From Comamonas endophytica (lineage in GTDB: Bacteria > Pseudomonadota > Gammaproteobacteria > Burkholderiales > Burkholderiaceae_C), in assembly GCF_023634805.2 (NCBI RefSeq), contig NZ_CP106881.1, forward strand, positions 248,001-312,000: 64,000 nucleotides of DNA, in the 5' to 3' direction. The notes under the pieces are model-generated. The model did not search any database. It worked only from the letters and a program-made list of their open reading frames with translations, and was not told where the DNA came from. Shown here one piece after another: positions 1-64,000 of this stretch (position 1 is the first letter of the stretch; each line of letters starts with the position of its first letter). The translations under genes and the position numbers were made by a program.

Positions 1-1179
1 CATGACGATGATGAATGCCGTGAGCGGCGCCTGCGTCACGGCCGCGAGGAAGGCGGCCATGCCCATGGCGATCAATGCCGGGGCGATGTCAGTGCCCATC
101 AACTCGGCCACGTTGTGGCCGACGCCTGCGCCGATCGAGAGCGACGGCGCGAAGATCCCGCCCGGTATGCCGACCCATGCCGACAGCCAGGTGGCGATGA
201 ACTTGAGCGTGACATAGAACTCGGGTACGTCGGCCTGGCCCACCAGCATGTGCTTGACGGCCTCCGAGCCCGCACCGAAGGTCGCGCCTCCGGTCGCCAT
301 GCCGATCACGGCCACTGCCAGCGCGCCCGCGGCGGCGAAGCGGATGGGAAAGCGCGCGCGAAACCGGTTCAGGCGCTCGGGTGCGGCCGTCAGCGAGGCG
401 GCCAGCAGCTTGGCGAACAGGCCGCCCAGCACGCCGCACACCAGCGTGACGACCAGCCCCGGAAGCAGCGCTTCCCACGACAGGCGCGGAACCTGAATGC
501 GCCCGAAATAGCTCAGGTTGCCGAACACCGATACCCCCATCAGGCCGGCCAGCACGATGGCCGCGATGATCAAGCCGCTCGAACGCGACTCCAGCTTGCG
601 CGACAGCTCCTCGATGGCAAAGACCACACCGGCGAGGGGAGCATTGAAAGCCGCCGCGATCCCCGCGGCACCGCCCGCCACCAGCAGCGCATGGCTGGTG
701 ATCCCCGACTGCGGGCCCAGCCAGCGCCGGGCGCTGTGCATGACGCCGGCCGCCACCTGCACCGACGGCCCTTCCCGGCCGATCGACAGCCCCGCGGCAA
801 AACCGGCCGTGGCCAGTGTCATCTTGGCAAAGGAAAGCCACAGGGACACGAAGCGGCCGCGCAGGGAGCTGTCGAGGGCGGGATCGAGCGCCACGACCAC
901 CTGCGGGATGCCAGAGCCCGCGGCGCCCGGCGCCCAGCGCCGCGTGAGCCATACCGCGGCCGCGGTGACCGCGGGCATCCAGAAAAGCACCAGCCAGCCC
1001 CCCTGCCATTGGTAGATGTGCAGGAACAGCTCGAACGCGGCATCGGCCATCAGCGTGAAGGCCACCACGCACAGGCCGGCGGCGACCGCGAAGGTGAGCA
1101 CGATACCCCGGTCCAGCCAGCGCCTGCCGTCCTTGAGTTCTTTGTGGAGGTTCTGGAGGAAATCGGGTTCTTGATGCAT
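1..1179 (-). CDS. CLC-type chloride channel/transporter, 3' end cut by window edge
   Basis: The reading frame begins at ATG 1179 (MHQEPDFLQNLHKELKDG) and stays open to base 1, so the C-terminus is missing. All three CLC selectivity-filter signatures are present: GSGIPQ near residue 88, GREGPSV near residue 126 and GGIFAPSL near residue 345. Many hydrophobic helices lie between them. The family moves chloride through the inner membrane as a channel or as a chloride/proton antiporter. I cannot tell which, because the gating and proton glutamates need an alignment; a glutamate is present in GREGP. The upstream codon is TTG, so a slightly longer start is possible. Longer frames overlapping this stretch on both strands lack these motifs. 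Confidence 0.9.
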   Translation of the reverse strand, partial: MHQEPDFLQNLHKELKDGRRWLDRGIVLTFAVAAGLCVVAFTLMADAAFELFLHIYQWQGGWLVLFWMPAVTAAAVWLTRRWAPGAAGSGIPQVVVALDPALDSSLRGRFVSLWLSFAKMTLATAGFAAGLSIGREGPSVQVAAGVMHSARRWLGPQSGITSHALLVAGGAAGIAAAFNAPLAGVVFAIEELSRKLESRSSGLIIAAIVLAGLMGVSVFGNLSYFGRIQVPRLSWEALLPGLVVTLVCGVLGGLFAKLLAASLTAAPERLNRFRARFPIRFAAAGALAVAVIGMATGGATFGAGSEAVKHMLVGQADVPEFYVTLKFIATWLSAWVGIPGGIFAPSLSIGAGVGHNVAELMGTDIAPALIAMGMAAFLAAVTQAPLTAFIIVM

Positions 1180-1559
1180 CAAGGTCCAGCCGCTGGCCAA
1201 AGCGCTTCATTCTGCACGAGACGGCGGATCGGCGCTGAGGAAGGCGCCAACGCGGTCATGGCCCGCTGCCCACCCTGGGTCGCATTGCGCGTTTTGGGGC
1301 AGGATGTACGCAAGGAAGTCATTTGTCCGCTTCACATTGCGGCAATGAATCAACGAAATCCTGTGGATGCGTCGTTGATGGTCAATGCGTGCAACCCTAT
1401 CGCGCTTCAGCGGCCCTGGCATCGAGGACGATTTGGTGAAGCGGCGGCGACCTGTCCGCTCCGGCCGCGTGATCCCGGGCCGATACCTGCATGTTCCCAC
1501 CCGCCCAACAAAAAGCCGCCCCCACATCGCAGGGGCGGCTTCGAATCAAGCCCGCGCAA
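1180..1559. other. Non-coding gap between the CLC and GH3 genes
   Basis: This 380-bp gap lies upstream of the CLC gene and downstream of the GH3 gene, both on the minus strand. It holds the GH3 terminator at 1512-1540. A 106-codon minus-strand frame crosses it but has no recognisable domain, is Arg-rich and overlaps the terminator, so I do not call it. The CLC promoter must lie here, but I see no convincing -35/-10 pair. Confidence 0.6.
1507..1540 (-). terminator. Rho-independent terminator of the GH3 gene
   Basis: AAGCCGCCCC (1512-1521) and GGGGCGGCTT (1531-1540) form a perfect 10-bp stem with a 9-nt loop. Read on the minus strand it is followed by TTTTTG. It lies 19 bp after the GH3 stop codon. 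Confidence 0.88.
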
Positions 1560-4262
1560 TCAGAACCGGCGATCGGCTCCCACCATGGTCATGGCCTTGA
1601 CCTGTTGCGGCAGCGGGTTCGATTCCGCGGCGGTCTGCGTCAGGCGCGTGTCGATGCGCAGGTCCGCGTTCAGGACCATGGTTTGCGCATCCTGCCCCAG
1701 CTGCAGCTTGTAGCTGCCCGGCGCCACCACCCAGGCCTTGGCCGCGGTGTCATAGCTTGCCAGCGAGCGCGTGTTGAGCGGCATCGACACGGCCTTGCTT
1801 TCGCCCGGCTCGAGCCAGAGCTTGGTGAAGGCCTGGAGGCTGCGCACGCTGCCATCCGGGCGCGTCACATACAGCTGCGGCACGGCGTAGCCCGCCAGCT
1901 TGCCGGTGTTGGAGACATTCACCAGCACGCGGGCGTCGCCGCCGCTGCGCAGCAGCTCGGTGTCCGCCACCGTCAGGCCGGCAAAGCTGAACGTCGTGTA
2001 CGACAGCCCGAAGCCGAACGGGAACAGCGGCTTGGCCCCGCTCTTGAGGTAGCCGCGGTAGCCATAGTCCGTTCCTTCGGAGTACGTCATGGTCGTCTTG
2101 GCATTCGCCCCCACGTAGTCGCTGACCTTGCTGTACGAGGCGAAGCTCGGGTTGTCGCCGATGCTGCGGTCGAAGGAGAAAGGCAGGCGTCCCGAGGGGT
2201 TGACATCGCCATACAGGATCTCGGCCACGGCCTGGCCCTGGATCTGGCCGGTCTGGCCCGCGTACAGGATGGCCTTGGCCTGGTCGGCCCAGGGCATCAG
2301 GTCCACGCCGCCGCCGGTGTGCACGACCACGATGGTGTTGGCATGCGCCTTGATCACGTTCTGCAGCAGGATCGACTGCTGGTCCGGGAGCGCGAACTCC
2401 GTGTCCATGCTCTCGCCCTCGTTCTCGTGGGAACGCTCGACGGACACCAGCACGGCGTCATAGCCGCTCAGATCGGCCGTGGGAACGAGCGGCGCCCAGC
2501 TGGCCTGGAAGCCCTGGATGCCTCCGATGGGCTCGAAGGTCCACGGATGGGTCACGCGCCGGAACTCGACCTCGACGTCGTAGGCCTGGCCGGCCACGAA
2601 GTCCAGAGCCACCGTCGACGGGTGGATGTTGGTCAGGCCGTCCGATGCCACCGGGAAGCTGTTGTCGATGACGCGCTGGCCATTGACCTTCACCTGGTAG
2701 GGACCGTCGCCGCGGAACTTCAGCACGTGCTGGCCCGTGACCTGCGGCTGCACGACCGCGGTGAAGCGCGCCGCCAGCTGGTTCTCGGCAATGTTGATGG
2801 CCGAGAGGTTCGTCACGCCGTGGTTGGTGATGTTCATGCGCGCCAGGAAGTTCAGGTCCAGGCCGGGCTCGATGCGCGTCATGGCCGGCGCGCCCGAGAA
2901 GTTGCCGCCGGTGAAGTATTCGGCCTGCACGCCGCGCACCAGCGCTCCGCCGGCATCGCGGTGGTACCAGATGCTGTCGCGCGGGCTCAGGTTGTTGGCC
3001 GGGAAGTAGTCGATGTTCGCCGCCGAAGACGCCAGGTCCTTGAGGCCCTGCACTTCCGTGATGAAGGATGCAGGCGCGCCATACGCGGCGCCGAAGGTTG
3101 TCGCGGGACGGCTGTTGGCGGGCTTGCCGATCACCGCGATGCGCGCGTTCTTCTGCAGCGGCAGCGCGTTGCTCTCGTTCTTGAGCAGCACGATGCCTTC
3201 GCGGGCGATCGCCAGGGCCGCGGCCTTGCCGTGGCTATGGTCGACGGTGCCCGCCGCGTGCGCGCCGCTGTCGAAGCGCACCACGCCGCGCAGGTTGCGG
3301 CGCACGGCGTCGTCGATGTCGCTCTCGCTGATCTGCTTCGACTGCAGCAGCTGCTGGATCGTGGCGGGAACCATGGTCTTGCCCGATCCCATGTCCAGAT
3401 CCGCGCCTGCCAGCAGCGCCTTGCCGGCATCGCGGATCGAGTCGAAGTCGGAGGCCACGCTGCCCTTGAACTTCCATTCGCCCTTGAGCACGTCCTTGAG
3501 CAGCCACTTGCTCTCGCAGGCGATGTCGCCGTTGACGTGGGTGAAGGCGCACATGATGTTGGCCACGTCCGCGTTCTTGACGACGGACTCGAAGGGCGGG
3601 AAATAGCCTTCGCGCAGCGTGCGCTCGTCCACGACGATATTCACGTTCTTGCGGTTGGCCTCCTGCTCGTTGGCGATGAAGTGGGTGGCCGAGGCCATCA
3701 TGCCCTGCGTCTGGATGCCGTTCACGACGGCCGGGGCCAGCGCCGCGCACAGGAAGGGATCTTCACCGCAGATGGCCTGCGAGCTGCGGCCGTTGTAGGG
3801 CGTCCGGTACATGTTCAGCGTCGGCGCCAGCGTGATGTGGCCGCCCGCCAGGCGGGTTTCATAGCCGATGGCCAGGCCGTATTCCTTGGCGCGTTCGAGG
3901 TTCCAGGTCGCGGCGAGGATTTTCTGCGACGGGAACTGCGTGCCCACCAGGTCCTGATCGACGCGGATGCCGTTGGGCGAGTCCAGGCCCCAGGCCGCCG
4001 GGATGCCCAGGGCGGCGTTGGGATGGACCCAGTTCTTGCCAATCTGGCGCAGGTAGTCGATCTTTTCGCCCAGGCTCATGCGGGCCATGACGGATGCCAC
4101 CTTGGCATCGATCTCCTGATCGGCAATGTCCCCGGGCGTGAGGACCGGGGCCGTGGGATTCGGCTCCGCCACGGAATCATCGGAGCCGCCGCTGCCGCCG
4201 CACGCGGTGAGCAGCGCCGCCACTGCCAGAACGGTCCACCTGTTTTGTACTTGCTTTCTCAT
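1560..4262 (-). CDS. GH3 family beta-glucosidase with inserted PA14 domain, lipoprotein
   Basis: This 900-residue protein hydrolyses beta-linked glucosides or oligosaccharides, probably at the outer membrane or in the periplasm. A lipobox LTAC puts the lipidated cysteine at C21, followed by a Gly/Ser/Asp linker. The GH3 TIM-barrel domain occupies about 45-345, with SDFDS at 271-275; D272 is the likely nucleophile. A PA14 carbohydrate-binding insertion starts near VQAEYF (445-450) and runs to about 590. The second GH3 domain then resumes, with an acidic ENEGE stretch at 613-617 before LPDQQ, and a C-terminal fibronectin-III-like domain begins after FGFGLSYTTF (749-758). The usual lysine-histidine pair before the N..E motif reads THFIANEQE (193-201), so the Lys is replaced by Thr. 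An AGAGAG ribosome site precedes the ATG. Substrate cannot be told from sequence. Confidence 0.93.
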   Translation of the reverse strand: MRKQVQNRWTVLAVAALLTACGGSGGSDDSVAEPNPTAPVLTPGDIADQEIDAKVASVMARMSLGEKIDYLRQIGKNWVHPNAALGIPAAWGLDSPNGIRVDQDLVGTQFPSQKILAATWNLERAKEYGLAIGYETRLAGGHITLAPTLNMYRTPYNGRSSQAICGEDPFLCAALAPAVVNGIQTQGMMASATHFIANEQEANRKNVNIVVDERTLREGYFPPFESVVKNADVANIMCAFTHVNGDIACESKWLLKDVLKGEWKFKGSVASDFDSIRDAGKALLAGADLDMGSGKTMVPATIQQLLQSKQISESDIDDAVRRNLRGVVRFDSGAHAAGTVDHSHGKAAALAIAREGIVLLKNESNALPLQKNARIAVIGKPANSRPATTFGAAYGAPASFITEVQGLKDLASSAANIDYFPANNLSPRDSIWYHRDAGGALVRGVQAEYFTGGNFSGAPAMTRIEPGLDLNFLARMNITNHGVTNLSAINIAENQLAARFTAVVQPQVTGQHVLKFRGDGPYQVKVNGQRVIDNSFPVASDGLTNIHPSTVALDFVAGQAYDVEVEFRRVTHPWTFEPIGGIQGFQASWAPLVPTADLSGYDAVLVSVERSHENEGESMDTEFALPDQQSILLQNVIKAHANTIVVVHTGGGVDLMPWADQAKAILYAGQTGQIQGQAVAEILYGDVNPSGRLPFSFDRSIGDNPSFASYSKVSDYVGANAKTTMTYSEGTDYGYRGYLKSGAKPLFPFGFGLSYTTFSFAGLTVADTELLRSGGDARVLVNVSNTGKLAGYAVPQLYVTRPDGSVRSLQAFTKLWLEPGESKAVSMPLNTRSLASYDTAAKAWVVAPGSYKLQLGQDAQTMVLNADLRIDTRLTQTAAESNPLPQQVKAMTMVGADRRF

Positions 4263-4479
4263 TCCATCTCTCTGTTGTTATGACACTCGGAAATCGAACG
4301 GGATACTACGGTCAGTAAAAGCTTGACCAAGCCATAGCGGAGGAATTGACGAAATTTGGAGCAAATTGGCGAAGTTTGCCTACAGGATTCACCAGCCCGG
4401 CGCTTACGTAACCATGGCGCCCACAGTGGGCAACACCCTTCGGCGGGCCTGGTGAGCCTCGTTGCAGCATCATGTGCAG

Positions 4480-4905
4480 ATGCTCGCCACACTCCTTGTC
4501 TGCCTGGTCATCGGTATCAGCGATGGCGATTCGCTGACGGTGCAATGCGGGCCGACGGGCCACGCGCAGCTGCGCCAAGTGCGCATCCACGGCATTGACG
4601 CACCCGAGCGCTTCCAGTCCTTTAGCGAGGCCTCCCGCGACAGCCTGGCCGCGTTGTGCCTGCATGCGCACGCGCGTATCCGGCCGCTGGAAATCGATGG
4701 CTACGGTCGTCTCGTGGCCCGGCTCGAATGCCGGGAGGAGGATGTGGCGGCGCACCAGGTGCGCAATGGGATGGCATGGGCCTACCTGCGGTATGCCCGC
4801 TCCCGCTCCGATCTGGCGGTACTGGAAGCGCATGCGCGCCGGGCACGCGTGGGGCTTTGGGCCGACCCGCACCCCGTGGCGCCCTGGGACTGGCGCCATC
4901 GCTGA
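4480..4905 (+). CDS. Thermonuclease (SNase-like OB-fold) family protein
   Basis: A 141-residue staphylococcal-nuclease-like protein. The family pattern is clear: DGDSLTV (15-21), VRIHGIDAPE with R35 and E43, YGR with R77, NGMAWAY, and ARRARVGLW near the C-terminus. These match the catalytic Arg/Glu/Arg set and the calcium-binding region of the nuclease fold. I chose ATG 4480; an upstream in-frame TTG at 4462 would add six residues. The hydrophobic start (LLVCLVIGI) runs straight into the first beta-strand, so a cleavable signal peptide is doubtful. The gene converges on the next one with only 8 bp between stop codons. Confidence 0.8.
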   Translation: MLATLLVCLVIGISDGDSLTVQCGPTGHAQLRQVRIHGIDAPERFQSFSEASRDSLAALCLHAHARIRPLEIDGYGRLVARLECREEDVAAHQVRNGMAWAYLRYARSRSDLAVLEAHARRARVGLWADPHPVAPWDWRHR

Positions 4906-4913
4906 GCGCCTGG

Positions 4914-5330
4914 CTAGGGATAGCAGGCTTCGAACTCTTCCTCGGTCTGGCGCTCCAGGTCGCGCAGCCGCAGCACGCCTGCGCGCTTGGTGAACCGGAA
5001 ATGCCGCTGGACCAGCTGGTCGGTCAGAAAGCACTCGCTGCGCACTTCCATGCTGTCGTCCGTCACCACCACTGGCTCGGTCGCCCGGCATACCATGGCG
5101 TCCAGGCTGTGGTCCGCCTTGGGGTTGGTGTAGCCATAGCGGAAATAACGCGCCTGCACCACGAGATAGGCCGGCAGCGATTTGCCTTCGCGTTCACGGC
5201 GCAGGCAGGCTTCGGTGGAGCGGTTGGCGAGATAGCTGCCGAAGAACTTCTCGGGGAGCAGATGCTCGGTGGCGGCATCGGCACCGCACACTGTCAGTGC
5301 AACCAGGCAGGCGACGAAATATTTGCGCAT
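4914..5330 (-). CDS. Hypothetical secreted protein
   Basis: This 138-residue protein has a clear signal peptide (MRKYFVACLVALTVCGADA, cleavage likely after ADA) and a mature part of about 118 residues with four cysteines, including ACLRR, VCRAT, ECFLTD and the C-terminal ACYP. They could form disulfides in the periplasm. I recognise no family. A perfect 9-bp inverted repeat lies about 30 bp upstream of its ATG in an AT-rich patch, which suggests regulated expression. Confidence 0.7.
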   Translation of the reverse strand: MRKYFVACLVALTVCGADAATEHLLPEKFFGSYLANRSTEACLRREREGKSLPAYLVVQARYFRYGYTNPKADHSLDAMVCRATEPVVVTDDSMEVRSECFLTDQLVQRHFRFTKRAGVLRLRDLERQTEEEFEACYP

Positions 5331-5360
5331 GGAGCCACTCCCAATGTAATCGAAACTCCA

Positions 5361-5385
5361 ATTTAATAGTAATACGCTATTAAAT
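5361..5385. promoter_or_regulatory. Operator-like inverted repeat upstream of the 4914-5330 gene
   Basis: ATTTAATAG (5361-5369) and CTATTAAAT (5377-5385) are perfect complements separated by 7 bp. The site lies 31 bp upstream of the start codon of the secreted hypothetical protein, in the only AT-rich patch of the area, where its promoter should be. It is a candidate binding site for a dimeric regulator. Confidence 0.45.
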
Positions 5386-5425
5386 CAATGGATCAGATAG
5401 GCATTGCATGCGATTGCCGAGAGCT

Positions 5426-5638
5426 TCAAAGCGGCGCGCGGTCACCCGAGGCAATGCGCCGCAAGGCATCCAGCGCGGCTTCGCGCGTCGGCCAGGTCTC
5501 CCCGTTCAACAGGATGTTGTGCTCGTCCACCACGAAGCTGGTGCAATACCAGGCCCCGTCGGCCTGACACAGCGTTGCGCTGTAGCTGCTGCCATCGCTC
5601 TCGCCAAACACATGTTCTCCGGGGACTTGGGGCTGCAT
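5426..5638 (-). CDS. Small hypothetical protein (70 residues)
   Basis: I start it at ATG 5638 (MQPQVPGEHVFGES) because AAAGGAA lies 6 bp upstream; an in-frame start 33 bp earlier lacks this. The protein is soluble, without signal peptide or membrane segment. It has a Tyr/Trp/Cys-containing middle (SYSATLCQADGAWYC) and ends in an amphipathic helix (TREAALDALRRIASG). I recognise no family. It is divergent from the porin gene. Confidence 0.55.
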   Translation of the reverse strand: MQPQVPGEHVFGESDGSSYSATLCQADGAWYCTSFVVDEHNILLNGETWPTREAALDALRRIASGDRAPL

Positions 5639-5804
5639 ATCGATTTCCTTTGTGCGTTGCGGGAGGGCCATTGTGCGGCGGCAACGGACTTACGGCAAAC
5701 CCATCCCGGACACACCGGAATCGGGCACCTTTGTTGGAGCGAAACAACATTCATCAAGCAGTCACCAGCTTATCCGCACGTAGGACAAATGCCCGCTTTA
5801 TGGC

Positions 5805-5820
5805 TGGCACATGTCTTGCT
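5805..5820 (+). promoter_or_regulatory. Sigma-54 (RpoN) promoter of the porin gene
   Basis: TGGCAC (5805-5810), 5 bp, then TTGCT (5816-5820) matches the sigma-54 -24/-12 consensus, with exactly 10 bp between the GG and GC dinucleotides. Transcription would begin near 5831, giving a 28-nt leader to the porin ATG at 5859. A TTGTT/AACAA inverted repeat at 5731-5747 lies about 90 bp upstream of the predicted start, a normal distance for an enhancer-binding protein, but this second assignment is weak. Confidence 0.65.
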
Positions 5821-5858
5821 ATATTCGGGTTTCTAACTATTCATTACTGGAGTTTCCC

Positions 5859-6890
5859 ATGAAGAAGTCACTGCTCGCAGTGGTTGCCGCCCTTGCGTGC
5901 GCCAGCGCAGCACACGCCCAAAGCACCGTGCAGATCTCAGGCCTGGTCGATGTCTACGCCGGCTCGATGCGCCTGGCAGGCAGCCCTGATCGCACCAATA
6001 GCGTGGGCTCGGGCGGCATGACGACTTCCTGGCTGGGCTTCTTCGGCAAGGAAGATCTGGGTGGCGGCCTGAAGGCTGAATTCGCGCTGTCTTCCTTCCT
6101 GCGCGCCGACGTCGGCACCCTGGGCCGCTACAACGGCGACCCGGCATTCTCCCGCGACGCCAACGTGGCGCTGTCCGGCGGCTTCGGTACCCTGCGCCTG
6201 GGCCGCTCCATGGCCCCGAACTTCCTGCCCACCATCCTGTCCAACCCCTACGGCGATTCCTTCGTGGTGTCGCCCCTGGTGGTGCACGCCAATATCGCCA
6301 ATGCGCCCTACTGGGGCATTGCCAACCTGACCACGCCGTCCGACACCGGCTGGAGCAACCAGGTCACCTACACGACTCCCAGCTTTGGCGGCCTCAAGGC
6401 CAACCTGCACTACCAGTTCGGCGAACAGGCGGGCGATTCGGGCAAGCGCAATGTCGGCTTGAACGCGCTGTACTTCGGCGGCCCGCTGACGCTGGTGGGC
6501 TTCTATGAGAACGCCAAGATCAGCAACCCCGTCACGCTCGCGCCGATGGACACCAAGACCAACTGGATGCTGGGCGGCAACTATGACTTCGGCGTCGTGA
6601 AGGCCTATGCCACCTACGGCGAGGCGAAGGTCAACGCCACCGACTTCGAGGCGCGCACGATTTCCCTGGGTCTGGACCTGCCGGTGCTCAACAAGGCCGG
6701 TGCGGTGAAGGCCGCCGTGGCGCGCACCAAAGTGGAAGGCACGCTGGATGCGACGCGCACCACCGCGAGCCTCGGCTACGACCATTTCCTGTCCAAGCGC
6801 ACCGATGTGTACGGTGTCGTGATGCACGACAAGATCACCGACCTGCGCTCGGGCACCACCGTGGTGCTGGGCATGCGCCACCGTTTCTGA
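5859..6890 (+). CDS. Gram-negative general porin (OmpC/Porin_4-like)
   Basis: A 343-residue outer-membrane beta-barrel of the betaproteobacterial trimeric porin family, letting small hydrophilic solutes through the outer membrane. It has a signal peptide ending AAHA before QSTVQISGLVDVY, the hallmark first strand. Alternating strands follow (GFFGKEDLGGGLKAEF, GLRLGRSM-type segments), and the C-terminus MRHRF ends in the Phe needed for barrel assembly. I chose ATG 5859, which has CTGGAG upstream, rather than an earlier in-frame start. The sigma-54 promoter just upstream suggests control by an enhancer-binding protein, for example nitrogen- or carbon-source dependent. A terminator follows. Confidence 0.93.
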   Translation: MKKSLLAVVAALACASAAHAQSTVQISGLVDVYAGSMRLAGSPDRTNSVGSGGMTTSWLGFFGKEDLGGGLKAEFALSSFLRADVGTLGRYNGDPAFSRDANVALSGGFGTLRLGRSMAPNFLPTILSNPYGDSFVVSPLVVHANIANAPYWGIANLTTPSDTGWSNQVTYTTPSFGGLKANLHYQFGEQAGDSGKRNVGLNALYFGGPLTLVGFYENAKISNPVTLAPMDTKTNWMLGGNYDFGVVKAYATYGEAKVNATDFEARTISLGLDLPVLNKAGAVKAAVARTKVEGTLDATRTTASLGYDHFLSKRTDVYGVVMHDKITDLRSGTTVVLGMRHRF

Positions 6891-6933
6891 ACGCAGCTAT
6901 GGGATGCGGGCGCCAAGCCTGCTCCAACGCAAG

Positions 6934-6961
6934 AAGCGAGGCTCCGGCTTCGCTTTTTTTT
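6934..6961 (+). terminator. Rho-independent terminator of the porin gene
   Basis: AAGCGAGGC pairs with GCTTCGCTT (one G-T pair) around a 4-nt loop between 6934 and 6955, followed by a run of Ts to 6961. Confidence 0.88.
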
Positions 6962-7105
6962 GGCCTGCCGGGAGGCGGCGCGGCGGAAGTCAAGTTGAAG
7001 CGCTTTTGTCCGACAATGGCGGTCGAGAATCAGCGGTGCAATCGGGGTGTGCAGGGTTTGCCCTCACTTACTTCCAACCGCCCACCATACAGACAGGAGG
7101 CCACC

Positions 7106-7267
7106 ATGAAAGCCTTCCCCTCGATCGCCCGCCACCCGCTCGTCGCATTTGCCGTCACCGTCGTGCTCGCCGTGTCCTCCATGGGCTCGATGCTCTGGAT
7201 CGACAATGCCGCGCAGGCCGCCGACAGCCTGCAGGTGGTCGACCTGTTCACGCTGCTGGAAGAGTAA
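7106..7267 (+). CDS. Small hypothetical exported or membrane peptide (53 residues)
   Basis: ATG 7106 has an ideal AGGAGG at 7095-7100, which fixes the start and supports translation. The peptide has a short basic start, one hydrophobic segment (about residues 11-30) and NAAQAADSLQ, which looks like a signal-peptidase site. It ends VVDLFTLLEE. If cleaved, the mature part would be only about 14 residues; otherwise it is a single-span membrane peptide. I recognise no family. It is convergent with the lipoprotein gene, whose stop lies 10 bp beyond. Confidence 0.6.
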   Translation: MKAFPSIARHPLVAFAVTVVLAVSSMGSMLWIDNAAQAADSLQVVDLFTLLEE

Positions 7268-7277
7268 GAAACACCCG

Positions 7278-8000
7278 CTAGCGCGCCGGACCCTGAACTG
7301 CGGCGCCTGTCGAGCCGGCGCCCTGCAGTACCTGCACCCGGCGTTCCAATGCCTGCACCTGGCGCTCGTCACCCGCTTTGCGCGCCTGCCCGATATGCAG
7401 CAGCAACCAGGCCAGCAGGGGACGGCGCCAGCCCTGCGAGGATGCGGTATCCACCGCTTCGGCCAGCAGTCCATCGGAGGGCCCCTGGGCGCGCAACACC
7501 ACCGATGCTGCCACGAGGCGCGACAGTGGTTCCTTCACCGCCTTGACGGCTGCGAGCGCCGCGCCGGGTTCGCCCAAGGCACGCGCCACGGGCTGTTGGG
7601 CTGCGGGCAGCAGTGCGATGTCCTGCACCGACAATGGCCTTGTCTGCAGATAAGCCGCATAGGCCTGCTCCGCAGCTTCGGCATCGACCGCCACGGCCGC
7701 GTAATCCCCACATTCCTTCCAGTCCAGGCTCGCCTGTTCGGCCGCGCAGCGCATCAGCGCGAGCCGGGCGATCAACTGCGGGCGTGCGGTGCGCTCGACC
7801 TCGCTGCGCGCCTTGCTCCATTCCAGCGCCTGCACGCGCGCATCGCCACGCAGATAGGCCTGGGTGGCGCGCTCGGCGGCCGAATCGGCATTGAGCGCCC
7901 AGTCGGCGGCGGGAGGCTGGTTGCCGCAGGCAGCAAGCGCGCAGCACAGCGTGGCAATCGCCGGCCAGCGCCGTACATGCAAAAGGGTGGCATGGGTCAT
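7278..8000 (-). CDS. Hypothetical lipoprotein of the MCE cassette
   Basis: I start this 240-residue protein at ATG 8000, because that ATG overlaps the stop of the MCE gene as ATGA. The signal peptide ends in the lipobox LAAC, so it is an outer- or inner-membrane lipoprotein. The mature part is mostly alpha-helical and Ala-rich, with helix-turn-helix periodicity like TPR-type solenoids, but I see no clear PqiC/ABC-auxiliary signature. Its translational coupling to the MCE protein suggests it works with it in envelope lipid transport. The C-terminal tail is low-complexity Gly/Ala. Confidence 0.72.
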   Translation of the reverse strand: MTHATLLHVRRWPAIATLCCALAACGNQPPAADWALNADSAAERATQAYLRGDARVQALEWSKARSEVERTARPQLIARLALMRCAAEQASLDWKECGDYAAVAVDAEAAEQAYAAYLQTRPLSVQDIALLPAAQQPVARALGEPGAALAAVKAVKEPLSRLVAASVVLRAQGPSDGLLAEAVDTASSQGWRRPLLAWLLLHIGQARKAGDERQVQALERRVQVLQGAGSTGAAVQGPAR

Positions 8001-8989
8001 GGCAATGCAAGCTCCGGCTTTTGTGCGAAAGGCCATTTGCGCTGGATGTCGACAAGGATGGTTTCCAGGCGCCGCAAGTTGCCTTCCACTTCGCCGCGCA
8101 GCGCGCCCAGGTCGGTAGTGGCCTCGCGCGCGTTGGCGCCCACGGCCTGCACTTCGGCCAGCACCGCATCCACCTTGCGCAGGCTCTGGCGGGTGTCGCC
8201 CAGCAGGCCGTTGAGCTGCGCCACCGTGGCGCGCACCTCGGGCATGACGCCGTCGGCATCGAAGACCTGGCGGTCGGCGCGCGTGACCAGCTGCTCCATG
8301 CGCGCCATCAGCGAATTCGCGCGCTCGAGCGTGGCGACCACGCGGCGCGCGTCGGCCTCGTTGCCCATCACCACCCCCAGCGCCCCGCCCGGCCCCTGCA
8401 GCCGCTCGGCCAGGGAACGCACTTCGCCCAGCGCCCCGCCCAGCGCCGAATCGTGCGCCGTCATGGCCCCGAGGTTGGCCAGCAGCGTCTTGGCCGAGGC
8501 CATGATCTGCGGGATCTCGGCAGTGGCATCGCCGCGCAGCACGGGCCGCTCGGCGCCTTCGGCCAGCGCCGGGTCGCTGAGGATGCCGCTGTAGGCCTTG
8601 ATGGTCGTGCCGCCCACCAGCCCGCGCACCAGCGTGAAGACGCTGGACTCGCGCAGCCAGTGCGCATCCTTGCGCGGCACGTCGACCAGGATGCGCACGT
8701 TGCCATCGCCGGACAGCTGGATCTGGCGCACGCGCCCGATGGGGAACCCGGAGAAGGTCATGTCCATGCCGACCACCACGCCCTCGGAATCATCCGTCGT
8801 GAGCACCAGCCGCTGGGTCGGCTCGAACACGCCGCGCGAGTACAGCAGGTACAGCGCCGAGCCCAGCACCAGCGCCAGCGTGAAGATCAGCAGCGCGGCG
8901 GCCTTCGCGCGCAGATGGGCCACCGGGCGCAGTTCGGCCGCGTCGGGCAAGGGCGGCGCAGCCGCGCCCGCGGATTCATCGGTCTGCAT
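7997..8989 (-). CDS. MlaD-like MCE domain substrate-binding protein
   Basis: A 330-residue MlaD/MCE-family protein: a cytoplasmic N-tail, one membrane helix (about 31-50, LLIFTLALVLGSALYLLYS), then the MCE domain (SEGVVVGMDMTFSGFPIGRVRQIQL to about residue 140), and a long helical C-terminal part after about 160 that probably forms the needle or coiled coil of the hexamer. MCE proteins bind lipids in the periplasm and pass them to or from an MlaE permease. It sits between the permease and a lipoprotein gene with tight spacing. The usual ATPase gene (MlaF-like) is not in this cassette. Confidence 0.9.
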   Translation of the reverse strand: MQTDESAGAAAPPLPDAAELRPVAHLRAKAAALLIFTLALVLGSALYLLYSRGVFEPTQRLVLTTDDSEGVVVGMDMTFSGFPIGRVRQIQLSGDGNVRILVDVPRKDAHWLRESSVFTLVRGLVGGTTIKAYSGILSDPALAEGAERPVLRGDATAEIPQIMASAKTLLANLGAMTAHDSALGGALGEVRSLAERLQGPGGALGVVMGNEADARRVVATLERANSLMARMEQLVTRADRQVFDADGVMPEVRATVAQLNGLLGDTRQSLRKVDAVLAEVQAVGANAREATTDLGALRGEVEGNLRRLETILVDIQRKWPFAQKPELALP

Positions 8990-9006
8990 CGACTAGGCTC
9001 CAAAGC

Positions 9007-9810
9007 TCAATAGTAGTTGCCCATGAGGGAAAGAATCTCGATTATGAGCAAGACGGCAAACATCCGTGCCAGGCCGCCCAGTTCGCGCCCCTCGCGGCGC
9101 AGCCTGGGCAGCGGGGAGTACCAGCCGGAGGCCAGCGGAATCAGCGCCACCGCCAGGCTGAAAAACAGCGTCTTGAGCGCGAACACCAGCGTCACCCCCG
9201 GGCTGAACACCTGCCCGAAAAGCCGCGTGTAGGCCGGCAGCCCCGCTAGCGTGAATCCATAGACGCTCAGGTACACGGTGATCAGCGCCACCACGCAGCT
9301 CAGCGCCGCCAGCGTCAGGCAGGCAAACAGCCCGCCGACGGCGCGCGGCAGCAGCTCGCTGCGCACCGGATCGATGCCACGGCGCTGCAGCGCCTCGCCA
9401 TGGCCGCGCAGGCGTAGCTGCACCAGCTGCGATCCGTTGGGAATGGTGCAGCGCATGGCGACGAACAGGCAGGCCGTGAGCGGGATCAGCTCCAGCACCA
9501 GCACCCGTACGACCATCTCCAGCGCATAGCGCGAAAGCCCGTAGCTCAGCGCCGTGACCACCACGATGCGCGTGATGACGGCGCACAGCAGCGCCGCCAG
9601 CGCCGTGAAGCCCAGCAGCACGGGCCCGGTCTGCACGTAGAGCTGGTAGGCCATGCGCGCACGCGACACTCCAAGGTAGCTCGAGGGCGACAGCAGCAGC
9701 ACCAGCACCACTGCCCCGAGGTACACGCTGCGCCACCAGCCCATGGCCGTCTCGAGCGCGCCCTCCCAGACGCGCTCGGCAAAACCCCAGGTGGCTTGGC
9801 TCAAGTTCAT
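9007..9810 (-). CDS. MlaE-family ABC transporter permease
   Basis: I start it at ATG 9810 (MNLSQATWGFAERV), giving 267 residues; an upstream in-frame start would add 13 basic residues. It has about five to six hydrophobic helices. The central loop (LVQLRLRGHGEALQRRGIDPVRSELLPRAVGGL) corresponds to the MlaE coupling region. MlaE permeases sit in the inner membrane and work with an ATPase and an MCE protein to move phospholipids or hydrophobic compounds. It lies 17 bp upstream of the MCE gene. I see no adjacent ATPase, so it must borrow one or use an energy source I cannot identify. Confidence 0.87.
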   Translation of the reverse strand: MNLSQATWGFAERVWEGALETAMGWWRSVYLGAVVLVLLLSPSSYLGVSRARMAYQLYVQTGPVLLGFTALAALLCAVITRIVVVTALSYGLSRYALEMVVRVLVLELIPLTACLFVAMRCTIPNGSQLVQLRLRGHGEALQRRGIDPVRSELLPRAVGGLFACLTLAALSCVVALITVYLSVYGFTLAGLPAYTRLFGQVFSPGVTLVFALKTLFFSLAVALIPLASGWYSPLPRLRREGRELGGLARMFAVLLIIEILSLMGNYY

Positions 9811-9888
9811 GCGGCGATGATAAGGGCGAGGCTGCAGCTTCACCTGCAAGGCGCGCTGCGCCCTGCTTGCCGCAGCCCGCCCGACGGC

Positions 9889-10398
9889 TCAGGCTGCGCT
9901 GCGCCGGCGCAGCAAGAGAGCGAGCAGCGCCAGGGCAAACAGCACGAAGGCAATGAACGACCAGTTGGCGATGGAGCCGCCGAGGAAGGTCCAGTCGATG
10001 GCGGTGCAGTCGCCCGAGCCGCGGAAGATCATGGGGATCGACCGGCTCAGCGGATAGTTCTCGATCATGCCGTAGAAGTCGCGACCGCATGAAGCGACCT
10101 CGGGCGGATTCCACTGCAGCCAGCTCTGGCGCGCGGCCACGAAGGCACCGAAGCCGGCGCTCAGCAGCGCCAGGCCGCTCCAGGCCGCCAGCCAGCCCCG
10201 GCCGCCGCGCAGGCTGCCCAGGCCGGTGAAGATCGCCACGCCGATCAGCGCATAGCGCTGCACGATGCACATCGGGCAGGGCTCGAGGCCCTGGCCGTAT
10301 TGCAGGTACATGCCAAAGGCCAGCATCGCCACGCAGGCGGCGCAGATCAGCGCCAGCACCCGGCGCGGCGCCGTGTCAAACCAGTTCAACAACACCAT
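9889..10398 (-). CDS. dsbB: Disulfide bond formation protein B
   Basis: A 169-residue four-helix inner-membrane quinone reductase that reoxidises DsbA. The first periplasmic loop carries the redox pair C41-P-M-C44 and the second loop carries C104 and C131, giving the complete cysteine set. R48 follows the CPMC motif, as is typical for quinone interaction. Length and topology are normal for the family. It lies downstream of cysA with a 42-bp gap and upstream of the MCE cassette, so it could be read with either. Confidence 0.95.
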   Translation of the reverse strand: MVLLNWFDTAPRRVLALICAACVAMLAFGMYLQYGQGLEPCPMCIVQRYALIGVAIFTGLGSLRGGRGWLAAWSGLALLSAGFGAFVAARQSWLQWNPPEVASCGRDFYGMIENYPLSRSIPMIFRGSGDCTAIDWTFLGGSIANWSFIAFVLFALALLALLLRRRSAA

Positions 10399-10440
10399 TC
10401 GAGCTCCCTCCGAAGCCGCGGCACGCGGCCCTTTGGTCCG

Positions 10441-11565
10441 TCAGATGCCTGCGGCGTGATCAATGAACACTTTTGCCCTGCGCGGTGTCACCACCAGCGT
10501 CTCGCCCTCGCGCAGGCCCATTTCCTTGAACTGCTGCGCCGGAATCTGCGCTTCGATCAAGGCCTCCTCCCCGCTCTGGGTGGTGGAATGATCATCATCG
10601 TCCGGAATAAGTTCCAGGCGCGCAATCGGGCCCACCACTATGGCGCGGTCCAGGCGCGCCACGATGCCGCGCGGGCGCCCCTGGGCGTCGATGTTCTGAC
10701 CGGGCGAATAGCGCTCGACATCGAGGTCGTGCGGGCGCACATAGGCAAAGGCCTTGGCGTCCCTGGCCGCATCGGCTTCGGGCGCATCGAGCTCGATGCC
10801 GCTCATGTGCACCAGGCCCTCGTGCGCGCGGCCGTGGAACAGGTTCACGTCGCCGAGGAAACCGTAGACGAAGGGGCTTGCGGGATTGTCCCAGACCTCC
10901 TGGGGCGAGCCGCTTTGCTCGATGCGTCCCTGGTTGATGACCACCACCCGGTCCGCCACTTCCAGCGCCTCTTCCTGATCGTGGGTCACGAAGATCGAGG
11001 TCACGTGCAGCTCGTCGTGCAGCCGGCGCAGCCAGCGGCGCAGCTCCTTGCGCACCTTGGCGTCCAGCGCGCCGAAGGGTTCGTCGAGCAGCAGCACCTT
11101 GGGCTCGACGGCCAAGGCGCGCGCCAGGGCAATGCGCTGGCGCTGGCCGCCCGAGAGCTGCGAGGGGTGGCGGTCGGCCAGCCAGTCGAGCTGCACCAGC
11201 TTGAGCAGGTCCATGACCTTGGCGCGGATCTGCGCCTCGCTCGGGCGCAGCTTGCGCGGCTTGATGCGCAAGCCGAAGGCCACGTTCTCGAACACCGTCA
11301 TGTGGCGAAACAGCGCGTAGTGCTGGAACACGAAGCCGACGTTGCGCTCGCGCACGTGCACGTCGGTCGTGTCCTCGCCGCTGAAGTGGATGCTGCCCAC
11401 GTCGGGCGTTTCCAGCCCGGCGATGATGCGCAGCAGCGTGGTCTTGCCGCAGCCCGAGGGGCCCAGCAGCGCGATCAGCTCGCCGGAGTTGATGTCCAGG
11501 CTGACGTCGCGCAGCGCCTGGAAACTGCCGAACTGCTTGCTGACGTTGCGGATTTCGATACTCAT
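10441..11565 (-). CDS. cysA: Sulfate/thiosulfate ABC transporter ATP-binding protein
   Basis: A 374-residue ATPase of the sulfate importer. Walker A GPSGCGKT is at 35-42, the Q-loop at Q81, the signature LSGGQ at 137-141 and Walker B VLLLDEP at 156-162. A C-terminal TOBE-like regulatory domain follows (about 240-374). The start at 11565 gives the standard CysA N-terminus [13 protein letters not shown]; the longer frame upstream encodes only Pro/Arg-rich filler overlapping cysW. It is the last gene of sbp-cysT-cysW-cysA, 13 bp after cysW. Confidence 0.96.
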
Positions 11566-11578
11566 GGTGCTTCTTCTT

Positions 11579-12493
11579 TCAGGCGGACGCGGCCGGCGGC
11601 GTGGGCCGCTCGGGAGGCAGCTCGGCGGCGGCGGCCTGCTCGCGCTCGGCGCGCCACTCGGCAAAGGATTTGATGACCAGGGTCACGAGCGCCAGCAGCG
11701 CCAGCAGCGAGGCCGCGGCAAAGGCCGCCACCGACTGGTATTCGTTGTAGAGGATCTCGACGTGCAGCGGAATGGTGTTGGTCTGCCCGCGGATATGCCC
11801 CGAGACCACCGACACCGCGCCGAACTCGCCCATGGCGCGCGCATTGCACAGGATCACGCCGTACAGCAGGCCCCACTTGATGTTCGGCAGCGTGACCTTC
11901 CAGAAGGTCTGCCAGCCGCTGGCGCCCAGCACGATCGCCGCCTGCTCCTCGTCGCTGCCCTGGGCCTGCATCAGCGGGATCAGCTCGCGCGCGATGAAGG
12001 GGAAAGTGACGAAGATCGTCGCCAGCACGATGCCCGGCACGGCGAAGATGATCTTGATGTCGTTGGCCTGCAGCCACGGGCCGAGCCAGCCGTTCGAGCC
12101 GAACATCAGCACATAGGTCAGGCCTGCGACCACGGGCGAGACCGAGAACGGCAGGTCCACCAGCGTGGTGAGGAAGGCCTTGCCCTTGAACTCGTACTTG
12201 GCGATGCACCAGGCCGCGGCGATGCCGAACACCAGGTTCAGCGGCACGGCAATCGCCGCCGTCAGCAGCGTCAGCTTGATGGCCGACCAGGCATCGGGCT
12301 CGCGCAGGCCCTCGAGGTAGGCGCCGAAGCCCTTGCGCAGCGCCTCGGTGAACACCGCGGCCAGCGGCAGCACCAGGAACAGCAGCAGGAAGGCCATGGC
12401 AACGCCGATCAGCGTCCAGCGCACCCAGGGCGCCTCGGTGGTGCCGGCCTTGGCGCGGCGCACCGGGCTTCGGGAAGATGTTGCTCCACTCAT
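11579..12493 (-). CDS. cysW: Sulfate ABC transporter permease CysW
   Basis: A 304-residue inner-membrane permease with about six transmembrane helices. The binding-protein-dependent transport loop is visible as [22 protein letters not shown], which contacts the ATPase CysA. It pairs with CysT to form the sulfate/thiosulfate channel. The ATG overlaps the cysT stop as ATGA (12490-12493), indicating translational coupling. The C-terminal tail is Pro/Ala-rich and probably cytoplasmic. Confidence 0.96.
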
Positions 12494-13413
12494 GCCGGTG
12501 CTCCCGCGTGGCGGCGCTGCCAGGCCTGCAGCGCGTTGATGACCAGCAGCAGCGCGAAGGAGATGATCAGCATCACCACCGCGACGGCGGTCGCGCCCGC
12601 ATAGTCGTATTGTTCCAGCTTGCCGATGATGATCAGCGGCGTAATTTCGGAGATCATCGGCATGTTGCCGGCGATGAAGATCACCGAGCCGTATTCACCG
12701 ACCGCGCGGGCGAAGGCCATCGCAAAACCCGTCAGCAGCGCCGGCGTGATGCTCGGCAGGATCACCTTGAAGAAGATCTGCAGGCGCGTCGCGCCCAGGC
12801 TGGTCGCGGCCTCTTCCAGTTCCTTTTCCGCGTCTTCGAGCACCGGCTGCACCGTGCGCACCACAAAGGGCAGACCGATGAAGATCAGCGCAATGACGAT
12901 ACCGGCGGGCTTGAACGCCAGCTGGATGCCCAGCGGCTCGAGGTACTGGCCGATCCAGCCGTTGCCCGCGAGCAGCGCCGTGAGCGAGATGCCGGCGACG
13001 GCGGTGGGCAGCGCGAAGGGCAGGTCCACCAGTGCATCGACGATCTTCTTGCCGGGAAACCTGTAGCGCACCAGCACCCAGGCGATCAGCAGCCCGAACA
13101 CCAGGTTGACCAGCGCGGCGATCAGCGAGGCGCCGAAAGTCAGGCGGTAGGAGGCCATGACGCGCGGCGCGCTCACCGCTTCCCAGAACTGGGGCCAGGT
13201 CATGGTGAAGGTCTTGAAGACCAGCGCCGACAGCGGGATCAGCACGATGATGCTGAGATAGAACAGCGTGTAGCCCAGTGTCAGGCCGAAGCCGGGCAGC
13301 ACGCGCTTGGCGCCGCCGCGTCCGCGGCGAGGCGGTGGCGGCGTGATCGGCATCGCGGCTTCCGCCGTCGCCGCAGGGGATGCGGCCGAAGCCGGGGAAG
13401 CAGCAGGAACCAT
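12490..13413 (-). CDS. cysT: Sulfate ABC transporter permease CysT
   Basis: A 307-residue permease with a Pro/Ala-rich cytoplasmic N-tail (about 35 residues), then six hydrophobic helices. The coupling loop reads [25 protein letters not shown] and the [12 protein letters not shown] segment is typical of CysT. Together with CysW it forms the membrane channel of the sulfate importer. It starts 21 bp after the sbp stop. An internal ATG ([11 protein letters not shown]) could also serve as start, so the true N-terminus may be 20 residues shorter. Confidence 0.95.
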
Positions 13414-13434
13414 GGTGCAGGTGCGCGCGCCGGC

Positions 13435-14436
13435 TTACTTGCCAGGCGTGTAGAGCTTGTCGAACTGTCCGCCGTCGTTGAAGTGCACCTTCTGCGCCTC
13501 CGACAGCGAACCGAAGTACTTGGCGACGGTGAACTGCTTGAGCGGCTTGAAGGTATCGGCGTGCTTCTTCAGCACCGCTTCGGAGCGCGGGCGCAGCGCA
13601 TGCTGGGCCGCGATCTCCTGCGCCTCGTCCGAGTACAGGTAGTCCAGGTATTGCTTGGCCAGCGTAGCCGTGCCCTTCTTGGCCACGGTGCGCTCCACCA
13701 CCGCCACCGGGTTCTCGGCAACGATCGACGAGGACGGATACACGGCCTGGACCTTGCCCTTGCCGAATTCGCGGTCGATGGAAATCACTTCGGACTCGAA
13801 GGTGATCAGCACGTCGCCGATGTTGCGCTGCAGGAAGATGGCCGTGGCATCGCGCCCGCCCTTGCCCAGCACCGGCACGTTCTTGTAGAGCTTGCCGACG
13901 AATTCCGCAGCTTGCGCGTCGGTGGCGCCCTTCTCGCGCGCCGCGCCCCAGGCGGCCAGATAGGCATAGCGGCCGTTGCCGCCGGTCTTGGGGTTCACGA
14001 CCACGACCTGCACGCCGGGCTTGATCAGGTCGTCCCAGTCCTTGATGTTCTTCGGATTGCCGTTGCGCACCAGGAACAGCATGGTCGAGGTGGTGGGCGA
14101 GGCATCGTGCGGGAATTTCTTGGCCCAGTCCTTGGCCACCACGCCGTTGCCGGCCAGGAATTCGATGTCGGTAGTGGTGTTCATGGTCACCACGTCGGCG
14201 TCCAGCCCGTCATTGACGGCGCGCGCCTGGGCGCTCGAGCCGGCATGCGACTGGTCGATCTTCACGTCCTTGCCGGTGGTCTTCTTGTAGTGCGCGGCAA
14301 ACGCCGCGTTGTAGTCCTTGTAGAACTCGCGCGCCACGTCATACGACACGTTGAGCAGCTGGTTCTGTGCCATCGCCGCGCCACTGGCCGCGAAGGCAAG
14401 GCTGGCCAGAACTGTCTTGAGGGTCAAAGATTTCAT
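13435..14436 (-). CDS. sbp: Periplasmic sulfate-binding protein
   Basis: A 333-residue periplasmic receptor with signal peptide (cleavage after AMA, A23). The family fingerprints are clear: LLNVSYDVARE, QSHAGSSAQARAV, DADVVTMN, VNPKTGGNGRYAYLAAWG and the C-terminal PRSEAVLKKH. It delivers sulfate (possibly thiosulfate) to CysTW. It is the first gene of the operon. The roughly 110 bp upstream are AT-rich with several TTA/TAA blocks (14495-14525), consistent with a CysB-activated promoter, though I cannot define the site. Confidence 0.95.
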   Translation of the reverse strand: MKSLTLKTVLASLAFAASGAAMAQNQLLNVSYDVAREFYKDYNAAFAAHYKKTTGKDVKIDQSHAGSSAQARAVNDGLDADVVTMNTTTDIEFLAGNGVVAKDWAKKFPHDASPTTSTMLFLVRNGNPKNIKDWDDLIKPGVQVVVVNPKTGGNGRYAYLAAWGAAREKGATDAQAAEFVGKLYKNVPVLGKGGRDATAIFLQRNIGDVLITFESEVISIDREFGKGKVQAVYPSSSIVAENPVAVVERTVAKKGTATLAKQYLDYLYSDEAQEIAAQHALRPRSEAVLKKHADTFKPLKQFTVAKYFGSLSEAQKVHFNDGGQFDKLYTPGK

Positions 14437-14549
14437 GGATGCAAAACCTGGAACGTGAAGAATTGTTTCATTGTCCGAGCTTCATCTTCAAACTCAAACG
14501 AATATATTCTTGTTAATTAATCCAATACAGGCATATAGGTCTGGCCATT

Positions 14550-15125
14550 TCACGCCTGCAGCGCCGCAGTATCGACCGGCGCGCAAGACCATGACAGCCC
14601 CGCCGTCAAGGACTGCAGCAGCGCCAGGCCCAGCGGCCAGGCGCCGTGCCCGGAATCGACATTCACATGGCCGGCATTCTGCAGCCGCACCAGCTCGCTG
14701 CCCCATGCCCGCGCATAGGCGCCCGCCAGGCGGATCGGACAGAACGGGTCGTTGCTGCTGGCCACCAGCACGCTGCGGTAGGGCAGCGAAGCCGAGGGCA
14801 CGGGCGCGAAATCGATCAGCTGCGCACGGCGCTCCGGGTCGGCGGGAGCGACCAGCAGCGCTCCGGCCACGCGCGTGGCGGCCTCGGGCCGCAGGTGGGT
14901 CGTGGCGATGCAGCCCAGGCTGTGGGCCACGATCACCACCGGTTCCGGCCGCGCCAGCACGCATTCCTCCAGGCGCCGGACCCATGCCTCGCGTTTGGGC
15001 ACGACCCAGTCGTCCTGTTCCACCCGTTCGGCGCCGGGAAGCTGGGCGGCCCAGAGGCTTTGCCAGTGGCCCGGGCCCGAACCATGCCAGCCGGGGACTA
15101 TCAGAATGCGGGGGGTCTTATCCAT
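14550..15125 (-). CDS. RBBP9/YdeN-type alpha/beta hydrolase
   Basis: A 191-residue serine hydrolase of the RBBP9 (DUF1234) family. The hallmark PGWHGSGPGHWQ is near residue 11, the nucleophile elbow AHSLG near 67, SSNDPF near 123 supplies the acidic residue and AGHVN near 150 supplies the histidine. The natural substrate is unknown for most bacterial members. It is on the same strand as sbp, 113 bp upstream of it, but the AT-rich promoter region between argues for a separate unit. Confidence 0.88.
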   Translation of the reverse strand: MDKTPRILIVPGWHGSGPGHWQSLWAAQLPGAERVEQDDWVVPKREAWVRRLEECVLARPEPVVIVAHSLGCIATTHLRPEAATRVAGALLVAPADPERRAQLIDFAPVPSASLPYRSVLVASSNDPFCPIRLAGAYARAWGSELVRLQNAGHVNVDSGHGAWPLGLALLQSLTAGLSWSCAPVDTAALQA

Positions 15126-15194
15126 GCCGGTTCTCCTTGAGGCGCGATTGTCGGCAGCTTTGCTTCGAATCCCAACGAACCATTGGTTGTTACC

Positions 15195-16139
15195 TTATGG
15201 CTGCGCGGCCCGGCCGCCCTCCCTGCCCCGGCCCACGGCTTCGCTGCTGCCGGGCAGGGTTTCGGCCAGGAAATCCAGGAAGCTGCGCACTGCCGGCGAC
15301 AGACCGCGGCGCGACGGAAACACCGCGTGCACCACGCCCGGCGGTGGCGACCAGCCGGGCAGCAGGTGCACCATGCGGCCGTCGGCCAGCTCGTCATGGC
15401 ACATGTAATCAGGCAGCCAGCCCATGCCTGTGCCGGCAAGCACCGCGAACTTCAGCGTCAGCAGGTCGTCGACCACATAGCGCGGCTGATGCTGCAGCGT
15501 GTAGTGCTGGCCTTCGGGGCCGGTGAGACGCAGGCTCGAGCGCCCGTCCACTGACGACATCGCCAAGCTGTCGATGCGTTCGAGCTCTTCCAGCCGCGTC
15601 GGCCGGCCCTGGCGGCGCAGCAGCTCCGGGCTGGCCACCAGCACCTGGCGCGAGATGTCCAGGCGCTTGACCACCATGCTGCCGCTGTCGTCGAGCGAGG
15701 AGCGCACGCGCAGCGCCACGTCGATGCTTTCCTCCACCAGGTCGACAGGGCGGTTGGTGACCTGCATGTCCACGCGCACCTGGGGATGGCGCGCGAGATA
15801 GACCGGCATCAGTGCGCCCAGCACGGTCTGCGCCAGCGTCACCGGACAGCTCACGCGCAGCGTGCCGCAGGGCGCGGTCTGCACCTGGGCCACGGTGTCG
15901 GCCGCGGCCTGCGCGGCGTCGCGCATCACCTGGCAATGGCGCAAATAGGCCTCGCCCACCTCGGTCAACGACAGCTTGCGCGTCGTGCGCTGCAGCAGGC
16001 GCACGCCCAGGCGCCCCTCCAGCTCGGCCACGCGGCGCGACAGGCGCGACTTCGGGATACCCAGCGCCCGCCCGGCCGCGGCAAAGCCGCCACGCTCGAC
16101 CACCTCGGCGAAATACAGCATGTCATTGAGATCGTTCAT
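15195..16139 (-). CDS. LysR-family transcriptional regulator
   Basis: A 314-residue regulator with an N-terminal winged helix-turn-helix (about 1-60: FAEVVERGGFAAAGRALGIPKSRLSRRVAELE) and a periplasmic-binding-like effector domain (about 88-295). This subgroup (PF03466 with the SRLSRRVAELE helix) typically controls a divergently placed oxidoreductase. Here the azoreductase lies divergent, 137 bp away, with a GTTCC/GGAAC inverted repeat between. It probably represses or activates that gene in response to an electrophile or quinone; the effector is an inference. Confidence 0.92.
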   Translation of the reverse strand: MNDLNDMLYFAEVVERGGFAAAGRALGIPKSRLSRRVAELEGRLGVRLLQRTTRKLSLTEVGEAYLRHCQVMRDAAQAAADTVAQVQTAPCGTLRVSCPVTLAQTVLGALMPVYLARHPQVRVDMQVTNRPVDLVEESIDVALRVRSSLDDSGSMVVKRLDISRQVLVASPELLRRQGRPTRLEELERIDSLAMSSVDGRSSLRLTGPEGQHYTLQHQPRYVVDDLLTLKFAVLAGTGMGWLPDYMCHDELADGRMVHLLPGWSPPPGVVHAVFPSRRGLSPAVRSFLDFLAETLPGSSEAVGRGREGGRAAQP

Positions 16140-16157
16140 TCTCCAGCTTCCTTAATC

Positions 16158-16173
16158 GTTCCATTTTCGGAAC
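16158..16173. promoter_or_regulatory. Candidate LysR operator between the lysR and azoR genes
   Basis: GTTCC (16158-16162) and GGAAC (16169-16173) are separated by 6 bp and lie 18 bp before the LysR start codon. The site extends with partial symmetry to AATC on the left and AATC/TTG on the right. Position and form fit an autoregulatory LysR-type site; unproven. Confidence 0.45.
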
Positions 16174-16276
16174 AATCTATTGCATTCAATGCTGCTTATC
16201 AAGCTTTCGTCCTAGCCGCATAATCTATCCCAAGCACTGACCATCCACGGTCTGCAATCCATCCAAGGAGCCTTTC

Positions 16277-16894
16277 ATGCAACTGCTGCACATCGATTCC
16301 GCCATCACCGGCGACCAATCCGTCTCCCGCGCCCTGACCGCACGCACCGTGCAGGCCTGGGCCCAGGCCCACCCCGGCCTGCAGGTCGAGTATCTGGACC
16401 TTGCCAAGGATGCGCCCAGCCATCTGTCGGCGGTGTCGATGGGTTTCCGCACCGGCCAGCAGGCCACGACCGAAGCCGAGCGCCAGGAGAACGCGATCTC
16501 CGAAAAGCTCGTGTCCCAGTTCCTGGCGGCCGATGTCGTGGTGATCGGCGCGCCCTTCTACAACTTCAGCATTCCCAGCCAGCTCAAGGCCTGGATCGAC
16601 CGCGTGGCCCAGGCCGGCCGCACCTTCCGCTACACCTCGGCCGGCCCCGAAGGCCTGGCCAAGGACAAGACGGTCATCGTGGTCTCGACCCGCGGCGGCG
16701 TCTATTCCACCTCCGAGGGCGGCCGTGCCATGGAGCACCAGGAAAGCCTGCTGCAGACGGTGCTGGGTTTCATGGGCGTCACCGACGTGCGCTTCGTGCG
16801 CGCCGAGGGCGTGGCCATGGGTGGCGATGCCAAGGCCACGGCGCTGGCGCAGGCGGAAGAAGCCATCCAGAGCCAGCTGACCCGGGCGGCCTGA
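16277..16894 (+). CDS. azoR: FMN-dependent NADH-azoreductase
   Basis: A 205-residue flavodoxin-fold oxidoreductase. It starts [18 protein letters not shown] (the FMN phosphate loop is S-x-SR), has [20 protein letters not shown] in the middle and STRGGVYS near 138, all typical of AzoR. AzoR enzymes reduce quinones and azo compounds with two electrons from NAD(P)H and protect against electrophilic stress. AAGGAG (16264-16269) precedes the ATG. It is transcribed away from the LysR gene and ended by a terminator at 16948. Confidence 0.94.
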
Positions 16895-16947
16895 GCCAGG
16901 CGGCCCACTGCGCCTGAGGCCAAGCAACACCGTCCAGCTCGGACATT

Positions 16948-16981
16948 GCCCCCACCGTCATGGACACGGGGGCTTTTTTTG
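16948..16981 (+). terminator. Rho-independent terminator of azoR
   Basis: GCCCCC (16948-16953) pairs with GGGGGC (16968-16973), with partial inner pairing, followed by eight Ts (16974-16981). Confidence 0.85.
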
Positions 16982-17000
16982 TTAGGCTAGGGATTTCCCT

Positions 17001-17399
17001 GTGCCACGCTTTGGCGCATTTGCCATGTCTTCTATCCCGCAGCGATCGCGCAAAAATACGGATGAGTCCTTTGTGATCATGGCGGTTACCGTCGGGTTGG
17101 TCAGCGCCATCGTGCTGGGATATCTGCTGAACTGGTATCTTGAAGCGCGCGACACGCGCGAAATGCAGCAGGCCCAGAGCAAGGTCTACCGGCACTACCT
17201 GCGCAGCACGCCCGTGCAGCCGCCCGAGCCGATGCCCGAAGCCATTGCCACACGCCTCGCGGTCCGCGAGCAGCTGCTGGCCCATCCCGGCGTGACCCCT
17301 GGCCCCGGCTTCGCGGCACCTGGCGTGCAGAGCACGGGCAAGGTCATCGTCGACGCCATCGACCAGGCGCAGGAGAGGCAGAAGTCGGCAGGCCGCTGA
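17001..17399 (+). CDS. Hypothetical single-pass membrane protein
   Basis: A 132-residue protein with a basic cytoplasmic start, one transmembrane helix (VIMAVTVGLVSAIVLGYLL, about 25-43) and a Gln/Pro-rich periplasmic part. GTG 17001 has AGGGA at 16989-16993, a good distance away; the first ATG (17025, MSSIPQRSR) lacks a ribosome site, so I prefer GTG. I recognise no family. It lies alone between two plus-strand transcription units. Confidence 0.6.
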   Translation: MPRFGAFAMSSIPQRSRKNTDESFVIMAVTVGLVSAIVLGYLLNWYLEARDTREMQQAQSKVYRHYLRSTPVQPPEPMPEAIATRLAVREQLLAHPGVTPGPGFAAPGVQSTGKVIVDAIDQAQERQKSAGR

Positions 17400-17618
17400 C
17401 TGGCGCCCCTGCTGCAGGCGTCTGAATACAGGGCTGTTGGTTTTTCGACCGTGATGCGCAATTTGCTGCGCGCTCTGTGGCATTCTCAGGACTTCGCCGC
17501 AGCTGTCGCGCGGCAGCCCCTCCCCATCGAATGAATGCTGCGCATGTACACGCAGCAGCGCTGCGCGCGGCCGTGTCCTGCTGTCCGCGCAGGTGCATTC
17601 CATAACCAAGGCTCTTTC

Positions 17619-19721
17619 ATGAAATTGCATCAACTGCGCTGGGTTGCCGGCGTTCCCGTCCTGGTGGGCGGTATGTATGGCGTTGCCATGGCGCAGCCCG
17701 CAGCCGACGCCCGGCTGCCCGAAATCACCATCCAGAGCACGCTGGGCGGCACCACGCTGGCGCAGACCCCCGCGTCCGTCACGGTGATCGACGCCGAGCA
17801 GATGCGCGACCGCCAGCTGCAGGTCAACCTGTCGGAAAGCCTGTCGGGCGTGCCCGGCCTGCAGATCAACAACCGCCAGAACTACGCCCAGGACCTGCAG
17901 CTGTCGGTGCGCGGCTATGGCGCGCGCTCGACCTTCGGCCTGCGCGGCGTGCGGCTGTATGTCGATGGCATTCCCGCCACCATGCCCGACGGCCAGGGCG
18001 CGCTGTCGCACATCGACATCTCCAGCCTGGAGCGCGTCGAGGTGCTGCGCGGCCCCTACTCGGCGCTGTACGGCAACTCGGCCGGCGGCGTGATCAGCAT
18101 GTACACCGAGACCCCGACGGGCCGCCCCACCATCGAAGGCGGCTACTCGGTGGGCAGCAACGGCCAGAAGCGCCTGTCGGCCAAGGCCAGCGGCCAGACG
18201 GGCCAGGGCCTGAGCTATGTGCTCAGCGCCAGCCGTTTCCTGACGGACGGCTATCGCGACCACAGCGCCGCCGACCGCAATGTGCTCAATGCCAAGCTGT
18301 CCACGGCCATCGGTGACGACGCGCGCCTGACCATCGTCGCCAACAGCATGGAATCCAGCGCGGAGGACCCGCAGGGCCTGACCTGGGAACAATACCAGGC
18401 CAATCCGCGCCAGGCCTCTGCCGTGGCCGAGCGCTTCAACACCCGCAAGACGCTCAAGCAGACCCAGGTCGGCACGACCTATGAGCGCCGCCTGAACGGC
18501 GAGCATAGCTTGTCGCTCACGGCCTATGCCGGCCACCGCTCGATGGAGCAGTACCAGTCCATTCCCGACACGGCCCAGCGCGCCGCCGGCCATGCGGGCG
18601 GCGTGATCGACATGTCGCGCGACTATGGCGGCGTCGATGCGCGCTGGACCGGAACGTTCAACGACGCTCCGGTGCCCGTCACCGTCACGGCCGGCCTGGC
18701 CGTGGAGACCGTCAAGGAAGACCGCCAGGGCTACGAGAACTTCATCGGCAGCCAGCTGGGCGTCAAGGGCGCGCTGCGCCGCAACGAAGACAACACCGTC
18801 ACCAGCATCGACCCCTACGTGCAGGCGACCTGGAAGCTCGCGCCCGACTGGAGCCTGGGCACGGGCCTGCGCTACAGCCATGTGAAGTTCGAGTCCGAGG
18901 ACCGCTACATCCGTGCCGGCAACCCCGACGACTCGGGCTCCGTGACCCACAGCCAGGCGCTGCCGGTGGTCTCGCTGTCGCACCAGATCACGCCCGAGCA
19001 GACGGTGTACGTGAGCGCCGGCCGCGGTTTCGAGACCCCCACTTTTGCCGAGCTGTCGTACCGCACCGGCAGCATCGGCGGCCTGAACCTGGACCTGCAG
19101 CCCAGCAGCAGCAGCCAGTACGAGATCGGCTTCCGCCAGCGCCTGACGGGTGCGGTGAAGGGCCACTGGAGCGCCGCCATGTTCCAGTCGCGCACCAGCG
19201 ACGAGATCGTCAGCGCCGGCTCGAGCAATGGCCGCACCACCTACCGCAACGCCGGCGACACGCGCCGCCAGGGCCTGGAGCTGCAGACGGACCTGCGCCT
19301 GTCGCCCCGGTGGCAGCTGCTGGCCGGCTATACCTACCTCGACGCCGAGTTCCGCCAGGACTCGGGCAGCGCCGCCGCGGGCAACATGCTGCCCGGCCTG
19401 TCCAAGCAGCACCTCGTGGTGGGCCTGAACTACCATGTCACGCCCGCGTGGCGCCTGGGCTTATCGGCCGAGCACATGGGCAAGGTCTTCGTGAACGACG
19501 CCAACAGCGAATCCGCGCCCTCCTACACCGTGGCCGCCGCCAGCATCGGCTATCGCAAGGTCATGGGCCCGTGGACGCTGCGCGCGTTTGCGCGCGTCGA
19601 CAACCTGTTCGACCGCAAGTATGTGGGCTCGGTCATCGTCAACGACGGCAACAACCGCTTCTTCGAAAGCGCACCGGGCCGACAGTGGGCGACGGGCGTC
19701 AGCGCCGCTTACCAGTTCTGA
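17619..19721 (+). CDS. TonB-dependent outer-membrane receptor
   Basis: A 700-residue receptor. The signal peptide ends at AMA before QPAADARLPEITIQST, which carries a TonB-box-like ITIQS. The plug domain follows (about 45-155: TPASVTVIDAEQM, PGLQI, VRGYGARSTFGLRGVRLYVDGIP, LERVEVLRGPYSALYGNSAGG), then a 22-strand barrel ending NRFFESAPGRQWATGVSAAYQF with terminal Phe. Such receptors import ferric siderophores, cobalamin, copper or carbohydrates using TonB energy. Nothing nearby reveals the ligand, and I see no obvious Fur box or cobalamin riboswitch upstream. ATG 17619 is chosen because it alone begins with a signal peptide. Confidence 0.92.
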   Translation: MKLHQLRWVAGVPVLVGGMYGVAMAQPAADARLPEITIQSTLGGTTLAQTPASVTVIDAEQMRDRQLQVNLSESLSGVPGLQINNRQNYAQDLQLSVRGYGARSTFGLRGVRLYVDGIPATMPDGQGALSHIDISSLERVEVLRGPYSALYGNSAGGVISMYTETPTGRPTIEGGYSVGSNGQKRLSAKASGQTGQGLSYVLSASRFLTDGYRDHSAADRNVLNAKLSTAIGDDARLTIVANSMESSAEDPQGLTWEQYQANPRQASAVAERFNTRKTLKQTQVGTTYERRLNGEHSLSLTAYAGHRSMEQYQSIPDTAQRAAGHAGGVIDMSRDYGGVDARWTGTFNDAPVPVTVTAGLAVETVKEDRQGYENFIGSQLGVKGALRRNEDNTVTSIDPYVQATWKLAPDWSLGTGLRYSHVKFESEDRYIRAGNPDDSGSVTHSQALPVVSLSHQITPEQTVYVSAGRGFETPTFAELSYRTGSIGGLNLDLQPSSSSQYEIGFRQRLTGAVKGHWSAAMFQSRTSDEIVSAGSSNGRTTYRNAGDTRRQGLELQTDLRLSPRWQLLAGYTYLDAEFRQDSGSAAAGNMLPGLSKQHLVVGLNYHVTPAWRLGLSAEHMGKVFVNDANSESAPSYTVAAASIGYRKVMGPWTLRAFARVDNLFDRKYVGSVIVNDGNNRFFESAPGRQWATGVSAAYQF

Positions 19722-19743
19722 GCAGCCTTCTCCGACGAAAAAA

Positions 19744-19769
19744 ACCGGCCCTGGTGGCCGGTTTTTTTT
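19744..19769. terminator. Bidirectional terminator between TonB receptor and flavin reductase
   Basis: ACCGGCC (19744-19750) and GGCCGGT (19756-19762) form a stem with loop CTGGT. As run before it and T run after it make it usable by both convergent genes. Confidence 0.88.
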
Positions 19770-19782
19770 GGACAAAAGCCAT

Positions 19783-20331
19783 TCAAGCGTGCCGCTTGAC
19801 CCACTCCACATAGCGGTGCAGCCAGCTTTGCACGAACTGGCGGCTGCCCTCGCCTATCGACCCATCCTCATTGAACAACCCGTCCTTGTACTGGATGAAC
19901 ATCTCCGGCTGACCCAGCAACGGCACATCGAGATAGGCCAGGATATTGCGCAGATGCTGCTGTGCCATCGCCGTGCCGGCCGCGCCCACCGAAACGCCCA
20001 GCACCGCACCGGGCTTTCCGCCCCACACGCTTTGGCCATAGGGCCGCGAGCCCTGGTCCAGCGCGTTCTTCAGCACGCCGGGCACCGAGCGGTTGTATTC
20101 GGGAGTGACGAACAGCAGCGCCTGGGCGCCCGCGATCTGCGCGCGAAAGCGCTTCACGGCCTCGACCTCATTGCCGTCCGCATCCTGGTCGTACAGCGGC
20201 AGGGCATCGATGGCGATTTCCTCGAAGTTGAAACCTTCGGGCGCCATGCGCGCAATGGCCTGCGCCAGCTTGCGGTTGAAGGATTCCTTGCGCAAGCTTC
20301 CGACGATGACGGCGACCTGGTATTGGCTCAT
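19783..20331 (-). CDS. NADPH-dependent FMN reductase (ChrR/SsuE-like)
   Basis: A 182-residue flavoprotein. VGSLRKESFNRKLA is the FMN phosphate-binding loop; PLYDQD, TPEYNRSVPGVLKNALDQGSRP and GGKPGAVLGVSVGAAGTAMAQQHLR are typical of the chromate/quinone reductase branch. It probably reduces quinones or metals, or supplies reduced FMN. GAGGAG lies just before ATG 20331, which settles the start against an upstream in-frame codon. It is monocistronic, ending at the bidirectional terminator. Confidence 0.9.
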   Translation of the reverse strand: MSQYQVAVIVGSLRKESFNRKLAQAIARMAPEGFNFEEIAIDALPLYDQDADGNEVEAVKRFRAQIAGAQALLFVTPEYNRSVPGVLKNALDQGSRPYGQSVWGGKPGAVLGVSVGAAGTAMAQQHLRNILAYLDVPLLGQPEMFIQYKDGLFNEDGSIGEGSRQFVQSWLHRYVEWVKRHA

Positions 20332-20358
20332 GAAAACTCCTCGCGGCAAAAACAAAAA

Positions 20359-20379
20359 GGGCTTCCATTATGGAAGCCC
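20359..20379 (-). terminator. Rho-independent terminator of the metNIQ operon
   Basis: GGGCTTCCA and TGGAAGCCC form a perfect 9-bp stem with loop TTA. On the minus strand TTTTTGTTTTT follows. It lies 65 bp after the metQ stop. Confidence 0.88.
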
Positions 20380-20443
20380 CCAGCAATCCGCGCGGTGGGC
20401 AACGTCCTACACCGGACGCCGCGCCTGCCGCTGAAGCCGCGAA

Positions 20444-21265
20444 TCACTGCAGGAAGGAAGGCTTGGCATAGCCCTGGAACTTGCTGTCCACCACGGCCTT
20501 GTATTCGTTGGAGCGGAAGGCGGCTTCGATGTCCTTGGCCCAGGGCGTGTCCTTGTCGGCGCGCTTGACGGCCACCACGTTCAGGTAGTGGTCGGCGGTC
20601 TTCTCCAGCTTCACGGCTTCGGTCAGCTTCAGGCCCGAAGAAATCGCGAAATTGCCGTTGATGATGGCGTACTCGGTGTCGCCCAGCGAACGCGGCAGCT
20701 GCGCGGCTTCGAGCGGGATGAATTTGAGCTTGCGCGGGTTCTCGGCCAGGTCCTTTTCCGAAGCGCGCAGCGGATCGATGCCGGGCTTGATCTTCACGAG
20801 ATTGTTCTGCTCGAGCAGCACCAGTGCGCGCGCCAGGTTGCTGGGGTCGTTGGGCAGCGTCACGCGGTCGCCGACCTTGGCTTCTTCCAGCGTCTTGCGG
20901 TTTTGCGAGTACACGCCCAGGGGCGCGATCGCACCCTGCACCAGCTCGACGATATCGAGCTTCTGGTCGGCGGCGAATTTCTGCAGGTACACGCGGTGCT
21001 GGAAGAAGTTGGCATTGAGCGAACCCTGGGCCAGCGCCAGGTTGGGCTGCACGTAATCGTTGAACTCGACCAGCTTGACCTTGTAGCCCTTCTTCTCGAG
21101 GATCGGCACGATGGCCTGCTTGAGCTGGTCGATATTGGAGCCGGCAGTGCCACCGATGACCAGGTCCTTCTTCACCTGGGCCTGCACGGGCGCCGTCAGG
21201 CCGACCAGGGTCACGGCCGCCGCAGCAGCGGCCAGCAGGGAACGACGCACTACGAAATTCTTCAT
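20444..21265 (-). CDS. metQ: MetQ-family methionine-binding protein
   Basis: A 273-residue substrate-binding protein of the D/L-methionine importer. The signal peptide (MKNFVVRRSLL to PVQAQ) is a standard type I peptide without a lipobox, unlike E. coli MetQ. NLPA/MetQ marks are VKLVEFNDYVQPNLALAQGSLNANFFQHRVYL, LPNDPSNLARAL and LGDTEYAIINGNFA. It is the last gene of metN-metI-metQ and is followed by a terminator. Relatives can bind methionine, its sulfoxide or other amino acids. Confidence 0.92.
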   Translation of the reverse strand: MKNFVVRRSLLAAAAAAVTLVGLTAPVQAQVKKDLVIGGTAGSNIDQLKQAIVPILEKKGYKVKLVEFNDYVQPNLALAQGSLNANFFQHRVYLQKFAADQKLDIVELVQGAIAPLGVYSQNRKTLEEAKVGDRVTLPNDPSNLARALVLLEQNNLVKIKPGIDPLRASEKDLAENPRKLKFIPLEAAQLPRSLGDTEYAIINGNFAISSGLKLTEAVKLEKTADHYLNVVAVKRADKDTPWAKDIEAAFRSNEYKAVVDSKFQGYAKPSFLQ

Positions 21266-21357
21266 CACAAACCTCTTTTCAGGAGAAACCACGCGAACAA
21301 AGGCGCCGCGCGCAGCGCCCTACAGGAAATTTCGGCAGCGGCCGGCTGCCCAAGCCG

Positions 21358-22023
21358 TCAGCCGCGCTTGTCGAGGCGCCGCGCCGCGGTGTTGCCGACG
21401 AATTGCAGGATCTGCACCAGCACCACCAGCACCGTGACGGTAAGCACCATCACGTCGGTCTGGAATCGGTAATAGCCATAGCGGATGGCCAGGTCGCCAA
21501 TGCCGCCACCGCCCACCACGCCGGCAATGGCCGAATACGACAGGAAGCTCACGGCCAGCACGGTGAGCGCCAGCACCAGGCCCGAGCGCGCCTCCACCAC
21601 CAGCACGCGCCAGACGATCTGCAGCTCCGAGGCCCCCATGGCATGCGCGGCCTCGATCACGCCGCGCGGCACTTCGCGCAGGCACTGGTCGACCAGGCGC
21701 GCGAAATAGGGAATTGCCGCTATGGACAACGGCACGGCGGCGGCCAGCGGGCCGATGGAGGTGCCAGCGACGATCCGCGTGAACGGCACCAGCGCCACCA
21801 GCAGGATGATGAAGGGAAAGGAGCGCACCGTGTTCACGAGCCAGTTGAGCACCAGGAACGCCGGCTTGTTGGCCAGCGACTGGCCGGGGCCCAGAAGGAA
21901 CAGCAGCACGCCCAGCGGCCCGCCCAGCACGACGGCGGCCGTGAGGCCGATACCCAGCATCAGCGCCGTCTGGCCGATGGCCACCCACAGCTCGGGAAGG
22001 ATGGCGGCGATATTCTCAGACAT
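21358..22023 (-). CDS. metI: Methionine ABC transporter permease
   Basis: A 221-residue permease with five helices. SFPFIILLVALVPFTR, the coupling loop VIEAAHAMGASELQIVWRVLV and SYSAIAGVVGGGGIGDLAIRYGYYRF are diagnostic of MetI. Its ATG lies inside the end of metN, with an 8-bp overlap (22016-22023), so translation is coupled. It forms the channel of the methionine importer with MetN. Confidence 0.96.
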   Translation of the reverse strand: MSENIAAILPELWVAIGQTALMLGIGLTAAVVLGGPLGVLLFLLGPGQSLANKPAFLVLNWLVNTVRSFPFIILLVALVPFTRIVAGTSIGPLAAAVPLSIAAIPYFARLVDQCLREVPRGVIEAAHAMGASELQIVWRVLVVEARSGLVLALTVLAVSFLSYSAIAGVVGGGGIGDLAIRYGYYRFQTDVMVLTVTVLVVLVQILQFVGNTAARRLDKRG

Positions 22024-22867
22024 GGTTTGGTTCCTGGGCTGCCGCGGCAGCGTTCGATGCCGGAGCCGCGCTCCAGCGGGCTTCACGAGCCGTGCGCTCG
22101 CGCAGGGCTTCCAATTCCTGGCCGAGCGCGGTGCTGCGCGGCGCCCCCGCGCCCTGCAGCGAGAACTGTTCGGCGATGCGTCCGCCCTCGACGATGGCCA
22201 CTTCGCTGCACAGCACCTCGACCACCGAGAGTTCATGCGTCACGATGACGATCGTCACGCCGGTCTTTTGCTGGATGTCGCGCAGCGTCTCCAGCAGCGA
22301 GCGCGTGGTTTCGCTGTCGAGCGCCGAGGTCGGCTCGTCGCACAGCAGCACCTGCGGGCGCGGCGCCAGCGCACGCGCGATGGCCACGCGCTGCTTCTGC
22401 CCGCCCGACAGCTGCGCCGGGTAGCTGCCGAGCTTGTCGGACAGGCCCACCAGCGCCAGGCACTCGCGCACCCGCGCGTCGATCTGCGCGCGCGAATGGC
22501 CGCCGTGGATCTTCAGCGGAAAGGCGACGTTGTCGAAAACGCTGGCGTTCTGCAGCAGATTGAACTGCTGGAAGATCATGCCGATGTTCTGGCGCGCATC
22601 GCGCAGTTCGCGCCGGCTCAGACGCGTGAGTTCGCGCCCAGCCACGAAAACCTCGCCGGCATCGGGACGCTCGAGCAGATTGATCAGACGCAGCAGGGTC
22701 GACTTGCCGGCGCCGCTCTTGCCGATCAGGCCGAAGATCACGCCCTGGCGCACCTCCAGGCTCACCGACTTGACGGCTTCGAACACACCGCCATCGGCGG
22801 TGGCGAATCTTTTCTGCACATCGCGCAGGCGGATGAGCGGCAGTTTGTCGGCAGTTTTCTGACTCAT
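22016..22867 (-). CDS. metN: Methionine ABC transporter ATP-binding protein
   Basis: A 283-residue ATPase. Walker A GKSGAGKS is at 49-56, the Q-loop FQQFNLL near 99-105, LSGGQ at 153-157 and Walker B VLLCDEPTSALD at 173-184. The start at 22867 gives the usual N-terminus before LIRLRDVQKRF; a longer in-frame extension has no family support. The C-terminal ACT-like domain seen in E. coli MetN is absent (283 against about 343 residues). Allosteric inhibition by internal methionine may therefore not operate in the same way. Confidence 0.94.
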   Translation of the reverse strand: MSQKTADKLPLIRLRDVQKRFATADGGVFEAVKSVSLEVRQGVIFGLIGKSGAGKSTLLRLINLLERPDAGEVFVAGRELTRLSRRELRDARQNIGMIFQQFNLLQNASVFDNVAFPLKIHGGHSRAQIDARVRECLALVGLSDKLGSYPAQLSGGQKQRVAIARALAPRPQVLLCDEPTSALDSETTRSLLETLRDIQQKTGVTIVIVTHELSVVEVLCSEVAIVEGGRIAEQFSLQGAGAPRSTALGQELEALRERTAREARWSAAPASNAAAAAQEPNHV

Positions 22868-23157
22868 GCAATCACGTTCATTGGAAGCTGGACCGCCGGT
22901 CGCGGCAGTGTCGATGGCTTGGCGCCCTTGATCTGGATCCCGTGCCGCCCGCGCCAGCAACCTGAGCCGCTGCCCACAGGCACGGAGAAATGCGCCATCC
23001 GCTGACACGGGAAAGGGATGAAGTGTGCCGTCATCCAGGAATTTCATCAACGAATTTAAAGACCCATGCTTATGCATTTTTCCTAATAAAGCAGCGGGTT
23101 CAATCGCGTCTTTCCCTGGCCAAAGTCGGCCTACGCCCCCCGGATGACAGAGTAAAA
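22868..23157 (-). other. Non-coding leader/promoter region of metNIQ
   Basis: About 290 bp precede metN. An AT-rich, promoter-like stretch lies at 23040-23100 (on the minus strand TTTATTAGGAAAAATGCAT and GTCTTTAAATTCG). I looked for a SAM-type riboswitch and found no convincing conserved core. A long leader with a regulatory role is possible but not shown. Confidence 0.4.
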
Positions 23158-23188
23158 AAGCCAGTCCCGCAGCATGCGGAACTGGCTT
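23158..23188 (-). terminator. Rho-independent terminator of the second metQ gene
   Basis: AAGCCAGT (23158-23165) pairs with ACTGGCTT (23181-23188), with a further CCGCA/TGCGG inner stem. On the minus strand it is followed by TTTTTT. It separates this gene from metN. Confidence 0.88.
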
Positions 23189-23230
23189 GTCGCTTGCCCC
23201 GGCAATGCCAGGGCCGGCACTGCGCGGCGG

Positions 23231-24034
<804 letters not shown>

Positions 24035-24146
24035 GGAAATGCCTTCAGTCGGAAATACAAAGGCAGCACTGTACGCTGAATTGCACACCTTGTTACCGAC
24101 GAAATACGCAGCTGTTTATATCCCGGGGGAATAATGGCCAGCCGCG

Positions 24147-24512
24147 TCAATCCTCACGCTCGCGTCCTCCGCCAGGCAGCCCCTGCGCTGCAAGCACCTG
24201 GCGCTGGCGGTGCTCCACGTGGTAGACCGTGAGCACTTGGTGGGCAATTGCATCGAGCGCGGGATGCACCATGCCCTGCTTGTCCGTCCACACCTTGGGC
24301 GTGATCGGGCCGGCAATGGTCAAGGCGTCGCCCTCGTGCAGGGCCTGCAGCGCGGCACAGGGCGCGGCATCGAAGGCAATCACGTTCACGAACAGGTTCT
24401 CGCCGTCGCCGCACTCGGCACGCATGCGCGCCACCACGAAGGGCTTGCCCGCCTTGCCGGTGCGCTGCTCGGGCGTGCCATAGAGGCGCCCGGCGATCAA
24501 TCCATCCATCAT
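24147..24512 (-). CDS. Single-stranded DNA-binding (OB-fold) family protein
   Basis: A 121-residue Ssb-like protein. MMDGLIAGRLYGTPEQRTGKAGKPFVVARMRA corresponds to the first OB-fold strands, and ENLFVNVIAFDAAPCAALQALHEGDALTIAGPITPKVW to the core. It lacks the acidic DDDIPF-type tail of housekeeping Ssb, ending GGGRERED instead, so it is a divergent paralogue, not the replicative Ssb. ATG 24512 has GGAG 8 bp upstream. Longer in-frame reading into tRNA-Pro is spurious. Confidence 0.8.
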   Translation of the reverse strand: MMDGLIAGRLYGTPEQRTGKAGKPFVVARMRAECGDGENLFVNVIAFDAAPCAALQALHEGDALTIAGPITPKVWTDKQGMVHPALDAIAHQVLTVYHVEHRQRQVLAAQGLPGGGRERED

Positions 24513-24558
24513 GGTCGGAACTCCGTGAATATGCGCAGCATATGCGCCAATGAAAAAA

Positions 24559-24589
24559 GGGTCAGCAGACAAATCTGCTGACCCTTTTT
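24559..24589 (-). terminator. Strong hairpin terminator downstream of tRNA-Pro
   Basis: GGGTCAGCAGA (24559-24569) and TCTGCTGACCC (24574-24584) form a perfect 11-bp stem with loop CAAA, flanked by A and T runs. On the minus strand it follows the tRNA by about 8 bp and ends in TTTTTT. Confidence 0.88.
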
Positions 24590-24596
24590 GGGATTG

Positions 24597-24673
24597 TGGT
24601 CGGCGAGAAAGGATTCGAACCTTCGACCCCTTGCACCCCATGCAAGTGCGCTACCAGGCTGCGCTACACGCCG
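24597..24673 (-). tRNA. tRNA-Pro (anticodon GGG)
   Basis: The 77-nt minus-strand sequence folds as a cloverleaf: acceptor CGGCGTG/CTCGCCG, D-arm with AGCCTGGTA, anticodon stem CTTGC/GCAAG with loop ATGGGGT (anticodon GGG, reading CCC/CCT), T-arm GAAGG/CCTTT with TTCGAAT, and an encoded 3' ACCA. The acceptor stem has one T-T mismatch at pair 6-67. It is at the usual Burkholderiales position after the ihfA-merR genes and has its own terminator. Confidence 0.95.
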
Positions 24674-24705
24674 ACGAGAATTGAATTATATACCGGAAAA
24701 AGCAG

Positions 24706-25122
24706 TCACAAGGACAACAGCTCGCGAATCTGCAAAAGCTCCTGCCGTACCGCCCTGGAATCGGGGACGCCAGCCGTCTGCATGCCCGGCGCATCCACAC
24801 GCCAGTCGGCGGACACCAGTTCGGTCTCCTCCGCCTGCGCCACGCCATCGCCGGTCAGCGCCCCGTTCTCGCGCAGGCGGTTGCGCGCGCCCTGGATGGT
24901 GAATCCTTCCTCGTACAGCAGCTCGCGGATGCGGCGGATCATCAGCAATTCATGGTGCTGGTAGTAGCGCCGGTTGCCGCGGCGCTTCACCGGGCGCAGG
25001 TGGGTGAACTCCTGCTCCCAGTAGCGCAGCACATGGGGTTTCACGCCGCACAGCTGCGCCACCTCACCGATCGTGAAGTAGCGTTTGGCTGGAATCGCCG
25101 GAAGCGTGGAAACCTGGGACAT
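24706..25122 (-). CDS. MerR-family transcriptional regulator of the ihfA locus
   Basis: A 138-residue regulator with a MerR winged-helix domain (about 14-85: [40 protein letters not shown]). This branch is conserved next to ihfA and tRNA-Pro in proteobacteria and has no known effector; no metal-binding cysteine cluster is present. GGAG ends 9 bp before ATG 25122 and abuts an earlier in-frame ATG at 25131, so 25122 is the better start. The C-terminal third is variable and may dimerise. Confidence 0.92.
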
Positions 25123-25207
25123 CGCTTGCATCTCCAATCATCAACCCACCAAGGCTAGCGCAGGCGCTGCCTGGCCGCCATGCGCGTTGGACCGACGCAA
25201 CGCAGTG

Positions 25208-25543
25208 CTACAGCGCGGACCCCGAGGTCTCGCCGCTCTGGATCTGTTCCTTGAGCTTGGTGCTGGCGTGGAATGTGACCACGCGGCGCGCCTGGATCGG
25301 GATCAGCTCGCCGGTGCGCGGATTGCGCCCCGGGCGCGGCGCCTTGGTGCGGATCTGGAAGTTGCCGAAACCCGAGAGCTTGACGTCATCGCCTTCCACC
25401 AGGCTTTGCGACACCAGGTCGAAGAACGCATCCACCATTTCCTTGGATTCGCGCTTGTTCAGGCCGATCTGGTCGAACAGCAGATCGGCAAGCTGCGCCT
25501 TGGTCAGCGCCGGGCTGTCCAGGCTTTCAATGGCCAGTTCCAT
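25208..25543 (-). CDS. ihfA: Integration host factor subunit alpha
   Basis: A 111-residue DNA-bending protein: [30 protein letters not shown] and [37 protein letters not shown] are textbook IHF-alpha, including the minor-groove-intercalating Pro in RNPRTG. It pairs with IHF-beta to bend DNA at promoters such as sigma-54 promoters. GGGGGA precedes the ATG. An N-terminal extension ([11 protein letters not shown]) is slightly longer than in E. coli. It is 38 bp downstream of pheT. Confidence 0.97.
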
Positions 25544-25581
25544 GGCAGATCCCCCTTCGTGGGAAAAGACAGCAGCGTCCA

Positions 25582-28029
25582 TCATCCGCGCAGGCGCGCG
25601 CCGCAACGTGCCACCAGTTGTTCGATCACGGCGGCCATCGCGGCCTCGATCTCGGTTTCGGTCAGGCTGGCCGTGTCGCTGCCCAGCAGCAGGCGCACGG
25701 CCAGGCTCTTCTCGTGGGGCGCCAGCGCCCCGGGCGCCGGCTCCTCGCCCGCACGCAGCGGCTTGGCGCGGAAGACGTCGAACAGCACGGCGGAACGCAG
25801 CACCGTGTGCGCTGCTGCGGCTTCGACGGCAGCCATGATTTCGGCATGGGTCACCGCTTCGGCCACCACGACGGCGATGTCGCGCTCGACCGACTGGTGC
25901 TTGGCCACGGCGCGGAACTGCGGCACCTGGCGCTGCTGCACGGCGTCGAGCTCGAGCTCGAACATCACCGGAGCCTGCGGCAGCTCCCAGCCCTGGCGCC
26001 ACTGCGGGTGCAGCTCGCCGACGAAGCCGATGGCCTTGCCGTCCAGCAGCACACGCGCGCAGCGGCCCGGATGCATTGCCGGGTGCTGGGCTGCTTCGAA
26101 TGTCGGGCGCAGCGGCGCCAGCAAGGCTTCCACATCGCCCTTGACGTCGTAGAAATCCACTGCCTGGTCCTTGCGACCCCACTGCAGTTGCTCGGCCGGC
26201 CCGCAGGCCATGCCGGCCACGCGCATCGGCTGGTCGAAGCCCTGCACCGTCGTGTCGGTGTTCTGCACGTTGGCATCGCGCAGGAATACGCGGCCGAGCT
26301 CGAACACGCGCACGCGCTGGGCCTTGCGGTCGAGGTTGAACTTCACGACCTGCAGCAGCGAGCCCAGCAGCGAGCTGCGCATGACGCTGAGCTGGCTGGC
26401 AATGGGGTTCAGCAGCTTGATCGGGTTCGGATTGCCGGCGAGCTCATGCTCCCAGCGCTCCTCGACGAAGCTGAAGTTGATGGTTTCCTGGTAGCCCAGC
26501 GCGGCAATGGCGCGGCGCACGGCAAAGCTGCTGCGGCGGTTCTCGGCGCGCAGCTTGGGCGTGATCGGCGCCATGGGCGGCGTGGTCGGCAGCTGGCCGT
26601 AGCCCAGCATGCGCGCGACCTCCTCGATCAGGTCCTCTTCCAGCGCGATGTCGAAGCGGTACGACGGCGGCGTCACCGTCAGCACGCCCGCGCCCTGCGC
26701 CACCGCCAGGCCCAGGCCCTCGAGCGCCTCTGCGCATTGCTGCTGGGTCACGGGCATGCCGATCACCTTGGCCGCGCGCGCCACGCGCAACTGCACCGGC
26801 TGGGGCGTGGGGATGTTGGCGATCTGGTCGTCGATCGGGCCGCACTCGGTCTCGGGCGTGCCGCAGATCTCGAGCACCAGCTCGGTGATGCGCTCGATGT
26901 GCTCCACCGTGAGCTGCGGATCCACGCCGCGCTCGAAGCGGTGACCGGCATCGGTCGAGAAGTTGAAGCGGCGCGAACGTCCGGCAATGGCGCGGGGCCA
27001 CCAGAACGCGGCTTCGACATAGATATGCCGCGTGCCGTCGCCCACGGCCGTGGCGTCACCGCCCATGATGCCGGCCAGCGACTCGATCGCCTGGTCGTCG
27101 GCAATGACGCCGACCTGGCCATCGACGGTCACCGTGTTGCCATTGAGCAGCTTGAGCTGCTCGCCTGGACGGCCCCAGCGCACGTCCAGGCCGCCATGGA
27201 TCTTGTCGAGATCGAAGATGTGCGACGGACGGCCCAGCTCGAACATCACATAGTTCGAGATGTCGACCAGGGGCGCAACGCTGCGCTGGCCGCAGCGCGC
27301 CAGGCGGTCGACCATCCAGGCCGGGGTCTTGGCCTGGGTGTTGACATTGCGGATCACGCGGCCCGAGAAGCGGCCGCACAGGTCAGGGGCGCTGATCTTC
27401 ACCGGCAGGCGCGCGTCGCTCTTGACGGTGGCGGGGGTGAAGGTGGGAGCCTGCAGCGGCGCACCCGTGAGGGCCGCGACTTCGCGTGCAATGCCGTAGA
27501 CGCTCAGGCAGTGCGCCAGGTTCGGCGTGAGCTTGAGTGTGAACAGCGTGTCGTCGAGGTTCAGGTAGCTGCGGATGTCCTGGCCCAGCGGCGCGTCGAG
27601 CGGCAGCTCGAGCAGGCCGCCATGGTCCTCCGCCAGCTTGAGTTCCTTGGCCGAGCACAGCATGCCGAAGCTCTCGACGCCGCGCAGCTTGCCGATCTTG
27701 ATCAGGAAGGGCTTGCCGTCGTCGCCCGGCGGCAGCTCGGCGCCGACCATGGCGCAGGGCACGCGGATGCCCACGCGCGCGTTGGGCGCGCCACAGACGA
27801 TGGTCAGCAGCTCGGGCTGGCCGACATCGACCTGGCACACGCGCAGGCGGTCGGCGTTCGGGTGCTGCTCGGCCTGCTTGATCTCGCCGACGACGATCTT
27901 TGAGAACGGTGGCGCGACGGGCGCCAGTTCCTCGACTTCCAGACCAGCCATGGTCAGGGTTTCGGCGAGTTCGGCGGTGCTCAGCGGCGGGTTGCAGAAC
28001 GCACGCAACCAGGATTCAGGAAATTGCAT
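25582..28029 (-). CDS. pheT: Phenylalanyl-tRNA synthetase beta subunit
   Basis: An 815-residue subunit of the alpha2-beta2 enzyme that charges tRNA-Phe. It starts [15 protein letters not shown], with a tRNA-binding EMAP-like domain (about 39-148), B3/B4 editing domain, B5 domain, catalytic-like core and C-terminal FDX-ACB anticodon-binding domain ([10 protein letters not shown] region). Length is normal. I reject the seven-residue upstream extension because ATG 28029 gives the conserved start. It follows pheS in the operon. Confidence 0.97.
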
Positions 28030-28100
28030 AGTCAGACTCTTTGGCTTCAAACGGGCCTGCGCACGGGCGCAGGCGCCGACACAGGCGGTGGTTGCGACGT

Positions 28101-29153
28101 TTACTGGAACTGCGACAGGAAGCGGACATCGCCGTCGAAGAACAGCCGCAGGTCATTAACCCCGTAGCGCAGCATGGTCAGCCGGTCAGGGCCCATGCCG
28201 AAGGCAAAGCCAATGTATTTCTCGGGGTCGAGCCCCATGTTGCGCACCACGTTCGGGTGCACCTGGCCCGAGCCGGCCACCTCGAGCCAGCGGCCGGCCA
28301 GCGGGCCGGTCTGGAACTGGATGTCGATCTCGGCGCTGGGCTCGGTGAAGGGAAAGAAGCTCGGACGGAAGCGCAGCACCAGGTCGTCGCTCTCGAAGAA
28401 GGTGCGGCAGAAGTCGGTGAACACCACCTTCAGGTCCTTGAAGCTGACGTTCTCGCCGATCCAGATGCCTTCGCACTGGTGGAACATCGGCGAATGCGTG
28501 GCATCGCTGTCCACGCGGTAGGTGCGGCCCGGCGCGATCACGCGGATCTCGGGCATGCTCTGGCCCGCATCCAGCAGGGCCTGGTGTTTCTTCACGTGCT
28601 GCACCGCATAGCGCACCTGCATCGGGCTGGTGTGCGTGCGCAGCAGGTTGGGTGCGGTCTCGGTGCCGCCTTCGACGTAGAAGGTGTCGTGCATCGAGCG
28701 CGCGGGGTGGTCTTCGGGCGTGTTGAGCGCGGTGAAGTTGAACCAGTCGGTCTCGATCTCCGGACCGTCGGCCACGTCGAAGCCCATCGAGGCAAAGATG
28801 CCTTCGATGCGTTCGAGCGTCAGCGACACCGGGTGCAGGCCGCCCTGCCCGCGGCGGCGCCCGGGCAGGCTCACGTCCAGCGCCTCGGCCTTGAGTTGGT
28901 TTTGCAGCTCGGCATCGGCCAGCGCCTGGCGCCGCGCCGTGAGCGCCGCCTCGATCGCCTGCTTGGCCACGTTGATAGCCGCGCCGCGCGACTTCTTCTC
29001 CTCGACGGAAAGCTGCGCCATGCCCTTCATCAGTTCGGTCACGCGACCGGACTTGCCCAGGAACTGGGCCTTGGCGTTTTCCAGATCGGCAGGGGTTGCG
29101 GCTTGCGCAAACAGTTGCTGCGCGCTTTCGACCAGAGAATCCAACTCGTTCAT
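28101..29153 (-). CDS. pheS: Phenylalanyl-tRNA synthetase alpha subunit
   Basis: A 350-residue class II synthetase subunit. The N-terminal coiled coil (about 1-85) binds tRNA. Motif 2 is seen as [22 protein letters not shown] and motif 3 as [32 protein letters not shown] and [18 protein letters not shown] segments complete the active site. It is preceded by a 100-bp gap with a strong hairpin that may attenuate readthrough from rplT. Confidence 0.97.
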
Positions 29154-29170
29154 ATCGACTCTTGAAAATA

Positions 29171-29208
29171 AACAAGGGCTAGTGCCTTTTCAAGCTCTAG
29201 CCCTTGTT
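29171..29208 (-). promoter_or_regulatory. Long perfect hairpin between rplT and pheS
   Basis: AACAAGGGCTAG (29171-29182) and CTAGCCCTTGTT (29197-29208) form a perfect 12-bp stem with a 14-nt loop. On the minus strand the stem is followed by TATTTTC, a weak U tract. It may be a partial terminator setting the ratio of ribosomal protein to PheST mRNA. I see no Phe-rich leader peptide before it. Confidence 0.5.
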
Positions 29209-29253
29209 GTTTAGTGCGTTGGCAGCCGCGGAGGGCGACTGCCGGCCGTGAAC

Positions 29254-29613
29254 TCAAGCAGCCAGCTTGGCCTTGACTTGTTCCACGATGCTGGCGAAAG
29301 CAGCCTTGTCGTGCACCGCGATATCGGCCAGCATCTTGCGGTCGATCTCGATCGATGCCTTCTTCAGGCCGTTGGCGAACACGCTGTAGGTCATGCCGAG
29401 TTCACGCGCAGCGGCGTTGATACGGGCAATCCACAGCTGGCGGAACACGCGCTTCTTGTTACGACGGTCACGGTAGGCATATTGCCCAGCCTTCATTACC
29501 GCCTGCTTGGCGATACGGAAGACATTGCCGCGGCGACCGCGAAAACCCTTAGCGAGGGCCAGAACTTTTTTGTGACGGGCACGGGCCGTTACACCACGTT
29601 TGACGCGAGGCAT
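29254..29613 (-). CDS. rplT: 50S ribosomal protein L20
   Basis: A 119-residue ribosomal protein with the standard start [18 protein letters not shown] and end KAKLAA. It is an early 23S rRNA assembly protein; in E. coli it also represses rpmI-rplT translation by binding the mRNA. It lies 26 bp after rpmI. Confidence 0.98.
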
Positions 29614-29639
29614 GTAAGTACTCCTTGTTCGTCAGTTGA

Positions 29640-29843
29640 TTACAAGCCAAAGCTGGGCAGCATTTGCGCGATCGAGCCCATGTTGGTCTCGTGCACAGCA
29701 ACCGCACCACGCAGGTGACGCTTGTTCTTGGTGGTCTTCTTCGTCAAGATGTGACGCTTGAAGGCTTGACCGCGCTTGACGGTGCCACCGGGACGAACGC
29801 GGAATCGCTTCTTCGCGCTGCTCTTGGTCTTCATTTTGGGCAT
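29640..29843 (-). CDS. rpmI: 50S ribosomal protein L35
   Basis: A 67-residue basic ribosomal protein starting [20 protein letters not shown] and ending MLPSFGL. ATG 29843 is the family start; longer in-frame reading upstream is spurious. It lies between infC and rplT as in most proteobacteria. The 200-bp gap upstream (29844-30051) may hold an L20-binding leader, which I cannot define by eye. Confidence 0.97.
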
Positions 29844-30051
29844 GTGAATGCTCCTGTTGATTGTGCTCGCGAGGCGTTCGCGCAACTGCGCGAACTTGTT
29901 GGCCCCGAGCCACTTCTTTTTTGGCCCACCCTCTCGGGCGCGCCTGGCAGCGGACGAATCCGCCGCCTGTGCAGCCCGGCCCGAAGGCCGTGCCGCGCAA
30001 AACAAAAGGTGAGCCCGAAGGCTCACCTCGCTTGCAGGCAGAGATTATGCC

Positions 30052-30648
30052 TCAAGCAGCCGGCGTTGTGGGCGCATCGCCCTGCGGCTTGGCCCCTGCG
30101 GGCTTTTTCTTCGCCGGTGCGATCATCATGATCATCTGGCGGCCTTCGAGCTTGGGGAACTGCTCGACGGAAATGCTGTCGGCCAGGTCATCGCGCAGGC
30201 GGTTGAGCAGGGCCAGGCCCAGGTTCTGGTGCGTGATCTCGCGGCCGCGAAAGCGCAGCGTGATCTTGCACTTGTCGCCGTCAGCCAGAAAGCGGCGGAT
30301 GTTGCGCAGCTTGATGTTGTAGTCGCCGTCGTCGGTACCGGGGCGGAATTTGACTTCCTTGATCTCGATGACCGTCTGCTTGGCCTTGGCCTCGGCAGCG
30401 CGCTTTTGCTCCTGGTACTTGAACTTGCCGTAGTCCATCAGCCGGCAGACCGGCGGATTGGCGGTAGCGGCGATTTCCACCAGGTCAACATCCAACTCGC
30501 CAGCCATGCGCAGTGCTTCCATGATGGGAACAATGCCGAGGGGCTCGTTTTCCGGGCCGGACAGACGCACTTCAGGCGCCATGATTTCACGGTTGAGGCG
30601 GTGCTTGCGCTCCTCACGGTGACGGCGATCGCGAAATTCAGTAGCTAT
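30052..30648 (-). CDS. infC: Translation initiation factor IF-3, probably with an AUA start
   Basis: A 198-residue IF-3: the N-domain has [19 protein letters not shown] and [23 protein letters not shown], and the C-domain [17 protein letters not shown] and [18 protein letters not shown] 20-residue Lys/Pro/Ala tail extends it. The frame has no ATG near its natural start. ATA 30648 gives [19 protein letters not shown] and has AAGGG 8 bp upstream. A GTG at 30657 abuts that AAGG with no spacing, so it is a poor start. Rare start codons let IF-3 repress its own synthesis (AUU in E. coli). It follows thrS by 85 bp. Confidence 0.9.
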
Positions 30649-30733
30649 GGTTTTCACCCTTGAATATGAATGGCTACAACAGCGTAGCCTGCTTGCGTGC
30701 ACTGTGCACGCAAGCCAAAGGCTGACATCTCAG

Positions 30734-32665
30734 TCAGTTCTTGGATGTGATGTCGCTGGCGACCAATTCAATGAATGCATCGACCGACATCACGCCGAGG
30801 TCCTTGTTGCCCCGGGCGCGCACTGCAACCGCTCCAGCCGCCTTTTCCTTGTCGCCAGCAACAAGAATATAGGGCAGCTTCTGCAACGAATGCTCGCGTA
30901 TTTTATACGTAATCTTCTCGTTGCGCAGATCGGTGACCACGCGAAGCTCCTGGCCGGGCAAGGCCTTTCGCAGCTTTTCGGCAATTTCACGACAGTAGTC
31001 GCCCTGGGCGTCGGTGATGTTGAGCACCGCCGCCTGCACCGGTGCCAGCCACGTCGGCAGCGCGCCCGCGTACTGCTCGATCAGGATGCCCAGGAAGCGC
31101 TCCATGCTGCCGACGATCGCGCGGTGCAGCATCACCGGGCGGTGGCGATTGCCGTCCTCGCCCACGTATTCCGCGTCCAGGCGCTCGGGCATGGAGAAGT
31201 CCACCTGGATCGTGCCGCACTGCCAGTGGCGGCCCAGCGCGTCCTTGAGCGTGTATTCGATCTTCGGGCCGTAGAAGGCGCCGTCGCCGACCGCGATCTC
31301 GAACTCGACGCCGGAGGCGCGCAGGCTGTCCATCAGGGCGGCTTCGGCCTTGTCCCAGCTCTCGTCCGAGCCGATGCGCGCCTCGGGGCGCGTCGCGACC
31401 TTGTAGATGATCTCGGTGAAGCCGAAGTCGGCATAGACCTTCTGCAGCAGGCGGCTGAAGGCCAACACTTCGGGCTGGATCTGGTCTTCGGTGCAGAAGA
31501 TGTGGCCGTCGTCCTGCGTGAAGCCGCGCACGCGCATGATGCCATGTAGGCCGCCGGTGGGCTCGTTGCGGTGGCACTGGCCGAACTCGCCGTAGCGCAG
31601 CGGCAGGTCGCGGTAGCTCTTGATGCCCTGGTTGAAGATGATGATGTGGCCCGGGCAGTTCATCGGCTTGAGCGCGTAGTCGCGCTTTTCGCTCTCGGTG
31701 ACGAACATGTTGTCGCGGTACTTGTCCCAGTGGCCGGTCTTCTCCCACAGGCCCTTGTCCAGGATCTGCGGCGCCTTGACCTCCTGGTAGCCGTTGTCGC
31801 GGTAGACGGCGCGCATGTACTGCTCGACCTGCTGCCACAGCGTCCAGCCCTTGGGGTGCCAGAACACCGTGCCCGGCGAATGCTCGTCGATATGGAACAG
31901 GTCGAGCTCGCGGCCGAGCTTGCGGTGGTCGCGCTTCTCGGCTTCCTCCAGCATGCGCAGGTACTGCTGCAGCTCGTCCTTGCTGGCCCAGGCCGTGCCG
32001 TACACGCGCTGCAGCATCTCGTTGCGGTGGTCGCCGCGCCAATAGGCGCCCGCGACCTTCATCAGCTTGAAGAACTTGAGCTTGCCGGTGCTCGGCACGT
32101 GCGGGCCGCGGCACAGGTCTTCGAAGTCGCCTTCGCGGTACAGGCTCACGTCCTCGTTGCTCGGGATGCTGGCGATGATCTCGGCCTTGTAGTGCTCGCC
32201 CAGGCCCTTGAAATAATCCACCGCCTCGTCGCGCGGCAGCACGCGGCGATGCACGGGCTCGTCCTTGGCGGCGAGCTCGGCCATGCGCTTCTCGATGGCC
32301 GCCAGGTCTTCGGGCGTGAACGGGCGCTTGTAGGCGAAGTCGTAGTAGAAGCCGTTCTCGATCACGGGACCGATCGTGACCTGGGCTTCGGGGAACAGCT
32401 GCTTGACGGCATAGGCCAGCAGGTGGGCCGTCGAATGGCGGATCACGTCCAGGCCGTCGGCGTCCTTGGCGGTGATGATGGACAGCTGGGCGTCCTGCTC
32501 GATCAGGTGGCTGGTGTCGACGACCTTGGCCGCGTCGCCGGAGCCGATCTTGCCGGCCAGCGCCGCCTTGGCCAGGCCGGTACCGATCGAGGCCGCGACG
32601 TCGGCGACCGTGACCGGGCCGGGGTACTCGCGCTGGGAGCCATCGGGGAGCGTGATGTGGATCAT
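30734..32665 (-). CDS. thrS: Threonyl-tRNA synthetase
   Basis: A 643-residue class II synthetase. Domains in order: TGS (1-61, [20 protein letters not shown]), editing domain with the HRRV and HSTAH-type motifs (about 62-225), catalytic core with MNCPGHI (zinc Cys), [13 protein letters not shown] (motif 2), [19 protein letters not shown] (motif 3), and an anticodon-binding C-domain ending [19 protein letters not shown] fixes ATG 32665. It leads the infC-rpmI-rplT-pheST-ihfA operon and has an attenuator-like leader. Confidence 0.98.
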
Positions 32666-32720
32666 GGGATTCCTTGTCAAAGCTTGTCTGGGGGAGTGGT
32701 GCGCGCGCCCATGCCGGAAA

Positions 32721-32748
32721 ACAAAAAGCGCGGAACGGGTCCGCGCTT
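32721..32748 (-). terminator. Attenuator terminator in the thrS leader
   Basis: On the minus strand AAGCGCGGA (32748-32740) pairs perfectly with TCCGCGCTT (32734-32726), followed by TTTGTTTT. It stands 56 bp before thrS and after a Thr-rich leader peptide, so it acts inside the thrS transcript rather than at an operon end. Its 5' arm can instead pair with GTTCGCGC (32777-32784), the antiterminator. Confidence 0.75.
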
Positions 32749-32791
32749 GAGAGGGGGAAAAGCAGGTCTCGTGCAGGCGCGAACAACCGGC

Positions 32792-32836
32792 CTAGCGGCC
32801 GGAGGAATTCTCCGTGGAGGTAGTTCGCGGTGTCAT
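32792..32836 (-). CDS. Threonine-rich leader peptide of the thrS operon
   Basis: A 14-codon frame: M-T-P-R-T-T-S-T-E-N-S-S-G-R-stop. Four of its first eight residues are Thr, using all four Thr codons (ACA, ACT, ACC, ACG). AAGG lies about 10 bp upstream of the ATG. The CGCGAAC that spans codons 3-5 (32823-32829) pairs with GTTCGCG, protecting the antiterminator. A ribosome stalled at these Thr codons would free GTTCGCGC to block the downstream terminator. This is inferred from sequence alone, by analogy with thr and pheM leaders. Confidence 0.7.
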   Translation of the reverse strand: MTPRTTSTENSSGR

Positions 32837-32889
32837 AACCAGTTTGCCTTTCTCGCCCTTGTACGTTGGAAACAGTGGTGCAGGCGCGC

Positions 32890-32895
32890 ATTTTA
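32890..32895 (-). promoter_or_regulatory. Candidate -10 element of the thrS operon
   Basis: TAAAAT on the minus strand is the best -10 match in the 126-bp gap upstream of the leader peptide. It puts the start of transcription near 32883, about 47 nt before the leader ATG. A matching -35 at optimal spacing is not clear (TTGCCA is 20 bp away). Confidence 0.4.
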
Positions 32896-32962
32896 CCCCT
32901 GCCGCGCGCATTCCGTGGCAAGCCGCGCTTTCAGCAGCCCGCCCTGCTTGCCCGTTGCAACA

Positions 32963-34696
32963 CTATTCGATGCTGGCGATCGGCGTGCCCTGCTGATGGA
33001 AGGAGCCGGCTTCGGCGCGCAGGGCGATCTTGCCGGCGCGGTGCGCGGTCACCTGCATCTCCATCTTCATGGCTTCCATGACGGCAATGACGTCGCCGGC
33101 GTTGACCAGATCGCCATCGGCCACCTGCCAGGCATGTAGCGTACCGGTCACGGGCGCGCCGACGGCTGCCGCGTCCTTGGGCGCCTCGGCAGGCGCGGCC
33201 GCCTGCGGCGCGGCACCTGCGGACAGGCCGGCCAGCCATTCGGCGGGCAGCCCCAGGCTCACGCGGCGGCCGTCGATCTCCATCACGGTGCGGTGCAGCG
33301 CCGCGCCTGCGATTGGCACTACGCGCACTGCAGCTTCGAGATCGCCGGCGAAGTCGGTTTCAATCCAGCGCGTATGCACCTTGAAGTCCTCGTCTGCTTC
33401 GGCAGTGAAGTCCGGCTGCTCCAGCACCGCGCGGTGGAAGGGCAGCACCGAGGCCACGCCTTCGATCCGGAATTCCTTGAGCGCACGGCGCGCGCGCACG
33501 ATGGCGTCGGCGCGCGTGGCGCCGGTGACGATCAGCTTGCCCATCATCGAGTCGAAGGTGCCCGGAATCACCGATCCGGCAAGGACACCGGTATCGACGC
33601 GCACGCCCGGGCCCGAGGGCGCGTCGAAGCGCGTGATGGCGCCGGGCGTGGGCACGAAGCCGCGGCCCACGTCCTCGGCGTTGATGCGGAACTCCAGCGC
33701 GTGGCAGCGCGGCGCGGGAGTCTCCAGCACGCGCAGCGGCAGGCCGTCGGCGATGCGCAGCTGCTCGACCACCAGGTCGATGCCCGTCGTCTCTTCCGTG
33801 ACGGGATGCTCGACCTGCAGCCGGGTGTTGACTTCCAGGAAGGAGATCGCGCCGTTCTGGCTCAGCAGGAATTCGACGGTACCGGCGCCGGTATAGCCCG
33901 CCGCCGCGCAGATGTCCTTGGCCGACTGGTGGATGCGCGCGCGCTGCTCCTCGCTCAGGAAGGGCGCAGGCGCCTCCTCCACCAGCTTCTGGTTGCGCCG
34001 CTGCAGCGAGCAGTCGCGCGTGCCCAGCACCAGCACGTTGCCATGCTGGTCGGCCAGCACCTGCGCCTCGACATGGCGCGGGCGGTCGAGGAACTGCTCC
34101 AGGAAGCATTCGCCGCGGCCAAAGGCCGTGACGGCCTCGCGCACCGCCGAATGGTAGAGCTCGGTCACTTCCTCGAGCTTCCACGCCACCTTGATGCCGC
34201 GGCCGCCGCCGCCAAATGCCGCCTTGATGGCCACGGGCAGCCCATGCTGCCGGGCGAAATCCACCACTTCCTGCACGTCCTTGACGGGCTCGGCCGTGCC
34301 GGCCACCAGGGGCGCGCCGACCTGAATGGCCAGCTTGCGCGCTTGCACCTTGTCGCCCAGGCGGCTGATGGCTTCGGGCGAGGGACCGATCCAGACCAGC
34401 CCGGCATCGATGACCGCCTGCGCAAAGGCCGCGCTTTCCGACAGGAAGCCATAGCCCGGATGCACGGCATCGGCGCCGCTCTTGCGCGCGATCTCCAGCA
34501 GCTTCGGAATGTTCAGATAGGTGTCGGCTGGGCGCTGGCCGTCCAGGCCATAGGCTTCGTCGGCCATGCGCGCGTGCAATGCGTCGATATCGGCATCGGC
34601 ATAGACCGCCACCGACTTCACGCCGTAGTCGGCACAGGCACGCGCAATGCGCACGGCGATCTCGCCGCGGTTGGCAATCAGGACTTTTTTCATCAT
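32963..34696 (-). CDS. Biotin carboxylase fused to biotin carboxyl carrier domain
   Basis: A 577-residue protein. The biotin carboxylase part (about 1-450) has the ATP-grasp glycine loop FGGGGRGIK (161-169), [14 protein letters not shown] (288-301) and the C-terminal BC domain. After an Ala/Pro linker (about 495-515) comes a biotinyl domain with EAMKMEMQV, biotin on K544. It has no carboxyltransferase domain. It is the last gene of the pyroglutamate operon, 1 bp after the pxpB-pxpC fusion. KipI/KipA domains are homologous to the carboxyltransferase part of urea carboxylase, so the two proteins may form one carboxylase acting on a lactam or urea-like substrate. Confidence 0.93.
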
Positions 34697-34697
34697 T

Positions 34698-36314
34698 TCA
34701 ATTCTTCTCGTGGATGATGGACTCGAACGCGCGCACCACGCGGAATCTCACTTTGGCATTGACCGGAATCTGACCCGCCAGATCCAGGTGGTAGCTGGCC
34801 ACGCTGCCGATCACCGGATAGCCTCCGGTCAGCGGATGGTCGGCCAGGAACAGCACCGGCTGGCCGCTGGCGGGCACCTGAATCGCGCCGCGCGCCGTGC
34901 CCTCGCTAGGCAGCTCGCGGTTTTCGGCGCGCGTGAGCGGCGCCTCGCCCTGCAGGCGGATGCCCACGCGGTTGGATTGCGGCGTCACGGCCCAGGCCTG
35001 TGCGGTCAGCAGATCGATGGCTTGCTGCGTGAACCAGTCGGTGCGCGGCCCGAGCACGACATCGAGGCAGACTTCCTCGCCCGCGCGCGGCAGATCGAAG
35101 GCAGGCTGCTCGCCCAGCGCCACCGCGGGCAGGCCCGTGTCGCGCCCCACCTGGAGGACATCTCCGGCCGCCAGCGCAGCAGGGCCGACACGCGCCAGGG
35201 TATCCGTGGAGACGCTGCCCAGCACCGGCGCCACATTCCAGCCGCCGCGCACCGCCACATAGTTGCGCGAGCCGGCTTCGGGCGCCTGCACGGTGAGACG
35301 GTCGCCGGCATCCAGCGCCAGCGGCGCATAGGTGCAAGCGCCATAGCGCTGGCCCTGCGCCGTCAGCACTTCAAGGGGTGCCGCGGCACCTGCGACTGCC
35401 AGCACCGCAGGCTGCAGGGCCTCGAGCGTGAGACCGCCAAAGGCGACTTCCAGACAGGCTGTGTCCGCGGGATTGCCCACCACGCGGTTGGCCGCGCGCA
35501 GCGCGCCGCGGTCCATGGCGCCCGATGCGCCCACGCCCTGCCCCGCGCGGCCATGGCGGCCGCCGTCCTGGAACAGGGTCTGCAGGCCGGGTGCCTCGAC
35601 GCGCAGGCCCGCAGCGCCGGCGCTGCCCGCGTCGCCTGTCGCCTGCGCCACACGCTCGCCGGCGCACTCGGCTTCCAATGCTGCCAGTGCTTCGGGCGAG
35701 AGGGTCGAGATATCGACGAACTGCACACGAAATCCCGGGCGCAGCAGCGAGGGCGCGGCGCGCTCCAGATCCCACATCTGCACCGGTGTCGTGCCGATGA
35801 TCTGCCAGCCGCCGGGGCTCGCTTGCGGATAGACCCCGCTGAAGCTGCCCGCCAAGCCCACGGCGCCCGCGGGAATGCGCGTGCGCGGTGTCTTGCGCCG
35901 CGGCACGTTCAGGCGTTCGTTGCCGCCCGACAGATAGGCAAAGCCCGGCGCGAAGCCCGTGAAGGCCACCGAATACTCGGAGCCGGTGTGCATGCGCACC
36001 ACATCCTCGCGCGCGACACCCAGCAGATCGGCGACTTCCTGCAGATCCTCGCCGTCGTAATGCACGGGAATCTGCACGCGGTGGGTGGAACGCTCGACCT
36101 GGGCATCGACGCTGCGCGCGCCGATGTCGGCCATGATCCGCGCCGCGGGCACGAGCGCCGGGTTGAAATAGACCAGGATGGTGCGCGCCGCGGGGATCAG
36201 CTCCTCGACACCGGCCACGGGCTCGGACTGCAGCGACTGCAACAGCGCCAGGGTCTGCGCCAGGTCATCGAGCTCGACCAGCAGCGCATTCAGGTTCACA
36301 GGCAGGAAACGCAT
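34698..36314 (-). CDS. Fused 5-oxoprolinase subunits B and C (KipI-KipA)
   Basis: A 538-residue fusion. Residues about 1-215 are the KipI/PxpB (AHS1) domain with [13 protein letters not shown] (118-130) and [18 protein letters not shown]. About 236-530 are the KipA/PxpC (AHS2) domain with [34 protein letters not shown]. In most bacteria these are two genes. With PxpA they form the ATP-dependent 5-oxoprolinase that opens pyroglutamate to glutamate. ATG 36314 is the family start; the longer upstream reading overlaps pxpA. Spacing to pxpA is 7 bp. Confidence 0.94.
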
Positions 36315-36321
36315 GGGCCGC

Positions 36322-37095
36322 TCAGCTCCCGTTGCCGGGCACGAAGGCCGAAATCTCGACGCCCTCGGCCTGCAGCCGCGCGCGCACGGCACGCGCCATC
36401 TCCACCGCGCCGGGGCTGTCGCCATGCACGCAGATCGAGTCCGCCTCGATGCGCACGTCGTTGCCGTTCAGATCGGCCACCACGCCCTCGCGCACCAGGC
36501 GCAGCATGCGGCTGGCGACCTCGTCGGCATCATGCAGCACGGCGCCCTTCTCGCGGCGCGACACCAGGCTGCCGTCGGGCATGTAGCCGCGGTCGGCAAA
36601 GGCCTCGGCCACCGTGGCCAGGCCCGCAGCGCGCGCCCATCCGATCAGCGGCGAGCCCGCCAGGCACACCAGCACCAGGCTGGAATCGATGGCGAGGATG
36701 GCGTTGATCACATCGTGCGCCTGGCGCGCGTCGTGCGCGATCATGTTGTAGAGCGCGCCATGTGGCTTGACGTAGCGCACGCGCGTGCCGGCGGCGGCAG
36801 CCAGGCCCTGCAGCGCGCCGATCTGGTAGATCACATCGGCCACCAGGTCAGCGCTTGCGACATCCATGTTGCGCCGGCCGAAACCCACGAGGTCGCGGTA
36901 GGCGACATGCGCGCCCACCGTGACGCCATTGGCCTTGGCTTCGCGCAGCGTCTCCAGGATGCCGGCGGCATCGCCCGCATGGAAGCCGCAGGCGACGTTG
37001 GCGCTGCTCACGATCTTCAGCATGGCCGCGTCATCGCCCATGCGCCATGCGCCCAGGCTCTCGCCCAGGTCGCTGTTCAAATCCATCTTCAACAT
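36322..37095 (-). CDS. pxpA: 5-oxoprolinase subunit A (LamB/YcsF family)
   Basis: A 257-residue Pxp[64 protein letters not shown] and [17 protein letters not shown] are hallmark segments with the conserved Asp/His residues. It works with PxpB and PxpC to hydrolyse 5-oxoproline at the cost of ATP. AAGGA 7 bp upstream supports ATG 37095. It lies 13 bp after pcp. Confidence 0.96.
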
Positions 37096-37108
37096 CTCTC
37101 GTTCCTTC

Positions 37109-37777
37109 TCAATGCAGCTTGCCGCCGGTTTCGCGCACATCGGCCTGCACCGTGAGCGCCGTGCGCAGCAACTGGCGCATGCCTTCGACCTGGGTCTCCA
37201 GCGCCATGCTCGGCAGGCCCGGGCGGTGCACCGCCTGCTGCGGCAGCAGCGGCAGATGCACGAACCCGCCGCGCACGCCCTGCCCGTCCCGGGCCAGGGC
37301 ATGCATCAGCGCATAGAAGACATGGTTGCAGACAAAGCTGCCGGCAGTGTTGGAAACCGATGCCGGCACGCCCGCTGCGCGCATGTCGCGCACGATGGCC
37401 TTGATCGGCAATGTAGACCAGTAGGCCACGGGCCCGCCGTCGGCAATGGCCTCATCGATCGGCTGGCCTCCTGCGTTGTCGGGAATGCGCGCATCGTCGA
37501 CGTTGATCGCCACGCGCTCGGGCGTGATCTCGGTGCGCCCGCCGGCCAGGCCCATGCAGACCACCAGATGCGGCTGCAGCCGGGCCATGGCCTCGCGCAG
37601 CGCCTCAGCGGACGCGCCGAACACGCAGGGCAGCTGCACTGCGTGCACCCGCGCCGTGCGGCCCTCGAGCTCCAGGCTCCATCCGTCCAGCGCGCGCGCG
37701 ACTTCCCACGAAGGATTGAGCGTGTCGCGCTCGAAGGGCTCAAAACCCGTCAGCAGGATGTTCAGGGATTCACTCAT
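37109..37777 (-). CDS. pcp: Pyrrolidone-carboxylate (pyroglutamyl) peptidase
   Basis: A 222-residue cysteine peptidase of family C15, which removes N-terminal pyroglutamate from peptides. The catalytic triad is visible: E87 in TPERVAIN, C150 in [14 protein letters not shown] and H174 in [26 protein letters not shown] is the typical start. It supplies free pyroglutamate to the 5-oxoprolinase encoded downstream. It is 16 bp after the DUF979 gene. Confidence 0.96.
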
Positions 37778-37793
37778 GGCTCACGACTCCAGC

Positions 37794-38750
37794 TCAACGG
37801 AACATCAGGAAATACATCAGGAAGATGTTGACGACCAGCAGCGCCAGCGCCGTCGGCGCCTGCGCCTTGATCACCGCGTTCTTGTCCGGCAGCTCCAGCA
37901 GCGCCGCGGGCACGATGTTGAAGTTCGCGGCCATCGGCGTCAGCAGCGTGCCGCAGTAGCCCGAGAACATGCCGATGGCGGCCATGACGGCCGGATCGCC
38001 ACCATACACGCCCACCAGGATCGGCACGCCCACGCCGCCGGTCATGACCGGGAAGGCGGCGAAGCCGTTGCCCATGATGATGGTGAACAGCGCCATGCCC
38101 AGCACGTAGACCGCGACGGCGACGAAGCGGATGTCCATGTTGATGTAGCTGGTGGTGACATAGGCCACGGCCTTGCCCACGCCGGCGTCGGAGAACACAA
38201 GACCCAGCATGCCCAGCATCTGCGGCAGCACCAGCGCCCAGCCCAGCGCGTCGGTGAGGCGGCGCGACTCGCGCATGCCCTGCACCGGCGTCTCCCGCGT
38301 GAGCCAGCAGGCCAGCGCCAGCGCCACGATGCAGCCCACGCCCAGGCTCACCAGCGTGGTGTTCTTCGGGTCGAGCAGCAGCGCATCGCCGATGCGCACG
38401 TTGTGCAGCAGCACGGTGCCGATCACCGTCACGGCGGGAATCGCCAGCGCCGGCACGAACAGCTTGTTGGCCAGGCGCTTGGCGCTGGCAAAGTATTGCG
38501 CGTCGGTGCGCGGCTTGTGCACGCCGAAGCCCACGCCGCCGAAACCGGCGATCAGCGCCATGACGATGACGCCCACGCCCACCCATTCCGGGGGCAGCCG
38601 CTCGCCGATCAGGAAGACCAGGGAATACAGGCCCCAGAAGGCAGCGCTGGTGTAGCGGCGCGTATGGCCCTTGTCGGCCAGCGTCATCAGGGCGGTGATC
38701 GCCAGGATGATGCCGACGAGATAGTAGAGATGTTGAATCGACAGAATCAT
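37794..38750 (-). CDS. DUF979 membrane protein, probable transporter half
   Basis: A 318-residue polytopic membrane protein with about ten hydrophobic helices. Helices such as GNGFAAFPVMTGGVGVPILVGVYGGDPAVMAAIGMFSGYCGTLLTPMAANFN recall re-entrant ion-coupled transporters. It is always found with a DUF969 partner and commonly with pcp. I infer that the pair imports pyroglutamate or pyroglutamyl peptides across the inner membrane. It starts directly after the DUF969 stop. Confidence 0.87.
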   Translation of the reverse strand: MILSIQHLYYLVGIILAITALMTLADKGHTRRYTSAAFWGLYSLVFLIGERLPPEWVGVGVIVMALIAGFGGVGFGVHKPRTDAQYFASAKRLANKLFVPALAIPAVTVIGTVLLHNVRIGDALLLDPKNTTLVSLGVGCIVALALACWLTRETPVQGMRESRRLTDALGWALVLPQMLGMLGLVFSDAGVGKAVAYVTTSYINMDIRFVAVAVYVLGMALFTIIMGNGFAAFPVMTGGVGVPILVGVYGGDPAVMAAIGMFSGYCGTLLTPMAANFNIVPAALLELPDKNAVIKAQAPTALALLVVNIFLMYFLMFR

Positions 38751-38752
38751 GA

Positions 38753-39505
38753 TCAGCGCGCCTCCACGCTCTTGGCGGCAGCCGCCTGCTCGGCGGCGAC
38801 TTCCTCGGCGGCGCGACCGCCACCCAGTTCCTTGTCAAGCATCTTGTCCAGGCGGTACATGCGCCAGCCGTGGATCAGGAAAGCGCAGATGGCGGTGGGA
38901 ATGCCCCACAGCGCGACATGGATCGGTTCGACTTCAATGCCCGCCTCGCGCAGGAAGGTGACCATCAGCACGATGGCGCCAAACGCGACGAAGATGTCTT
39001 CGCCGAAGAACAGGCCGACGTTGTCGGTGGCGGCCGAATAGGCGCGCAGCTTGTGGCGGATGCGCTGGGGCAGCGTGCCGTACCTGGTCTGCGCCGCGCC
39101 TTCGGCCATCGGGGCCAGCAGCGGACGCACCATCTGCGGGTGCCCGCCCAGGCTGGTCAGACCGACGGCGGCAGTGAGCTCGCGCGCGGCAAGGTACACC
39201 ACCAGCAGCCGCCCGGCCGTGGCCGACTTGATGCTGCTGATCCAGTTCTGCGCGTGCTGGCGCAACCCGTGGCGCTCGAGCAGGCCGATCACCGCCAGCG
39301 GCAGCAGGATGATCAGCGGCAGGTTGCGGGTCTTGATGAAGCCCGTGCCGATCGTGGCCAGGATCCTGTCGAAGCCAAAGCCGGCGGCCAGGGCCGTGGC
39401 AATGGCGGTGGCGATCACCACCAGCATCGGATTGAAGCGCAGCACGAAGCCCGCGATGATGACGCCGACCCCGATCAGGGGCCAAAGGCTGACGTCTGTT
39501 GGCAT
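38753..39505 (-). CDS. DUF969 membrane protein, probable transporter half
   Basis: A 250-residue membrane protein with about six helices. VGVIIAGFVLRFNPMLVVIATAIATALAAGF and SLGGHPQMVRPLLAPMAEGAA are typical of DUF969. A hydrophilic Ala/Glu-rich C-tail of about 30 residues is cytoplasmic. It is the first gene of the pyroglutamate operon, facing the divergent GntR regulator. DUF969 and DUF979 probably form one transporter; substrate inferred from neighbours only. Confidence 0.86.
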   Translation of the reverse strand: MPTDVSLWPLIGVGVIIAGFVLRFNPMLVVIATAIATALAAGFGFDRILATIGTGFIKTRNLPLIILLPLAVIGLLERHGLRQHAQNWISSIKSATAGRLLVVYLAARELTAAVGLTSLGGHPQMVRPLLAPMAEGAAQTRYGTLPQRIRHKLRAYSAATDNVGLFFGEDIFVAFGAIVLMVTFLREAGIEVEPIHVALWGIPTAICAFLIHGWRMYRLDKMLDKELGGGRAAEEVAAEQAAAAKSVEAR

Positions 39506-39612
39506 TGGTTAGACCTTTCTTTTCTCCACCGACCCGGCAGCCGGGGCAAGGGACTCGATGGCCACATGCCATGCGTCCACTGCGCACTGTTGCCTACGGC
39601 ATATAGAACGGC

Positions 39613-39643
39613 ACAAGGGCTGGTCCAAAAAACCAGCCCTTGT
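39613..39643. repeat. 12-bp perfect inverted repeat (hairpin)
   Basis: ACAAGGGCTGGT (39613-39624) and ACCAGCCCTTGT (39632-39643) with loop CCAAAAA. There is no T run after the stem on either strand, so a simple terminator is unlikely. Its AAGGGCT/AGCCCTT core is shared with the hairpin between rplT and pheS, suggesting a dispersed palindrome family. Confidence 0.5.
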
Positions 39644-39753
39644 ATTTGTTGAACAATTCACGCAAAAGATTGATCACTCACAACCATGTGAATGAACAAT
39701 ATCCGCATTGTGAGCCGTCGCAATGGCCATAGGATCAGTAGTTTCCCTAATTG

Positions 39754-39767
39754 GTCTTGTACAAGAC
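39754..39767. promoter_or_regulatory. GntR/FadR-type operator palindrome
   Basis: GTCTTGTACAAGAC is a perfect 14-bp palindrome. Its centre TTGTACAA fits the GntR-family pattern (GT..AC core). It lies 103 bp before the gntR ATG and 249 bp before the DUF969 start, between the two divergent units. Confidence 0.6.
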
Positions 39768-39869
39768 GCTTTTCTCCGGGCCGTTCCATGCTTCTTTGGC
39801 GGCACAATGGCCCGGGGCATGGTCTTCGTCCCTGCCGCATATCCTGTCACCCTCCCCTTCTCCCTACCG

Positions 39870-40550
39870 ATGACATCTGTTTCAGAACTCCCCGGCGCCA
39901 CTACCAGCCTCAATGAACGTGTGGCCGACATGGTTCGCCAGAAGATCGTGCAGGGAGAGTTCGTTCCCGGGCAGAAGCTTTCCGAGGCGGCACTGAGCGA
40001 GTCGCTGGATATCTCACGCAATACGCTGCGCGAAGTGTTCCGCACCCTGACCAAGGAGGGGCTGCTCAAGCACGCACCCAACCGCGGCGTCTTCGTGGCC
40101 ACGCCCAGCATCGCGTCGATCATCGACATCTACCGCGTGCGGCGCATGATCGAGTGCCAGGCCCTGGCCCAGGCCTATCCCTGCCACCCGGCCAAGAAGC
40201 GCATGCGCCAGGCCGTTGACAAGGCCCAGGCCTGCCGCGGCGCGGGCGACTGGCAGGGCGTGGGCACGGCCAACATGGACTTCCACATGGCGCTGGTGGA
40301 GATGGCCGACAGCGAGCGCCTCAACAGTTTCTTTTCCCACCTGCTGGTCGAATTGCGCCTGGCCTTCGGGCTGCTCAACGATCCCGAATTCCTGCATGCG
40401 CCCTATGTGGACATGAACCTGCGCCTGATGGAGATGGTCGAGTCCAACCAGATGGCCGAGGCGGCTGCGGCGCTCGGTGACTATCTGGTGCATTCGGAGC
40501 GAATTGTGCTCGCGGTTTATGCACGGCAGATTGCCCAAGACCAGCCCTGA
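39870..40550 (+). CDS. GntR-family (FCD/FadR-type) regulator
   Basis: A 226-residue regulator. The winged helix (about 12-75: LNERVADMVRQKIVQGEFVPGQKLSEAALSESLDISRNTLREVFRTLTKEGLLKHAPNRGVFV, abbreviated motif LSESLDISRNTLRE) is followed by an all-helical FCD effector domain (about 85-220) with the metal-ligand type residues D..H in MDFHMAL. ATG 39870 gives the usual N-terminal length. Divergent placement and the palindrome upstream suggest it controls the pyroglutamate operon, with 5-oxoproline or a related acid as effector (inference). Confidence 0.92.
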   Translation: MTSVSELPGATTSLNERVADMVRQKIVQGEFVPGQKLSEAALSESLDISRNTLREVFRTLTKEGLLKHAPNRGVFVATPSIASIIDIYRVRRMIECQALAQAYPCHPAKKRMRQAVDKAQACRGAGDWQGVGTANMDFHMALVEMADSERLNSFFSHLLVELRLAFGLLNDPEFLHAPYVDMNLRLMEMVESNQMAEAAAALGDYLVHSERIVLAVYARQIAQDQP

Positions 40551-40648
40551 TCCAGCACAAAACGCTGTCGCCATTTAAATCGCGATCAAACAGAAAAAAC
40601 GTCGATACTATCGGTTACATTCCCCGGTCCAACATAGAGGGGAAGACT

Positions 40649-41143
40649 GTGAAAAAAAGCATTTTGGTATCGGCGGTGGTTCTTGCATGTTCTGGTTGCG
40701 CATCCGTCATCAATGATTCAACGCATCCCATCAAGGTTGAAACGAAGATGCCCTCGGGCGAATTGGTAGCGGGGGCCGACTGCAAACTCTCCAACGATTA
40801 TGGGACGTTCACCGTGAAGTCCGGCGATACGACCCAGATTCGACGCTCCAGCAAGGATCTCGACATTCTGTGCAAGGACCCCAAGAACCCGGATGCCCAG
40901 GCACGCGCCATTTCACGGGCCAATGGTGGAATGTGGGGCAATATCATTCTCGGCGGCGGAGTGGGCGCCATCATCGACCACAACAAGGGAACTGCTTATA
41001 CCTATCCCACCTGGGTCCAGCTGGTGTTTGGACAAACACTGGTCTTCGACCGCTCGGTGGAAAAAGACGGTCAGCCGGTCCTGGCCGCACAGCCTGTCAA
41101 CTCGGCGGCGGCAGGGGTTTCCGAGACCGTGACTGCCAAATAA
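40649..41143 (+). CDS. Hypothetical lipoprotein
   Basis: A 164-residue lipoprotein starting at GTG 40649 with GAGGGGA 5 bp upstream. The signal peptide MKKSILVSAVVLACSGC offers two cysteines; C14 (VLAC) or C17 (CSGC) could be lipidated. The mature part has a PEGA-like beta fold: HPIKVETKMPSGELVAGADCKLSNDYGTFTVKSGDT, then a Gly-rich hydrophobic stretch (MWGNIILGGGVGAIIDHNKGTAYTYPTWVQL), as seen in several outer-membrane lipoproteins that sit near the envelope. Function unknown. Confidence 0.75.
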   Translation: MKKSILVSAVVLACSGCASVINDSTHPIKVETKMPSGELVAGADCKLSNDYGTFTVKSGDTTQIRRSSKDLDILCKDPKNPDAQARAISRANGGMWGNIILGGGVGAIIDHNKGTAYTYPTWVQLVFGQTLVFDRSVEKDGQPVLAAQPVNSAAAGVSETVTAK

Positions 41144-41350
41144 AACGCGCCTGCCGGTTTCTTCCCATGCGGCTGCAGAGCCCGCGCAGACGTGATATCG
41201 CGATATCAATCTCAATATCCAGCATGCCGATATTCAGTCATTGCCTTTCGCAAAAGGCATAAGTGCATTTGCAGGCGCACCACGGAGCCTGAGCAAATAT
41301 TGCGGCGCCCGTTGCAGATCACGGCAAGCTGACGATCCATTCCATGCAAA

Positions 41351-41385
41351 ACCCACCCGATGCCCCAAGGCACAGGTGGGTTTTT
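41351..41385. terminator. Bidirectional terminator between the lipoprotein gene and aceA
   Basis: ACCCACC (41351-41357) pairs with GGTGGGT (41375-41381), with AAAA before and TTTTT after. It lies 48 bp after the aceA stop and can serve both convergent genes. Confidence 0.8.
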
Positions 41386-41432
41386 CAATGGGTCCAGCTC
41401 AGGCGCTCTTGCCGGCGCCAGCAACTGTTGAC

Positions 41433-42764
41433 TCAGTGAAACTGCTCTTCCTCGGTCGACCCGGCAAGCGCCTTCACGCTCGACGTGCCCCCTTGGATCA
41501 CGGTTGTCACATCATCGAAGTACCCCGCTCCCACCTCCTGCTGGTGCGACACGAAGGTGTAGCCCTTCTCGCGCGCCGCGAACTCCGGCTCCTGCACCAT
41601 GTTCACGTAGTGCTTCATGCCTTCGCCATTGGCGTAGGCATGGGCGAACTGGAAGGTGTTGAACCAGTTGATGTGGATGCCGGCCAAGGTGATGAACTGG
41701 TATTTGTAGCCCAGCGCCGAGAGCTCTTCCTGGAACGAGGCGATGGTTCTGTCGTCGAGGTTCTTCTTCCAGTTGAAGGAAGGCGAGCAGTTGTAGCTCA
41801 GCAGCTTGCCGGGGCATGCGGCATGGACGGCCTGGGCGAATTCGCGGGCGAAGCCCAGGTCGGGGGTGCCGGTCTCGCACCACACCAGATCGGCATAGGG
41901 GGCGTAGGCCACGCCGCGGCTGATGGCCTGTTCGAGGCCGTTGCGCACGCGGTAGAAGCCTTCCTGCGTGCGCTCGCCGGTCAGGAAGGGCTGGTCGTTG
42001 GCGTCGTGGTCGGAGGTGATCAGATTCGCAGCCTCGGCATCGGTGCGCGCCAGGATCAAGGTGGGCACGCCCATCACGTCGGCGGCGAAGCGTGCCGACT
42101 TGAGCTTCTCCATGGCCTCCTGCGTGGGCACCAGTACCTTGCCGCCCATGTGGCCGCATTTCTTCACGGCCGCCAGCTGGTCCTCGAAGTGCACGCCCGC
42201 GGCGCCGGCGGCAATCATGTTCTTCATCAGTTCGAAGGCGTTGAGTACGCCGCCGAAGCCGGCCTCGGCATCGGCCACGATGGGCAGGAAATAGTCGATG
42301 AACCCGGCATCGCCCGGGTTCAGGCCGCGGGCCCACTGGATCTCGTCGGCACGCTTGAAGGTGTTGTTGATGCGGCGCACCATGGTTGGGACCGAGTCGT
42401 AGGCATAGAGCGACTGGTCGGGATACATGGTCTCGGAGCTGTTGCCGTCTGCTGCGACCTGCCATCCCGAGAGGTACACCGCTTCGAGCCCGGCCTTGGC
42501 CTGCTGCATGGCCTGGCCCGCCGAGATCGCGCCAAAGGAGTTCACGTAGCCCTTCCTGGCTCCGCCATTGACCTTCTGCCAGAGCTTCTCGGCCCCGCGC
42601 TGGGCCAGGGTGTGCTCGGGCTGCAGGCTGCCGCGCAGGCGCACCACGTCGGCTGCCGTATAGCCGCGCCTGACACCCTTCCAGCGCGGGTTCTGCGCCC
42701 AGTCCTTTTCAAGGGCGGCGATTTGCTGTTCACGGCTCAGTTGCTGCGTCAGGGATTGAGGCAT
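41433..42764 (-). CDS. aceA: Isocitrate lyase
   Basis: A 443-residue glyoxylate-shunt enzyme that splits isocitrate into glyoxylate and succinate. The catalytic KKCGHMGG is at 201-208 with C203 as the general base; VHFEDQ, LARTDAEAANLITSDHD and LLSYNCSPSFNW complete the active site. GGAG 7 bp upstream fixes ATG 42764. No malate synthase lies next to it. A 20-bp palindrome at 42855-42874 covers its likely promoter. Confidence 0.97.
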   Translation of the reverse strand: MPQSLTQQLSREQQIAALEKDWAQNPRWKGVRRGYTAADVVRLRGSLQPEHTLAQRGAEKLWQKVNGGARKGYVNSFGAISAGQAMQQAKAGLEAVYLSGWQVAADGNSSETMYPDQSLYAYDSVPTMVRRINNTFKRADEIQWARGLNPGDAGFIDYFLPIVADAEAGFGGVLNAFELMKNMIAAGAAGVHFEDQLAAVKKCGHMGGKVLVPTQEAMEKLKSARFAADVMGVPTLILARTDAEAANLITSDHDANDQPFLTGERTQEGFYRVRNGLEQAISRGVAYAPYADLVWCETGTPDLGFAREFAQAVHAACPGKLLSYNCSPSFNWKKNLDDRTIASFQEELSALGYKYQFITLAGIHINWFNTFQFAHAYANGEGMKHYVNMVQEPEFAAREKGYTFVSHQQEVGAGYFDDVTTVIQGGTSSVKALAGSTEEEQFH

Positions 42765-42854
42765 TTGGGTCTCCAAGGTTGATGAAACGGAGGGTGCATT
42801 CCTGCTGCCCTTGGAAACCAATGTAAATTTTTTTGTGCGCTACAGCCTCGGTCT

Positions 42855-42874
42855 TATGTCTTATATAAGACATA
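42855..42874. promoter_or_regulatory. 20-bp perfect palindrome upstream of aceA
   Basis: TATGTCTTATATAAGACATA is self-complementary over 20 bp and centred 100 bp upstream of the aceA start. An extra TCTTAT half-site adjoins it (42853-42858). TTGATT lies about 17 bp upstream on the minus strand, so the palindrome overlaps the probable -10 region and would fit a repressor of the glyoxylate shunt. Confidence 0.6.
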
Positions 42875-42916
42875 TTTATTCGTTATGAATCAACAACTTA
42901 GGAAGATTTTTCATAT

Positions 42917-42935
42917 CAAGAAACGGAGTTTCTTG
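42917..42935. repeat. Inverted repeat downstream of the L,D-transpeptidase gene
   Basis: CAAGAAAC (42917-42924) and GTTTCTTG (42928-42935) with loop GGA, followed on the plus strand by a run of seven Ts at 42944-42950. On the minus strand it lies 130 bp after the transpeptidase stop and before the aceA promoter; it may be that gene's terminator, although the U run on that strand is poor. Confidence 0.4.
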
Positions 42936-43063
42936 TATTGATATTTTTTTGTGCGCCGCAGCATTTTTCTTTTCCGCATCGTGAAAAATAGATTGCAGCA
43001 GGCAAAATCTCCGCAGACACCGCTGCCCAAGGCACCTGAAGTCCTTCGCCCCACGCCTGTGTA

Positions 43064-44467
43064 TCAGCCGCGGACCTCTTCCGACAGCACTTCCCAGCGG
43101 TCTCCGGTGCGATGCCAGTATTGGCGCAAGGCCAATGCCTTGCGAGCCTTCTGGCTGCCGAGCTGCATTTCCACGATGCGGATCTCGCCCTTGGCTTCCT
43201 TCCAGGCATAAACCGAGAGGTCCTGCACCGCAATGTCGGCAAGTCGAAACAGTTCCGTGAGCCGGGCCTTGGGGAAGCGTTCCGCCACGGGCTCGCCGCC
43301 ATAGAGCTTTGCCAGCAGCTGCGGATCGGCGGCCTTCCAGGCCTGCTGCCAGCCGTCGAGCACGCGCACGAAGGACTCGGTGGCTTTGGCATGGGCACGG
43401 TCCGAGGGGCCAGCCCACTGCAGCTTGTCGCGGATCAGCACCGGGGTCTGGCGGTCGAGCGTCTTCATCAGCTCGATCAGGTCCGGGTTGGCCAGCACGA
43501 TGCAGCCGTCGCTGGCCTCCGGCAGGCGCGCGAACTGGTCCGGTGGTGCTCCATGCAGCCAGATGCCGTCACCCGAGCGGTTCATGGCGCGGTCCCAGTC
43601 ATTGGGATAGTTGAGGGTCAGCGCCCCCTTGCCGTAGAACTCGGGCAGGCGCACGCCGGGAATCTGGCGGCCGATGAAGTACACCCCCTGCGGTGTCCTC
43701 TGGTCGCCTTCCAGCGATTTGCCCATGCCCAGCTTGCCGATCGACACATAGAAATCGCGCACCAGCCGCAGCTGGCCCTTTTCATGGGCAAACAGATAGA
43801 GCCGGGATTTGCTGGCGTCGATGGCGATGGCATGGCGCACCGAAGCCCCCAGACGCTGGAACTCGCGCGGCACGCTGGCGGCTGCCGGCAATGCGCTGGC
43901 GGCATGTACGCGGCGCTGGATTTCCGTTTGCAGGCCGTTCACCTGCTCCTGCAGCTGCTGCGGTGGCGCGAGCGCGGCATGACCCACCGCCACATGCTTC
44001 ACCAGCAGCTCCGTGACCTCGGAGGCGGGCGCGCCGGCCCAGCTGGTCGCGCGGCCGGTCTTGAAGCGCAGCAGGTCGGCATAGACCAGCTGTGCGGCGC
44101 GGAAATTGGGCACGTCTGCAGTGAGCCGGGCTGCGGCCTGCAGTGCGGCATCGAGCTCCTGGCGCCTGACGAGGTCGATGACCTGCAGCAGGCGCGCTTC
44201 CGCCGAGGCAGGCGCCGGCGCCGCGGGCTTTGCAGCCGCCAGCGCGGTCACCGCACCAGCACCTGCCGCCACGCCCGCCGTCGCCGCAAGCCCGGCGCGG
44301 CTGGCCGGCTTCGGGGCCGCAGCACCGGTGCGCTTGCTGGCCTTGGCAGCCTTGGCGGCGCCGACGGCCTTTTTCGAGTTCTGCGGCTGCGCCTGAACGG
44401 AAAATGCCATGCTGCTGCCGATCAGGCACAGCAGCAATGCCTGGCAAAGCGGCCTTTTAAAGAACAT
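43064..44467 (-). CDS. L,D-transpeptidase (YkuD domain) with Cds6-like C-terminal domain
   Basis: A 467-residue periplasmic protein. Signal peptide ends SVQAQ (about 27). A Lys/Ala-rich linker (30-90) and a helical segment precede the YkuD domain (about 212-345), whose active site is IWLHGAP (H305) and SDGC (C322). The enzyme would make 3-3 peptidoglycan cross-links or attach proteins to the wall. Residues about 365-467 (WQQAWKAADPQLLAKLY to GDRWEVLSEEVRG) form an NTF2/SnoaL-like domain also seen in the adjacent upstream gene. It is 55 bp downstream of that gene, probably one operon. Confidence 0.9.
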   Translation of the reverse strand: MFFKRPLCQALLLCLIGSSMAFSVQAQPQNSKKAVGAAKAAKASKRTGAAAPKPASRAGLAATAGVAAGAGAVTALAAAKPAAPAPASAEARLLQVIDLVRRQELDAALQAAARLTADVPNFRAAQLVYADLLRFKTGRATSWAGAPASEVTELLVKHVAVGHAALAPPQQLQEQVNGLQTEIQRRVHAASALPAAASVPREFQRLGASVRHAIAIDASKSRLYLFAHEKGQLRLVRDFYVSIGKLGMGKSLEGDQRTPQGVYFIGRQIPGVRLPEFYGKGALTLNYPNDWDRAMNRSGDGIWLHGAPPDQFARLPEASDGCIVLANPDLIELMKTLDRQTPVLIRDKLQWAGPSDRAHAKATESFVRVLDGWQQAWKAADPQLLAKLYGGEPVAERFPKARLTELFRLADIAVQDLSVYAWKEAKGEIRIVEMQLGSQKARKALALRQYWHRTGDRWEVLSEEVRG

Positions 44468-44522
44468 TCCTGGTCATCTTCCTCTGGCAATCAACAGGCG
44501 GCAGGCGCCAGGAACATCGGTT

Positions 44523-45854
44523 TCAACCGCCCGTGGTTTCGCGCACGATGCGCCATTGGCCGCGCTCGTTGACCATCGAAAGGGTCTTGCGCGTGGTGGT
44601 CTTGAGGCTGCCGGCATCGTAGTTCTGGCGGAACCTCGCCGTCGCCTGGCTGCCGTCGACCGAGACCTGCAGGTTCTGCAGCGTGATCGAGATATCGCTC
44701 TTGCCGACGATGCGCGCGCGGCGCCCCTCCTTCCACTGCGCCAGGCTGGAGCCGTTGGCGGGAGTGAATTTCTCGCTGTAGGCATCGAGGTAGCGCTGCA
44801 TGTCCTGCTTTTCCCATGCCGCGGCCCAGTCCTTGACCGCGGACTCGACCTCGGCAACGTAGGGATCCACCGCCGGCTTGGCGGGCGTGGCGGGTTTTGC
44901 CTCCGCGATCTGCTTGGCTTCCGAGGCGGGAGCGGGTTTGGGCGTGGCCGGCTGAGGCGCGGCGGCGGCGGCCGGTGCCGGTGCCGGTGCCGGTGCGGGT
45001 GCCGGTGCGGGTGCCGCAACAGGCACCGGTGCCGGAACAGGCGCGGGCGCCCGTGCGGGAGCAGCCGCCGGCACCGGCGCGGGCGCAGGGGCAACCGCCA
45101 CGGGCGCAGCACTCTTCACGGCAGGTTTCGGCTCCACCACCGATGGCGGCGTGTCGAGGGCGGCCGGCTTCCTGTCCGCCATGGCCTGCGGCTTGGGCTC
45201 GGCAGGCTCCGCGCGCGCCGCCTTGGCCGGCACGGGCGCCGGGGCGCTGACCGTCGGGGCGGCCTGTGCCACCACGGTCTTGGAAGTGCCCTGCGGCGCG
45301 GGCACCAGCTGCGTGATCAGCGCCAGCTTGGCGGGGATGGTCTGGCGCGAACCGTCGAGCTGCAGCGCCTTGGTATAGGCTTCGCTGGCCATGCGCGCAT
45401 ACAGATCACCCAGGTTCTCATGGGCCGTCGTATAGCTGGGATTGGTGCGGATCGCCTGCTCCAGCGATTCGGCTGCCTTGCGCTCCTGCCCCTCCGCTGC
45501 ATACAGCACCGCCAGATTGTTGTAAGGCTCGGGCATGGTGGGGTACTCGCGCACCAGTGCCGAAAAGATCTTGATGGCCTGCGCATTCTGCTTTTGCTCG
45601 GTGGCGATCACCCCCCGCAGGAAGCGCATCTCCACATCGCCGGGATTTTGCTTGAGGTGGATATCGGCCTGCCTCGCCGCCTCGCGGGCATTGCCCTGGT
45701 CGAGCAGGCGGCCCACCTCGTCCACCGCGCGGGCGGCGTGCACGGGCATGCCCGTGCAAAGGCCCCAGCCCAGCAGCACGGCCAGCATGGGACGGGAAAA
45801 GCCCAGGGGAGTCGCACGGCGCTTGCGCGACACTACTTCGGATGCAATCTGCAT
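44523..45854 (-). CDS. TPR protein with Ala/Pro linker and Cds6-like C-terminal domain
   Basis: A 443-residue exported protein. A hydrophobic export signal (MLAVLLGWGLCTGMPVHAAR) is preceded by a 22-residue basic extension. About four TPR-like helical pairs (45-165; AREAARQADIHLKQNPGDVEMRF, EPYNNLAVLYAAEGQERKAAESLEQAI) are followed by about 140 residues of AP/PAP low complexity (190-330). The C-terminal NTF2-like domain (VKDWAAAWEKQDMQRYLDAY to GQWRIVRETTGG) resembles the end of the transpeptidase encoded next. It probably organises or localises that enzyme (inference). Confidence 0.82.
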   Translation of the reverse strand: MQIASEVVSRKRRATPLGFSRPMLAVLLGWGLCTGMPVHAARAVDEVGRLLDQGNAREAARQADIHLKQNPGDVEMRFLRGVIATEQKQNAQAIKIFSALVREYPTMPEPYNNLAVLYAAEGQERKAAESLEQAIRTNPSYTTAHENLGDLYARMASEAYTKALQLDGSRQTIPAKLALITQLVPAPQGTSKTVVAQAAPTVSAPAPVPAKAARAEPAEPKPQAMADRKPAALDTPPSVVEPKPAVKSAAPVAVAPAPAPVPAAAPARAPAPVPAPVPVAAPAPAPAPAPAPAPAAAAAPQPATPKPAPASEAKQIAEAKPATPAKPAVDPYVAEVESAVKDWAAAWEKQDMQRYLDAYSEKFTPANGSSLAQWKEGRRARIVGKSDISITLQNLQVSVDGSQATARFRQNYDAGSLKTTTRKTLSMVNERGQWRIVRETTGG

Positions 45855-46320
45855 ATGGCGCTCTTCTCTCTACGCGATGAATGGGAGGGGGAACTGAGAC
45901 AGCTGCGCACCCGGCCAGCCGCCAAGGGCCGGCCGCACCGGACCGGCAAGTGGTTGGTGCCGGAGTGTAGCGAAGCACCGGATTGTATATCGCCGCATCC
46001 GTCAAAAGGCCTTCATGCGGCCGGAGCGGTTGTCCCTGGCCACGCCCGCAGCGCAAGGGCCATGCCAGCGCTACGGAACATGTCTGCGACGTTACGGAAC
46101 ATGGGCCGTAACACCCGGCGCAACAGGGGGAACATGGGCCGCGACGGATGGTGCCCAGGTCATTGTTTTCTTCATGAAATCCAGTAAAAACAACCACTTG
46201 CGCGCTTTCCCAACGCCGATTTCACGCTGGCATGCATATTGCCCGGTTACTTCCAGACAGGCGCTGCGCCGCGCAGCCAGCGACTGACCGATTGAACGTT
46301 CAACCAACTGGAAAGAACCC
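45855..46320. other. Divergent control region between the TPR gene and the repeat adhesin
   Basis: A 466-bp gap without a credible gene. Features: three GGAACATG copies at 46075, 46096 and 46129 (21 and 33 bp apart) and the inverted repeat GTTACGG (46091-46097)/CCGTAAC (46106-46112). An AT-richer stretch at 46160-46260 probably holds the adhesin promoter. Confidence 0.6.
46075..46136 (+). promoter_or_regulatory. Three GGAACATG direct repeats with an embedded inverted repeat
   Basis: GGAACATG occurs at 46075-46082, 46096-46103 and 46129-46136, spaced about two and three helical turns, so all copies face one side of the DNA. The middle copy is inside the GTTACGG/CCGTAAC inverted repeat (8-bp spacer). 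This looks like an array of activator sites 185-245 bp upstream of the adhesin start codon. Confidence 0.4.
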
Positions 46321-49300
46321 ATGACAATCTCTGCAACCCCCTCTTCCGGCACCGTCCTCGCACAACTGGATCTCGCCCAGACCGGCAGCTTCAATGCAAC
46401 GCCGCCTGCTGCCGGCGTGGCTCCCGTCACGGCAGCCTCCAGCGCGGTGACGCCTTCCGCCGTGACCACGGGCCCCGCAGTGCTGTCCCAGGCCTCCCCC
46501 GGGGTGCAGATCATCCGCGATGGCCAGGCCATGGCGGCGCAGCCCGGCAGCCAGTTGCTGCTGGGCGACACGATCCGCGTGCCTGCCGATGGCGGCGCAC
46601 AGGCATTGTTCTCGGGCAGCGGTGGCCAGCAGCTGGTGGGCACTTTCGCGGGTGGCACCGAAGCCACGCTCACGTTCAATGCCACCGAGGAAGGCACGGG
46701 TGTCATGTCGCTGGACCTGGCCTCCGGCGATGTGGACGTGGCCGCGGCCAACGCCTCCGATGCCGTGGGCCTGGTGGTCAATAAGGAATCCGCGGAAGCC
46801 GGCGGTTCCGTCCTGGGCGACTATCTGCTGGCGGGTCTGGCCGGCCTGGGCGCTGGCGCACTGGTCGCAGCCGCCGACGATGGCGACGACGATGAAGGGA
46901 CGGGGCCCGTGACGCCTGTCAATCCCACGGATACCACCAACCCAACGGATACCACCAACCCGACGGATACCACCAATCCGACGGATACGACCAATCCGAC
47001 CGATACGACCAACCCGACGGATACGACCAATCCGACGGATACGACCAACCCGACGGATACCACCAACCCGACGGATACCACCAACCCGACGGATACCACC
47101 AACCCGACGGATACCACCAACCCGACGGATACGACCAACCCGACGGATACGACCAACCCGACGGATACGACCAACCCGACGGATACCACCAATCCGACGG
47201 ATACGACTAACCCGACGGATACGACTAACCCGACGGATACGACTAACCCGACGGATACGACCAACCCGACGGATACGACCAACCCGACGGATACCACCAA
47301 TCCGACGGATACCACCAATCCGACGGATACGACCAATCCGACCGATACGACCAACCCGACGGATACGACCAATCCGACGGATACGACCAACCCGACGGAT
47401 ACCACCAACCCGACGGATACCACCAACCCGACGGATACGACCAACCCCACGGATACGACCAACCCGACGGATACGACCAACCCGACGGATACCACCAACC
47501 CGACGGATACCACCAACCCGACGGATACCACCGATCCGACGGATACGACCAATCCGACGGATACGACCAATCCGACGGATACCACCAATCCGACGGATAC
47601 CACCAATCCAACGGATACGACTAACCCGACGGATACGACCGACCCGACGGATACCACCAACCCGACGGATACCACCAATCCAACGGATACGACTAACCCG
47701 ACCGATACCACCAATCCAACGGATACGACTAACCCGACCGATACCACCAGTCCAACGGATACGACCAATCCAACGGATACGACCAACCCAACGGATACGA
47801 CCGACCCAACGGATACGACCGATCCGACCGATACCACCGATCCCTCGGAGACTACCGATACGACCGATACGACCGATCCGACGGAAGCGACCAACCCCAC
47901 CGATGTGCCGACCGAAGGCACCGGCCTGATCACCACCGTCCAGGATGTGGTCGACAGCCTTCTGTTGGGCACCGTGGCCGCGCCGGTGGTCGACCTCGTC
48001 AACTCGCTGGTGGACCCCGAAGGCAGCACCCTGTCCACGGTCACGGAGATGCTGGAGAACCTCACCAATACCGAAGGCGGCCTTGGAGCGCTGACCCGGC
48101 TGGCCGAGGGCCTGGCCAATACGCAGGATGAAGGCTTGGAGCCCCTGGTTTTCACGCTCAACGAACTGCTCGCCGGCCTGGCCCAACCCTCGGGTAGCGG
48201 CGGCCTGCAGGAGCTTGTCAACAATGTCGTGGGCGGGGCGCTGGGTGAAGGCGGCCTGGGTGGATTGCTGGGCGGCCTGCTTGCCGGCGGCAGCGGCGGT
48301 GGCGACAACGGCGGCACCGACAGTAACGGCCTCGTCACCTCGACCCAGAATGTGGTCGACAACCTGGCCGGCGGCACCGTGGCGGCACCCGTGGCGGATC
48401 TGCTCAACGCTCTGACGCACCCGGACGATGGCACGCTGGCGGCCGTCACCGAGGCGCTGGAGAGCCTGACCAGCGCCGAAGGCGGCGCGGTGGGCGTATT
48501 GACCGAGTTGGTCGATGAACTGGCGACGATCCCCGGCGAAGGCCTCGAGCCGCTGATCGAAACGCTCAACGGCCTGGTCGGCGAGCTGGCCAGCGCCGGC
48601 GACGGCGCGGGTGCGCTGCAGGATGCGGTGCAGAACCTGCTGGGTGAGAACGGCGCCCTGGGCGGTCTGCTGGCTGAAGGCGGGCCGCTGGCCGGCGTGG
48701 GTGGCCTGCTGGGCAACCTGGCGGGCGGCACGGGCGGCGGATCGGGCAGCGAAGGCCCGGGCCTGGTGACATCGGCACAGGATGTGGTCGACAACCTGCT
48801 GGGCGGCACCGTGGCGGCTCCGGTGGCGGATCTGCTCAACGCATTGACGCACCCTGACGACGGCACGCTGTCCCAGGTCACCGAGGCCCTGGAAAGCCTG
48901 ACCACCGCCGACGGCGGACCGCTGGGCGTTCTGACCGAACTGGTCGACGAACTGGCAACGATCCCCGGCGAAGGCCTGGAGCCGCTGATCGAAACGCTCA
49001 ATGGCCTGGTCGTTGAGCTCGCGGGAGAAGGCAATGGCGCAGGCGCGCTGCGGGATGTCGTCGAGAACGTCCTGGGCGAAAACGGTGCGCTGGGAGGCCT
49101 GCTGGCCGAAGGCGGACCGTTGGCGGGTGTGGGCAGCCTGCTGGGCAATCTGGCCGGCGGCAACGGATCGGGCGCCGAAGGTCCCGGCCTGGTGACCTCG
49201 GCGCAGGATGTGGTCGACAACCTGCTGGGCGGCACGGTGGCCGCGCCTGTGACCAGTCTGCTCGATGCGCTGATCGACCCCAGCGACAGCACCCTGTCCC

Positions 49301-50364
49301 AGGTCACCGGCGCGCTCGAGGACCTGACCGGCGCCGAGGGCGGCCCGCTGAACGTGCTCACGGAACTCGTGGACGGCCTGACGCAGGTGCCTGGCGAGGG
49401 ACTGGAGCCGGTGATCGGCGTGCTGAATGACCTGATCGTCGGCATCTCCGACAACGGCGGTACCGGAACCGGTCTGGGCGGCATCGTGGAAGGCGTGCTG
49501 GGCGACAACGGCCTGCTGGGCGGGCTGCTTGGCGGCGGCGGCGGGCTCCTCGGCGGCGATGGAGGCCTTCTGCCCGGGTTGACCGGTGACGAAGGCGTGC
49601 TCGGCGGCCTGCTGGGCAGCGAAGATGGCCTGCTTGCCGGTCTGACCGGCGAGGAAGGCGTGGTGGGCGGCCTGCTGGATGGCGAAGGCGGTTTGCTGTC
49701 CGGTGTTACCGGCGAGGAAGGCGTCCTTGGCGGCCTGCTGAACGGCGAGGACGGCCTGCTTGCCGGCGTCATCGGCGAGGAAGGCGTGGTGGGCAGCCTG
49801 CTGGATGGCGAAGGCGGCCTGCTGTCCGGTGTCACCGGTGAGGAAGGCGTCCTGGGCGGACTGCTGAATGGCGAGGACGGCCTGCTTGCCGGCATCATCG
49901 GCGAGGAAGGCGTGGTGGGCAGCCTGCTGGATGACGAAAGCGGCCTGCTGTCCGGTGTCACCGGTGAGGAAGGCGTCCTTGGCGGACTGCTGGATGGCGA
50001 TGACGGCCTGCTTGCCGGCGTCATCGGCGAGGAAGGTGTGGTGGGCGGCCTGCTGGATGGCGAAGGCGGCCTGCTGTCCGGTGTCACCGGTGAAGACGGC
50101 TTGCTGGGCGGCGTGCTGGGCAGCGAAGGCGGCCTCCTGTCCGGCGTGACCGGCTCGGAAGGTCTCGTGGGCGGCCTGCTGGGCGGCAACGCCGGCTCGG
50201 GCGGGCTGCTGGGCGGATTGCTGGGCAGCAGTGCGGCGCAGGTCACGGCAAACGTCGAGCTGGCCGACCAGTCGGTTGCGCTGGCCATCAGCAGCGTCAC
50301 CGATGGCACCGGCGACGCGGTCTCGATCCTGGCCCAGCCGCTGCAGCATAACCTGCTGGCCTGA
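46321..50364 (+). CDS. Giant repeat surface protein, probable type I secreted adhesin
   Basis: A 1347-residue acidic protein. Residues about 1-190 contain a FecR/retention-module-like domain (GVQIIRDGQAMAAQPGSQLLLGDTIRVPADGGAQALF) and end in a Gly/Ala hydrophobic stretch and DDGDDDEG. Residues 201-506 are 51 uninterrupted [NDS]PTDTT hexapeptides, then degenerate units to about 530. Four related ~140-residue repeats follow (from 535, 670, 814 and 956), and ten 21-residue Gly/Leu repeats (1076-1285). There is no signal peptide and no RTX GGxGxDxUx motif. Retention-type N-domains hold LapA-like adhesins in their TolC pore; the downstream OmpA-like and type I secretion genes fit this. Start ATG 46321 has GGAAAG upstream. 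Function as an adhesin is inferred. Confidence 0.85.
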   Translation: MTISATPSSGTVLAQLDLAQTGSFNATPPAAGVAPVTAASSAVTPSAVTTGPAVLSQASPGVQIIRDGQAMAAQPGSQLLLGDTIRVPADGGAQALFSGSGGQQLVGTFAGGTEATLTFNATEEGTGVMSLDLASGDVDVAAANASDAVGLVVNKESAEAGGSVLGDYLLAGLAGLGAGALVAAADDGDDDEGTGPVTPVNPTDTTNPTDTTNPTDTTNPTDTTNPTDTTNPTDTTNPTDTTNPTDTTNPTDTTNPTDTTNPTDTTNPTDTTNPTDTTNPTDTTNPTDTTNPTDTTNPTDTTNPTDTTNPTDTTNPTDTTNPTDTTNPTDTTNPTDTTNPTDTTNPTDTTNPTDTTNPTDTTNPTDTTNPTDTTNPTDTTNPTDTTNPTDTTNPTDTTNPTDTTDPTDTTNPTDTTNPTDTTNPTDTTNPTDTTNPTDTTDPTDTTNPTDTTNPTDTTNPTDTTNPTDTTNPTDTTSPTDTTNPTDTTNPTDTTDPTDTTDPTDTTDPSETTDTTDTTDPTEATNPTDVPTEGTGLITTVQDVVDSLLLGTVAAPVVDLVNSLVDPEGSTLSTVTEMLENLTNTEGGLGALTRLAEGLANTQDEGLEPLVFTLNELLAGLAQPSGSGGLQELVNNVVGGALGEGGLGGLLGGLLAGGSGGGDNGGTDSNGLVTSTQNVVDNLAGGTVAAPVADLLNALTHPDDGTLAAVTEALESLTSAEGGAVGVLTELVDELATIPGEGLEPLIETLNGLVGELASAGDGAGALQDAVQNLLGENGALGGLLAEGGPLAGVGGLLGNLAGGTGGGSGSEGPGLVTSAQDVVDNLLGGTVAAPVADLLNALTHPDDGTLSQVTEALESLTTADGGPLGVLTELVDELATIPGEGLEPLIETLNGLVVELAGEGNGAGALRDVVENVLGENGALGGLLAEGGPLAGVGSLLGNLAGGNGSGAEGPGLVTSAQDVVDNLLGGTVAAPVTSLLDALIDPSDSTLSQVTGALEDLTGAEGGPLNVLTELVDGLTQVPGEGLEPVIGVLNDLIVGISDNGGTGTGLGGIVEGVLGDNGLLGGLLGGGGGLLGGDGGLLPGLTGDEGVLGGLLGSEDGLLAGLTGEEGVVGGLLDGEGGLLSGVTGEEGVLGGLLNGEDGLLAGVIGEEGVVGSLLDGEGGLLSGVTGEEGVLGGLLNGEDGLLAGIIGEEGVVGSLLDDESGLLSGVTGEEGVLGGLLDGDDGLLAGVIGEEGVVGGLLDGEGGLLSGVTGEDGLLGGVLGSEGGLLSGVTGSEGLVGGLLGGNAGSGGLLGGLLGSSAAQVTANVELADQSVALAISSVTDGTGDAVSILAQPLQHNLLA
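46921..47910 (+). repeat. 18-bp tandem repeat coding for PTDTT hexapeptides
   Basis: 51 consecutive in-frame 18-bp units (46921-47838) encode NPTDTT, with D at units 35, 41, 50 and 51 and S at unit 47. Four degenerate units follow to 47910. Units differ at synonymous third positions (AAC/AAT, CCG/CCC/CCA, ACC/ACG/ACT), so the array is not a recent perfect expansion, yet the amino acids are nearly invariant. The length is a multiple of three, so copy changes keep the frame. Confidence 0.95.
47923..49545 (+). repeat. Four ~140-residue internal repeats of the adhesin
   Basis: Each unit opens with GL[IV]T[ST].Q[DN]VVD.L and continues GTVAAPV, a TL..VTE.LE.LT segment and GEGLEP. Units begin at 47923, 48328, 48760 and 49186, 405-432 bp apart. 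Units 2 and 3 are the most alike (both ADLLNALTHPDDGTL). The predicted structure is amphipathic helices joined by Gly-rich turns. Confidence 0.85.
49546..50175 (+). repeat. Ten 63-bp Gly/Leu repeats near the adhesin C-terminus
   Basis: Ten 21-residue units of form LLxGExGLLxGVTGEEGVLGG. Two variants alternate (SGVTGEEGVLGG and AG[VI]IGEEGVVG[GS]), giving a 126-bp higher-order period in the middle of the array. The following 60 residues are irregular Gly/Leu. Confidence 0.88.
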
Positions 50365-50444
50365 TATCCCACCCTGGCGTATGACGCCGCCCCGCGCCCA
50401 TGCCGCGGCCTTCGGGCCAGCGGCATGGGCATGAAAGGATTTCC

Positions 50445-50987
50445 ATGCACGACAAACACCACATCCACGCCACCTTGCTGCTGGCCTGCGTCCTGGCGGC
50501 CTGCAGCAGCGCCCCCGGCAGCAACACGCAGCGCACCGCGCAGCACTATGCTTTCGGCAAGCCGCAGCCCCCCGCGGCGGTGCCTGCGCCCGCAGCCGCC
50601 GGTTCGCGCGTCGCCGAGGTCGTGGCGCAACCCCAGCCAAGCCGCAAGGGGCCGGAAAACGTGGCGCACATCGTCTACTTCGACTACGACTCCTACGCCG
50701 TCAGGCCCGCGGACCGTTCGGTGCTCGAAGGCCACGCGCGCTGGCTGCGCAGCAACCCGCAGCAGTCGCTGGTGCTCCAGGGCCACACCGACGCACGCGG
50801 CGGCATCGAATACAACCTGGCGCTGGGACAAAAGCGTGCGCAGGCGGTGCGCTCGGGCCTGCAACTGCTGGGCGTGGAAGCCCACCGCGTCGAGGCCATG
50901 AGCTATGGCAAGGAGCAGCTTGCCGATCCGGCCAACACCGAAGCCGCGCACCAGCGCAACCGCCGCGTGGAATTCGAATACCGCTAG
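50445..50987 (+). CDS. OmpA/Pal-like outer-membrane lipoprotein
   Basis: A 180-residue lipoprotein: signal peptide with lipobox LAAC (C20), a Pro/Ala-rich linker, and a C-terminal OmpA domain (about 72-180) with IVYFDYDSYAVRP, LQGHTDARGGIEYNLALGQKRA and QRNRRVEFEYR, the peptidoglycan-binding signature. AAAGGA precedes the ATG. It lies 80 bp after the adhesin gene. It probably tethers the outer membrane to the wall near the secretion complex; an OmpA-like partner is common in LapA/BapA-type loci. Confidence 0.92.
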   Translation: MHDKHHIHATLLLACVLAACSSAPGSNTQRTAQHYAFGKPQPPAAVPAPAAAGSRVAEVVAQPQPSRKGPENVAHIVYFDYDSYAVRPADRSVLEGHARWLRSNPQQSLVLQGHTDARGGIEYNLALGQKRAQAVRSGLQLLGVEAHRVEAMSYGKEQLADPANTEAAHQRNRRVEFEYR

Positions 50988-50994
50988 ACCTCGA

Positions 50995-51981
50995 ATGCCT
51001 GAATGCCGTAACGCCTTGATCAGTCGCCACACTCTCATTGCCCAGCCGGCCCCGCAGCTGCAGGAGCCTCTGGTCCACTTGTCGCTGCAGTTGAGCTCCA
51101 GCCTGCAGTTCCTGAAGCAACGCATCACGCCGCTGGCGGAGCCCTATTCCTGCTGCGTGCTGTTTTTCACCGTGACGGCACAAGGTGCGCAGGAATGCGT
51201 GTTCTTCGTACGCCGCGCCACGCTGGAAGCCGCGTGGCGCGAGGGCACGACGCGCGTGCGCCAATGGGCCTGGATGCGCCAGCTCAGCGCGGTGGAGTTG
51301 CGCATCGAATGGCCGATCGAGATCGTCTCGATCGGCGATCGCATTCCTCCGCTGTGTCAATGGGGACCGGCCTCGACCTGGGCGCTGGCCGACGACGGCC
51401 TGGAGCATGCGGAATTCCTTCCATCCGTGGCGCTGCCTGACGCCGGTGCCGACTGCCTGCAGAGCTGGCTGAAATCGTGCGCCCGCGCCGCAGCCTTCCC
51501 GGCACTTGCCGAGGTGAATCTGCTGATGCGGCTCGAAGGCCTGCATGTGGATGGCAATGGAGTCCAGACCGAGCTCCCGGGACTGCGGCCGCATGGCTGC
51601 CGCGGCCCGTGCGGCCTGCACCAGCGCCACGCCGGCGCCTGCAGCGACGAGCGCTGCGACCGGCTTTGCGTGAGCTATGCGCTGCTGCTGGCCCGGCACC
51701 ATGCCGCGCATTGCGATGCGACGCGCGCCGGGTTGATCCAGGCACTGGAGCTGGCCTTCGCCTGCCTGGAAAAAAACCTGGGCCAGCTGCGAGCCCAGAT
51801 CGACGCTTCCTATATTAAGACGGCCATGTGCCTGCTGATATTCACCCGCTACCTTTCCAGCCGCGAAATGGACGGGGCATTTGTTAGACTGGCACATCAG
51901 GTGGAGCGCCTGGCATCGGCGCTGGAAGCCCTTAACAACACCACCAATTTAGTGGGAAACAGCCAAACCCTGCGAGGTTGA
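50995..51981 (+). CDS. Cys-rich hypothetical protein of the adhesin/T1SS locus
   Basis: A 328-residue protein I do not recognise, starting at ATG 50995, 7 bp after the OmpA-like stop, so probably co-transcribed. It has no signal peptide or membrane helix. It contains 15 cysteines; five form C-x3-C-x9-C-x4-C-x3-C (CRGPC to DRLC, about residues 200-222) with nearby His residues, a possible metal site. The C-terminal part is helical (LIQALELAFACLEKNLGQLRAQI). It could be a cytoplasmic regulator or partner of the secreted protein. Codon use matches the neighbours. Confidence 0.65.
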   Translation: MPECRNALISRHTLIAQPAPQLQEPLVHLSLQLSSSLQFLKQRITPLAEPYSCCVLFFTVTAQGAQECVFFVRRATLEAAWREGTTRVRQWAWMRQLSAVELRIEWPIEIVSIGDRIPPLCQWGPASTWALADDGLEHAEFLPSVALPDAGADCLQSWLKSCARAAAFPALAEVNLLMRLEGLHVDGNGVQTELPGLRPHGCRGPCGLHQRHAGACSDERCDRLCVSYALLLARHHAAHCDATRAGLIQALELAFACLEKNLGQLRAQIDASYIKTAMCLLIFTRYLSSREMDGAFVRLAHQVERLASALEALNNTTNLVGNSQTLRG

Positions 51982-52737
51982 ATTACTTTTACTTACATAA
52001 GTAAATCATAGTTTACACTGGATATTGGGATCCAAAGCGGGCGGTCCATGGTTTGGCATTAACAGTCAAGCCGCTGGAAGACGTCTTTATGGATATGTGA
52101 AAATCGGGGTTTTCCATGATTCGACGCGAATACCATGCGCCCTTGCGCGGCAAGGGCACGTCGCATACGCCATGGAGGGCATGCATGCGCGCCTTGTGCA
52201 CGATCGTCTTGGCGCATGTTCATGCACCGTAGCAGGGCAACGTTTCAGGATCCAATATCCATGAAAACGGCATAAGGCAAGGGGGACGCCCCGTCAAACG
52301 CGCCGAATCGCATCCAGCCGCATACCAATAATGTGCGAAGGAGTAGAAAGGAACGAGATTCTCGTCCTTAACTGCAGGCGCCATCCCCCCATATTCTCCC
52401 GCACCGTACCCCCATGAGCCGGTCGTCGACCCGACCGCACCGGCAATCGAGGCGCCGCGCCACTTATAACGAAAAATAATTTGATTAGATCAAATTTTCA
52501 TATGGGCGGAAATTGGCGTTGGAAAATAATTTCTGCGAGAGAATGGAATTTGAAAAACAACTGTTTACTGAATTACACTGATAGGAACAATGATTAACAT
52601 CAAGCTGTCACTGCAACGACCGTCTATTATTTAAATCTATCGAAATCATCAAGTTAATAGTCGCATAACTTCGCTTAACGCCTTGCTTCGTCCTTGGCCG
52701 GCCCAGTGCCTTCCACTCCTCGAGACCGTCCGCCTCC
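51982..52737. other. 756-bp gap before the type I secretion operon, partly AT-rich
   Basis: No credible gene. It contains a palindrome TTTACTTA-CA-TAAGTAAA at 51988-52005, an inverted pair bounding 52020-52260 (GGATATTGGGATCC and GGATCCAATATCC), and an AT-rich island at about 52460-52680 that stands out from the GC-rich surroundings. The island probably carries the promoter of the secretion operon. Short frames inside the bounded segment start at TTG and have no protein character. Confidence 0.55.
51988..52005. promoter_or_regulatory. 18-bp palindrome after the Cys-rich gene
   Basis: TTTACTTA (51988-51995) and TAAGTAAA (51998-52005) separated by CA. A second GTAAA/TTTAC pair overlaps it (52001-52015). 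It could be an operator for the downstream secretion operon or a short terminator for the gene ending at 51981. Confidence 0.35.
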
Positions 52738-54573
52738 ATGCTTGAATACCTGCTTCCACGCCGTTTGCTGAATGCCGAAGAGCAAGACGCATTCAATGGC
52801 ACCAAGTCGGGATATGGCACGGCGATCCGGGATTCTTTCGACCACGCATCGCGGCATCTGCGCCGCGCCGTCTGGCTTTCGCTGCCGATCAGCCTGCTGG
52901 GCCTGCTGCCCTCGATTTTCATCCTGCAGGTCTATAACCGGGTGATATCCCGCGGCGGCATCGCCACGCTGACCGCGATGGTCGCTGGCGTGCTGTGCTT
53001 TCTCGGACTGGAGCTGTGGCTGCGCCGGCGGCGCGCGCATGCGCTGCGCGAATCCGGCGCGACCATCGACCGCGAGGTCTCGCAGTCGCTGATGCACTGC
53101 ATGCTGCGCCATCCGCTGCTCACGCTCGAAGGGCGTGCGGCCAGCCAGTGGCTGCAGCTGTTCCGCGACATAGGCGCCATGCGTTCCTGCGTGTCGGGGG
53201 GCCTGGCGGCTTCGGTGCTCGACCTGCCGATGGCGCTGCTGGCGCTGGTGGTGATCGGCATCATCGCCTGGCCGGTGCTGCCGGTGATCCTGGTGGCCAT
53301 GCTGATCCTCGGCGTGCTGGCCTGGTGGTGGGCCGACGAGGTGCGCAGCGCGCGCGTCGAGGAAATCGAGCAGGCGCGCCAGCTGGACCGGGGCACGGCC
53401 GAGATCTGCAATGCGCGCTCGACCCTCAAGGTGCTGGGCTATGACGCGGCAGCCCGCCAATCCTGGCAAGCCGGCTATGACCGCTGGCTGGGCGAGAGCT
53501 TCCGCAAGAATGGCGATATCGAGAACGCGCGTGAGACCAGCCATGTGCTGCTGACCTTCTTTTCCGTCGCGGTCATCACCGTGGGCGCCATCGCCATCAA
53601 CGCCCAATGGATGAGCATCGGCAGCCTGATGGCCGTCAACCTGCTGTCGGGCAAGGCGCTCGGGCCGATTGCGCAGCTGGCCAGCAACTGGCGCTCGCTG
53701 GCACGCGCCAACGAAGCGACGGCGCGCCTGCAGGCGGTGCTGCGCGAGCCGCTCGAGCCCGCGCCGCAGAGCGTCGAGCCACCGCGGCCGCGCGGCGGCT
53801 TCAGGCTGGACGGCGTCAGCTTCCATTACCCTTCGGGCCATGTCGCGCTGGACCAGGTCTCGCTGCAGATCGGCCCGGGCGGGATCCACGCCATCCTGGG
53901 GCGCAATGGGGCGGGCAAGTCGACCCTGGCCAAGCTGCTGGCCGGGCTTTATCAGCCAACCCAGGGCAGCCTGTTCATCGACGAGTACGACATGGCGCAG
54001 TTCTCGCGCGCCGACCTGGGGCGCTGGGTGGGGTGCCTGCCCCAGCAGTCCTACTGGTTCAGCGGCCCGATCATCGACACGTTGCGCATGGTCAACCCCG
54101 AGGCCGACAGCCACCGCATCTTCATTGCCTGCCGGCTCTCGGGCGCGCACGATTTCATCAGCCGGCTGCCCAACGGCTATGAAACGGTGCTGGGCGAAGG
54201 CGGCGCGGGCCTGTCGGCCGGCGAGCTGCGCAAGCTCGGGCTGGCCCAGCTGTTCCTGCGCAACCCCTCGGTGCTGATTCTCGACGAGCCCAGCAACGAC
54301 CTCGATTTCGAAAGCGAGACCGCGCTGCTGCACACGCTGCGCCAGATCTCGGCCAAGCACACGGTGGTGGTGGTGACCCACTCGCTGCGCGTGGCCTCGC
54401 TCGCACAGCAGGTCTACCATGTGCGCGGCGACGGTCAGGTCGACCACGGCACGCCGGAAGACATGCTGCCGGCGCTGTTTGGCGTGGCGCCACCCACTGG
54501 CGCTGCGGCCGCCAGCGCCCCATCCGCACCAGTGCACAGCGCCGCTGCACCAGAGACATCCCAGGTGGTGTGA
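52738..54573 (+). CDS. Type I secretion ABC transporter (permease-ATPase)
   Basis: A 611-residue LapB/PrtD-type exporter. The N-terminal membrane domain has about six helices (45-320). The nucleotide domain has Walker A GRNGAGKS (388-395), signature LSAGE (492-496), Walker B VLILDE (512-517) and the H-loop H548. There is no N-terminal C39 peptidase, so it does not process a GG leader. A Pro/Ala-rich tail follows. No clear ribosome site precedes ATG 52738. It forms the inner-membrane part of the channel with the next two genes. Confidence 0.94.
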   Translation: MLEYLLPRRLLNAEEQDAFNGTKSGYGTAIRDSFDHASRHLRRAVWLSLPISLLGLLPSIFILQVYNRVISRGGIATLTAMVAGVLCFLGLELWLRRRRAHALRESGATIDREVSQSLMHCMLRHPLLTLEGRAASQWLQLFRDIGAMRSCVSGGLAASVLDLPMALLALVVIGIIAWPVLPVILVAMLILGVLAWWWADEVRSARVEEIEQARQLDRGTAEICNARSTLKVLGYDAAARQSWQAGYDRWLGESFRKNGDIENARETSHVLLTFFSVAVITVGAIAINAQWMSIGSLMAVNLLSGKALGPIAQLASNWRSLARANEATARLQAVLREPLEPAPQSVEPPRPRGGFRLDGVSFHYPSGHVALDQVSLQIGPGGIHAILGRNGAGKSTLAKLLAGLYQPTQGSLFIDEYDMAQFSRADLGRWVGCLPQQSYWFSGPIIDTLRMVNPEADSHRIFIACRLSGAHDFISRLPNGYETVLGEGGAGLSAGELRKLGLAQLFLRNPSVLILDEPSNDLDFESETALLHTLRQISAKHTVVVVTHSLRVASLAQQVYHVRGDGQVDHGTPEDMLPALFGVAPPTGAAAASAPSAPVHSAAAPETSQVV

Positions 54574-54574
54574 C

Positions 54575-55954
54575 ATGAACGCCCCTCGAGACCTTCCCGA
54601 AGTGCTGCGCCAGGCGCAGCGCATCAGCGCCGCGGCGGATGATGCCGCGGCGGCCGGTGCCGCGGCGGCCGGCGACGGCGCCAGCCCCTTCAGCAAGCCC
54701 CCGGGCCTGTTCACCCGGCAACGGGTGCTGGTGGCAGTCGTGGCGGGCCTGGTGCTGTTCGGCCTGTTCTATCCCGTGGAAAACGTGGTCGTGGCCAGCG
54801 GCCAGGTCATTCCCTCCGACCGCGTGCAGAGCGTGCAGCACCTGGAGGGCGGCATCGTCACCGCCGTGCATGTGCGCGAGGGCCAGACCATCGGCAAGGG
54901 CGACCCGATCCTGGACATCGACCTGGGCGGCGCCAGCCTGAACCTGGAGCAGCTCACGGCGCGCAGCGCGACCGCCCAGGCGGTGCGCACGCGCCTGACC
55001 GCCGAGAGCCAGGGCCAGCAGCTCGAGGCCGATCAGTTTCCCGCCGAGGTCGATGCGCGCATCGTGCGCTCCGAGCTGGGCGCCTTCAGCGCGCGCGCAC
55101 TGGAGCACCGCGGCGCGCTGGCGTCGTCGGAGGCGCAGCTGGCGCAGGCACGCGGCGACGTGGCGCAGACGCGGGCGCGCATCCAGGGGCTCGAGAGCAG
55201 CCTGCGCCTGTATGAACAGGAAGCCCAGATCGCCAACCAGCTGGCGGCCGAGCAGCTGATCGGCCAGCTCGAAGTCATCGACAAGCAGCGCGCGCTCGAA
55301 GCGGTGCGCACGGACCTCGCGGCCGCACGGCAGAGCCTGGTGAGCAACCAGGCCAAGGTCGAGCAGGCGCAGGCCAAGCTGATGGAGACGCGCGGTGCCT
55401 TCCGCCGCCGCGCCTCCGAGGAGCTGGCGCAGACCGAGCGCGAGCTGATGAGCCTGTCGGAAGACCTGTCGCGCGCGCAGAGCCAGCGCACCCGCACCGT
55501 GGTGGTGGCGCCCACGGACGGCATCGTCAAGGGCCTGCGCAGCTCGGGCGCGGGCTGGGTGGTCAAGCCGGGCGAGCCGATCCTGGAGATCGTGCCGGAC
55601 AAGGACGAGGTCGTGGTCGAGGCGCGGCTCAACCCGTCGGACCGCGGCTATGTCCACGTGGGTCAGGCCACCAAGGCCAAGATCACGGCCTACGACTATC
55701 TGCGTTACGGCTTTGTGCAGGGCCGGGTGCGGCTGGTCTCGGCCGACGCAGACCGCGATCCGAATCGGCCCGACGCGCCCTCGTATTTCCGCATCCAGGC
55801 CAGCCTCGAGCAGCCCTGGGTCGGTCGGACCGAAAACCGCATCACCACCGGCATGCAGGCCGAGCTGGACCTGCTGGTCGGGCATGAGCCCTTCATCTGG
55901 TACCTGCTGCGTCCCGTGCTGCACATCCAGAGCGAAGCCTTCAGGGAGCCATGA
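54575..55954 (+). CDS. HlyD-family membrane fusion protein
   Basis: A 459-residue periplasmic adaptor. An Ala-rich cytoplasmic N-tail is followed by one membrane helix (about 48-66, VLVAVVAGLVLFGLFYPV), VVVASGQVIPSDRVQSVQHLEGGIV (lipoyl half-motif), a long coiled coil (about 130-310), the second half-motif VVVAPTDGIVKGLR and the HlyD family C-terminal barrel ending in YLLRPVLHIQSEAFREP. It links the ABC transporter to TolC. ATG lies 1 bp after the ABC stop. Confidence 0.94.
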   Translation: MNAPRDLPEVLRQAQRISAAADDAAAAGAAAAGDGASPFSKPPGLFTRQRVLVAVVAGLVLFGLFYPVENVVVASGQVIPSDRVQSVQHLEGGIVTAVHVREGQTIGKGDPILDIDLGGASLNLEQLTARSATAQAVRTRLTAESQGQQLEADQFPAEVDARIVRSELGAFSARALEHRGALASSEAQLAQARGDVAQTRARIQGLESSLRLYEQEAQIANQLAAEQLIGQLEVIDKQRALEAVRTDLAAARQSLVSNQAKVEQAQAKLMETRGAFRRRASEELAQTERELMSLSEDLSRAQSQRTRTVVVAPTDGIVKGLRSSGAGWVVKPGEPILEIVPDKDEVVVEARLNPSDRGYVHVGQATKAKITAYDYLRYGFVQGRVRLVSADADRDPNRPDAPSYFRIQASLEQPWVGRTENRITTGMQAELDLLVGHEPFIWYLLRPVLHIQSEAFREP

Positions 55955-57534
55955 TGCGCACGCCCAGCCTGCCTCCCCATACACCCCGCAGCGCCGCCCG
56001 CGCCGGCTGGTTTTTGGGTTGCATGCTGGCCTGCTCGATCGCGGCCGCGGCGCAGGAGCCGATGGCGGCCGAGGCCGGCCCCCCCGCCGCGAGCGCCCTG
56101 CCCCTGCAGCTGGCGCCGCAGCTCACGCCCGGCTCGCTGGCGGGCAACCAGTCGCAGCGGCAGCTGCTGCAGGCACTGCAGGAAATGCTGGTGGCCCATC
56201 CGGATGTGCTGAAGGCCCGCTCGGCGCTGGAATCCGCCGGCCACGACCTGAACTCGGCGCGCGGCGCGCGCTGGCCCAGCTTCAAGGTCGGCACCTCGTC
56301 GGGCACGGCCTCGGTGGCGCAGGGCCAGCGCCGCGAGTCCTATACGGCCGTCAACGCGGAGGTGCGCATGAGCCTGCTCGATGGCGGGGCGATCAACGCC
56401 GGCATCCGCTCGGCCGAGGAGATGGAAGCCGCGCAGGACAGCGTGCTCTACAGCACGCGCCAGAACGTGCTGCTCGAGGCGCTCACGGCGCTGCTGGAGC
56501 TGCACCGCTTCGAGCGCAAGGCGCAGGTGGCGGCGGAATCCGCGGACATCATCGGCCAGCTCGCGCATGTCGAGCAGCGCCGCGCCGAGCTCGGCGCCGT
56601 GGGCCGCAACGACCTGCGCCGCGCGGCCTCGCGCCAGGCCAGCGCGCTCGCCGAGCAGCAGGCCCTGCAATCGCAACGCATGGATGCGCTGGCGCGCTTC
56701 ACGCGCTACTTCAACTATGCCCCCGGCGCTGCCCTGCCCGAGCTGCAGGTGCCGGCGCAGTGGCTGCCCGCCAACGAGCCGGCGGCGCTGCAGGCCGCGC
56801 AAAACCACAGCTCCGAGCTGCGCGAGTCGCGCCACATGATCCAACGCGCCAGGGCCGAGGTCGAGCGCAGCAAGGCGCAGCGCTTCCCGACGCTGGCCGG
56901 GGTGGTGGCGCACACGCATGATCCCAAGGGCGTGCTCTACAACGAAGGCACGCGCTATGGCGTGGAGCTGAACTGGAACTTCGGCAACGGCTTCGAGCTG
57001 CGCGATCGCATCCTCAAGGCGATCAATGAACTGCAGGCCCAGGAGGCGCAATTCGAAGCCGTGCGCCGCCAGGTGAACGAGACCGCCTCCGCCGCCTGGG
57101 GCCGCTGGGAGGCGGGCCGCGAGCGTGCCGCCCAGCTCACGGGCGCGGTGCGCGAGGCGCGCACCGCGTTCGATGGCTACCGCCGGCTGCTGGAGGTGGG
57201 CCGCGGCAGCCTGTCGCAGGTGCTGGATTCGCAGCTCGAGATGCAGCGCCTGATGCTCGACGAGGCCGATGCCCGCTACGACCAGCATATCAATGCGCTG
57301 CGGCTGATCCGCACCACCGGCCAGCTGCTTCCGGCGCAGATGCCGGAGCAATGGCTGGACCAGCTGTTCGATGCGCCCGCCACGGCCGTGGCCGCCGCCG
57401 CGCCCGCCAGTGCCCCCCATTCGACCGAACATCCCGCAACCACCCCGCGCCTGCAGCTGCGCCTGGACACGCGTCTGGACCCGAAGCTGCATGCATTGCC
57501 CGGCCCCTCCCTCACCCAGGCAATGCGATGGTGA
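55951..57534 (+). CDS. TolC-family outer-membrane channel
   Basis: A 527-residue TolC/LapE-type protein with a signal peptide ending AAAAQ (about 35). Two helical-hairpin/strand repeats are seen: ALQEMLVAHPDVLKARSALESAGHDLNSARGARWPSFKV and NHSSELRESRHMIQRARAEVERSKAQRFPTLAGVV, each followed by strands (AEVRMSLLDGG, VELNWNFGNGFELRD). A 55-residue Pro/Ala tail extends it. It overlaps the HlyD stop by 4 bp and forms the outer-membrane exit. Confidence 0.93.
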   Translation: MMRTPSLPPHTPRSAARAGWFLGCMLACSIAAAAQEPMAAEAGPPAASALPLQLAPQLTPGSLAGNQSQRQLLQALQEMLVAHPDVLKARSALESAGHDLNSARGARWPSFKVGTSSGTASVAQGQRRESYTAVNAEVRMSLLDGGAINAGIRSAEEMEAAQDSVLYSTRQNVLLEALTALLELHRFERKAQVAAESADIIGQLAHVEQRRAELGAVGRNDLRRAASRQASALAEQQALQSQRMDALARFTRYFNYAPGAALPELQVPAQWLPANEPAALQAAQNHSSELRESRHMIQRARAEVERSKAQRFPTLAGVVAHTHDPKGVLYNEGTRYGVELNWNFGNGFELRDRILKAINELQAQEAQFEAVRRQVNETASAAWGRWEAGRERAAQLTGAVREARTAFDGYRRLLEVGRGSLSQVLDSQLEMQRLMLDEADARYDQHINALRLIRTTGQLLPAQMPEQWLDQLFDAPATAVAAAAPASAPHSTEHPATTPRLQLRLDTRLDPKLHALPGPSLTQAMRW

Positions 57535-57623
57535 CCCCCGTTTTCCCCCTGCGGCAGCGAGCGCTAGCCCATCGCCCGCCCGCCGCTTCCTCTGCATGGG
57601 CGTGACTAGTGAATGGAATCATC

Positions 57624-57845
57624 ATGACCAATCTCATCCAACGCTTCTGGAATGACGAAGAAGGTGCAACGGCCATCGAGTACGGGCTGATTGCGGGGCT
57701 GATCGCCGTGGCGATCATTGCTTCCGTCGGACAGATCGGCGAGCGGCTCAAGGCATTTTTCGAGTACATCGTCGAGCAACTGGGCACCGGTGCCGTCGGC
57801 GGGGGCACGGGCGGTGGCAGCACGGGCGGTGCCACTGGCGGCTGA
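57624..57845 (+). CDS. flp: Flp/Fap type IVb pilin
   Basis: A 73-residue prepilin. The processing site is DEEG|ATAIEYGLIAGLIAVAII, with Glu at +5 and the following Tyr as in all Flp pilins. A short amphipathic helix follows, then an unusual Gly/Thr tail (GAVGGGTGGGSTGGATGG). I start at ATG 57624 rather than the in-frame GTG 57609. It begins the tad locus, 89 bp after the TolC-like gene. Confidence 0.95.
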   Translation: MTNLIQRFWNDEEGATAIEYGLIAGLIAVAIIASVGQIGERLKAFFEYIVEQLGTGAVGGGTGGGSTGGATGG

Positions 57846-57857
57846 GCATCCGTTGCC

Positions 57858-58409
57858 ATGCACCCCGCTGCCGTTTCACTGCCCCTGTGCCTGCTCTGGC
57901 TGATCGCCATCGTGGTCATGGACCTGCGCCTGCGCAAGGTCCGCAACTGGATGGTGTTGCTGGGGCTGGGCGTGGGCATGCTGGTCCTGGCCGTGGACAT
58001 GCAGCCCTTTGCGGTTTCTCCCGCGAAGGCACTGCTGGGCATGCTGGCGGCGTTCGCCGCGCTGCTGCCCTTCTACGCGCTGCGCTGGATGGGCGCGGGC
58101 GACGTCAAATTCGCGGCGGTCATCGGCCTGTGGTTCGGCCTGTCGCCGCTTCTGCTGGCGATCTGGATCGGCGGCAGCCTGCTGGCCGGCGCGCATGGCG
58201 TGCTGGTGCTGGCCTGGCACCGGCTGCGGGCGACGTCCACGGGCCTGTGGCTGCAGGCGCATCTGCCGTTCGGCGCGGCCGGCGCGCCTGAAGCGCCCGC
58301 GCTGTTTGCCGGCCGGGCCGCGATCCAGCGCAGCGTTCCCTACGCCGGCTACATGGCCGTCGCGGCCATCTGGCTGGTGCTGGCCGGCGAAGCCGTGCCG
58401 GGCCGCTAG
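57858..58409 (+). CDS. tadV: Flp prepilin peptidase (TadV/CpaA)
   Basis: A 183-residue membrane aspartyl protease with about five helices. The two active-site aspartates are in VVMDLRLRKVRNW (about D22) and GAGDVKF (about D76, the GxGD motif). It cleaves and methylates Flp prepilin at the inner membrane. It lies 12 bp after flp, so the two are co-transcribed. Confidence 0.94.
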   Translation: MHPAAVSLPLCLLWLIAIVVMDLRLRKVRNWMVLLGLGVGMLVLAVDMQPFAVSPAKALLGMLAAFAALLPFYALRWMGAGDVKFAAVIGLWFGLSPLLLAIWIGGSLLAGAHGVLVLAWHRLRATSTGLWLQAHLPFGAAGAPEAPALFAGRAAIQRSVPYAGYMAVAAIWLVLAGEAVPGR

Positions 58410-58516
58410 GAAGGAACCGGCATGCAGCGCCATCGCACCCGGAACAAGACGCCTGCACAGCCGCCGCCACGGGATCCGTACTCCTCCAAGCATTACGTTT
58501 GCAAAGCAACTACGCC

Positions 58517-59500
58517 ATGAACCTCACCAAGATTCTTGCCGGGCTGCTGTTGATCGTGGCCCTGGCCCTGGCCGTCGGCGCCTGGGTGCTGAGCCGTCCC
58601 GCCAGCCGGCCTGTCGTGGCCGCAGGCGCCGCAGCGCCCGCCGCACCCCGCGCAGCGGCGCAGAAACACGGCGCCGTGGTGGCTGCCCGGGACATCGCAG
58701 CCGGCCAGCGCCTCACGGCCGAGGATGTTAAGCTGGCCGAGCTGCCCGCAGCCGTGGCCCATGGCTTCGGCAGCACCGAAGCCGTCGTGGGCCGCACCAC
58801 CGTCGTGGCCCTGCCCGCCAATGCCCCGCTGTTCGCGCAGCAACTGCTCCAGGGCCTGGCGCTGCAGCTGGAAGAAGGCCAGCGCGCGGTGTCGGTCGCC
58901 ATCCGCGAGCCGATGGCCGCGGGCCACCATGTGCGCCCCGGCGATTTCGTCGATGTGTTCTTCACGCTGGACGGCAAGACCGATCAGGCCGTGGTCGACA
59001 CCCAGACCCGCCTGCTGCTGGCACGTACGCGCGTGCTGGCCTATGGCGCGGCCAGCGTCGAGAACCCGCCGGTGGCCGATGCCCAGCGCCGTGCGGAGCA
59101 AGACGCTGGCGCGCGCCGCGCCGGCGCCCGCCCCGACAACGCCCAGACCGCCGTGCTGGCAGTGCCGCTGGAAGACGTGCAGCGCCTGACGCTGGCCGAG
59201 AAGTACGGCCAGCTGACCCTGGCCCTGCGCCACCCCGACGACACCGCCCTGCCCGACGCCGCGCTGTTCGCGGCGCTGCCGACGGCGCTGCAGCCGGTGG
59301 CCGGCCGCAGCGCGCTGCAGGCGGCGGACCGCGCCTATGCCGGCTTGCGTTTCAAGGACCTGGCAGCGGGCGCGGCCGCTCCCCGCGGCGCGGCGCGGCC
59401 CGCCGCCGTGCGCGCCGCCGCCGCGCCGCAGCCGCAGGCCCCACGCCACCAGACCGTGGAGCTGTACCAGGGAAGCAACGTGCAGACCGTGCGCTACTGA
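58517..59500 (+). CDS. rcpC: Flp pilus assembly protein RcpC/CpaB
   Basis: A 327-residue protein with one N-terminal hydrophobic segment, then an SAF domain (AVVAARDIAAGQRLTAEDVKLAELP, about 55-120) and the RcpC/CpaB domain (GQRAVSVAIREPMAAGHHVRPGDFVDVFFTLDG). It assists secretin assembly or caps pilus export in the periplasm. ATG 58517 is preferred to an upstream in-frame TTG. The Ala/Pro-rich C-terminus is low complexity. It is 107 bp after tadV. Confidence 0.93.
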   Translation: MNLTKILAGLLLIVALALAVGAWVLSRPASRPVVAAGAAAPAAPRAAAQKHGAVVAARDIAAGQRLTAEDVKLAELPAAVAHGFGSTEAVVGRTTVVALPANAPLFAQQLLQGLALQLEEGQRAVSVAIREPMAAGHHVRPGDFVDVFFTLDGKTDQAVVDTQTRLLLARTRVLAYGAASVENPPVADAQRRAEQDAGARRAGARPDNAQTAVLAVPLEDVQRLTLAEKYGQLTLALRHPDDTALPDAALFAALPTALQPVAGRSALQAADRAYAGLRFKDLAAGAAAPRGAARPAAVRAAAAPQPQAPRHQTVELYQGSNVQTVRY

Positions 59501-59527
59501 CGCCGCGCCGCACCTCGAGCAAACACC

Positions 59528-60877
59528 ATGAATATGCTTTCGCAACTGACTTTTCTGGGCCTGGCGGGCGGGGTGGCTCTGGTCGCTTATCCCCTGTGCG
59601 TCATGGCGCAGCCATCCCCGGCCGCGGCTTCGGTGCTCGGCCTCACGGTGGGCCAGCAGCACCTGCTGCGCGAAGAAGCCCCTGTGGCGCGCATCGCGGT
59701 GGGCGATCCCGACCTGCTGGATGTGAAGCTGCTGCGCGACCTGTCCGCCACCGGCGCGCGCGGCGCGCAGCTGCTGCTGACGCCCAAGGCGCCTGGGCGC
59801 ACCACGCTCATGGTCTGGCCCGCCCAGGGCGCGCCGCAGACGCGCGAGGTGCAGGTGGCCCAGCCGCGGCTGCTGCTCGAGCGCCGCCTGGGCTCGGTGC
59901 AGCAGCATGCACAGGCGCTGGCCGAACTGCGCACTGCTGCTCCAAAGGACACCGCCGTGCTCGACCGCTCCGAGATCGGGGTGCCCAGCAACACCGTGCA
60001 GGTCGATGTGCAGGTGGTGGAATTCAAGAAATCGGCGCTGCGCCGCGCCGGGATGAACCTCGCGAGCGGCGGGCCGAACGACCATGGCTTTCGCTTCGGC
60101 GTCTATACCCCCGGCTCCAGCAATGCCGGCACCGGCAGCGGCTCCTCGGGCCCGGGCACCGACAACGGTTCGTCGGCCATTGCCAGCGCCATGAACCTGG
60201 TGCTGGGCTTCGGCAAGGCCTTCAGCGGCAGCGGCATCACCGCGCAGCTGGGTTTTCTCGAAGGCAACGGGCTGGCGCGGGTGCTGGCCAAACCGACACT
60301 CGTGGCCCATACCGGCCAGAGCGCGAGCTTCCTGGCGGGGGGCGAGATTCCCATTCCGGTGCCGGGGCGCGACGGCAACGTGGCCATCGAATACAAGGAG
60401 TTCGGCGTCAAGCTGCAACTCACTCCCACAGTCCTTTCCAGCGAGCGCATCGCGCTCAAGGTGGCGCCCGAGGCCAGCGATCTTGACTACACCCAGGGGG
60501 TGATGATCAGCGGCGTCTCGGTGCCCGCCGTGCGCACGCGCCGCGCCGACACCATGGTCGAGCTGGCCGATGGCGAGAGCTTCATCATCGGCGGGCTGGT
60601 CAACCGCGCCACGATCTCGAGCGTGAACAAGGTGCCGCTGCTGGGCGACCTGCCCGTGCTGGGCACCTTCTTCAAGAACCTGAACTACTCGCAGGAAGAG
60701 ACCGAGCTGCTCATCATCGTCACGCCACGACTGGTGCACCCGCTGCCCGCCAACACCCCCCTTGAGGCCCTGCTGCCCGGCGCGCGCGAGCAAACGCGCA
60801 ACGCCTCGCAGGTCTGGGCGCCGTATGTGGTCGGCGCCCCCTACACCCACTCCGCACTGCCGGGTTTCTCGTACTGA
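59528..60877 (+). CDS. rcpA: Flp pilus secretin RcpA/CpaC
   Basis: A 449-residue outer-membrane secretin. Signal peptide (MNMLSQ to VMAQ), an N-terminal pilus/secretin domain (LTVGQQHLLREEAPVARIAVGDPDLLDV), then the secretin core with VQVDVQVVEFKKS, LAKPTLVAHTGQSASFLAGGEIPIPV, EFGVKLQLTPTVL and VNKVPLLGDLPVLGTFFKN, and TELLIIVTPRLV. It makes the outer-membrane pore for Flp pili. It is 27 bp after rcpC. Confidence 0.95.
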   Translation: MNMLSQLTFLGLAGGVALVAYPLCVMAQPSPAAASVLGLTVGQQHLLREEAPVARIAVGDPDLLDVKLLRDLSATGARGAQLLLTPKAPGRTTLMVWPAQGAPQTREVQVAQPRLLLERRLGSVQQHAQALAELRTAAPKDTAVLDRSEIGVPSNTVQVDVQVVEFKKSALRRAGMNLASGGPNDHGFRFGVYTPGSSNAGTGSGSSGPGTDNGSSAIASAMNLVLGFGKAFSGSGITAQLGFLEGNGLARVLAKPTLVAHTGQSASFLAGGEIPIPVPGRDGNVAIEYKEFGVKLQLTPTVLSSERIALKVAPEASDLDYTQGVMISGVSVPAVRTRRADTMVELADGESFIIGGLVNRATISSVNKVPLLGDLPVLGTFFKNLNYSQEETELLIIVTPRLVHPLPANTPLEALLPGAREQTRNASQVWAPYVVGAPYTHSALPGFSY

Positions 60878-60881
60878 TGCC

Positions 60882-62387
60882 ATGAGCAAAGAACCCTTCG
60901 TTTCGCCTACGCCGGCCGACAGGACCGCCACGCCCTCGCTTGAAGACCTGCTGGCCGCACGTGCGCCCGCCTCCTTGCCGCAGGTCGCGCCCCTGGGCAA
61001 ACCGCCGCCGGACCTCCCCGCATCCGCGCCGCTGTACGGTGGGGCGGCCCATGCCGGGGCGGCCCATGCCGGGGAGGCCCCGGCGCCGCCGGCCGCCGAC
61101 TCCGGCTCCGACCTCTCCGGGCTGAGGGTGCCGCTGCTGCTGGTGCATGCGGGGTTCTCCGAAGGCGCGCTGATCCATACCTGGATGCAGCATGTGATGA
61201 AGGGCTCGTCGCTGTACCTCGCGCGCTTCCAGGAGGCGGTGACCGACCTGGTGCTAGACCATCAGCCCTATGCCGTGCTGATCCAGTTCGATCCCTGCTG
61301 CATCGATGCCGCGGTGGCCCTGTCGGCCCAGTTGCAGCAGCACTACCCGCAGATCCCGCGGCTGGCCATCGGGCGCACGCGCCACGCGCAGTGCGTGCTG
61401 GCGGCGCTGCGCACCGGCGTGCAGGATTTTCTCGACATCGACGGCTCCGTCGACACCGCGCAGCAGGTGGTGCGCCACCTCCTGTCCAGCCCGCCATCCG
61501 CCGGCCTGCACATCTCGCGCGCACCGCAGACCGCCATCATCTCGGCGCGCGCGGGCCTGGGCTGCAGCCTGCTGGCCGCGCACCTGGGCACGCATCTGCA
61601 GGCACGGTTGCAGCAGCCGGCGCATCCGGCGGGCGACGCGCTGTCCACCGATGCCAAGGGCGTCACGCAGGAAGCGCTGGCCAGCCTGCTGATCGAGCTG
61701 GGCCACCCCGGCGGCGACTGCGCCATCTATCTCGACACTCCCGGCGAGTTCGGTTTCGCCGATGCCGTGCACCAGCAGCGCCGGCTGGACCGCCGCATGG
61801 CCCAGAGCGCCATCGCGCGCCACGCCAGCGGCCTGCGCCTGCTGACGCTGGCGCGCGCGCCGCACGACTGTCCGTCCAGCGAGGTGCAGGCGCTGCTCAA
61901 CCGGCTCGGCCACTACTTCCGCCACATCGTGCTGGACCTGGGCGCATGCCAGTCTCCGCAGATGCTCAAGGACGTGCTGCCCAGCGCCAGCGAGATCTGG
62001 GTGGTCTGCGACCAGAGCGTGGCCAGCGTGGTCGGCACCGCCGAGCTGCTGCAGCAATTGCAGCAGCTTGCGGTGCCGCGCGAGCGGCTGCGGCTGATCG
62101 TCGGGCGCCACGACCGGCGCCTGGAACTGAGCGCGCAGCAGATCGCGCGCCAGCTGCAGCTGCCGCTGCTGGCACAGCTGCCCGAACGCCGGCGCGAGCT
62201 GGCCGAGGTCGTCAACCAGGGCCTGCTGTTTCCCGCCCAGCGCCGGCGCGAGCCCTATGTGCAGGCAGTGGCCCAGCTGGTGGACCACCTGCTGGCCGAC
62301 CACCACCCGGAAACGGCGCAGCCCCGGGCTGCCTCCGCAACCCCGCTGGCGCGCCTGTTGCAACGCCTGCGAAACCACGCCCCATGA
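60882..62387 (+). CDS. tadZ: Pilus assembly ATPase-like protein TadZ/CpaE
   Basis: A 501-residue protein: a low-complexity N-tail (1-80), an atypical receiver domain (about 85-205) and a MinD/ParA-like domain (about 215-460). The nucleotide loop reads SARAGLGCSLLAA, which lacks both lysines of the deviant Walker A (KGGxGKT), so ATP hydrolysis is doubtful. VLDLGACQSPQMLKDVLPSASEIWVVCDQS follows as in CpaE. It localises the Tad machine, usually to a pole. It is 4 bp after rcpA. Confidence 0.9.
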   Translation: MSKEPFVSPTPADRTATPSLEDLLAARAPASLPQVAPLGKPPPDLPASAPLYGGAAHAGAAHAGEAPAPPAADSGSDLSGLRVPLLLVHAGFSEGALIHTWMQHVMKGSSLYLARFQEAVTDLVLDHQPYAVLIQFDPCCIDAAVALSAQLQQHYPQIPRLAIGRTRHAQCVLAALRTGVQDFLDIDGSVDTAQQVVRHLLSSPPSAGLHISRAPQTAIISARAGLGCSLLAAHLGTHLQARLQQPAHPAGDALSTDAKGVTQEALASLLIELGHPGGDCAIYLDTPGEFGFADAVHQQRRLDRRMAQSAIARHASGLRLLTLARAPHDCPSSEVQALLNRLGHYFRHIVLDLGACQSPQMLKDVLPSASEIWVVCDQSVASVVGTAELLQQLQQLAVPRERLRLIVGRHDRRLELSAQQIARQLQLPLLAQLPERRRELAEVVNQGLLFPAQRRREPYVQAVAQLVDHLLADHHPETAQPRAASATPLARLLQRLRNHAP

Positions 62388-63706
62388 TGACCCCGGCCTA
62401 CCCTCCCGCCGCGCACGCCGGCGCTGCCGAATTCGAGAGCAGCGCGCTGTTCGCCGACCTCAAGAACAACGCCTACGAGCACCTGCTCAGCCGCATCGAG
62501 GAGCTGGGTGCCGAGTTCGGCCGCTGGTCGCGCGCGGCCATCGCGCAGTTCGTCGCGCTCGAGCTCGACAGCTATATCCGGCTGCACGCCGTGCCGGTGA
62601 ACGAGCAGGAAGCGCTGCAGGTGGCGAATGCGCTGACGCGCGAGCTCACGGGCCTGGGGCCGGTGCAGACGCTGCTCGACGACCCGGCCGTCGAGGACAT
62701 CCTGATCAACGGCTACCAGGAGGTCTATGTGTCGCGCGGCGGCATGCTCACGCGCGAGACCTCGCATTTCAAGGACGACGAACACGTGCTGCGTATCGTG
62801 CGGCGCATCCTGGCGCCGCTGGGCCGGCGCCTGGACGAATCGAGTCCGATGGTCGATGCGCGGCTGCCCGATGGCGGGCGCATCAATGTCATCATCGCGC
62901 CGCTGTCCATCGACGGGCCCTCGGTGTCGATACGCAAGTTCCGCAAGGACCCGCTGACGCCGCAGGAGCTGGTCGGGCTGGGCACCTTCAGCGCCGACAT
63001 CTGCCGCATCCTGGAGATGGCGGTGCAGGCACGCTGCAACATCCTCGTCAGCGGCGGCACCAGCTCGGGCAAGACCTCGCTGCTCAACGCCCTCGCCACC
63101 TTCATCCCCAGCCGCGAGCGCATCGTCACCATCGAGGACACGGCGGAGCTGTCGCTCAACCACAGCCATGTGGTGCGGCTGGAGAGCCGCCCCGGCGGCT
63201 TCGACGGCACGGGCCATGTGAGCATCCGCGACCTGCTGGTCAACAGCCTGCGCATGCGCCCCGACCGCATCATCGTCGGCGAGGTGCGCAGCGGCGAGGT
63301 GCTCGACCTGCTGCAGGCCATGAACACCGGCCATGACGGCTCGATGGGCACCATCCACGCGAGCTCCCCGCGCGAATGCCTGTACCGCGCCGAGATGCTG
63401 GCCGGGTTCGCCGGTTTCCAGGGCAGCGAGGCCAGCCTGCGGCGCCAGATCGCCAATGCGGTGGACTTCATCGTGCAGATCGGGCGCCTGTCCAACGGCC
63501 GCCGCCGCCTCCTGTCGCTCACCGAGGTCACCGGCATGTCGGACAGCGTCGTTTCCATGCAGGAGCTCTACCGCTACGAGCCGCAGATCGGCGCCGACGG
63601 GCAGGAGATCGACCACTGGGTGTCGATGGGTATCTCGCCGCATTCACCCAAGCTGTTGAGCTGGTGGCGCTCGCAGCAGCAGGCACAGCCGGGAGGCGCG
63701 CGATGA
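62384..63706 (+). CDS. tadA: Pilus secretion ATPase TadA/CpaF
   Basis: A 440-residue hexameric traffic ATPase. An N-terminal helical domain (1-85) precedes the core. Walker A GGTSSGKT is at 224-231, the Asp box TIEDTAEL near 249-256, Walker B RIIVGEVR at 295-302 and the His box TGHDGSMGTIHA at 325-336. It powers both extension and retraction of Flp pili. The ATG overlaps the tadZ stop (ATGATGA). Confidence 0.96.
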   Translation: MMTPAYPPAAHAGAAEFESSALFADLKNNAYEHLLSRIEELGAEFGRWSRAAIAQFVALELDSYIRLHAVPVNEQEALQVANALTRELTGLGPVQTLLDDPAVEDILINGYQEVYVSRGGMLTRETSHFKDDEHVLRIVRRILAPLGRRLDESSPMVDARLPDGGRINVIIAPLSIDGPSVSIRKFRKDPLTPQELVGLGTFSADICRILEMAVQARCNILVSGGTSSGKTSLLNALATFIPSRERIVTIEDTAELSLNHSHVVRLESRPGGFDGTGHVSIRDLLVNSLRMRPDRIIVGEVRSGEVLDLLQAMNTGHDGSMGTIHASSPRECLYRAEMLAGFAGFQGSEASLRRQIANAVDFIVQIGRLSNGRRRLLSLTEVTGMSDSVVSMQELYRYEPQIGADGQEIDHWVSMGISPHSPKLLSWWRSQQQAQPGGAR

Positions 63707-64000
63707 GCGCAATGGCCCCTGCGGTGCTGCTGCTGTTCGCGCTGGCCAGCGGCCTGCTGGCGCTGGCGCTGTGGCTTTTTGCCAGCGCAAGGCGCCGCAA
63801 GGCGCAGCAAGCCATCGAGAGCACGCTGCAGCGCAGCCTGGAGATCCGGCGGGAATGGCAGGCCGCAGCGCCGCCAGGCCTGCCTGGAATGCCGGCCGCG
63901 CCGACGCTGGCCGCGCGGCCCCAGGGCCGCTCGGAGATGCTGCGCCGGCTCAAGGACCGGCTGCGCTGGAAGGCCTGGGGCATGGCGCCGCGCACGCTGG
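63703..64000 (+). CDS. tadB: Flp pilus platform protein TadB, 5' part only
   Basis: The frame starts at ATG 63703, overlapping the tadA stop as ATGA, and runs open off the window. The 99 visible residues have a first helix (PAVLLLFALASGLLALALWLFA) and then a basic, Pro-rich cytoplasmic stretch with LKDRLRWKAWGMAPRTL. This matches the position and start of TadB, the inner-membrane platform. Identity rests mainly on order in the tad locus. Confidence 0.75.
   Translation, partial: MSAMAPAVLLLFALASGLLALALWLFASARRRKAQQAIESTLQRSLEIRREWQAAAPPGLPGMPAAPTLAARPQGRSEMLRRLKDRLRWKAWGMAPRTL

Follow-up and report, generated by a model that had tools for sequence, protein, structure and literature searches.

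What governs the expression of thrS, the gene encoding threonyl-tRNA synthetase, in Comamonas endophytica? In the window (the whole 64,000-nucleotide stretch of DNA analysed here), thrS heads a unit that continues downstream with infC, rpmI, rplT, pheS, and pheT, each identified by a score above its NCBIfam cut-off, and the space in front of it holds a short open reading frame (ORF) rich in Thr codons and a hairpin resembling a terminator. Do the two act together? Comparison with other genomes makes it very probable that they do, as a ribosome-mediated transcription attenuator of thrS sensing charged tRNA-Thr. Such a leader would probably raise the output of ThrS when loaded tRNA-Thr is short. 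The pertinent features are as follows:

32890..32895, minus strand: putative promoter -10 element TAAAAT, read from the sequence, with no matching -35 element scored
32847..32853, minus strand: ribosome-binding site AGAAAGG, at the heart of a block, AAGRGCGAGAAAGGCA (32860-32845), that hardly varies among the leaders
32792..32836, minus strand: leader peptide ORF, MTPRTTSTENSSGR, with ATG at 32836 and TAG at 32792, from sequence and comparison
32822..32827, minus strand: Arg-Thr codon pair CGA-ACU, shared by most leaders of the order
32823..32829, minus strand: segment 1, CGCGAAC, predicted partner of segment 2 when no ribosome covers segment 1
32777..32784, minus strand: segment 2, GTTCGCGC, predicted to pair with segment 1 or with segment 3 (antiterminator)
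32739..32746, minus strand: segment 3, GCGCGGAC, which forms the terminator's 5' arm and is the predicted partner of segment 2
32726..32748, minus strand: terminator stem-loop (3:4) of 9 pairs, found by terminator scan
32718..32725, minus strand: T tract of the terminator, read from the sequence
30734..32665, minus strand: thrS, encoding threonyl-tRNA synthetase and heading the unit (NCBIfam TIGR00418, 718.5 bits against a cut-off of 383.65)

The original prediction placed a 14-codon frame with four Thr among its first eight residues at 32792-32836 of the minus strand, and this was exact to the base: the codons are ATG ACA CCG CGA ACT ACC TCC ACG GAG AAT TCC TCC GGC CGC TAG, with Thr at positions 2, 5, 6, and 8. 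It was right as well about the ribosome site before the ORF, which lies within the nearly invariant block, about the 9-bp terminator stem and U run upstream of thrS (whose start is at 32665), and about the locations of the three segments (CGCGAAC at 32829-32823, GTTCGCGC at 32784-32777, and GCGCGGA at 32746-32740). The block itself reads AAGGGCGAGAAAGGCA in the window, between TAAAAT and the leader ORF; its near invariance was seen in alignment A1, which holds 45 of the 53 leaders described below. Within 32500-33100, the stem-loop at 32748-32726 was the sole terminator-like site scored, 0.5 being expected in shuffled sequence, and the leader as a whole folds better than its shuffles (z -2.3; 2 of 200 shuffles as good). 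The gene upstream of the leader (32963-34696) encodes a biotin carboxylase domain, with matches below the curated cut-offs.

An 11-bp direct repeat, CGCGCCTGCAC, had also been proposed to add a further alternative pairing. The repeat is present, at 32888-32878 and 32781-32771, but only in the window: none of the other leaders among the 53 has a repeat of at least 9 bases between its 5' end and the region after its stop codon (a 40-base value for one locus, L022, was discounted as a slicing artefact from its short upstream sequence). The extra pairing was therefore rejected.

In the classical order of events, stalling of the ribosome is set against its arrival at the stop codon. RNA polymerase would start near 32883 on the minus strand, and a ribosome would start at 32836. 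When Thr-tRNA is scarce, the ribosome would stall at Thr codons 5-6 (and 8), covering segment 1; segment 2, freed by the stall, could then pair with the terminator's 5' arm (segment 3), and polymerase would read on into thrS. When Thr-tRNA is plentiful, the ribosome would reach the stop codon, where it would sit seven bases before segment 2 and hinder the 2:3 helix, and the terminator would form. With no ribosome at all, 1:2 would form, and so would the terminator.

If the leader peptide matters, its codons should be conserved. A ThrS query led to 80 loci from titled genome contigs, from genera that include Acidovorax, Comamonas, Rhodoferax, Limnohabitans, Roseateles, Leptothrix, Ralstonia, Bordetella, and Achromobacter; the window ThrS is 84-90% identical to that of many of them. 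Two loci (L067 and L071) had no usable upstream sequence, leaving 78 to be scored. A leader ORF is present in 52 of these, giving with the window a set of 53 leaders, 48 of which, the window included, are of the ATGACACCG type. Within this type, codon 2 is ACA and codon 3 is CCG in 48 of 48, codon 4 is CGA in 45 and CGG in 3, and codon 5 is ACT in 42 and ACG in 6. The changes in codons 2-5 are thus synonymous only, and the Thr codons at 2 and 5, whose conservation in relatives was the check proposed at the outset, are Thr throughout. Codon 6 is Thr in 39 of the 48 (ACG 17, ACA 13, ACC 8, and one other), its third base being free. The core of the ribosome site, AAAGG, is conserved alongside the ORF. 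Substitutions of this sort point to selection on codons; a chance frame would not show them.

Thr continues to be favored beyond the Arg-Thr core, accounting for 119 of 449 residues, whereas four of the window's genes have it at 111 of 2390 codons, and 38 of the 53 leaders carry at least four Thr. Long runs occur in MTPRTTTTTTSTSTEV (Leptothrix, L055) and MTPRTTTTTPTRV (Roseateles, L058). Other peptides include MTPRTTSEMLTGR (Acidovorax), MIQAPRTTTASERQ (Ralstonia), MFFPLARTTTRNFRPMSR (Achromobacter), and, with an uncertain start, MSPNYARTTTSSPR (Bordetella).

A transcription start downstream of 32836 would leave the ORF out of the transcript, but such a start is unlikely, because TAAAAT lies upstream of the ORF, at 32895-32890, and TA[AC]AAT is found upstream in 29 of the 53 leaders; its distance from the leader ATG is 48-50 nt in 21 of the 53 and 59 nt in the window.

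The original prediction held that three pairings compete, and two of them fared well. The five inner pairs of the terminator form in 43-44 of 44 aligned leaders, and 47 of 53 leaders can form at least 6 pairs between segments 2 and 3, compared to a mean of 25.2 and a maximum of 32 in shuffles. Examples of 2:3 pairs are GTTCGCGC/GCGCGGAC, GTCCGCGC/GCGCGGAC, CGCCGCGC/GCGCGGCG, and GTCGCGTT/AACGCGGC, and the antiterminator shows changes on both sides: the arm base after CGCGG in the 47 helices is in A-U 16 times, C-G 14, U-G 2, and U-A 1, and is unpaired 14 times. The third pairing is only weakly conserved, a 1:2 helix of at least 6 pairs occurring in 22 of 53 leaders (shuffles: mean 12.8, maximum 19). 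Calculated energies gave a family-mean z of -1.05 (t -5.5) for 2:3 and -0.75 for 1:2, relative to shuffles, over 55 loci in 22 families (G186 included). Single loci fall below z -1.64 in 20 of 55 cases for 2:3 and in 12 of 55 for 1:2, and in 25 of the 53 leaders the 2:3 energy beats the leader's own shuffles at p<0.05.

RNA folding was also among the checks proposed, and with a ribosome in place its outcome was mixed. In an RNA that ends before the 3' arm of the terminator, the 5' arm pairs upstream with a mean probability of 0.87 when the ribosome sits at the Thr after Arg, 0.64 when it sits at the stop codon, and 0.62 when the RNA is naked (0.73 with shuffled spacers). This probability exceeds 0.5 in 50 of 53 leaders when the ribosome is stalled; the contrast between ribosome positions is modest, since the same is true of 45 leaders with the ribosome at the stop codon and of 38 without a ribosome. 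In the complete leader at equilibrium, the terminator wins even with a stalled (masked) ribosome in 48 of the 53 loci. This counts against a purely thermodynamic switch, and a kinetic step must be assumed, because equilibrium folding with the full terminator gives no antitermination in those 48. Attenuator switching of this kind is generally taken to be kinetic.

How widespread is the leader? The sampled order, which we take to be a broadly defined Burkholderiales that covers most former Betaproteobacteria, in agreement with the named loci, was searched with a covariance model, R1, built from the 44 leaders of alignment A2; the nine rows left out of the 53 were L009, L010, L022, L068, L075-L077, L079, and L082. 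Some match at E<=0.01 was found in 238 of 399 genomes of the order, and among the weak matches listed, many are confined to the 3' part, where the terminator is. For 28 genomes with a match at E<=1e-6, the place of thrS is known; in 27 of them the match is 16-212 nt upstream of that gene, the exception being G086. Three of 184 genomes of the class gave matches at E<=1e-6: two belong to the window's own family, and the third (G506) is weak, with no thrS in the 3200 bases around it. R1 would miss leaders of other types, because it was built on the window's type.

A panel independent of the model was made by locating thrS in 194 of 200 genomes of the order and taking the best 149 of the 194 upstream regions, from 44 families. 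This panel leans toward genomes nearer the window and lacks families f2, f8, f15, f40, f41, and f44. Of these best 149, 109 have a terminator no more than 260 nt from thrS; five shuffles gave 2, 5, 4, 5, and 4. Among the 109, an ATG-initiated ORF with at least three Thr in codons 2-10 is present in 41 (mean of 20 shuffles, 0.85) and a leader ORF with CGA-AC[T/G] in frame in 50 (shuffle mean, 0.45). One or the other type is found in 57 of the 109, representing 23 of the 44 families (20 shuffles: mean 1.3, maximum 3), and 52 of the 109 fail both. A leader restricted to the window's family is thereby rejected. Outside the order (a list of 56 genomes, from which the best 20 of 55 located thrS upstream regions were taken), some terminator-like site was seen in 9 of the 20, and the ORF test was passed by one, which has no terminator.

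A looser scan of the order panel, admitting any CGN-ACN Arg-Thr pair, gave 55 ORFs. One, in G186, crosses a tRNA and was taken as false, leaving 54 leaders, with peptides such as MFRTRTTTQR, MSFRTTTTGTLNQG, MFKRTTTTRISR, and MTPRTWKFTEIRR. Their Arg-Thr hexamer is CGAACT in 48, CGAACG in 5, and CGCACA in 1. The residue after the pair is Thr in 20, Cys in 11, Ser in 8, Arg in 8, and another in 7. The number of Thr per leader runs from 1 to 8, with two Thr in 13 of the 54 and one in 4.

The codons concerned are rare ones. Among 111 Thr codons in four of the window's genes, ACA and ACT are the least used, with 3 each; CGA accounts for 1 of 163 Arg codons, and AGA and AGG are absent. The leader nonetheless holds ACA, ACT, and CGA fixed, and across the order most leaders keep CGA-ACU unchanged. 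Such invariance of ACA-CCG-CGA-ACU exceeds what sensing of Thr alone would need. The 1:2 helix was rejected as the reason for an invariant CGAAC, because it is not conserved across families. In E. coli, Thr codons in the leader peptide thrL control termination ahead of thrABC. PMC1183508 mentions eight ACC codons, sets out a theory by which attenuator codons should be those read most sensitively to supply, and states that ACC, a common codon, is the one employed by E. coli thr. The two systems differ in that E. coli thrL serves biosynthesis genes with a common codon, whereas the leader in the window stands before a synthetase gene and has a core of rare ACA and ACU (ACT).

Perhaps, then, the codon pair itself does the work. 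On this account, the leader would be translated and would control termination, the decisive event being a pause at the rare CGA-ACU or one caused by the nascent M-T-P-R-T chain, with additional Thr merely tuning the response. The pair is indeed CGAACT or CGAACG in nearly all of the 54 leaders though any CGN-ACN was allowed, its codons are scarce in the window's genes, and leaders such as MTPRTWKFTEIRR and MTPRTCFFLR have few further Thr. However, CGG replaces CGA in three of the 48 ATGACACCG-type leaders, and some genomes of the order have MTPLTT or MRPPTT in place of the Arg-Thr core, so that the Arg is not essential. Moreover, a further Thr stands no more than four residues from the pair in 42 of the 54 leaders of the panel. 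A pause as the decisive event is accordingly improbable, and sensing of charged tRNA-Thr by way of the Thr codons is preferred.

A different sort of control would dispense with the peptide. In E. coli, thrS is repressed at the level of translation by ThrS itself, acting at an operator, and in Gram-positive bacteria, thrS is subject to a T-box that senses tRNA directly. Both systems act on the gene that the leader in the window would control. PMC2965389 likewise states that ThrS regulates its own expression. By analogy, ThrS might bind the leader RNA at a tRNA-like operator and repress, the ORF being incidental. The invariant block does reach upstream of the ORF, and a small hairpin at the start codon is possible, its three core pairs having mean probabilities of 0.38-0.47. 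That hairpin (GGU-UAUGAC-ACC) was considered separately as the reason for the invariant block and judged weak, its three core pairs averaging more than 0.5 in 28 of 65. An operator would not account for coding-type substitutions or for enrichment in Thr, and the start of the peptide varies by family (MTPRT, MFRT, MSFRT) while Arg-Thr stays constant. The leader strand also has no match to an Rfam family at gathering level; at E<=1, there is one unrelated match, on the opposite strand (E 0.39). An operator bound by ThrS is thus very unlikely. A T-box riboswitch was rejected in the same searches, as the leader gave no T-box match at gathering level or at E<=1.

A tRNA often lies upstream of thrS. 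In the best 149 of 194 genomes of the order, tRNA-Val(GAC) is found on the strand of thrS, at most 500 nt upstream, in 104, spread over 40 of 44 families (survey loci L113-L261), and in 0 of 5 genomes of the window's family. Genomes with this tRNA hold 43 of the 55 Arg-Thr ORFs, the distance from the end of the tRNA to the start of the leader being 17-60 nt in 39 of 44 cases. Among the named relatives, three Ralstonia loci (L075-L077) have the arrangement, and Bordetella (L079) and Achromobacter (L082) do not. Since tRNA-Val(GAC) also precedes thrS in 12 of the best 20 genomes outside the order (L264-L283), the tRNA-thrS unit looks older than the leader. It joins, as an old unit, a tRNA and a synthetase of different amino acids.

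Might the hairpin, then, do nothing but end transcription of a gene or tRNA upstream, and the ORF be a chance frame? Families f14, f35, and f37 are just what one would expect in that case: tRNA-Val is followed directly by the hairpin and then by thrS, with no leader ORF seen. In the window, however, about 140 nt separate the -10 element from the hairpin, which comes 215 nt past the stop codon of the upstream gene, and neither the shuffle controls nor the coding-type conservation fits a chance frame. A plain upstream terminator, already disfavored, is left with a very small probability.

Where transcription of the leader starts can be judged in part from Cupriavidus metallidurans (PMC9045368, section 6 and Table 2). 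There, the mapped start assigned to thrS has an RpoD promoter and is tagged as the RNA gene Rmet_R0015, which we infer to be tRNA-Val. A start upstream of the leader is supported by that mapping. In the same species, infC, rpmI, and ihfA have mapped starts of their own. The original prediction would have tied IF-3, L35, L20, and PheST to charging of Thr-tRNA; because infC, rpmI, and ihfA start separately in C. metallidurans, full coupling is doubtful, and coupling may at most be partial.

One might go further and suppose that the switch centers on the fixed rare pair CGA-ACU, that CGA, itself poorly decoded, when in the P site makes the next Thr codon unusually sensitive to charging, so that one or two Thr codons suffice, and that this sensor was inserted early in the Betaproteobacteria into the older tRNA-Val(GAC)-thrS unit. 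The terminator behind the tRNA would thereby have become a regulated gate, and the output of thrS would reflect both the activity of the tRNA promoter and the charging of Thr-tRNA. The proposal is speculative and, taken whole, unlikely.

The ORF is absent in 26 of the 78 related loci, and 18 of these 26 have a terminator-like hairpin before thrS, the other eight having none. Of 16 leaderless loci inspected, 15 have a TAAAAT-like element whose end is 12-30 nt ahead of the hairpin. This layout, with the element and then the hairpin directly before thrS, is seen in L012, L014, L016, L018, L026, L043, L045, L046, L048, and similar loci. In one Polaromonas assembly (L028, about 2830-2870), the leader block can still be read and the terminator is kept, but the start codon and one Thr codon are lost, apparently a leader in decay. 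Some Rhodoferax-type loci (L013, L056, L066, and L073) carry an element like GATAGCTACAAAATTAATAGTAAA between leader and terminator; at a guess, it may be a dispersed repeat.

These loci form a natural series: tRNA-terminator-thrS; tRNA-leader-terminator-thrS; own promoter-leader-terminator; and leader decayed or absent. The series could be useful in learning how attenuators arise and how they are lost, and the leader itself offers a concrete, testable regulator of thrS for a large group of bacteria.

Leader-peptide attenuation is a known kind of control, and a Thr leader on thrS has been reported in Streptomyces; what is unusual here is the invariant CGA-ACU, which raises the question of whether the context of the P-site codon tunes the sensing of amino acids. 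For Streptomyces lividans TK24, PMC8079986 reports, from RNA-seq and sequence, leader peptides on alaS, trpS, leuS, and thrS. The logic of thrL-thrS is the same as that proposed here, a Thr-dependent leader peptide upstream of thrS, but the phylum differs, and so does the peptide, MKRVRPFLETTPGFVPAR, which has its two Thr in mid-peptide, unlike the Arg-Thr core near the N terminus of leaders of the window's type. The thrL transcript is described there as leaderless and with no clear U-rich terminator, in contrast to the strong, conserved terminator found here. Did control by a Thr leader arise twice? Another comparison is uORFC-8-2 of Rhodobacterales, a computationally predicted attenuator of cysS (PMC8632094), in which a short ORF carrying cognate codons likewise precedes the cognate synthetase gene, together with alternative stems and an intrinsic terminator. 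It differs in its amino acid (Cys, not Thr), in belonging to the Alphaproteobacteria, and in having its tandem codons late (14-15). The original prediction knew of no Thr-peptide attenuator described on a betaproteobacterial thrS, and none was found in the literature searched, though a survey of attenuation in aminoacyl-tRNA operons (Lopatovskaya et al., 2010, Mol Biol 44:128) may contain one.

The downstream part of the unit has features of its own. Within the same gene neighborhood in E. coli, thrS-infC-rpmI-rplT-pheST, pheST is governed by an attenuator with the leader peptide pheM. There the leader stands on pheST, whereas in the window it stands on thrS, and inspection by eye revealed no Phe-rich ORF before the window's pheS. 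Just before pheS is a stem of 12 pairs, AACAAGGGCTAG / CTAGCCCTTGTT (29171-29208, minus strand), followed by TATTTT. Between thrS and infC is a near-perfect palindrome of 25 bases, GCTTGCGTGCACAGTGCACGCAAGC (30691-30715, minus strand), which could form a strong hairpin and has no T tract. The start codon of infC is apparently nonstandard, AUA at 30646-30648 (minus strand), and of 80 relatives, 42 yielded the motif, with AUC as the start in 38 and AUA in 4.
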